Source of the DNA: Gammaproteobacteria bacterium
Lineage (GTDB): Bacteria > Pseudomonadota > Gammaproteobacteria > Ga0077536
NCBI GenBank assembly: GCA_019747795.1
Contig: JAIEQK010000096.1
Coordinates: 1 to 33,801, forward strand
Direction of reading: 5' to 3'
DNA length: 33,801 bases
Numbering within the stretch: position 1 is the first letter of the stretch; each line of letters starts with the position of its first letter. The notes under the pieces were generated by a model. The model did no database searches. It was not told the origin of the DNA and worked only from the letters and a program-made list of their open reading frames with translations. The translations under genes were made by a program, and so were the position numbers. Below are positions 1 to 33,801 of the stretch, piece by piece.

Positions 1-323
1 CCGCTGCCGGCGAAACCGGCCGCGATCACTACTGCCGCGCGGGTACCGCGCGCGGCGAGCGCCGCCACCGCGTCGACCGCCGCGGCCGCCGGCGTGGTGA
101 TGATGGCGAGTTCCGGCGCGGCAGGCAGGCTCGCGACGTCGGGAAAGCAGCGGTGCTCGAAGAGCGTCGCGCGATGGGGATTCACCAGCCACACCGGTCC
201 CGGGAAACCGGCGTCCAGCACGTTGCGCGTGATCAGCTGCCCGAGCGCGCCCGCGCGCTCGGTGGCGCCGATGATCGCGACGGAGGATGGCTTGAACAGC
301 GCGTCGAGGTTGCGAATGGTCAT
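1..323 (-). CDS. CoA-binding domain protein, acyl-CoA synthetase (NDP-forming) type, partial
   Basis: Only the first 107 or so codons are present; the gene runs past the left edge. The ATG at 323 opens MTIRNLDALFKPSSVAIIGA, followed by a Rossmann start (AIIGAT near residue 16) and the alternating beta/Ala-rich helices of a CoA-binding domain (LAIITTPAAAAVDAV, then AAVVIAAGFAGSG). This is how ADP-forming acetate/acyl-CoA ligases and the protein acetyltransferases fused to them (Pat/YfiQ type) begin. Full-length members run 700-900 residues, so which subtype this is cannot be decided here. An acetate permease lies about 1 kb away on the same strand, which fits acetate or acyl-CoA metabolism, but the two genes are separated by REP palindromes and are probably not one transcript. 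Confidence 0.75.
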   Translation of the reverse strand, partial: MTIRNLDALFKPSSVAIIGATERAGALGQLITRNVLDAGFPGPVWLVNPHRATLFEHRCFPDVASLPAAPELAIITTPAAAAVDAVAALAARGTRAAVVIAAGFAGS

Positions 324-412
324 GGACGCACGGTGCCCCGCGCGCCCGCTCGAAGTCAACGACGTGGATCAACTCGTGGAGCGCGCGTATCGCGCCCGCA
401 ACCAGTCAGCCT

Positions 413-490
413 GTAGGTCGGACTTCAGTCCGACATTTTCACGAGCGCGTGACGCCAGGGAATGGAATGTCGGGCTGAAGCCCGACCTAC
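413..490. repeat. REPIN-like element: two inverted GTAG-type REP palindromes
   Basis: Positions 413-416 read GTAG, followed by the palindrome GTCGGACTTCAGTCCGAC (417-434; 8-bp stem, 2-nt loop). At 469-486 a second palindrome, GTCGGGCTGAAGCCCGAC, is followed by CTAC (487-490), so the two units face each other across a 34-bp spacer. A tetranucleotide GTAG head next to a stem-loop is typical of RAYT-mobilised REPs such as those of Stenotrophomonas, and an inverted pair is the REPIN arrangement. No RAYT transposase gene is in the window. The element may also act as a bidirectional transcription stop. Confidence 0.75.
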
Positions 491-500
491 AGTTACGCGG

Positions 501-541
501 TCAGCGCCTGTACAAGCCGCTCTGGCTCGCCGTCTCCAGCG
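501..541 (-). repeat. Duplicated 3' end of the adjacent PEBP gene
   Basis: Positions 501-541 match 588-628, the last 41 bases of the PEBP gene including its stop, with 4 mismatches (37 of 41 identical). On the minus strand both copies end in codons for GLYRR and TGA. The copies are in direct orientation, 87 bp apart, with a GTAG palindrome between them. This looks like a small tandem duplication associated with REP insertion. The copy has no start and is not a gene. Confidence 0.8.
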
Positions 542-548
542 AATCTCC

Positions 549-570
549 GTAGGTCGGACTTGCACCCGAC
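549..570 (+). repeat. Third, imperfect GTAG-type REP unit
   Basis: GTAG (549-552) is followed by GTCGGACTTGCACCCGAC (553-570), a decayed version of the palindromes at 417 and 469. The flank after it (ACATTCCATGGCGTCGCGC) resembles the complement of the flank beside the unit at 469-490, with a few bases deleted. The repeat family therefore includes more than the stem-loop itself. It sits 17 bp past the stop of the PEBP gene. Confidence 0.65.
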
Positions 571-587
571 ATTCCATGGCGTCGCGC

Positions 588-1088
588 TCAGCGCCTGTAC
601 AAGCCGATCAGACTCGCCTTCTCCAGCGTGTTGTAGTGCAGGTAGAAGCCGACCACCGCGGCGGAGGTGTCGGCGGTCACCGGCAGCGTCTTCATGCCGA
701 CCGCATGCACGGTGAAGATGTAGCGATGAATGTTCGCACCCTGCGGCGGGCACGGACCGCCGTAGCCCGGCTTGCCGAAATCGGTGCGCACCTCGAGCGC
801 GCCGGCCGGCATCTTGCCGCTGGCCGGATCGCCCGCCCCGAGCGCGAGGCTGGTGACATCGGCCGGGATGTTCGCCACCACCCAGTGCCAGAAACCGCTG
901 CCCGTGGGCGCGTCCGGATCGAAGCAGGTCACGGCGAAGCTCTCGGTGCCGGCCGGCGCGCCGCTCCAGGTGAGCTGCGGCGAGAGATTGCCGCCGGCGC
1001 AGCCGAAGCCGTAGGCCTCGGACAGCACGTGCTGGCTGCCGAGCAGTTCGCCTTCCTTGAAGCTCTCGCTGGTGAGTATGAGGGACAT
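588..1088 (-). CDS. YbhB/YbcL-type PEBP family protein
   Basis: The 166-residue product is a full-length member of the phosphatidylethanolamine-binding protein / Raf kinase inhibitor-like family (bacterial YbhB, about 160-180 residues). Diagnostic stretches are NLSPQLTWSGAPAGTESFAV, the ligand-site motif DPDAPTGSGFWHWVVANIP near residues 57-75, and GYGGPCPPQGANIHRYIFTV, which carries the conserved GPxPP and HRY elements. No signal peptide is visible, so it is probably cytoplasmic. The bacterial function is poorly known; ligand binding is the usual suggestion. The ATG at 1088 is preceded by AAGGAGC at good spacing. It starts 39 bp after the end of actP on the same strand and may be transcribed with it. 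Its last 41 bases are duplicated just downstream beside REP palindromes. Confidence 0.9.
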   Translation of the reverse strand: MSLILTSESFKEGELLGSQHVLSEAYGFGCAGGNLSPQLTWSGAPAGTESFAVTCFDPDAPTGSGFWHWVVANIPADVTSLALGAGDPASGKMPAGALEVRTDFGKPGYGGPCPPQGANIHRYIFTVHAVGMKTLPVTADTSAAVVGFYLHYNTLEKASLIGLYRR

Positions 1089-1127
1089 GTATTGCTCCTT
1101 GGTTCGAGGTTGGATGTATGACGCGGC

Positions 1128-2792
1128 TCAATGCTCGCTGGCGCCGCTCGCGCCGAGGCCGGTGACCGCACGCACGTACTGCGCATCGTAGGCGCTCGCC
1201 TCGCGTCGCGCGCGCTCGCTTCTATCGGTCAGCGAGACCAGCACGGTGACCGTCACGCACGCGACGAGCGCGAACAACGCGGGATAACGATAGGGAAAGG
1301 GCGCGCTGGCGTGATGCAGCAGGTCCACCCACACCGTCGGCCCGAACACCACGCAGGCGATGGCCGTGAGGAGCCCCACCGTGCCGCCGACCACCGCGCC
1401 GCGGGTGGTGAGCCCCCGCCAGTAGAGCGCGAGCACGAGCAGTGGGAAATTGACCGCCGCGGCCACCGCGAACGCGAGCAGCACCATGTAGGCGACGTTC
1501 TGCCCCTCGAAGGCGATGCCGAGCACGACCGCCAGCAGGCCGAGCGCCACCGCCGCGACGCGCGAGATGCCGACCACCTCCTGCTCGGTGGCGCGCTCGC
1601 GGCGCCAGACGTTGGCGTAGAGATCATGGGCGATGGCCGAGGCGCCGGACAGCGTGAGTCCCGATACGACCGCCAGGATGGTGGCGAAGGCCACGGCCGA
1701 TACGAAGCCCAGGAACAGATCGCCCGCCACGACCTTGGAGAGATGGATGGCCGCCATGTTGTCCCCGCCGATGAGCTTGCCGGCCGTGGTCAGGAACTCC
1801 GGCCGCCCGCCGACCAGCGCGATGGCGCCAAAACCCAGCACCACGATGAGCAGGTAGAAATAGCCGATGAGCGCGGTGGCGACGAACACCGAGTGGCGCG
1901 CCGCGCGCGCGTCGGGCACGGTGAAGAAGCGCATCAGGATGTGCGGCAGACCGGCGGTGCCGAACATGAGCGCGGCGCCGAGCGACAGCGCCGACAGCGG
2001 ATCGGACACGATGCCGCCGGGCGCCATCACGGCGGGGCCCTTGGGATGGACCGCGACCGCGGCCTTGAACAGTCGCTCGAAGGAAAAGCCGAATTCGTTC
2101 ATCACGAGCAGCCCCAGCACCGTCGAGCCGAACAGCAGCAGCACGGCCTTGGTGATCTGTACCCAGGTGGTCGCGATCATGCCGCCGAAGGTCACGTACA
2201 GCACCATCAGCCCGCCGACCGTCACCACCGCGCCCCAGTAGGGCAGGCCGAACAAGAGTTGAATCAGCGTGCCGGCCCCGACCATCTGCCCGACCAGGTA
2301 GAGGCTGATGACGATGAGCGTGGAGCAGGCGGCCAGCGTGCGCATGGGCCCGGCGGCGAGGCGAAAGCCGACCGCGTCGGCGAAGGTGTAGCGCCCGAGG
2401 TTGCGCAGGCGCTCGGACAGCAGGAACAAGAGCAGCGGCCAGCCCGCGAGCCCACCCACGCCCCAGATGAGCCCGTCGAAGCCGCCGCTGTAGATGAGCC
2501 CGGTGACGCCGAGGAACGAAGCCGCCGACATGAAGTCGCCGGCGATCGCCACGCCGTTCTGCGTGCCGGTGATGCTGCCGCCGGCGGCGTAGTAGTCGGC
2601 GGTGGTGCGGGTGCGGCGCGCCGCCCAGGCGGTGATGCCGAGCGTGACGGCGACAAACACCAGGAACATGGTGATGGCCGGCACGTTGAGCGGTACGCGC
2701 GCCACCGGGCCGGCGGCCTCGCCGAGCGCGAACGCGGCCGGCGTCGGGCACAGACAGGCGAGCGCGAGGCCGCGCGACGAACGACTGCTCAC
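1128..2792 (-). CDS. actP: Cation/acetate symporter ActP
   Basis: This 554-residue protein belongs to the sodium:solute symporter family and follows E. coli ActP almost end to end: a cleavable-looking N-terminal hydrophobic segment, then about 13 membrane helices. Characteristic blocks are [79 protein letters not shown] and [17 protein letters not shown]. It should take up acetate and other short carboxylates with a cation in the inner membrane. The start is a GTG at 2792, 4 bp after the yjcH stop, with AGGA about 9 nt upstream; this start keeps the signal-like N-terminus seen in homologues. It forms an operon with yjcH, as in E. coli, but no acs gene is in the window. Confidence 0.95.
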
Positions 2793-2796
2793 CCCC

Positions 2797-3111
2797 TCAG
2801 TCCTGCGCGGCGTGGCGCGCGAGGATGCGCGCCATCTCGATATCGAACTCGCGGTTCGAGCGCCACACGAACAGGCCCGTGAGCGCGAAGCCGAACAGGA
2901 TCACCGAGGAGCCGAGCGGCACGCCGCGCGTCGTGACCATGCCGGGCGCGAGGGGCGTGGCAAGCGCTCCCGGCGCGTAGGCGATGAGCAGGATGAAACC
3001 CAGGAAGGCGCTGAACACCGCGAGCGACAGCCACAGGCACAGCCGTTCACGACGGCGCTGCAGGCGCTGGAAATCGGTGTCCGCGAGGATGCGGGTGTAC
3101 AGTTGGTCCAT
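2797..3111 (-). CDS. yjcH: DUF485 inner-membrane protein YjcH
   Basis: The 104-residue product has the DUF485 layout: an N-terminal amphipathic stretch ([20 protein letters not shown]), one helix ([15 protein letters not shown]), a short periplasmic loop, a second helix ([20 protein letters not shown]) and a charged tail. YjcH is the usual small partner encoded just before ActP, and its role in acetate uptake is still unclear. I chose the ATG at 3111; a GTG four codons earlier (3123) has no better ribosome-binding site. The stop lies 4 bp before the actP GTG, so translational coupling is likely. Confidence 0.9.
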
Positions 3112-3124
3112 TGAGAGAATCACC

Positions 3125-3142
3125 GCGGGCGCGCACGCCCGC
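3125..3142 (-). terminator. GC hairpin after the MetE-like gene
   Basis: GCGGGCG (3125-3131) pairs perfectly with CGCCCGC (3136-3142) around a 4-nt loop. It lies between the stop of the MetE-like gene (3178) and the start of yjcH (3111), both on the minus strand. No T-run follows it, so intrinsic termination is uncertain. An alternative pairing of 3123-3131 with 3164-3172 is also possible. Confidence 0.4.
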
Positions 3143-3177
3143 TCGTCATGCGTCCTGTGTGCTCGCCCGCGGCCCGC

Positions 3178-4338
3178 TCAGCCCCACAGCTCGCGGCTCG
3201 CGAGCCGCGCGCCTTCGGCCAGCGCCGCGAACTTCGCCCATACCACCGAGGCCGCCACCATCTCCCAGCCGGCGAAGGTGCCGAAGCCGCAGTCGGCGCC
3301 GGCGATCACGCGTTCGCGGTCACCGACCGCGTCCACCGCCTCGAGAATGCGGTTGGCGATCACCTGCGGGTGTTCGATGTAGTTGACCGTCGAGTCGATC
3401 ACGCCGGGGATGAGGATCTTGTCCTTGGGAAAACCCATCTTCTTCAGCGCCGCGTACTCGTGCTGATGGCGCGGGTTGGCGAACTCGATGGAGAACGCGC
3501 CGACCCGCGCCTCGCGGATGATGGGAAACACGTCGGCCAGCGGCACGTCGCAGTCGTGCGGGCCATCGTAATTGCCCCAGCACACGTGCAGGCGGATGCG
3601 GTCCGACGGAATGTCGACGCAGGCCTGGTTGATGGCGTCGATGTGGATGGCGATGGCGTCCTGGAATTCCTTCAGGGGCGCGTTCTGCCACTGGCCATGG
3701 CGTTCCATGGCGAGATCCGGGCAGTCGAGCTGCAGCACATAGCCGCGCGCGTGAACGAGCTCGTATTCCTTGCGCATCTCGCGCGCCACGGCCCGCACGT
3801 AGGCCTCGTGGCTGTCGTAGTACTTGTTGCCGAGCGTGGTGCAGACGATGCCGGGGCAGGCAGCGGTCATGAAGGCTTCGCGGTAGCGGCCCGGCACCTG
3901 CGCCAGCGCGCCGTCGAACATGTCGAATTCGCGGTTGGCGGGCCCGAGATCGCTGTAGCTCACCTCGGCGCTGGCGGCGGGCGCATCGAACACCTTGGAC
4001 ATCACCATGCCGCGCTTGGCCCACACCTGGGCGAAATCCGGGTAGTCGGCGAAATCGGAGAACGGCAGGCGCTCGCTGACCGCGTCGAAACCCCGCAGGC
4101 GCTGCCCGACATAGGTCTGGAAGCCGACCCGCGGCTGCTCGCCGTCGTTGATCACGTCGAGTCCCGCGTCGACCTGCGCGCGCACGCTGCGCTGCACGCC
4201 GGCCTCGGCGAGCCGGTCGAGCCGCGCGAGGTCCACGGTCTGGCCCGCTTCCTGGGCGATCAGGAGGTCGGCGAGTTCGCGCTCGCGAGGCAGGCTGCCC
4301 ACGTGGGTGGTGAGAATGCGATCGTGGCTGTGCTGCAT
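3178..4338 (-). CDS. Short MetE-like (cobalamin-independent methionine synthase II family) zinc methyltransferase
   Basis: The 386-residue protein matches the catalytic C-terminal half of MetE and lacks the N-terminal half; full MetE is about 750 residues. The opening ILTTHVGSLPR is typical of this short family. The zinc ligands of MetE appear conserved: His and Cys in LHVCWGNYDG (about 249 and 251), Glu in SIEFANPRH (about 285) and Cys in GADCGFGTF (about 350). It should therefore bind a thiol substrate on zinc and transfer a methyl or alkyl group. The family also includes folate-independent methionine synthases and epoxyalkane:CoM transferases, so the donor and acceptor are not certain. It is divergent from the hybrid kinase gene, which gives it its own upstream region. 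The ATG at 4338 has a nearby GGGGAGGAAG. Confidence 0.85.
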   Translation of the reverse strand: MQHSHDRILTTHVGSLPRERELADLLIAQEAGQTVDLARLDRLAEAGVQRSVRAQVDAGLDVINDGEQPRVGFQTYVGQRLRGFDAVSERLPFSDFADYPDFAQVWAKRGMVMSKVFDAPAASAEVSYSDLGPANREFDMFDGALAQVPGRYREAFMTAACPGIVCTTLGNKYYDSHEAYVRAVAREMRKEYELVHARGYVLQLDCPDLAMERHGQWQNAPLKEFQDAIAIHIDAINQACVDIPSDRIRLHVCWGNYDGPHDCDVPLADVFPIIREARVGAFSIEFANPRHQHEYAALKKMGFPKDKILIPGVIDSTVNYIEHPQVIANRILEAVDAVGDRERVIAGADCGFGTFAGWEMVAASVVWAKFAALAEGARLASRELWG

Positions 4339-4428
4339 GATTCTTCCTCCCCAGGAATGCGCCGGCGGAGCGCCGTCCAGCGACGTCGGCAGTGTACACG
4401 CCCGTCCGCGACGCGCCCACGGCGACGC

Positions 4429-4455
4429 TTCAGCTTCGCGTGACGCGGCCGCTAA
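4429..4455 (+). promoter_or_regulatory. Weak sigma-28-like promoter ahead of the hybrid kinase
   Basis: GCCGCTAA at 4448-4455 is the same octamer found before cheY and before the DUF1631 gene. The -35 side is poor: TTCAG at 4429-4433 with 14 bp between. If real, transcription would begin near 4463. That favours the TTG start at 4512 over the upstream GTG at 4392. Confidence 0.3.
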
Positions 4456-4511
4456 CCCGCCTGCAGTCGCGCCCGCGCCCCCTGTTCATCCGCGCCGCGC
4501 AGGAGTTGCGC

Positions 4512-7289
<2,778 letters not shown>

Positions 7290-7316
7290 GCGCGGCGGAA
7301 AGCCCGGCGATGCGCC

Positions 7317-7344
7317 TCAAGTCCGCGCTCGCGCGCGCCGCTAA
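7317..7344 (+). promoter_or_regulatory. Candidate sigma-28 (FliA) promoter for the che operon
   Basis: TCAAG (7317-7321), 15 bp, then GCCGCTAA (7337-7344). The enteric FliA consensus is TAAAG-N14-GCCGATAA, so the -10 differs by one base and the spacer by one. It lies in the 117-bp gap between the hybrid kinase and cheY, 63 bp before the cheY ATG. The same boxes with the same spacing occur at 31090-31117. This is a motif match by eye. Confidence 0.5.
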
Positions 7345-7406
7345 CAGGCCCAGAGTTTCACGTCCGCCCGCGCGGTGGACCAGCCCTTTGCCCAGGAGAT
7401 GACGGC

Positions 7407-7769
7407 ATGCCAAACATACTCGCGGTCGACGATTCGGCCTCCATGCGCCAGATGGTGGCGTTTACCCTCAAGGGCGCCGGCTACGGCGTGATCGAGGCGG
7501 TGGACGGCAAGGACGCGCTCGAGAAGGCCAAGACCGGCGCCGCCGATGTCGTGCTGACCGACGTCAACATGCCGAACATGGACGGCATCGAACTCATCCG
7601 CCAGCTGCGCGCGCTGCCCAAGTACAAGTTCACGCCCATGCTGCTCCTGACCACCGAGTCCGGCGCGGACAAGAAGGCGGCGGGCAAAGCGGCGGGCGCG
7701 ACCGGCTGGCTGGTCAAGCCCTTCAACCCCGACCAGCTGCTCGCCACCATCGCCAAGGTCCTCGGCTGA
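7407..7769 (+). CDS. cheY: Chemotaxis response regulator CheY
   Basis: A stand-alone receiver domain of 120 residues, the usual CheY size. The acid pocket is Asp8/Asp9, the phospho-acceptor is Asp52 (VLTDVNMPNMDG), the switch Thr is at 82-83 and the conserved Lys is Lys104 (LVKPFN). It should be phosphorylated by the CheA encoded next and act as the diffusible output. CheY-type LTTESGADKKAAGKAAGATGW follows beta-4. A clear AGGAG lies 7 nt before the ATG. It is the first gene of the che set and follows a sigma-28-like promoter. Whether the target is a flagellar motor or something else cannot be told here, because no flagellar gene is in the window. Confidence 0.95.
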   Translation: MPNILAVDDSASMRQMVAFTLKGAGYGVIEAVDGKDALEKAKTGAADVVLTDVNMPNMDGIELIRQLRALPKYKFTPMLLLTTESGADKKAAGKAAGATGWLVKPFNPDQLLATIAKVLG

Positions 7770-7806
7770 CGCCGGTCGCCGCGCGGCACAGGTCCGGGAA
7801 ATACCC

Positions 7807-9870
7807 ATGTCGATAGACGTCGCTCAGTTTCACCAGGTGTTCTTCGAGGAATCCTTCGAGGGACTGGAAGTGATGGAGTCAGGCCTGGTCGGCCTGGAAG
7901 TCGGCCGCCCGGACATCGAGGCGATCAACGCGATCTTTCGCGCCGCGCATTCGATCAAGGGCGGCGGCGGCACCTTTGGCTTCACCGCCATCAGCGATTT
8001 CACCCATGTGCTCGAGACCTTGCTGGACGAAATGCGCAGCGGCGCGCGCGAAGTGACCCGCGAGGCGGTGGACGTGCTGCTGCTCGCGGTCGACAGCCTG
8101 CGCTCCATGCTCGACGCGGCGCGCAGCGGCACGGCCTTCGACGCGCAGGCCGTGGCCGAGGTGCACCACAAGCTCGAAGAGCAGCTGCATCACGGCGCCA
8201 CCGCGGCGCCGGTACCCGGTGCCGCGTCGGACAGCGCCGCAGCGGCGCCAGCGAGCGAGGCGCCCGCGGCCGGGCGCTGGGTGATCGGCTTCACGCCGGA
8301 ACTGCATCTCTTCACCACCGGCAACGATCCGGTGCGCCTGCTGCGCGAACTCGATCGCCTGGGCAGCATGCAGGCCGAGATCGACTTCGAGCGGCTGCCG
8401 GACTTCGCGCAGTTCGATCCCGAGACCTGCTACGCGGCGTGGCGCATCACGCTCGACGGCAGTGTCGAGGAAGCCGCCATCCGCGAAGTGTTCGAGTGGG
8501 TGGAGGACGATGCGCGCATCACCCTCACCCGCGAAGAGCCGCCGGTCAGCGCCAGCGCCGCGGCACCGAGCCTCGTGCCGCCGGTCGCAGAGCGCCGCGA
8601 AGGCGAGCGCCGGCAGGCCGACAGGCGCCAGGGTGACAGGCGCGAAGCCGAGGGCGGTGGCGCGACCGCGTCCTCGATCCGCGTCGACATCAGCAAGGTC
8701 GATTCGCTCATCAACCTGGTCGGCGAACTGGTGATCACCCAGTCCATGCTCGGCCAGTTCGACGACGACAGCCAGCCGATCAATTTCGCCAAGCTGCGCG
8801 AAGGCCTGGCCCAGCTCGAACGCAACACGCGCGAGCTGCAGGAAAGCGTGATGCGCATTCGCATGCTGCCCATCAGCTTCTCCTTCAACCGCTTTCCGCG
8901 CCTGGTGCGCGACCTGTGCGGCAAGCTCGGCAAGCAGGTCGACCTGCGCATCGTGGGCGAGCAGACCGAGCTCGACAAGACCGTGCTGGAGAAGATCGGC
9001 GACCCGCTCGTGCACCTGGTGCGCAACGCGCTCGACCACGGCATCGAGAAGCCCGAGGTGCGCGAGGCCGCCGGCAAGCCGCCCCAGGGCACCCTGTCGC
9101 TCGCCGCGCGTCACGAGGGCGGCAACATCGTCATCGAAATAGGCGACGACGGCGCAGGCATCAACACCGAGGTGCTGCTCGCCAAGGCGCGCGAGCGCGG
9201 CATCGTCGGCCCGGACGAGACGCCGAGCGAGGAAGCGATCCGCGACCTGATCTTCCACCCCGGTTTCTCGACCGCCAAGGAACTCTCGGACGTGTCCGGC
9301 CGCGGCGTCGGTATGGACGTGGTGCGCCGAAACATCAACGAGTTGGGCGGCGCCATCGAGCTCGAATCGACGGTCGGCGTGGGCACCACCATCCGCATCC
9401 GCCTGCCGCTGACGCTCGCCATCCTGGACGGCCAGCTGGTGCGGGTGGGTGACCAGACCTACATCGTGCCGCTGGTCTCCATCGTCGAATCGTTGCAGGC
9501 GACGCCCGATCGCGTGAAGTCCGTCACCGGCAGCGCCGAGCTGTACCGTCTGCGCGGCGAATACCTCCCGGTCATCCGCCTCTACGAGCTGTTCGGCATT
9601 CCGCCACAGACCACCGCGCTCGAGCAGGGCCTCTTGGTGGTCGTCGAGGGAGAAGGCCGCCGCGCCAGCATCTTCGTCGACGAACTTCTCGGTCAGCAGC
9701 AGGTGGTGATCAAGAGTCTCGAGACCAACTATCGCAAGGTCGACGGGATCTCGGGCGCCACCATTCTCGGCGACGGCACCGTCGCCATGATCATCGACGC
9801 CGGCGGGGTCATCGCGCTGGCACGCAAACACCAGGCCCACCGGGTCGACGAACACCCCCAGGCCGCCTAG
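7807..9870 (+). CDS. cheA: Chemotaxis histidine kinase CheA
   Basis: The 687-residue protein has the standard CheA order. P1/Hpt carries His48 in RAAHSIKGGGGTFG. A compact domain at about 158-243 (GRWVIGFTPELHLF to WVEDDARITL) sits in the P2 place. The P3 dimerisation region begins near DISKVDSLINLVGELVITQS. The P4 ATPase has LVRNALDHGIE, IGDDGAGI and GRGVGMDVV. The P5 CheW-like domain begins ILDGQLVRVGDQTYIVPL. Between P2 and P3 lies an unusual Arg-rich linker (about 260-280) with repeated ERRQAD/RRQGDRR units. It autophosphorylates in receptor arrays and passes phosphate to CheY and CheB. It begins 37 bp after cheY and ends 9 bp before cheW, so these are one operon. Confidence 0.96.
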   Translation: MSIDVAQFHQVFFEESFEGLEVMESGLVGLEVGRPDIEAINAIFRAAHSIKGGGGTFGFTAISDFTHVLETLLDEMRSGAREVTREAVDVLLLAVDSLRSMLDAARSGTAFDAQAVAEVHHKLEEQLHHGATAAPVPGAASDSAAAAPASEAPAAGRWVIGFTPELHLFTTGNDPVRLLRELDRLGSMQAEIDFERLPDFAQFDPETCYAAWRITLDGSVEEAAIREVFEWVEDDARITLTREEPPVSASAAAPSLVPPVAERREGERRQADRRQGDRREAEGGGATASSIRVDISKVDSLINLVGELVITQSMLGQFDDDSQPINFAKLREGLAQLERNTRELQESVMRIRMLPISFSFNRFPRLVRDLCGKLGKQVDLRIVGEQTELDKTVLEKIGDPLVHLVRNALDHGIEKPEVREAAGKPPQGTLSLAARHEGGNIVIEIGDDGAGINTEVLLAKARERGIVGPDETPSEEAIRDLIFHPGFSTAKELSDVSGRGVGMDVVRRNINELGGAIELESTVGVGTTIRIRLPLTLAILDGQLVRVGDQTYIVPLVSIVESLQATPDRVKSVTGSAELYRLRGEYLPVIRLYELFGIPPQTTALEQGLLVVVEGEGRRASIFVDELLGQQQVVIKSLETNYRKVDGISGATILGDGTVAMIIDAGGVIALARKHQAHRVDEHPQAA

Positions 9871-9879
9871 GAGAACTCG

Positions 9880-10404
9880 ATGGAAGGCAGCACCAACACA
9901 CACAAACAGGGCGTGGAGCTCGGTCTCGGCAGCGCCGGGGCCAACGCCGCCCAGTACCTGACCTTCATGCTGGACGGCGAGGAGTATGGCGTGGACATCC
10001 TGCGCGTGCAGGAAATCAAGGGCTGGATCCCGACCACCCGCATTCCCAACACGCCAGAGTACATCCGTGGCGTGATGAACCTGCGCGGCGCCATCGTGCC
10101 GATCATCGATCTCCGTCAGCGCTTCGCGATGCCGGCCGTGGAGTACACCGCCACCACAGTGGTGATCGTGCTGAAAGTGCTGAAGGACGGCGCCGAACGC
10201 ACGGTCGGATTCGTGGTGGATGCAGTTTCCGACGTCTACAACGTCGCCCCAGAGCAGTGCCGTGACGCCCCCGACTTCGGCGCACATGTACACACCGACT
10301 TCATCCGGGCCCTCGCCACGGTCGAGGAGAAGATGGTGATCCTGCTCGACATAGACAGCCTGATGAGCGTCGACGATCTCGAACCGCCAGCGGGCCTCCA
10401 CTGA
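9880..10404 (+). CDS. cheW: Chemotaxis coupling protein CheW
   Basis: A single CheW domain of 174 residues with core motifs YLTFMLDGEEYGVDILRVQE, the Arg-containing loop IRGVMNLRGAIVPIIDLR and VGFVVDAVSDV. It couples chemoreceptor tips to CheA P5 inside the array. The first 25 residues are a polar extension (MEGSTNTHKQGVELG) before the conserved fold. AGGAGA lies 6 nt ahead of the ATG, just after the cheA stop. It is the only free-standing CheW in the window. Confidence 0.95.
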   Translation: MEGSTNTHKQGVELGLGSAGANAAQYLTFMLDGEEYGVDILRVQEIKGWIPTTRIPNTPEYIRGVMNLRGAIVPIIDLRQRFAMPAVEYTATTVVIVLKVLKDGAERTVGFVVDAVSDVYNVAPEQCRDAPDFGAHVHTDFIRALATVEEKMVILLDIDSLMSVDDLEPPAGLH

Positions 10405-10488
10405 TCAGACGGGTGCGGACTCACGCGGCACGGATGCTCCCCGCCTGGGTCCGGCGCCGTCGCAACCCGTTTCAGGAAAACAAAACAA

Positions 10489-12708
10489 ATGTTCAGGCGT
10501 AAACAATCCATCCAGGCCGCTGCGAGCGTCCCGGAGAACTCCGACACCCTTCGACTTCGCAACGAACACGCTGCGCTCATGACGGGCCACGCCGTGGCCC
10601 TGTGCGGCAGCGACGGCCGCATCGAGAGCGCGAGCGACGCGTTCGCGGCGCTGACCGGCCGCAGCGCGGTTGAACTCCACGGGCACAGCATCGCTGCGCT
10701 GTGCACCCCGGCCAGCGATCCCGCGTGGCGTTCTGCCTGGGAGGCCCTGCGCCAGGGACGGACGCTCGGCGGTGACTTCCAGATCGCCGCCGCCGATGGC
10801 AAGCGCTGGCTGCGTGTCTCGGCCACACCGGTCCCGGCAACGGCGAACGAGCCGGCGCGGGTTCTGTGCCTGGCGGTGGACGTCACGTCCCTGCGCGAGG
10901 AGCTGGAGGATACGCGCGTCGAACTCAAGGTCCGCCAGGACATCATGAACGTGACGAGCATCGTGTCGGAGGCCGACAAGAAGGGCGACATCCTGTCCTG
11001 CAACGACAAGTTCATCGAGGTCTCGAAGTACTCGCGCGACGAGTTGATCGGGCACGGACACAACACGACGCGCCACCCGGACATGCCCAAGTCCGTCTTC
11101 AAGGACATGTGGAACACCATCGGGCACGGCAAGATCTTCCGCGGCGTGGTCAAGAACCGCGCCAAGGACGGCACACCCTATTACGTCGACGCGGTCATCG
11201 CGCCAATCCTCGGCGAGAACGGCAAGCCGAAGAAGTACCTCGGCGTGCGCTACGACATCACCGAGGCGGAGATAGAACGCCACAACGCGCGCGGCGTGCT
11301 GGGCGCGGTGAACGAGAGTTTCGGCTACATCGAGTTCGATCTCAGCGGCAATGTGTTGTCCGCCAATCCGGTCTTTCTGGGCGTAGTCGGTTACCGGGCC
11401 GAGGAGGTCGTCGGCCGCCATCACCGCATGTTCGTCGACGCGAGCCTGGCCAACTCCGAGGAGTATCGCCGCTTCTGGCAGGACCTGGCTGAAGGCAAGC
11501 CGCAGTCAGGCGTCTTCAAGCGTGTCGGCAAGGACGGCGGCGAGATCTACATCCAGGCGACCTATGCGCCGGTCAAGGACGAGATGGGCCGAGTGTTCAA
11601 GGTGGTGAAGATCGCCACCGACATCACGGCGCAAAAGCGCTACGAGCTGTCGGTCGCGGAGCTCTTGCGCGCCACCAGCGCGGTGATGAGCGAAGTGCAG
11701 CGCGGCAACCTGACCATGACACTGGACGGCGAGTACGAAGGTGAATTCGCGGTCCTGCAGCGGGCGGTGAACGGCACCATCGAGCAACTCCGCGACGTGG
11801 TGGGCCGCATCCGTACCGGCGCGCTCAACATCAACAGTGCCGCGAGCGAGGTTGCCAAGGGCAACACCGAACTCTCGACGCGCACCGAAGAACAGGCGTC
11901 TTCGCTCGAGGAGACCGCGGCCAGCATGGAGGAGATGACCTCCACCGTGCAACAGAATGCCGAGAACTCCCGCCAGGCCAACGAGTTGGCCGCGTCCGCG
12001 CGCGACCAGGCCGCGGAAGGCGGTGAGGTGGTCGGGCGCGCGGTGGACGCGATGTCCGCGATCAACCAGTCCAGCCGCAAGATTGCCGACATCATCGGCG
12101 TCATCGATGAGATTGCCTTCCAGACCAACCTGCTGGCGCTGAATGCCGCGGTGGAAGCGGCTCGCGCGGGCGAGCAAGGCCGCGGCTTCGCGGTGGTGGC
12201 GAGCGAGGTTCGCAACCTGGCGCAGCGCTCCGCCTCCGCCGCCAAGGAGATCAAGGCGCTGATCAACGACTCGGTAGGCAAGGTCGCGGAAGGCTCGCGG
12301 CTGGTGGACGAGTCCGGCCGGACCCTGACCACCATCGTCGCGGCGGTGCGGAAAGTGTCGGACATCATCGCCGACATCGCGGTCGCGTCGGAGGAACAGT
12401 CTTCAGGCATCTCCCAGGTCAACACCGCCGTCACGCAGATGGACCAGATGACCCAGCAGAACGCAGCGCTCGTCGAGCAGGCGGCGGCGGCGGCGGAGTC
12501 CATGGATGAGGAGTCGCGCGGCCTGATAGAGCTCGTGCAGTTCTTCGACCTCGGCGGCGACAACGGCGCTGCGCGCGTCGAACGCCGCAGCGCGGATCGG
12601 CCCTGGACCGGCAAGAGTGCGCCCTCGGTCAGGGTCGCGAGTGGCGCAGCACCTATGAAGTCGGCACGCGCGGCGGCAGCAGGCGGTGACGTATGGGAAG
12701 AGTTCTGA
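10489..12708 (+). CDS. Soluble PAS-PAS-PAS-HAMP-type chemoreceptor with CheR-tether tail
   Basis: A 739-residue methyl-accepting protein with no membrane helix or signal peptide. Three PAS-like domains come first: about 25-135, 150-265 (Aer-like [14 protein letters not shown] and [15 protein letters not shown]) and 270-390 (ends IATDITAQ). A HAMP-like segment follows ([17 protein letters not shown]), then the signalling hairpin with tip [20 protein letters not shown] and methylatable Glu/Gln helices ([17 protein letters not shown]). The last five residues are VWEEF, matching the xWxxF tether that recruits CheR/CheB in enteric high-abundance receptors. It probably senses a cytoplasmic or redox signal; the Aer-like PAS suggests a flavin or other cofactor, which is not proven. 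An A-rich leader with AGGAAAA precedes the ATG. Confidence 0.93.
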
Positions 12709-12727
12709 TCCTTGGAGGACGCGTGTC

Positions 12728-13027
12728 ATGACCACCGAAACCTGCGCCGGGGCGGCGCTTCTCACCTTGCCTTCCAGCCTGCGCATCGCGGATGTCTCCG
12801 AGTTTCGCGCGCTGTGTGAGCCGCTCCTGGCGGGCGACGGTCCGCTGACCGTCGAGGCGGGCGAAGTCGAATACATCGACGCCGCCGGGCTGCAGTTGCT
12901 GGTGGCGCTGTCGCGCGTCTGCGCTGCCCAGGGCCGCGCCTTCGCGCTCGGCGCTCCGTCCGCCGCGCTCGGCAGCGCGGCACGAATCGCGGGCTTTGCC
13001 CCATTGCTGGGGCTGGCCGCGAGCTGA
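12728..13027 (+). CDS. STAS-domain protein lacking the phospho-Ser, chemosensory cluster
   Basis: A 99-residue single STAS domain (anti-anti-sigma fold). The loop that carries the phosphorylated Ser in SpoIIAA reads EYIDAAGLQLLVAL here, with Ala52 directly after Asp51, so Ser/Thr phosphorylation at the classic site is not possible. The ATG at 12728 has GGAGG 9 nt upstream and is a better start than the in-frame position 12686, which overlaps the receptor gene. STAS genes of this kind occur inside some gammaproteobacterial che clusters between receptor and cheR. Their partner is not well established. It could be a passive scaffold or a constitutively unphosphorylated binder of the GHKL-like domain encoded at 17313-19061. 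Confidence 0.85.
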   Translation: MTTETCAGAALLTLPSSLRIADVSEFRALCEPLLAGDGPLTVEAGEVEYIDAAGLQLLVALSRVCAAQGRAFALGAPSAALGSAARIAGFAPLLGLAAS

Positions 13028-13056
13028 ACCCCGAACCTGCCGAGGACATGGTAGAC

Positions 13057-13101
13057 ATGCATATCCCGTCGACGTCCGTCCGCCCGGTGCAGCGCCCATG
13101 A
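13057..13101 (+). CDS. Possible 14-codon leader peptide coupled to cheR
   Basis: An ATG at 13057, with GAGGA 11 nt upstream, opens a 14-residue frame (MHIPSTSVRPVQRP) whose TGA at 13099 overlaps the cheR ATG at 13098 in an ATGA. A second in-frame ATG is at 13048. The cheR ATG itself has no convincing Shine-Dalgarno, so re-initiation from this frame could supply ribosomes. This is a positional argument only; chance is quite possible. Confidence 0.25.
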   Translation: MHIPSTSVRPVQRP

Positions 13102-13973
13102 GCGCCCAGCCCCTGGCCGTCGCTGCGCCGCCCGTCGAGGCGGCGCAGGAGTACCCGTTCACCGACAAGCATTTCGAACTGCTGCGCGGACTGGTCGCGC
13201 GGCACGCTGGCATCAGCCTGAACGACACCAAGCGTCAGCTGGTCTATGGCCGCCTCGCGCGCCGCATCCGCGCGCTGGGTCTCAGCGGCTTCGATGCCTA
13301 CTGCGACCTGGTGAAGGACGAGAACAGCGCGGAGATCGAGAACTTCATCAACGCCATCACCACCAACCTGACGGCGTTCTTTCGCGAGAATCATCATTTC
13401 GAGTGCCTGGCCCAGGAGGTGGTGCCGGCCCTGCTGCAGAGCAATGCCGCCAGCCGCCGCATTCGCGTGTGGTCGGCGGGCTGCTCCACGGGCGAGGAGC
13501 CCTACAGCATCGCCATGACGCTCCTCGAAGCGCTCGGCAACCGCAACGGCTGGGACGTGAAGATCCTGGCCACCGACATCGATTCCAACGTGGTCGCCAC
13601 CGCCGCGGCCGGCGTGTACGCGGCCAACCGCCAGCAGGGCGTGGGCGATGCGCGGCTGAAGCGCTGGTTCACACCGGCGGGCGGCGCGTCCGGCGCGCTG
13701 CGCGTCAAGGACGAGGTACGCGAGCTGATCCGCTTCGCGCCGCTCAACCTGATGGGCGCATGGCCCTTCAAGGGGCCGTTCGACGTCATCTTCTGTCGCA
13801 ACGTCGTCATCTACTTCGACAAGCCCACCCAGGGTCGGCTGTTCGGTCGCTATGCCGACGTGCTCGCGCCCCATGGTCACCTGTTCATCGGTCACTCCGA
13901 GACCATGTTCGGCACCTGCGATCGGTTCGAGCTGATCGGCCGCACCATCTACCGCCTGGCGGGACGTCCATGA
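13098..13973 (+). CDS. cheR: Chemotaxis protein methyltransferase CheR
   Basis: The 291-residue protein has the all-helical CheR N-domain (YPFTDKHFELLRGLVARHAG, then LVYGRLARRIRALGL) and a SAM-binding C-domain with VWSAGCSTGEEPYSIAM, LATDID, and the late motifs FDVIFCRNVVIYF and GHSETM. It methylates receptor glutamates using S-adenosylmethionine. TNLTAFFRENHHFE is the usual linker motif. The size matches ordinary CheR with no extra domain. The ATG at 13098 is the first ATG of this frame and overlaps the stop of a short upstream frame. The end overlaps the cheD start (ATGA at 13970). The VWEEF tail on the receptor encoded upstream is a likely docking site for it. Confidence 0.95.
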   Translation: MSAQPLAVAAPPVEAAQEYPFTDKHFELLRGLVARHAGISLNDTKRQLVYGRLARRIRALGLSGFDAYCDLVKDENSAEIENFINAITTNLTAFFRENHHFECLAQEVVPALLQSNAASRRIRVWSAGCSTGEEPYSIAMTLLEALGNRNGWDVKILATDIDSNVVATAAAGVYAANRQQGVGDARLKRWFTPAGGASGALRVKDEVRELIRFAPLNLMGAWPFKGPFDVIFCRNVVIYFDKPTQGRLFGRYADVLAPHGHLFIGHSETMFGTCDRFELIGRTIYRLAGRP

Positions 13974-14617
13974 GCGCACTGTCGTCCCACCCCACCCAGG
14001 CGCGCATCAAGGCCCAGCTCGCGCTCGAGTTCTCGCACATTCGCAAGAGTTTCGATGTCAAGCTGGATGCCACCGTGGCAAAGATCCTGCCTGGCGAGTA
14101 TTACGCGACGGGCGAGCACGAATACATCACCACCACGCTCGGGTCCTGCGTCTCGGCCTGCCTGTGGGATCCGCTGGTATCTTTCGGTGGCATGAACCAC
14201 TTCATGCTGCCGGATGCCGGCGAGGGCCGCATGGAGTTCGGCGGGGCGTCCGATGCGGCGCGTTACGGCTCCTTCGCCATGGAGCATCTGATCAACGCCA
14301 TTCTCAAGGCCGGCGGCCGCCGTGAGCGGCTGCGCGCCAAGATCGTCGGCGGTGGCAACGTGCTGCAGATTGCCACCAACATCGGCGGTCGCAACATCGA
14401 GTTCGTGCGCGACTACCTGCGCAATGAAGGCATACAGATCGTCGGCGAAGACGTCGGCGGACGCGCCGGCCGCCTGGTGCGCTTCCATCCCGTGAGTGGC
14501 GCCGCGGCGGTCAAGCCGCTGGCCTCCACCGAGAGCCGCGGCCTGGTCGACGCCGAAGGCAGCTACAAGAGCAACATCGAACGCAAGCCCGCCACAGGCG
14601 AGGTCGAGCTGTTCTGA
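13970..14617 (+). CDS. cheD: Chemoreceptor glutamine deamidase CheD
   Basis: The 215-residue protein keeps the CheD catalytic set: Thr54, Cys60 ([15 protein letters not shown]) and His77 (GGMNHFMLP), with spacing identical to Thermotoga CheD (Thr21, Cys27, His44). It deamidates receptor Gln to Glu and in some systems also binds CheC-type phosphatases. An extra N-terminal stretch of about 30 residues ([17 protein letters not shown]) precedes the fold. The C-terminus ends [10 protein letters not shown], and the receptor-like protein at 15705 ends GEGDIELF. That shared acidic ELF tail is outside the enzyme core. Its start overlaps the cheR stop and it ends 14 bp before cheB, so the three are translationally linked. 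Confidence 0.95.
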
Positions 14618-14631
14618 GAGCGAGATTTGCG

Positions 14632-15690
14632 ATGGACATGCGAGTGAAACCTGTACGCGTGCTGGTGGTCGACGATTCGGCGCTGGTGCGCAAGCTGCTG
14701 TGCGAGATGCTCGCGGCCGATCCCGGCATCGAAGTGCTGGGTGCGGCCAACGATCCGCTCATGGCGCGCGACATGATCAAGCAGCTCAATCCCGACGTCC
14801 TCACCCTGGACGTCGAGATGCCGCGCATGGACGGCGTGACCTTCCTGACCAATCTCATGCGGCTGCGACCCATGCCGGTGGTGATGGTGTCGTCGCTCAC
14901 CGAGAAGGGCGCCAACGTCACCCTGCAGGCGCTCGAGATCGGCGCGGTCGATTTCGTCACCAAGCCGAAGGTCGACCTAGCGCACCACTTCGAGGACTAC
15001 GCCGTCGAGATCGTCGCCAAGGTCAAGGCCGCCGCCCGCGCGCGGGTGCGGACCTATGACCCGACGACCGCCACCATCAGCCGCGTGCCGACCGCAAACA
15101 CCGCCGCGCGCCTCGATCTGACCCACAAACTCGTTGCCATCGGCGCCTCCACCGGTGGCACCGAGGCGATTCGCGTGGTGCTGGAGAAAATGGCCCACGA
15201 CAGTCCCGCGGTGGTCATCACACAGCACATTCCCGAGGCCTTCAGCGGCCCGTTCGCGGCGCGCATGGACCGCTCGAGCCCGATGAAGGTGTTCCACGCG
15301 GAGGACGGTCAGCCCATCCTTCAGGGACACGTGTACATCGCGCCCGGGCACCGGCATCTCACCGTCGAACGCAGCGGCGCGCGCTTTCGCTGCAAGCTGC
15401 ACGACACCGCGCCGGTCAATCGCCATCGGCCGTCGGTGGACGTGCTGTTCGACTCCGTGGCGCAGAACCTCGGCGCCAACGCGGTCGGCGTGCTGCTGAC
15501 CGGGATGGGCGCGGACGGCGCGCGCGGCCTTCTGAACATGCGCCAGGCCGGCGCGCACACCATCTGCCAGGACGAGCAGACGAGCGTCGTGTGGGGCATG
15601 CCGGGCGAGGCGGTCAAGCTCGGCGCGGCCGATCACGTCGTCCCCATCGACAAGGTCGCGGAATTGGCCACGCGCCTGGTGCAGAGCTAA
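14632..15690 (+). CDS. cheB: Chemotaxis methylesterase/deamidase CheB
   Basis: A receiver domain (acid pocket Asp14/Asp15, phospho-acceptor Asp60 in [12 protein letters not shown]) joined to a C-terminal methylesterase domain. The catalytic triad is Ser173 ([10 protein letters not shown]), His199 (ITQHIPE) and Asp295 ([11 protein letters not shown]); the intervals of 26 and 96 residues equal those of E. coli CheB (164/190/286). It removes receptor methyl groups when phosphorylated by CheA. At 352 residues it is the normal size. GAGAGCGAG precedes the ATG. The gene is followed within 14 bp by the receptor-like gene at 15705. Confidence 0.96.
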
Positions 15691-15704
15691 AGGAAGGTCC
15701 CGAC

Positions 15705-16931
15705 GTGACCGATGTACGGTTATTCCATTCACGCAGTCGAGAGCGACGCGACATGCCCCAGTTCCTCCCCTTGCTGCCAGGCGCGGTCACCGTCGCCGCG
15801 GTGCTCGTCACCCTCGTCGTCGCGCAGCCCTGGATGGCGGTCGCCGCCATCGTGCTGGTGTCCCTGGCCTGGGCCTGGGAAGCGCGCCGCGTTGCCGCCC
15901 AGCTCGCGCAGCATGCCGCCGCCCCGGTGGTCGAGGAGGCCTTCGAGCCGCACGAGGTCGAGCGCATCGAGCTGCTGCACGGCTGCGCCACGCACACCAT
16001 CCGTCAGTTACAGGTCGACTTCACGCAGATTCGTGAGCTGATTCGCGACGCCGTCGCCGAGCTGTCCCAGGCCTTCGACGGCTTCCACGCCAACGCCCAG
16101 ACACAGAAGTCGCTGATGGACGAGGCGGTGCGCACGCTCGCCAACGGCGCCCCCGGCGCCGCGCAATCGTCCGATGGCGAGCAGGTCACCATCGGCAAGT
16201 TCGTGCGCGACACGTCCAGCGTGCTGCAGGGTTTCGTCGACAATTCCATCGTCGCGAGCAAGCGCGGCATGGACATCGTCAACATGATCGACACCATGAA
16301 CACCCAGATGACCGAGATCTTCGAACTGCTGGGTGACGTGAAGGGCATCGCCGACCAGACCAACCTGCTGGCGCTGAACGCCGCCATCGAGGCCGCCCGC
16401 GCCGGCGAGGCCGGACGGGGCTTCGCGGTGGTCGCCGACGAAGTGCGCAAGCTCTCGCTGAACTCCGCGCACTTCAACGAGCAGATTCGCTCCCACGTGG
16501 AGAACGCCCAGGCGACCATGCAGTCGACGCGCAAGCTCGTCGGCGACTCGGCGTCGATGGACACGACCATGCTGCTCACCCACAAGTCGAGCATCGACGG
16601 CATGATGCGTCACCTGTCCTCGCTCGAAGATTCACTGAACAGCCTGATCACCGAGACCGCCGGCGTGACCGAGCAGATCTCGGCCCGCACCGGCGCCGCA
16701 GTGCGCGCGCTGCAGTTCGAAGACATCGTGCGCCAGGTGGCGGAGCATGGCGAGAAGGAGCTCGGCCGGCTGGACACGCTGGTCGAGACCGGCGTGGTGC
16801 GCTGGTCGCGGGGTTCGCTGGAGGAGAGTCTCGCCGAGCTGCGCGCGGCTTCACAGGCGCTCCGCGAGATGCAACCGCGCAAGCCCGCCCACCAGGCGAG
16901 CATGGGCGAGGGCGACATCGAACTTTTCTGA
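15705..16931 (+). CDS. Membrane MCP-like protein with CheZ-like DxxxQ motif
   Basis: About 408 residues. Two adjacent membrane helices near the N-terminus ([17 protein letters not shown] and [15 protein letters not shown]) leave no periplasmic sensor domain and there is no HAMP. A long coiled region follows, with a receptor-like tip ([32 protein letters not shown]), then a helix with [15 protein letters not shown]. In CheZ the catalytic pair is Asp143 and Gln147 in DFQDLTGQ; here Asp340 and Gln344 stand in the same D-x3-Q frame with the Phe before it. The tail GEGDIELF recalls the acidic-hydrophobic CheY-binding tail of CheZ. The family call (MCP signalling domain) is firm; phosphatase activity is inference. 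I chose GTG 15705, with AAGGAAGG 8 nt upstream; the ATG at 15753 has no good ribosome site. It directly follows cheB. Confidence 0.85.
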
Positions 16932-16986
16932 GGACGCGCGCCGCGCGCCTCGCACCCGACCATAGGCACACATACCGGAGCCTGCC

Positions 16987-17292
16987 ATGAGCATCAGCAC
17001 CCAGACCTCCACCGACGGCGCCACCCTCACCATCCGCGTGCAGGATCGCTTCGACTTCAACGTGCACCGCGAGCTGCGCCAGGCCTACGAGGCCCACGGC
17101 AAGCGCTACGGCAATTACGTGATGGATCTCCGCGGCACCACCTACATGGACAGCGCGGCGCTCGGCATGCTGCTGCAGCTGCGGGAACACGCCGGCGGCC
17201 AGCGCCAGGCGGTGCGCCTGGTGAACGCCCAGCCGGTGATCCGTGACATTCTCGCGGTGGCCAACTTCGATCAGCTCTTCACCATCGAGTAA
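16987..17292 (+). CDS. STAS-domain anti-sigma factor antagonist, HsbA/CrsA-like
   Basis: A 101-residue single STAS domain. The phosphorylation loop reads TTYMDSAALGMLLQLREHAG, with Ser56 directly after Asp55 as in SpoIIAA, so it can be phosphorylated in principle. It is followed 20 bp later by a REC-PP2C-GHKL-type protein. This pair is the HsbA/HsbR (Pseudomonas) or CrsA/CrsR (Shewanella) arrangement, in which the STAS protein binds an anti-sigma factor such as FlgM, or a diguanylate cyclase, depending on its phosphorylation. GGAG lies about 5 nt before the ATG. It starts 55 bp after the receptor-like gene and likely belongs to the same operon. Confidence 0.9.
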   Translation: MSISTQTSTDGATLTIRVQDRFDFNVHRELRQAYEAHGKRYGNYVMDLRGTTYMDSAALGMLLQLREHAGGQRQAVRLVNAQPVIRDILAVANFDQLFTIE

Positions 17293-17312
17293 GGACTGCA
17301 CGTCCAGGCGCC

Positions 17313-19061
17313 ATGCCGATTTCCGCCTGCAACGTCGACGACGAACCGGCCGTCCTCACGCGCCGCTTCAACGCTCTGCATGCGCTGGTAATCGAGGACA
17401 ACGAGGTCGACCGCTACCTCGTGCAGCGCATGCTGATGGACCTCGGCTTCACGGTCGAAGTCACCAGCACGGTCGCCGACGCCCTCGCCCTGATGCTCGA
17501 ACAGCGCCCGGACGTGGTGTGCTGCGACATCGGGCTGCCCGGTGTCGATGGCTACGTGCTCGCCCGAGCGGTGCGTGAACGCTTTCCCGATGCGCACATC
17601 CCTGTGATCTTCATCACCGGACTCTCGGACGAGGACGCGCTCCTGCGCTGTTTCGCCGCCGGCGGTGACGACGTCATGGTGAAGCCGCTCAACCCGGCGC
17701 GGCTCAAGGCCAAGCTGGTCGCGGCGCTGCGCACGCGCGAGCTGAACGACACCTTGCTCGCCCAGCGCGACCAGCTGGCCCGCTACCAGGCGGACACCCA
17801 GCGCGACATGGCGATCGCCAAGACCATCATCGACAACCTGGGCTGCGAGCGCACGCTGGACCTGCCCAACGTCTCCTACCATCTCGCGCCGATGGACACC
17901 TTGAACGGTGACATCATCATCGGCGGGCGCAGTCCGCGCGGCGCGCAGTACTTCCTGTTCGGCGACTTCACCGGCCACGGACTGCCGGCCGCCATCGGCG
18001 TGCAGGTGGTGTACGGCGTGTTCCGCGCCATGGTCGCCCGCGGCCACGCGCTCGAGCAGATGGCCCAGGAACTCAACCGCAAGGTGCGCGAAACCTTGCC
18101 GCGTGATCGCTTCCTGTCGGCGGCGCTGATCGAGATCTACCCGGACAGCGGCACGGTATCGGTGTGGAACGGTGGCATGCCCGAGATCCTGCTGCGCAAC
18201 GCCGCCGGCAGCCTGCGCAAGGGTTTTCGCTCCACCTACCTGCCGCTCGGCGTACTGCCGCCGGAGGAATTCGACGCGCGACCGGTGCGGCGCCAGCTGC
18301 GCGAGAACGACACGCTGTTCTGCTATTCCGACGGCGTGATCGAGGCGCTCGACGCAGGCGGCACGATGTTCGGCCAGGCGCGGGTGAAGCTGTGCGTCAC
18401 CGGCGGCACGCACGACAGCGTGGCGGCCGTCCGGACCGCGCTCGAGACGCATGTCGGCAACGTGCCGCAGCAGGACGACATCTCCATGCTCGAGGTGCGC
18501 TTTCGCCACGACGCGCTGTATGCCCTGCCCGGGGCCGGCGCGGCGCTGATGCCCGCGCGGCCCGCGACCCACTGGCGCGTGGCGCTCGATTTCGCCGCGG
18601 ACGCGCTGCGCAACGCCGACCCGTTGCCGGCGCTGGGTGCCGTGCTGGACGCGGTACAGGGCTTCGGGCCAGGCAGCACGGAAATCTACATGGTGACCTC
18701 GACCCTGTTCGGTCACGTGCTGGAACAGGGCCTGCTCCAGCTGGAGAGCGGCCTGAAGAGCGACAGCCATGATTACGCTTTCTACTACCTCGAGCGCGAG
18801 CGGCGCCTGGCGGAACTGGTCGACGCGCAGGTGCACCTGGAACTTGCCCATCGTCCTGACGACGAGGGGGGCGAACTCGAGATCTGCGTGAGCGGCCAGA
18901 GCGCCCACTGCCGCACGCAGCAGCCGCAGGCGCTCGCGGCCACCGACCTGGCCTTGCTCGCGAAGCTTTGCGCCAGCTACGAGGTGAGCGAGACCTGCTG
19001 CCGCGCTTCGGCGCGCTATCGATGGCGACGCGGCGAACCCGCGGTCCGCCCGCCAGGCTGA
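17313..19061 (+). CDS. Response regulator REC-PP2C (SpoIIE) phosphatase with degenerate GHKL domain, HsbR/CrsR-like
   Basis: The 582-residue protein has REC (23-135; Asp29, phospho-acceptor Asp72, Thr102, Lys124), a coiled linker (140-170), a PP2C/SpoIIE phosphatase (185-395; Asp200 in NGDIII, Asp218 in GDFTGHGLPAA, Asp340 in YSDGVIEA, Asp388/389 in QDDISML) and a C-terminal domain (420-572). The PP2C metal sites look intact, so it should dephosphorylate a STAS partner, most likely the protein encoded just upstream. The C-terminal domain lines up with the anti-sigma Ser kinase of HsbR/CrsR, but the N-box ELFxNALxHG is TLFGHVLEQG (463-473), the G1 box is replaced by SGQSAH and no GxGxxL G2 remains. 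It is probably kinase-dead. It is the last gene of the island and ends 25 bp from a convergent gene. Confidence 0.88.
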   Translation: MPISACNVDDEPAVLTRRFNALHALVIEDNEVDRYLVQRMLMDLGFTVEVTSTVADALALMLEQRPDVVCCDIGLPGVDGYVLARAVRERFPDAHIPVIFITGLSDEDALLRCFAAGGDDVMVKPLNPARLKAKLVAALRTRELNDTLLAQRDQLARYQADTQRDMAIAKTIIDNLGCERTLDLPNVSYHLAPMDTLNGDIIIGGRSPRGAQYFLFGDFTGHGLPAAIGVQVVYGVFRAMVARGHALEQMAQELNRKVRETLPRDRFLSAALIEIYPDSGTVSVWNGGMPEILLRNAAGSLRKGFRSTYLPLGVLPPEEFDARPVRRQLRENDTLFCYSDGVIEALDAGGTMFGQARVKLCVTGGTHDSVAAVRTALETHVGNVPQQDDISMLEVRFRHDALYALPGAGAALMPARPATHWRVALDFAADALRNADPLPALGAVLDAVQGFGPGSTEIYMVTSTLFGHVLEQGLLQLESGLKSDSHDYAFYYLERERRLAELVDAQVHLELAHRPDDEGGELEICVSGQSAHCRTQQPQALAATDLALLAKLCASYEVSETCCRASARYRWRRGEPAVRPPG

Positions 19062-19086
19062 GACCGCGAGCGCTTCTGGCCCGAGA

Positions 19087-19941
19087 TCAGGGCGAGCCGG
19101 CCGCGCCCACCGGCACGCGGCACACCTCGACCCGCGCGAGCCGCTTGCCCGAGGCGACGTCCTCGAGAGCGCCGTCGAAGGTCAGGCCGAAGAAGGTGTG
19201 ACCGTCCGCGCCGCCGAGATTGCAAGCCACCGCGCGCTTGTCGCCAGTGCTGATCACGTCCAGCACTTCCCCGCCCTCAGCCACCCGCACGAACTCGCCG
19301 GTCATGAAGGACGACACCCACACCGCGCCCGACGCGTCCAGGCAGATACCGTCCGGGGTGCGTTCGCCGAGCGCGGCCCACACCCGCCGGCCGGACAAGC
19401 TGCCATCGGCCGCGCGATCGAAGGCGGTGAGCTTGTGCCCGAAGGTCTCGGCGATGATCAGCGTGCCGCCGTCGGGGGTGATCACCGCGCCGTTCGGGAA
19501 TTCGAGGCCATCGGCGACGACCTTGCACTGCCCGGTGGGCGTCACCATGATGAGTTCCGCGGTCTTCGGCTCGGCGTGGTTCAAAAGGTCGTAGCCGAAG
19601 TTGCCGACGTAGATGTTCCCGTCGCGATCGCACACCGTGTCGTTGATGTCGTGCTCGACCAGGCCGGACAGGTCGGCGTAGGTGCTGAGCGCGCCATCGG
19701 GCCCCACCAGCTTGAGCCGCCGGTCGGCCATGGAGACGATCACCACGCGACCGTCGGGCAGGAAGTTGATGCCGGAGGGACGCTCGGGCATGGTCGCGAC
19801 CTTGGTGCGCTTGCCGGCCTCGGACAGCGTGTACACCGTGTGCGCCCACATATCCGACAGCCATAGCTGGCCGCCGTGCCAGCGCGGTCCTTCGAGAAAC
19901 ACGAAATCGTCGGCCAGCGTTTCCAGAGTGTAATTCGCCAT
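19087..19941 (-). CDS. SMP-30/gluconolactonase/LRE family protein
   Basis: A 284-residue six-bladed beta-propeller of the SMP-30/gluconolactonase family. The metal-site signatures are present: Glu in FVFLEGPRWHGG near residue 18, the Asn in GLEFPNGAVITPDGGTLIIA, and Asp in PDGICLDASGAVWVS. Members hydrolyse sugar lactones or related esters with a divalent metal. No signal peptide is seen. The substrate cannot be read from the sequence. GGGGAGAG precedes the ATG. It is the last gene of a minus-strand group with the zinc-ribbon and nitroreductase genes upstream, separated by 88 bp, and it converges on the REC-PP2C gene. Confidence 0.88.
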   Translation of the reverse strand: MANYTLETLADDFVFLEGPRWHGGQLWLSDMWAHTVYTLSEAGKRTKVATMPERPSGINFLPDGRVVIVSMADRRLKLVGPDGALSTYADLSGLVEHDINDTVCDRDGNIYVGNFGYDLLNHAEPKTAELIMVTPTGQCKVVADGLEFPNGAVITPDGGTLIIAETFGHKLTAFDRAADGSLSGRRVWAALGERTPDGICLDASGAVWVSSFMTGEFVRVAEGGEVLDVISTGDKRAVACNLGGADGHTFFGLTFDGALEDVASGKRLARVEVCRVPVGAAGSP

Positions 19942-20029
19942 TGCTCTCCCCTCGTCGTGATGTGCCCGGCCCGCGCCGGCGTTCGGGCAAAGCTAGCAAG
20001 ACGGCTCGCGCCCTGCCAGCGTGAGCGCG

Positions 20030-20413
20030 TCAGGACTCGTCGAGACCGAAGAGCTTGTCGAGTTCGCTGCGATTGCGGGCCGCGTCGGTGCTGGGCGCGG
20101 TGGACGCCGCACCGCCGAACAGCTGCTCGAGTTCGGCCCGCGCGCGGGCCTGGGCGTCGTCCTCACCGCCGCGCCAGGCGCGCGGCGAGGCCTTGAAGTA
20201 GTCGCAGTAGTTGGCGCGTTCCTTGTTGGAGACCGCGGTCGCGACGGTCTCCTCGCAGGCGTCGGCCACCGACGGATTGTAGAAGCCGCACATGCGGCAG
20301 ACGTGCAGATCGGCGTTGCAGGCGGCGCAGGTCTCGGCGCTGCGGAGCGGCAGCACGTCCAGGGCGATCGCCACGCCGCAGCGCCAGCACTTGAGATCGC
20401 TCGCGCGGCTCAC
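20030..20413 (-). CDS. Small zinc-ribbon protein with repeated ELxxLFG tail, unknown function
   Basis: 127 residues, not recognised beyond a zinc-ribbon style. Cysteines come as CWRC (about 9-12), CAAC (about 29-32), CRMC (about 39-42) and single Cys at about 53 and 69, enough for two zinc sites. CRMCGFYNPSVADACEE and NYCDYFKASPRAW are the most distinctive stretches. The C-terminal third is acidic and carries two copies of one motif, RAELEQLFGG and RSELDKLFGLDES, each looking like a short peptide ligand. The start is a GTG at 20413, 5 bp after the nitroreductase stop, so it is probably coupled to it. Conserved hypothetical proteins of this type exist in proteobacteria; I give no function. Confidence 0.75.
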   Translation of the reverse strand: MSRASDLKCWRCGVAIALDVLPLRSAETCAACNADLHVCRMCGFYNPSVADACEETVATAVSNKERANYCDYFKASPRAWRGGEDDAQARARAELEQLFGGAASTAPSTDAARNRSELDKLFGLDES

Positions 20414-20418
20414 GGTCG

Positions 20419-21042
20419 TCAGGCGCCGAGCGCGGGGCCGTCCATGGTCTCGAGGCGCACCACCTCGGACACGGGACGGCGATAGCCGCGCGGCAGGAGG
20501 GCCTCGGTCACGGCGCGCCCGAGGGTCACCATCATGACCGGCACGCTGGTCGGCGCCAGCGCCAGCAGGGACGCGACCTTGGCCGCGTCGAAGCCGATCA
20601 TCGGGCCGCTGTCCCAGCCACGATTGCGCGCCGCGTACATGAGGCTCATGGCGGCGAGCGCGCCGCTGCGAATGGCTTCTTCGCGCTGCAACCCGGCGCG
20701 CTCGTGGTAGACGCCCTTGATCATGGGCACGTACTTGTCACGCGTGGCGGCGGGTTCGGCGGCGTAGATGCGGTCGGCGTCTTCATGGGCGTCGAGTCGT
20801 CCGCACACCAGTACCAGCGCCGCGCACTGCTCGACCTGTGCCTGGCCGTAGCAGAGTCCGCGCAGCGCCTGCTTGCGCGCCGCGTCGCGCACCACCACGA
20901 ACTGCCAGTGCTGAAGGTTGAACGAGCTCGGGCTCAGGACCACCTCGGCGAAGAGGGCCTCGAGCTCGGCATCATCGATGCGCGTGTCCGGCGCGTACAC
21001 CCGCACGCTGCGGCGCGCCCGCGCGAGATCCGAGAATTCCAT
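20419..21042 (-). CDS. Nitroreductase family FMN oxidoreductase
   Basis: A 207-residue nitroreductase fold protein. It opens FSDLARARRSVRVYAPDTRI, the family's FMN-phosphate-binding Arg/Ser cluster, followed by LSPSSFNLQHWQFVVV, where the first flavin contacts lie, and GWDSGPMIGFDAAKVASLLA near the C-terminus, the usual last FMN-binding segment. These flavoenzymes reduce nitro-compounds, quinones or enals with NAD(P)H; the natural substrate is unknown. AGGAGG lies before the ATG. It starts 26 bp after the DadA-type gene and ends 5 bp before the zinc-ribbon gene, so a three-gene operon is likely. Confidence 0.9.
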   Translation of the reverse strand: MEFSDLARARRSVRVYAPDTRIDDAELEALFAEVVLSPSSFNLQHWQFVVVRDAARKQALRGLCYGQAQVEQCAALVLVCGRLDAHEDADRIYAAEPAATRDKYVPMIKGVYHERAGLQREEAIRSGALAAMSLMYAARNRGWDSGPMIGFDAAKVASLLALAPTSVPVMMVTLGRAVTEALLPRGYRRPVSEVVRLETMDGPALGA

Positions 21043-21067
21043 CGTGCGCCTCCTCTCTCCTGGCCGC

Positions 21068-22330
21068 TCAGCCGAAACGCGCCAGGCGGTAGTCTTCCGC
21101 CGGGATCTCGGTGCGGGCCAGCATGATGTCGTCGGCGACCAATTTACCGGCGCCGGGCGCCATGGTCCAACCGAGATGGCCGTGGCCGGTGTTGAGATAC
21201 AAGCCGCGCACCGACGTGCGGCCCATGATGCCGACGCCGTCGGGACTCATGGGACGCAGGCCCGTCCATTCGCTGCACTGGCGCGCGTCGACCTCGCCGC
21301 CTTCGTCGGGATAGATGTGGCGCAGGAGCGCATAGAGGTTGGCGATGCGACTCGGGGTGAGCGCACTGTCGAAGCCCGCGAACTCGGCGGTGCCCGCCAC
21401 GCGCAGTTGATCACCGAGCGGACAGACCGCGGCGTGGAAATGCTCGTCGATCACCGGGAGGCGCGGCTTCACCCGCCAGTGCTGCATGGGCACGGTGAGC
21501 GAATAGCCCTTGATCGGCTGCACCGGCACGCTGAGCCCGGCGCTCGCCGCGAGCCGCGGGCTGTGGCTCGCGGCCGCGAGCACCACCGCGTCCGCGCGCT
21601 CCACCGCGCCGTCGACCATGAGGCCGTCGACCGCGCCGCCCGCGAGCAGCACGCGCTCCGCCGTGGTCTCGAAACGTAGCTCGACGCCCGCGGCCTGCGC
21701 CTGCTCGGCGAGCGCGCGACAGAAGCGATGCGCGTCGCCCGAGACATCGTCGGGGAAGTGGATGCCACCGGACAGTCGTGAAGCCACCGGCCCCAGCGCC
21801 GGTTCCAGCGCCACCACGCCGGCCGCGTCCTGGATGCTGTAACGGATGTCGAAGTCGCGACAGCGCTCGGCGAACAGCGCGGCGGTATCGAGTTCCGCCT
21901 GCGTGCGATAGACCTTGAGCGTGCCGAGCGCCGCGCGCTCGTAATCCAAACCGAGCGGCGCGAGGTGCTCGGCCAGCACGGTCAGCGAGTAGTCGGCCAG
22001 CCGCGCGTTCCTGGCCACCGCATCGAGATAACGCGGCAGCGAAGAATTGCGGAAGAAGCGCCACGACCAGCCCAGCATGCGCGGCAGCGCGCGCGGGCGG
22101 ATCAGGAGCGCGGCGTCCTCGCGCCCGAGCATGCGCAGCGCCTGCCACAGCACGCCGGGTTCGTTCCAGGGATTCGCCTGGCTCGCGTGCAGCATGCCGC
22201 CGTTGGCGAAGCTGGTCTCCATGCCGGGCCCTGCCTGACGCTCGATGACCTGCACTTCCGCGCCGTGGCGGCGCAGGAACCAGGCGGTGGTGAGTCCGAG
22301 CAGCCCGGCGCCGACGATCAGCACGCGCAT
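21068..22330 (-). CDS. dadA: FAD-dependent D-amino acid dehydrogenase, DadA type
   Basis: The 420-residue protein begins with an FAD Rossmann motif (VLIVGAGLLGLTTAWFLRRHG) and continues with the DAO-family blocks ETSFANGGMLHASQANPW, WSWRFFRNSS and DVSGDAHRFCRALAEQAQ. The C-terminal signature is WTGLRPMSPDGVGIMGR and LYLNTGHGHLGWTMAPGAGK, which closes over the flavin. Length and motifs match DadA small-subunit enzymes (about 415-435 residues), which oxidise D-alanine and other D-amino acids at the membrane and feed electrons to the quinone pool. A closely related amine oxidase cannot be excluded. It lies downstream of btuB but a strong hairpin separates the two, so it probably has its own promoter within 22331-22418. 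Confidence 0.87.
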   Translation of the reverse strand: MRVLIVGAGLLGLTTAWFLRRHGAEVQVIERQAGPGMETSFANGGMLHASQANPWNEPGVLWQALRMLGREDAALLIRPRALPRMLGWSWRFFRNSSLPRYLDAVARNARLADYSLTVLAEHLAPLGLDYERAALGTLKVYRTQAELDTAALFAERCRDFDIRYSIQDAAGVVALEPALGPVASRLSGGIHFPDDVSGDAHRFCRALAEQAQAAGVELRFETTAERVLLAGGAVDGLMVDGAVERADAVVLAAASHSPRLAASAGLSVPVQPIKGYSLTVPMQHWRVKPRLPVIDEHFHAAVCPLGDQLRVAGTAEFAGFDSALTPSRIANLYALLRHIYPDEGGEVDARQCSEWTGLRPMSPDGVGIMGRTSVRGLYLNTGHGHLGWTMAPGAGKLVADDIMLARTEIPAEDYRLARFG

Positions 22331-22418
22331 GAGGTTGAAGCCTGGTGGGTGAGAAGGATCGGATCTTCGGGAGAGCGGCGGCGAATTGCAACGCGCGCCG
22401 CGAGACCGCGGTACGCCG

Positions 22419-22446
22419 CACGGGCCGGCCTCGCGGCCGGCCCGTG
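22419..22446 (-). terminator. Perfect GC hairpin at the end of btuB
   Basis: CACGGGCCGGCC (22419-22430) pairs with GGCCGGCCCGTG (22435-22446), a 12-bp perfect stem with a 4-nt loop, 8 bp past the btuB stop. No T-run follows on either strand. It probably stops or pauses polymerase, or protects the btuB mRNA 3' end. Confidence 0.6.
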
Positions 22447-22454
22447 GCGCGAGA

Positions 22455-24407
22455 TCAGGGCAGGTCGTAGGCGAGCTTCACGCCCGCGTAAACGCCGATG
22501 CCCGGCACGCGGTAGCCGAGGATTTCCTCGTAGCGCGAGTCGAGCAGGTTCTCGAAGCGCGTGTAGACCTCCAGTTCGCGCGTCACGTCGTAGGCGAACG
22601 TGGCGCCGACGCTGGTGAACTCGTCGAGACGCACGCGCTGCTGCTGAAAGGTCGGCGCCAGGAAGCCGAGATCCTCGCGACGGCCGGCATGGTTGAACCA
22701 CGCAGAGGCGCGCAGCCGACCGTCTAGCCCCGACCAGTCCAAGGTGCCGTTCACCAGGTGGCGCGGGCGGCGCACTTCATCCTTGCGCAGGCCGGTCACG
22801 CGATCGATCTCAGTGGCGTCGAGATAGGTGTAACCGCCGCCGAGCGCGAGATTCCAGGGCAGGCGCAGGCGGTAGGCGAGTTCCACACCGCTGCGCCGGC
22901 TGGTGCCGTCCTGGTTGACGGCCGTGGCCGTTGCGCCGGTCGCGTCGACGAAGTAACCGAAGATCTCGTCCTCGAGCCGTTCATGGAAGTAGCTCGCGGT
23001 CAGACGCAGACGCTCGGCGAACAGCGCCTGCGTGAGTCCGAGCTCCCAGCCGCGCGACCGCTCGGGCTTCAGGCCGGCGTTGCCGACGAAGGTCGGCCCG
23101 AACTGACCGCCCGAGGAGTAACCGAAGCGCTCGAGAAAGGTCGGCGCCTTCTGACCCGTGCCGTAGGAGAAGTTGAACGCCGTGCCGGTCGGCTCGAAAC
23201 GCCACACGGCAGCCGCGCGCCAGGTGGTGACGTCGCGAAAATCGCTGTTGAAGTCGTGGCGCACGCTCGCGGACAGGCCGAGCGCGTACGGCAGATCGAC
23301 GCGGTACTCGCCCACCAGCCCGGTGGCGTCCATGCCGCGTTCCTGGTTCGGATCGCCGAAGGGCGTGACCGCCGCGCGCTGCTCGAAACGATCGTGCTCG
23401 TGATCGAGGGCGAGCGTCGCGCTATGGCGCGAGGGCAGCGCGCCCTGGAGTTCGAACAGGAAGGTGCTCTGGTAGGTGAGCTCGTAGCGCTCACCCTCGG
23501 TGGAACTGTCCTGGAACACCGCCGGGTCGACGTTGTCATTGCCGGTCGCGGTCCAGTTGCCGTCCAGCTGCTGCAGCCAGTGCCCGTCGGCCAGCGCGAG
23601 CTTGGCGTGGGCCCCGAGGTAGCGCTGGTAGGTGTCGGCTGTCCCAGGGCTGTCGGTCGGCACCCCGGTGATGAAGTCGGTGTCGACCTGGTTGAAACTC
23701 TCGACGTTGCGCATGGTGAGCGCGAGGTCGAGCGCCTCGTTGACCTTGAAGCCGGAATTCAGGTTGACGGTGGTGGCATGGTAACCATCGTCCTCGTCGC
23801 CGCTACGCGCGAGGTTGGCGCCGGCGGTGGAGAGGTGATTGAAGCCCACCCGCACCTGTCCGCGGCCGCGGGCGAAGCCGAGACTCGCGCGCTCCTGGTG
23901 GGTGCCGAAGGCACCGCCCTCGAAGCCCGCCTCGACCCTGGGCGTACTGCCGGCCTTGCGCGTGATGACATTGATCACGCCCGCCAGCGCGTCAGAGCCC
24001 CACAGCGAACTCTGTGGGCCACGCACCACCTCGATGCGCTCGATGTCGGCGGTGGACAGGTTGCCGAACTCGAACTCGTCGTTGCCGGCGAGATCGTTGG
24101 CCTCGACGCCGTCGATCATCACCATCACGTGGTTGCCTTCCGCGCCGCGCATGCGCAGCTGGGTCTGCTTGCCGACGCCACCGGCGTTGCTGAGCATGAC
24201 ACCGGGCACGTGACGCAGGAGATCGGTGGCGAACTGGGCCTGGCGAAAATCGAAGGTCGAGCGGTCGATGACCGTCACCGCCGAGCCGACGCGCCCCAGC
24301 GTACTGGGCGTGCGTGAACCCGACACAAGTACCGTGTCGAGATATTCGTCAGCGGCGAAAGCGCCAGCGGGCAGCGCGAGCGCCGCCAAGAACAGGGATC
24401 TGAACAT
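22455..24407 (-). CDS. btuB: TonB-dependent vitamin B12 outer-membrane receptor BtuB
   Basis: A 650-residue TonB-dependent transporter. A signal peptide (MFRSLFLAALALPAGAFAA) is followed by a TonB box region (DTVLVSGSR), the plug domain (TDLLRHVPGVMLSNAGG, LRMRGAEGNHVMVMIDGVEA, IERIEVVRGPQSSLWGSDAL) and a 22-strand-size barrel that ends in DSRYEEILGYRVPGIGVYAG and a short final strand (VKLAYDLP). Size and plug sequence fit BtuB (about 600-650). The upstream RNA is a cobalamin riboswitch, which strongly supports a corrinoid substrate. It should be repressed when B12 is plentiful. No btuF/C/D genes are in the window. Confidence 0.93.
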   Translation of the reverse strand: MFRSLFLAALALPAGAFAADEYLDTVLVSGSRTPSTLGRVGSAVTVIDRSTFDFRQAQFATDLLRHVPGVMLSNAGGVGKQTQLRMRGAEGNHVMVMIDGVEANDLAGNDEFEFGNLSTADIERIEVVRGPQSSLWGSDALAGVINVITRKAGSTPRVEAGFEGGAFGTHQERASLGFARGRGQVRVGFNHLSTAGANLARSGDEDDGYHATTVNLNSGFKVNEALDLALTMRNVESFNQVDTDFITGVPTDSPGTADTYQRYLGAHAKLALADGHWLQQLDGNWTATGNDNVDPAVFQDSSTEGERYELTYQSTFLFELQGALPSRHSATLALDHEHDRFEQRAAVTPFGDPNQERGMDATGLVGEYRVDLPYALGLSASVRHDFNSDFRDVTTWRAAAVWRFEPTGTAFNFSYGTGQKAPTFLERFGYSSGGQFGPTFVGNAGLKPERSRGWELGLTQALFAERLRLTASYFHERLEDEIFGYFVDATGATATAVNQDGTSRRSGVELAYRLRLPWNLALGGGYTYLDATEIDRVTGLRKDEVRRPRHLVNGTLDWSGLDGRLRASAWFNHAGRREDLGFLAPTFQQQRVRLDEFTSVGATFAYDVTRELEVYTRFENLLDSRYEEILGYRVPGIGVYAGVKLAYDLP

Positions 24408-24559
24408 GTACGTCTCCCGAACCGGCCCGACCCCGGGCCCGTTCCGTTCGAGAGTCGCGTGGTGCAGCGAAACGGAGAGGATGCGCTCCCCTGGTTCCCG
24501 ATCGGCCCACCGCGACTCGGCAACGGCACGTCGTGGCTGGCACGGCGCGCCATGGAGTG
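24408..24559 (-). promoter_or_regulatory. btuB leader between riboswitch and start codon
   Basis: These 152 bp link the aptamer to btuB and should hold the expression platform. Just before the ribosome site (GGGAG, about 24415-24419), minus-strand GGGCC segments can pair across a GGGGTC loop (about 24420-24442), a plausible sequestering or terminating hairpin. No T-run follows it, so control of translation is more likely than intrinsic termination. No gene is seen here. Confidence 0.4.
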
Positions 24560-24765
24560 CAGGGCCGGTCTCCGGGCTCGCGAGCTACGCGGTTGTTGGC
24601 CGCGGCGCCTGCTCCGTCTTCCCATGCTCGCGCACAGTGACTTCGTGGAGCGGCGTGACTCGCCTACCGTTGCGGGGGCAGCATCGGCTTGGCAGCGACT
24701 CGCAGGTCGTGCGCACCGATTTCCCGTTTCACCCCTGGGCCGAGCGGCCGCGGGGCACCTTGCAC
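24560..24765 (-). ncRNA. Cobalamin (AdoCbl) riboswitch of btuB
   Basis: Read on the minus strand from about 24765: the opening GGTGCC, then GGTGAAACGGGAA and AATCGGTGCG; the conserved GCTGCCCCCGCAACGGTA (complement of about 24668-24685); GTCACTGTGCG; GCATGGGAAGACGG; and finally the B12 box AGCCCGGAGACCGGCC (complement of 24563-24578). These occur in the order and spacing of the Rfam cobalamin aptamer, including the core C-rich loop and the L5-L13 kissing elements. It lies 150 nt ahead of btuB on the same strand. Ends are approximate by about 10 nt. Confidence 0.93.
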
Positions 24766-24830
24766 CGGATGTCGCAGGCTTCGCACCTGCATGCCGCTCA
24801 CGCGGTAGTGACTTCTTGTCCGGCTCGAGT

Positions 24831-24855
24831 CCGCGGCCGGTTGCGCCGGCCGCGG
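24831..24855 (-). terminator. GC hairpin downstream of the HU gene (distal)
   Basis: CCGCGGCCGG (24831-24840) pairs perfectly with CCGGCCGCGG (24846-24855) around a 5-nt loop. It is the second of two hairpins between the HU stop and the btuB riboswitch. It has no T-run. It probably insulates the riboswitch transcript from HU transcription. Confidence 0.5.
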
Positions 24856-24867
24856 CTCTCGCCCGTC

Positions 24868-24889
24868 GCGCGCGGCATCAACCGCGCGC
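24868..24889 (-). terminator. GC hairpin downstream of the HU gene (proximal)
   Basis: GCGCGCGG (24868-24875) pairs with CCGCGCGC (24882-24889) around a 6-nt loop, starting 6 bp past the HU stop on the minus strand. No T-run follows. Together with 24831-24855 it forms a tandem 3' structure. Confidence 0.5.
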
Positions 24890-24895
24890 AGGTCC

Positions 24896-25231
24896 TCAGG
24901 CGACGGCGTCCTTGATGGCCTTCATCGCTGCGGCACGCACCGACAGGCTCGCCGGACGCGCTTCGACCTTCACCATCTCGCCGGTGAAGGGGTTGCGGGC
25001 CATGCCCGCCTTGCGCGCGGCCTTCTGCACGCGGCGCAGCTTGACGCCCATTTCCGGCACGACGAACTCGCCGGAACCGTTCTTGATGAGATGACGGGTC
25101 GCCAGCGCCTTCAGCGACTGCAGCACGCCCTGCACCTGCTTCTTGGTCAGGCCGGTGTCTTCGGCCACGTGGGCGATGATCGCCGACTTGGTCTGCTTCT
25201 CCTTGATGGCGCTGGTCTTGGCTTTGCTCAT
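24896..25231 (-). CDS. HU/IHF-family DNA-binding protein
   Basis: A 111-residue histone-like protein. After a Lys-rich lead (MSKAKTSAIKEKQTKSAII) comes the HU helix pair (VAEDTGLTKKQVQGVLQSL) and the beta-arm with its signature GMARNPFTGEMVKVEARPAS, ending AAAMKAIKDAVA. HU proteins are about 90 residues; the extra length is mostly the N-terminal lead and a longer loop (RRVQKAARKAGMARNP). It should bend or coat DNA as a dimer. The ATG at 25231 is chosen because GGGAGA precedes it; the frame is open further upstream but that extension does not look like HU. It stands alone, with hairpins on its 3' side and a structured leader. Confidence 0.9.
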   Translation of the reverse strand: MSKAKTSAIKEKQTKSAIIAHVAEDTGLTKKQVQGVLQSLKALATRHLIKNGSGEFVVPEMGVKLRRVQKAARKAGMARNPFTGEMVKVEARPASLSVRAAAMKAIKDAVA

Positions 25232-25551
25232 GGTGTCTCCCTTGTCTGGTGGCAGCGTAATGGTGTGGCTGTGATCTTCGACTGATACGCAACTCTGGTG
25301 GGCGGCGAGGTCGACCCGGTCCACGGCAATGCCCGATGGTGGTTCGCTCCCGCGTCGCGGCCGCTTCATCGTCGGCTCGATTTCGCCTGCAGCAAGCAGG
25401 CGAACGCGACCGCGCTACTATAATCACCAGCACCGAAAAGGGAAGCCCTCGATCGGCGTTTTTGCCCGAATTTTCCGAGAAAATTGCGGGCGCGCTCGAT
25501 TCCGCTCGGCAATTGCCCGTGAAAACGCGTGCGACGCCCGCACGACTCTCG
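25232..25551. other. 320-bp gap between HU and the sirtuin gene
   Basis: Both flanking genes are on the minus strand. The gap holds a perfect 9-bp hairpin (25382-25404) and a minus-strand TATAGT (complement of 25417-25422) that could be the -10 of the HU promoter, with only a weak -35 17 bp further upstream. That would give a leader of about 180 nt. The segment 25425-25500 is A+T-richer than its surroundings. No gene is supported here. Confidence 0.45.
25382..25404. other. Perfect 9-bp inverted repeat in the HU upstream region
   Basis: TTCGCCTGC (25382-25390) and GCAGGCGAA (25396-25404) form a perfect stem around AGCAA. It could end the sirtuin/dehydrogenase transcript, fold in the HU leader, or be an operator near the TATAGT box. 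No T-run accompanies it. Confidence 0.4.
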
Positions 25552-26331
25552 TCAAACCTCGGCGAGCGCCGCATCCAGTGCGAGCAGGACGTCGCGCGCG
25601 CGTCCGGCGAGCCGGTGCGTGACGGCGTTGGACAAGACGGTCTGGTCCGGATTGATTTCGACCGTCACCGCGCCCGCCCGCCGCGCACGCAGCATGGGTT
25701 CGGCGATGTAGGGAAAGCCGGCGGTGGTGCCGATGGCGAGCAGCACGTCGAAGCCGCGCACGATCTCGCGTTCGTAGTTCGACAAGGCGACCTCAGGCAG
25801 CATCTCACCGAACAGCACCACGTCGGGGCGTACCAGGCCATCACACTGGGCGCAGCGCGGCGGAAGTACTTCGAGATCGAGCGCCTCGTCGCTGAAGGCG
25901 GCGCGACACGCGCAGCAGTAGCAGCGCGAGAGGTTGCCGTGCATCTCGATCACGTTGCGACTGCCCGCCTGGCGATGGAAGCCGTCGACGTTCTGCGTGA
26001 TCACCCAGGTCTCGAAACGATTGTCCCAACCGGCCAGCACACGGTGGCCGTCGTTCGGGCCCGCGCCGCGGCAGGCGCGACCGATCTGCGCGATGTACTT
26101 CCACGTCAGCGCCGGATTGCGCGCGAGCGTGTAGGCGTGGAGGATGTCCTCTATCGGCATGTTCTGCTCGACTTCGATGTCGTTGTACAGACCGCCGATG
26201 CCGCGATAGGTGGGCAGACCCGAGTCCGCCGACATGCCCGCGCCGGTGATCACCGCGACCCGTTTCGCCTGCGCGAGTCTCGCGGCCACCGCCGGCACTT
26301 CGGCGCGCCAGTCCCCCGTCACTGCGCTCAT
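25552..26331 (-). CDS. cobB: Sir2-family NAD-dependent protein deacylase
   Basis: A 259-residue sirtuin. The NAD-binding motif is GAGMSADSGLPTYRG (about 30-44), the TQNVDGFH box follows near 113-120, the catalytic His is in NVIEMHGNL, and four zinc Cys lie in CYCCAC and RCAQC, followed by VRPDVVLFGEMLP. The late motifs AIGTTAGFPYIAEP and VEINPDQT are also present. It removes acyl groups from protein lysines using NAD+. The insertion GIGGLYNDIEVEQNMP after the first motif resembles CobB-type bacterial enzymes; I cannot separate deacetylase from desuccinylase with confidence. It starts 19 bp after the dehydrogenase gene and is probably in one operon with it. Confidence 0.92.
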   Translation of the reverse strand: MSAVTGDWRAEVPAVAARLAQAKRVAVITGAGMSADSGLPTYRGIGGLYNDIEVEQNMPIEDILHAYTLARNPALTWKYIAQIGRACRGAGPNDGHRVLAGWDNRFETWVITQNVDGFHRQAGSRNVIEMHGNLSRCYCCACRAAFSDEALDLEVLPPRCAQCDGLVRPDVVLFGEMLPEVALSNYEREIVRGFDVLLAIGTTAGFPYIAEPMLRARRAGAVTVEINPDQTVLSNAVTHRLAGRARDVLLALDAALAEV

Positions 26332-26350
26332 CGTTCTGTGTCCCCCGCGT

Positions 26351-27154
26351 TCAATCGAGACTGCGCACGCGGCGCGATTCCCGCGCCGAGAGGAAGTGTA
26401 CGACGCCCACCGGGAGCCAGCGCGCGGCGCGCGCGATCAGGCGATTGACGCGGCCGGGAATGCACAGCAGCTCCCCCGCATCGCTCGCCGCGAGCGCCGC
26501 CGCGACCACCTCGTCCGCCGACATCCACAACCAGCGCGGCAGACGCGCGACCTGCGCGCGAGTGCCGGTGACATCGTGGAATTCGCTGTAGGTGAATCCG
26601 GGGCACACCGCGCACACGCCGAGACCGCGCTCCCGGTATTCGAAGGCGAGCGACTCGGACCAGCGAATCATCCAGGCCTTGCTCGCGCCGTAGAGCGTGT
26701 GACCGGCGCTACCGGGCAGCAGGCCAGCCAGCGAGGCGACGTTGATCAGCCGGCCCTGGCCCGAGCGCAACATGCCGGGCAGGAGCGCGTGGGTCAGTTC
26801 GGCGACCGAATCGATCATGACGCGCTGAAAGCGCGCGTGATCCTCCCAGGCGCTGTCCAGGTAGCGGCCGGGCACGCCGTAGCCCGCATTGTTGACCAGG
26901 CATGTCACTGGTCGGTCCTCGAGCATGCTCAGCACTTGCGGGATCGCGTCCGGCGCGCCGAGATCGACGGCAACGAGACGGGTGGACACGCGGTGGCGAG
27001 TCGCCAGTTCATGGGCGAGCGTCGCGAGGCGCTCACGACGGCGCGCGACCATCACCAGGTCGTGACCGCGCGCCGCGAGCTGACGACAGAACTCGGCACC
27101 GATGCCGGCGGACGCGCCCGTGACCAGGGCCAGGGAACGGAGCGTGGCAGTCAT
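26351..27154 (-). CDS. SDR-family short-chain dehydrogenase
   Basis: A 267-residue classical SDR. It has the cofactor motif TGASAGIG (about 12-19) with a following RRR cluster in MVARRRERL that suggests NADP preference, the NNAG motif (CLVNNAGYGVPG), the catalytic Ser in INVASLAG, and Tyr/Lys in LYGASKAWMI. After the core, a C-terminal stretch (VNRLIARAARWLPVGVVHFL) resembles the membrane-associated tail of DltE/YbbO-like SDRs. The substrate is unknown. The ATG at 27154 is the first in-frame Met giving a normal SDR N-terminus; the frame is open far upstream but only as a shadow of the divergent MFS gene. Confidence 0.9.
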   Translation of the reverse strand: MTATLRSLALVTGASAGIGAEFCRQLAARGHDLVMVARRRERLATLAHELATRHRVSTRLVAVDLGAPDAIPQVLSMLEDRPVTCLVNNAGYGVPGRYLDSAWEDHARFQRVMIDSVAELTHALLPGMLRSGQGRLINVASLAGLLPGSAGHTLYGASKAWMIRWSESLAFEYRERGLGVCAVCPGFTYSEFHDVTGTRAQVARLPRWLWMSADEVVAAALAASDAGELLCIPGRVNRLIARAARWLPVGVVHFLSARESRRVRSLD

Positions 27155-27199
27155 CGTTGCACTGTATGCCTTCGCGCCGCGAGCGCAAGCCGCGCGAGG

Positions 27200-27226
27200 T
27201 ATCGACACCGAGGACGATGATCGATA
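27200..27226. promoter_or_regulatory. Inverted repeat TATCGA-N15-TCGATA in the SDR/MFS divergent region
   Basis: TATCGA (27200-27205) and TCGATA (27221-27226) form an inverted pair in the 72-bp space between the divergent dehydrogenase and transporter genes, ending directly at the transporter ATG. It is a candidate operator for shared control. The 6-bp arms are short and may be chance. Confidence 0.25.
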
Positions 27227-28525
27227 ATGACGCGGCGCCTGTGCGCTCACCTCGCTCACACGCTCGATGGTACCCGCTTGATTTCGCGATTCTGGAGCCG
27301 CCGCCACGAGCCGTGGGTCATGCTGTGGCCCCTCGCCTTCGCGCAGATGGTGTCGTGGGGCACGATGTACTACGGCTTCTCGCTCTTCGCAGGCCCCATG
27401 CACAGCGAGCTGGGCTGGTCGGCGGCCACCATGAACACCGCGCTCAGCTGTGGCTTCCTCATGATCGCGCTGGTGGCCTACCCGGTGGGCGGCGCACTCG
27501 ATCGCCATGGTGGGCGCGCGCTGATGACCATCGGCTCGCTGGGCGGCGGCTGCCTGCTGCTGGCCTGGGCGCGGGTCGAGACGCTGCCGCAGTTCTTCGT
27601 GATGTGGCTGACGCTCGGCGTGTGCATGGGCTGCTGCCTGATGGAGCCGCTGATGGCGGTCATCACGCAGAACTTCGGGCGCGAGGCCCGGCGCGGCATC
27701 ATCGCCACGACCATGGTCACGGGCCTGTCGGGCACCGTGTTCGTACCGCTCATCGGCCACTTGGTGGAGATCGCGGGCTGGCGCAACACGCTCGTCGCGC
27801 TCGGCGCGATGAATCTCTTGTTCTGCGCGCCGGTGCACTGGCTGTGCATTCCGGACCGCCGCGGCGCGCTGCGCCGCGGCCATCCCATCGACCGCATGCG
27901 CGCGCGCATCATCATGCGCCGGCGACTGCGCAACCCGGTGTTCTGGGGCCTGGCGCTCTGGTACACCTCCTACAGTCTCACGGCCTCGAGTCTCATCTTC
28001 CAGTTCGTGCCGCTGCTGCGCGCCGAGGGCGTGGCCGACCGAGTGATCTTCGCGGCGTTCGCGCTCATCGGACCGGTACAGGTTGTCGCGCGCCTGGTGA
28101 TCGTCACGCTGGTGCGCAATGCCTCGACCGCACGTCTGGGGGCCTTCACCACCGCGCTCTCGCCGCTCGCGGTGCTGGTGCTGATGCTCGCACCGCGCGA
28201 AGCGGGCTGGCTCTACGCCTTTGCCGCCTGTTTCGCCACCGGGCATGGCATCACCACCATCCTGCGCGGCGTGGCGCCCATCGAATGGCTGGGCAGCGAG
28301 CACTACGCGCGCACCATGGGCGCGATTGCACTGCCGATGTCGATCGCCATGGCCGTGGCGCCGTCTCTGACCGCTCATGTGTGGGACGCCACCGGCAGCA
28401 GCCGCGTGATGCTGGCGGTGGTGTTCGCCGGCGCCCTGGCCGGCACCGTCGGCTACTGGGTGGCGGTGACGGCGCGCCGGGGCGGCCGTCGCGCGCGTCC
28501 GTCGGCGTCGGTCTCGGGCCCTTGA
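27227..28525 (+). CDS. MFS transporter
   Basis: A 432-residue major facilitator with about 12 membrane helices. Helix 1 is WVMLWPLAFAQMVSWGTMYY; the loop 2-3 signature is YPVGGALDRHGGRALMTIG, with the conserved Asp-Arg-x-Gly-x-Arg pattern; a central cytoplasmic Arg-rich loop (DRRGALRRGHPIDRMRARI) divides the two halves. Helix 1 carries the GxxxYYxxSLF pattern of the monocarboxylate-porter-like branch (compare YGFSLFAGPMHSELGWS). The substrate is not predictable. GAGGA lies 12 nt before the ATG. It is divergent from the SDR gene and ends 100 bp before lon. Confidence 0.88.
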   Translation: MTRRLCAHLAHTLDGTRLISRFWSRRHEPWVMLWPLAFAQMVSWGTMYYGFSLFAGPMHSELGWSAATMNTALSCGFLMIALVAYPVGGALDRHGGRALMTIGSLGGGCLLLAWARVETLPQFFVMWLTLGVCMGCCLMEPLMAVITQNFGREARRGIIATTMVTGLSGTVFVPLIGHLVEIAGWRNTLVALGAMNLLFCAPVHWLCIPDRRGALRRGHPIDRMRARIIMRRRLRNPVFWGLALWYTSYSLTASSLIFQFVPLLRAEGVADRVIFAAFALIGPVQVVARLVIVTLVRNASTARLGAFTTALSPLAVLVLMLAPREAGWLYAFAACFATGHGITTILRGVAPIEWLGSEHYARTMGAIALPMSIAMAVAPSLTAHVWDATGSSRVMLAVVFAGALAGTVGYWVAVTARRGGRRARPSASVSGP

Positions 28526-28625
28526 AGGTCCGAACGCGCGTCTCCATGTAGCTTCGCGGAGCGCACATGCATCGAGGCGTCCCGCCTCGGTTCACCGACC
28601 GCCGCGCCCGCGGAGGAAGCTTTAC

Positions 28626-31049
28626 ATGTTCGAGTTCTGCCCCCGTTCCCAGTCGCTGTTGTCGGACGACGAGGAAGACATGGCCGCGCCGGCTGCCGCA
28701 CCGAAGTCGCCCGGCGACACCTTGAAGCCACTGCCCGAGGACGCGCTCATCCTGCTGCCGGTGCGCAACCTCGTGCTGTTCCCTGGTACCGCTTCGCCGC
28801 TCACCATCGGCCGCGCGAGTTCGGTGGCGGCCGCCCGCGCGGCGGCCCAGGAGGAACGCGCGGTCGGCCTGCTGCTGCAGCGCGATCCCGCGCAGAGCGA
28901 CGTGCAGCCGGACGACCTGCATTGGGTCGGGACGACCGCGCGCATCCTGCGCTACGTCGCCGCCCAGGGTGGCGCGCAGCATCTGGTCGTGCAGGGCGAA
29001 CGCCGCTTCCGTGTGCTGGAGTTCCTCGAGGGTTGGCCGTTCCTGGTCGCGCGGGTTGCGTATGTCGAGCCCGGCGAAGCGCGCACACAAGCCATCGAGG
29101 CGCGCCTTCTGCAGCTGAAGCAGCGTGCCGGCGAGGCCATCCGCCTGTTACCCAATGCACCGGACGACCTGATGGCGGTGGTGCAGAACATGCAGTCCGC
29201 AGCCGCCCTCGCCGACATGGTAGCGAGCTTCCTCGATGTCCCGAACGAGGAGAAGCAGGCCATCCTCGAGACCTTCGACCTGGCCGCCCGCCTCGACCGG
29301 GTCCTCGCCGCGCTGTCGGCGCGCGTGGAGGTGCTGCGGCTTTCCAAGGAGATCGGCGACAAGACCCGCCAGGAGTTCGATCAGCGCCAGCGCGAGCACG
29401 TGTTGCGCGAGCAGTTGCGCCAGATCCAGAAGGAACTGAACCAGGGCGAAGACGGCGCCAGTGAGTTGGACGCGCTGCGCGCGAGCCTGGAAGGCGCGGG
29501 CATGCCGCCGGAAGTGCTTGCCCATGCGACGAAGGAGCTGCGTCGTCTCGAACGCATGGGCGAGAGCTCGGGCGAGGCGTCGATGGTGCGCAGCTACCTG
29601 GAGCTGCTCGGCGAGCTGCCCTGGCGCGAACCCGCGTCGGCCCCCATCGACATCGGCGCGGCGCGGCGCATCCTCGACGAGGACCATTTCGGCCTCGACA
29701 AGATCAAGCGGCGCATTCTCGAGTTCCTGGCGGTGCGCAAGCTGAATCCGGCGGGTCGCGCCCCGATCCTCTGCTTCGTAGGCCCGCCTGGCGTGGGCAA
29801 GACATCGCTTGGCCAGTCGATCGCGCGCGCGACCGGTCGACCGTTTCAGCGCGTGCCGCTGGGCGGCGTGCACGACGAAGCCGAGATCCGCGGCCACCGC
29901 CGCACCTACATCGGTGCCCTGCCCGGCAACATCGTGCAGGCGGTGAAGCGCGCGGGTGCGCGCGACGCCGTGCTGCTGTTCGACGAAGTGGACAAGCTCG
30001 GCCAGGGCGGCTTTCACGGCGATCCCGCGGCGGCGCTGCTAGAAGTGCTCGATCCGGCGCAGAACGACAAGTTCCGCGACAACTATCTCGGCGTGGACTT
30101 CGATCTGTCCAAGCTGCTGTTCATTGCGACCGCCAATCAACTCGATGCGATTCCGGCCCCGCTGCGCGATCGCATGGAGGTGATCCAACTGCCGGGTTAC
30201 ACGCAGGCGGAGAAGCTCGAGATCGCTCGCCGCCACCTGCTGCCGCGCCAGCGCGAGAACTGCGGGCTCGGCGCTGACCAGGTGAGCGTGCCCGACGCGG
30301 CCCTCGAGCGACTGGTGGCCGAATACACCCGCGAGGCGGGCGTGCGCAACCTCGAGCGCGAGATAGGCGCCGTACTGCGTCACTGCGCGATGCGGGTGGC
30401 CGAAGGCGAGAGCGGCCCTCTGGAAGTGGAAGCCCAAGCGCTCGAGGCCATCCTCGGCGCACCGCGCTTCGACAACGAAGTGGCGCTGCGCGCCGGTCAG
30501 CCGGGGGTCGCCACGGGCCTGGCCTGGACGCCGGTGGGGGGCGACATCCTCTTCATCGAGGCGAACCAGGTGCCGGGCAGCGGCAAGCTGATCCTCACCG
30601 GACAGCTCGGCGAAGTGATGAAGGAGTCCGCCCAGGCGGCGCTGACCCTGGTCAAGACCCATCTCGAGCGCCGCCTCGACGAAGTCGATCTGCATGTGCA
30701 CGTGCCGGCCGGCGCGACGCCCAAGGACGGCCCCAGCGCGGGCGTGGCCATCTATCTCGCCCTGCGGTCCCTGCTGACCGGTGTGGCGGTGCGGAACGAT
30801 GTGGCGATGACCGGGGAGATCTCGCTGCGTGGACTCGTGCTGCCGATCGGCGGCGTGAAGGAGAAGGTGCTGGCCGCGCTCCGCGCCGGCATCACCACCG
30901 TGCTCCTGCCGACGCGTAACCGGAAGGACCTGGAGGAAGTGCCCGCCGAGGCGCGGGACAAGCTCCGCGTCGAGTTCGTGAGCACGCTGGAGGACGCCGC
31001 CCGACTTGCGCTCGACGCTGAGCCGGGCACGAGCGCGCGCGCGGCGTGA
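28626..31049 (+). CDS. lon: ATP-dependent protease Lon (LonA)
   Basis: The 807-residue protein has the LonA order: N-terminal substrate domain (LILLPVRNLVLFPG from about 42), helical linker (REQLRQIQKELNQGEDG), AAA+ module with Walker A GPPGVGKT (about 386) and Walker B LLFDEVDK (about 450), and a C-terminal Ser/Lys protease domain with Ser704 (KDGPSAGVA) and Lys747 (IGGVKEKVLAA), in the E. coli 679/722 spacing. It degrades misfolded and regulatory proteins in the cytoplasm. One small oddity is LGGVHDEAEIRG, with His where Arg is usual. The first 40 residues are acidic then Ala/Pro-rich. GGAGGAAG lies 9 nt before the ATG. It is not next to clpX, the common lon neighbour. Confidence 0.95.
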   Translation: MFEFCPRSQSLLSDDEEDMAAPAAAPKSPGDTLKPLPEDALILLPVRNLVLFPGTASPLTIGRASSVAAARAAAQEERAVGLLLQRDPAQSDVQPDDLHWVGTTARILRYVAAQGGAQHLVVQGERRFRVLEFLEGWPFLVARVAYVEPGEARTQAIEARLLQLKQRAGEAIRLLPNAPDDLMAVVQNMQSAAALADMVASFLDVPNEEKQAILETFDLAARLDRVLAALSARVEVLRLSKEIGDKTRQEFDQRQREHVLREQLRQIQKELNQGEDGASELDALRASLEGAGMPPEVLAHATKELRRLERMGESSGEASMVRSYLELLGELPWREPASAPIDIGAARRILDEDHFGLDKIKRRILEFLAVRKLNPAGRAPILCFVGPPGVGKTSLGQSIARATGRPFQRVPLGGVHDEAEIRGHRRTYIGALPGNIVQAVKRAGARDAVLLFDEVDKLGQGGFHGDPAAALLEVLDPAQNDKFRDNYLGVDFDLSKLLFIATANQLDAIPAPLRDRMEVIQLPGYTQAEKLEIARRHLLPRQRENCGLGADQVSVPDAALERLVAEYTREAGVRNLEREIGAVLRHCAMRVAEGESGPLEVEAQALEAILGAPRFDNEVALRAGQPGVATGLAWTPVGGDILFIEANQVPGSGKLILTGQLGEVMKESAQAALTLVKTHLERRLDEVDLHVHVPAGATPKDGPSAGVAIYLALRSLLTGVAVRNDVAMTGEISLRGLVLPIGGVKEKVLAALRAGITTVLLPTRNRKDLEEVPAEARDKLRVEFVSTLEDAARLALDAEPGTSARAA

Positions 31050-31054
31050 GCAAG

Positions 31055-31084
31055 GCCGCGCGCCGCGGTGACGCGGCGCGCGGC
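31055..31084 (+). terminator. Perfect GC hairpin at the end of lon
   Basis: GCCGCGCGCCGC (31055-31066) pairs with GCGGCGCGCGGC (31073-31084) around a 6-nt loop, 6 bp after the lon stop. No T-run follows. It separates lon from the sigma-28-like promoter 6 bp further on. Confidence 0.6.
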
Positions 31085-31089
31085 GCCCC

Positions 31090-31117
31090 TCAAGCCCACG
31101 CCGCGGTCCGCCGCTAA
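31090..31117 (+). promoter_or_regulatory. Candidate sigma-28 (FliA) promoter for the DUF1631 gene
   Basis: TCAAG (31090-31094), 15 bp, then GCCGCTAA (31110-31117). Boxes and spacing are identical to those before cheY at 7317-7344, and both are preceded by CC. Transcription from here would give a leader of about 185 nt to the ATG at 31310. The rest of the 31118-31309 gap shows no other feature. It is a motif match by eye. Confidence 0.45.
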
Positions 31118-31309
31118 ACCTCTTCGCCGAACGCCACACCCGGTGGCGGCCCCTTTCGGCGGTCAAACCTGCAGACGACGTCGCACTTTTCGAGACTCCA
31201 GAGTGACCGCGTTCACAAGCGGCGTGGTCGCGGCGTCCCGCACCTTCAGATCCGCGCGGCCACGGCCGATGCAACCGGAGACCGATAAAGAGATAGCGGG
31301 GAATCCGCC

Positions 31310-33801
31310 ATGGCTACCGCCACCGTCACGCCCATCGTCCCGACCAAGACCAAGCTGCTCATGGACGAGTGTCAGCGCCTGGCGACCCAGAAACTGCCGG
31401 AGATCCTGAAGCTGGTTCTGACCGACGCGGACGACGTGCTGTTCAAGTTCGCGAACGGCGCGGACAACTCCCGCCGCCAGAACGCATTCTTCGACGCGAT
31501 GCGCGAACTGCGGCTGCGCCGCGGCGAAGTGGAGGAACGCTTCGCGGCCGGGGTGCGCAGGCGGCTGGTCGAGGCCGCCGAGACCACGCCGGCCACGACC
31601 GGCGCCCTCTCCACGTCGTTCGAAGGCGAATTGACCCTGCTCGGGCTGGACGAAGTCGAGGAGAAGCTCGCCATCACCAACTTCGTTGCCAGCGCCCGTC
31701 AGCGCTGTTCGCGCGAACTGCTGGGCGTCGAGCAGCGCCTTGCGGTGTTGCTGAAACAACCCAAGCTCAATGACGAGACCAATCCGCTCGGACCGCAGGC
31801 CCTGGGTGACGAACTGATGCAGGCCTGCGCGGTGCTGACCGCCGACATCGAGACCAAGATCACGCTCTACAAGCTCTTCGACCGCATCGCGACACCGGCG
31901 CTGCTCAACTTCTACGCGGAGCTGAACCAGCTGCTGGTCAAGGGCGGCGTGCTGCCGACCCTCAATGCCACGGCGCCCCATGCCGCGCCGTCGCGCCGTA
32001 CGCGGGTCATCATCGAGAGCGACGGTGAGCAGGTGGAGGCGAGCGGTGACGACGTGTTCTCCACGCTCACGTCCCTCATGCAGACCCACCAGAGCCGTGG
32101 CGGCGCGCCGCTGGCGGTGAGCGGCGGTCCACAGCCCTCGATAGTCACGGTGGGCCAAGGCGCGCCGGGCCTGCCGGGGCTGGGCGGCGTGGCGGGCGGC
32201 ATGGGCGGATTCGGTCTGCCCGGCGCCGGCGGCTTCGGCGCGATGCCCTCTGGCGCGGGCGGTGCCGGCGGACTCGGCGGCGCCGGTGGCTTCCCCGCCA
32301 TCGCGTTCGACGATGCGGGCGGTGGCTTCGCCAGCGTGCCCATGCTGGTCCAGTCGCTGACCGATCTGCAGCGCGGAGAAGGTCCGTGGGTGAACGCGGC
32401 CACAGGCGGCGTCGCGAGTGGCGTGCCCGGTGCCGCGCCGGTCAACGTGCTGCGTGGGCTGCGCGCCAGCGGCGCGGTGGGCCAGCTCGCGCCGGCGCAG
32501 GACATGACGCTCGAAATCGTCTCCCTGCTGTTCGATTACATCATGCAGGACCGCTCGATTCCCGATGCGCTGAAGGCGCTCATCGGCCGGCTGCAGATCC
32601 CGATGCTCAAGGTCGCGCTGCTCGAACGCGAGCTCTTCTCCCACAAGAACCACCCGGCGCGTCGCCTGCTCGACACCTTCGCGCGCGCGGCGGTCGGCTG
32701 GTACGAAGGGCTCCGCCAGTCCGATGCGCTCTACGACAAGATGGAGCAGGCGGTCGAGCGCATCGTCGTCGAGTTCGAACAGGACGTCGGTCTGTTCGAA
32801 CTGGTGCTGGAGGACTTCAATGCCTTCATCGAGTTCGAGACGCGTCGCGCCGACGACAAGGTGGCGAAGTCCTCGCGCTCGCTGCGCACTCGTGAGCAGA
32901 TCGTGCTTGCCAAGATGGCGGTCGACGATGAGCTGCGCGCGCGGCTGAAGGGCTTCGATGTACGGGAGTTCGTACAGGATTTCCTGCTCGACTACTGGCG
33001 CCAGCTGCTGATCATCACGCACGTCGAGCAGGGCGTGGACAGCGACGCCTGGCGAGAAGAGTGGCAGGCGGTCGACGACCTGGTGTGGTCGGTCCAGCCG
33101 AAGAATACGCCCGAGGACCGCAAGGCGCTGTCCGCGCGACTGCCGACGATGCTGAAGTGCATCAAGCGCGGCATGGTGACGCTGGAAATGCCGCCGCCGG
33201 AGTGTTCCAAGTTCCTGAGCATGCTTGCCAGCCTCCACGTGGTGGCGATCAAGAACATCGAGGAGTCGAGCATCGCGGCCCGCAAGCTCGCCGCCGCGCC
33301 CGATCCGACCGCGCCTGCCGCCGGTCGCCGCGCCGACGTGGATGACCCGACCAGCGATGCCTTCGTCAAGCGCGGATTGGCGCGCATCTTCGAGCGCAAG
33401 GTCGGAGAGCCGCTCGAACTCGACATCGACTTCTCGGCGTTCGAAGCCGCACCCGCGGCTGCGGAGACTCGAATCGACGAGACACCGCGCGCGGCGCGGG
33501 ACACCGCCCCGCTCGACGAAGCGGCGCTGGAACGCTACGTAGAGGAGATCACCACGCTCGATCTCGGCGACTGGATGGAGTTCACCGACGATGAGGGCGG
33601 TGCGGTGCGCGGTCGCTTCACCTGGATCGCCCCGACCACCGGGCGCTACCTATTCACCAATCGCCAGGGCGAGGTGATGCGCGAGGCCACCCTGGTGGAA
33701 CTCGCCACTGCCCTCGCCCGCCAGCAGGCGAGCATCATTCGCGCTGAGTCCGATCCGCTGTTCGACCGGGTGCTCGCCGAACTCATCGACAAGCTCGAAG
33801 C
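31310..33801 (+). CDS. DUF1631 family protein, partial at right edge
   Basis: 830 codons are present and the frame is still open at the window edge. The DUF1631 core is clear in LEIVSLLFDYIMQDRSIPDA, LIGRLQIPMLKVALLERELF and KNHPARRLLDTFARAAVGW (about 405-465). Before it is a flexible Gly-rich linker (about 282-335) made of GG/GAGG units. Near the right edge, TTLDLGDWMEFTDDEGGAVR and WIAPTTGRYLFTNRQG resemble the small beta-barrel, PilZ-like end found in this family. It is likely cytoplasmic, since no signal or membrane segment is seen. Function is not established; databases sometimes label it a thymidine phosphorylase, which the sequence does not support. GGGGA precedes the ATG at 31310. A sigma-28-like promoter lies upstream. 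Confidence 0.88.
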   Translation, partial: MATATVTPIVPTKTKLLMDECQRLATQKLPEILKLVLTDADDVLFKFANGADNSRRQNAFFDAMRELRLRRGEVEERFAAGVRRRLVEAAETTPATTGALSTSFEGELTLLGLDEVEEKLAITNFVASARQRCSRELLGVEQRLAVLLKQPKLNDETNPLGPQALGDELMQACAVLTADIETKITLYKLFDRIATPALLNFYAELNQLLVKGGVLPTLNATAPHAAPSRRTRVIIESDGEQVEASGDDVFSTLTSLMQTHQSRGGAPLAVSGGPQPSIVTVGQGAPGLPGLGGVAGGMGGFGLPGAGGFGAMPSGAGGAGGLGGAGGFPAIAFDDAGGGFASVPMLVQSLTDLQRGEGPWVNAATGGVASGVPGAAPVNVLRGLRASGAVGQLAPAQDMTLEIVSLLFDYIMQDRSIPDALKALIGRLQIPMLKVALLERELFSHKNHPARRLLDTFARAAVGWYEGLRQSDALYDKMEQAVERIVVEFEQDVGLFELVLEDFNAFIEFETRRADDKVAKSSRSLRTREQIVLAKMAVDDELRARLKGFDVREFVQDFLLDYWRQLLIITHVEQGVDSDAWREEWQAVDDLVWSVQPKNTPEDRKALSARLPTMLKCIKRGMVTLEMPPPECSKFLSMLASLHVVAIKNIEESSIAARKLAAAPDPTAPAAGRRADVDDPTSDAFVKRGLARIFERKVGEPLELDIDFSAFEAAPAAAETRIDETPRAARDTAPLDEAALERYVEEITTLDLGDWMEFTDDEGGAVRGRFTWIAPTTGRYLFTNRQGEVMREATLVELATALARQQASIIRAESDPLFDRVLAELIDKLE

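Follow-up and report, generated by a model that had tools for sequence, protein, structure and literature searches.

An HsbR/CrsR-type regulator with an eroded, putatively kinase-dead GHKL domain in a gammaproteobacterial chemosensory operon

Among the closest described counterparts of the regulator analyzed here is CrsR of Shewanella oneidensis, which is encoded together with CrsA in the che1 locus, where a REC-PP2C-GHKL protein stands beside a single-domain STAS protein in an operon of CheY, CheA, CheW, CheR, CheD, CheB and chemoreceptors (PMC9855816). The third domain of CrsR and HsbR forms homodimers and combines two activities, as a STAS kinase and as an RpoS-binding anti-sigma domain (PMC6482189). 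In Pseudomonas aeruginosa, HsbR presents the same domain order and phosphorylates its STAS partner, HsbA, while the HsbR REC domain is unphosphorylated (PMC5085249).

Two further systems distribute these activities differently. In the SigF system of Mycobacterium smegmatis, the anti-sigma factor RsbW1, an RsbW-family protein devoid of kinase activity, binds the sigma factor, and phosphorylation of the STAS antagonist falls to a separate homologue, the kinase RsbW2 (PMC7693655). Both proteins are stand-alone, whereas the dead domain described below shares one polypeptide with a receiver and the antagonistic phosphatase. In Vibrio fischeri, the regulator SypE, which acts on the STAS protein SypA, also unites an RsbW-like kinase with a PP2C phosphatase; unlike in the protein presented here, the kinase lies at the N terminus, and its essential Asn52 is retained (PMC3610818).

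The window, by which we mean the whole analyzed stretch of 33,801 nucleotides, carries an operon with the order CheY, CheA, CheW, chemoreceptor, STAS1, CheR, CheD, CheB, MCP-like protein, STAS and regulator, preceded by a hybrid kinase; the CheD call comes from the list of open reading frames only. The genes are given below, G001 and G002 denoting two further species of the same genus.

4392..7289 (+), hybrid histidine kinase by sequence (HisKA/HATPase motifs, receiver-like stretches); open reading frame, syntenic in G001 and G002
7407..7769 (+), CheY; open reading frame, with a 92% identical CheY at the same place in G001 and G002
7807..9870 (+), CheA; Pfam, N box LVRNALDHG intact by eye
9880..10404 (+), CheW; Pfam
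10489..12708 (+), PAS-HAMP chemoreceptor; Pfam
12725..13027 (+), second STAS protein (STAS1), IDAAGLQLL with Ala at the phospho-Ser position; Pfam STAS_2, 5e-15
13095..13973 (+), CheR; Pfam
14632..15690 (+), CheB; Pfam
15753..16931 (+), MCP-like signalling protein; Pfam MCPsignal, 4e-28, same order in the genus
16987..17292 (+), HsbA/CrsA-like STAS partner, 101 aa, phospho-Ser motif YMDSAALGML; Pfam STAS_2, 1e-13, about 20 bp upstream of the regulator
17313..19061 (+), HsbR/CrsR-type regulator, REC-PP2C-(eroded)GHKL, 582 aa plus stop; open reading frame at the coordinates of the sequence-only reading

CheY, CheA, CheW, an MCP, CheR, CheB, a STAS protein and the regulator thus lie in one operon, as in a CrsR/che1-type locus, and the STAS protein adjoining the regulator is a single-domain antagonist with a phospho-Ser (DSAALG), whose counterpart in HsbA is the phosphosite Ser56 (PMC5085249). 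The second, non-phosphorylatable STAS gene sets the operon apart from the CrsR-CrsA locus, and this Ala-bearing protein could serve as a constant partner for a GHKL domain. Counterparts of the STAS protein with the IDAA motif are found in the che loci of G001, G002 and two other genomes, G015 and G005. A search for related loci with the window returned just two matches, both at the level of the REC domain.

Within the regulator, the three domains occur in the order REC-PP2C-GHKL, with the following coordinates.

17379..17738 (+), REC domain, residues 23-142; Pfam PF00072, 1e-21, E28/D29, D72, T102 and K124 intact
17883..18506 (+), PP2C/SpoIIE domain, residues 191-398; Pfam PF07228, 8e-38, D200, D218, D340 and D388/D389 intact by alignment
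18564..19028 (+), C-terminal homologue of the GHKL fold (the kinase/anti-sigma 'D3' of CrsR/HsbR), residues 418-572; 100 bits, all ATP boxes lost
18702..18731 (+), N-box position, residues 464-473, TLFGHVLEQG for ELxxNALxHG (E464T, N468H, H472Q); alignment
18891..18908 (+), G1-box position, residues 527-532, SGQSAH for xDxGxG (D528G, G530S, G532H); alignment
18939..18947 (+), G2-box position, ATD for GRG; alignment

A sequence-only reading of this gene had proposed an HsbR/CrsR-like protein with intact REC and PP2C catalytic residues and an eroded Ser-kinase domain. Its account of the first two domains is borne out by Pfam, with matches well over cut-off at residues 25-135 (REC) and 211-397 (SpoIIE/PP2C), and by alignment, while the HsbR/CrsR-like architecture holds through a different route for the third domain, which was recognized only by a family HMM. 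This HMM was built from 54 intact relatives, the window regulator being excluded, and the last ~155 residues match it end to end at 100 bits, ruling out a non-homologous C-terminal domain. No HATPase Pfam match was obtained for the regulator, also when its C-terminal 193 aa were scanned alone. The domain matches neither the profile of PF13581 (HATPase_c_2, RsbW/SpoIIAB type), for which the window protein and its two genus mates give no match up to E = 1, nor the N, G1 and G2 motifs; four relatives do match PF13581, three above the cut-off and one at 24.8 of 27.4 bits. We also rejected the possibility that a frameshift or an assembly error had produced the pattern: the other two frames contain stops, the frame continues to the conserved C-terminal YRW motif, and the same loss is present in the two further species. 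A single-sequence structure model of the domain reached a pLDDT of 40 and was not used for a fold search; the domain profile, searched against the PDB, retrieved just one weak match, SenB (9qih, E = 0.07).

The strings TLFGHVLEQG and SGQSAH that had been read by eye are exact and fall at the N-box and G1 positions of the aligned domain. At the former, E464 and N468 are present in 54/54 intact relatives; together with D528, G530, G532 and G545 they are invariant in that set, and the window reads T, H, G, S, H and D at these six positions. The reported absence of GxGxxL also stands, there being no GxG where the relatives carry G543-R-G545 (alignment) or later in the domain (motif search). Displaced ATP ligands were sought by motif search and rejected: residues 455-500 contain no Asn, and neither DxGxG nor a later GxG occurs anywhere in the GHKL domain.

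This loss is not spread evenly. The alignment of N, G1 and G2 boxes that had been suggested as a check shows that the window keeps 0/8 ATP-box residues (E, N and H of the N box; D, G and G of G1; two G of G2) and 18/25 of the other positions that are conserved in 85% or more of the intact relatives, including W421, G473, L475, L477, K482, C553, Y569 and W571 of the scaffold. The three genus members together keep 1/24 and 56/75. Fisher tests, uncorrected for kinship, give p = 0.0005 for the window and 4e-10 for the trio, whose members are not independent of one another. The loss of ATP-box residues is therefore selective, beyond chance. The evidence argues strongly that kinase activity is absent from this domain: a GHKL domain without its ATP-site residues should neither bind ATP nor phosphorylate the STAS protein. 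The earlier proposal that the regulator alone would be unable to rephosphorylate its partner is upheld on the same grounds, and the protein would differ in this from HsbR, which phosphorylates HsbA, as well as from CrsR, whose kinase and anti-sigma domain has its counterpart here in a domain without ATP boxes. By architecture, partner and locus the regulator is best placed in the HsbR/CrsR group; as it lacks the defining kinase boxes, we file it as a putative kinase-dead variant.

Sequence comparison extends the earlier reading in that the loss is genus-wide, apparently nested in a clade with a G1 Asp-to-His change, and recurrent elsewhere. The regulator gene, the locus order and the ATP-box loss are common to the three genus genomes compared (window, G001 and G002), with REC and PP2C residues intact in each, which rules out a one-off loss in the window species. 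We then drew on a family sample of 100 C-terminal domains, 71 with full-length proteins; eroded members were part of the profile used to collect it, and the sample is hence not random. By our reading of the tables, the N-box Glu and Asn and the G1 Asp are kept in 81 of these 100 domains, and in 11 the only change is G1 Asp to His; erosion is complete in six (window, G001, G002, G015:C281, G095 and G295:C11) and partial in two (G015:C30 and G070:C76).

Trees were built from the REC and PP2C domains only, leaving out the GHKL domain. The 17 then-known proteins without the G1 Asp share one side of a branch with a support of 91/92, which is suggestive rather than firm, and the genus loss appears on this basis to be nested inside a clade in which the change of G1 Asp to His came first. 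G295:C11 groups apart from these, with G070:C76 (support 100/100), G095 and G295:C11 are separated, each keeping REC, PP2C and an adjacent STAS gene, and the tree requires at least three changes for the degenerate copies and at least four for the fully eroded ones. At least two other lineages have thus undergone a similar GHKL collapse on their own, and there too REC, PP2C and the neighboring STAS gene are retained.

The N box adds a further observation. G095 reads VTELYSRALEQGLL, and G001 and G002 read ALFARALEQGLL and ALFSRALEQGLL, respectively, from which it follows that the N-to-R and H-to-Q changes arose separately, with RALEQGLL common to both. Transfer of the eroded domain from the genus into G095 was ruled out, the G095 GHKL domain being nearest that of its own sister, G213 (44% versus 30-33% to the genus). 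The matching changes are a hint of a selected pseudokinase state rather than random decay.

Several individual relatives deserve mention. The G1 Asp is His (HTGEGF, HNGAGF, HDGDGF) in same-family relatives and in G213, with N and G2 boxes intact across deep divergence (L007-L010, L052, L053, L173-L178, L168). The second copy in G015, C30 (L048), keeps the N and G2 boxes and has lost G1, its receiver is apparently degraded (VADDID at the phospho-Asp site), and no STAS gene was found beside it; the other G015 copy, C281, has a STAS gene and an intact receiver and has lost the N box. An intact-type paralogue in G001, C224 (L044), meets the contig end with apparently misjoined sequence, leaving its GHKL domain unreadable.

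The pattern of selection on the eroded domain bears on whether it still has a function. Between G001 and G002 the GHKL domain is 72% identical with dN/dS about 0.17, and between the window and these two it is 43-46% identical (7% expected by chance) with dN/dS about 0.5 (0.45-0.54), compared with about 0.1-0.2 for PP2C, all of these ratios being rough since synonymous sites are near saturation. Selection on the domain is purifying but relaxed. Plain decay, in which the GHKL domain is functionless and on its way out, the protein is now merely a REC-gated PP2C phosphatase and STAS or sigma binding is done elsewhere, would fit the fact that no other part of the protein has changed as fast in the window lineage, with PP2C at 73-77% identity to the genus mates (77% against 43% for GHKL in the comparison with G001), and would fit the loss of 7/25 conserved positions outside the ATP site. 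We had considered this acceleration as proof of decay and dropped it, because the intact paralogue pair (C276 of the window genome and C10 of G002) equally has a fast GHKL domain, 57% identical versus 83% for PP2C. Decay also has to contend with reading frames free of stops and frameshifts in three species, with the constraint seen between G001 and G002, and with a loss concentrated in the ATP boxes rather than spread, and we consider it an unlikely account, albeit the best placed of the alternatives. Part of the constraint could come from protein stability alone.

The STAS partner is 91-92% identical within the genus, and its phospho-Ser is kept there and in 59/59 adjacent STAS proteins aligned, while the residue that follows, usually Ser, is Ala in the genus, in G015:C281 and in two others. 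That substitution, together with the death of the sole dedicated kinase domain, would suit a one-way switch, in which the STAS protein has no kinase left and stays unphosphorylated, PP2C is idle or acts elsewhere, and the access of RpoS or the STAS protein to the GHKL domain is controlled by REC phosphorylation alone. We regard this arrangement as improbable: without phosphate turnover, it is difficult to see why the phospho-Ser and every catalytic Asp of PP2C should be so strictly retained, and the window genome encodes further GHKL kinases. Less probable still is a GHKL domain that remains a kinase through another nucleotide pocket or other metal ligands, for although the G1 Asp-to-His relatives, with near-perfect N and G2 boxes, indicate that the Asp can go while the remaining site stays under selection, the window domain has no Asn, DxGxG or GxG that could be displaced, and the equivalent Asn is required for SypE function (PMC3610818).

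The STAS protein with its Ser and the phosphatase are strongly conserved although the kinase half appears dead, so phosphate most likely reaches the STAS protein from elsewhere, probably from a kinase encoded by another gene, as the sequence-only reading had suggested. The search for another GHKL Ser kinase in the genome, also proposed earlier, yielded three candidates: on contig C276, a REC-PP2C-GHKL paralogue whose boxes are all intact, which lacks an adjacent STAS gene and has a divergent, Hpt-containing hybrid kinase as its neighbor; on C173, a REC-GHKL protein of 301 aa; and on C265, a GAF-PP2C-GHKL protein that has a STAS protein of its own close by. The candidate on C276 is tied to this STAS protein solely through the absence of an adjacent STAS gene, and our confidence in a trans-acting kinase and in its identity is moderate to weak. 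Degenerate copies lie mostly in genomes with a second copy (3/4 genomes versus 4/74; Fisher p = 0.002 in the class sample, kinship uncorrected). G095 has a single HsbR-like copy; the candidate donor there, a REC-GHKL protein 41% identical to that on C173, is encoded some 10 kb from the regulator gene. REC-GHKL kinases of about 300 aa without PP2C are found at G000:C173 (L061), in the window genome, and at L231 13924-14844, their architecture resembling that of SenB (PDB 9qih); HATPase_c_2 frames of similar size are present in G001, G002, G015 and G213.

The reading we favor, with moderate confidence, is that the regulator is a REC-gated phosphatase, that its GHKL pseudokinase has been retained to bind STAS and/or sigma, and that the phosphate is provided in trans. 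The regulator would be the output of a CheA-type (F7/Che1-like) chemosensory operon. Its REC domain, with its intact residues, would be phosphorylated by CheA, the input suggested by operon position, and/or by the neighboring hybrid kinase, a possible additional phosphodonor. REC phosphorylation would switch on PP2C, leading to dephosphorylation of the adjacent STAS protein at its conserved Ser, as the catalytic residues and the likeness to HsbR/CrsR suggest. The GHKL domain, which at the sequence level has lost its Mg ligand (Asn), its catalytic Glu, the Asp that binds adenine and the glycine loops, may be kept as a nucleotide-free docking or anti-sigma module for STAS and perhaps for RpoS, which the window genome encodes; purifying selection on the rest of the domain lends this role moderate support. 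The sequence-only reading had suggested a STAS-binding pseudokinase, which is plausible as just one of the possible retained roles, because the same domain of CrsR/HsbR is also an RpoS-binding anti-sigma domain (PMC6482189). The STAS protein would then be rephosphorylated in trans, with the C276 paralogue as first candidate and the C173 REC-GHKL kinase as second, and kinase and phosphatase would thereby respond to different sensors.

Splitting of the kinase and anti-sigma roles is already known from M. smegmatis, and none of the papers we found describes a repeated split inside a receiver-phosphatase fusion. A broader generalization, possible if rather doubtful, is that a kinase-free HsbR/CrsR switch evolved several times, with the G1 Asp lost first, the GHKL domain becoming a receiver-gated docking trap fused to a phosphatase, and an orphan paralogue with another sensor acting as the trans kinase, such that two sensory systems meet on one STAS protein. 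In the textbook partner switch, a single protein both phosphorylates and dephosphorylates its partner. The apparent removal of the kinase half on several occasions, with phosphatase, receiver and STAS protein kept, would provide natural separation-of-function versions of CrsR/HsbR, and the lineage with the G1 Asp change alone may represent an intermediate step. These eroded variants allow one to ask whether sigma or STAS binding by the third domain needs ATP, and whether trans-acting paralogues wire partner switches together.
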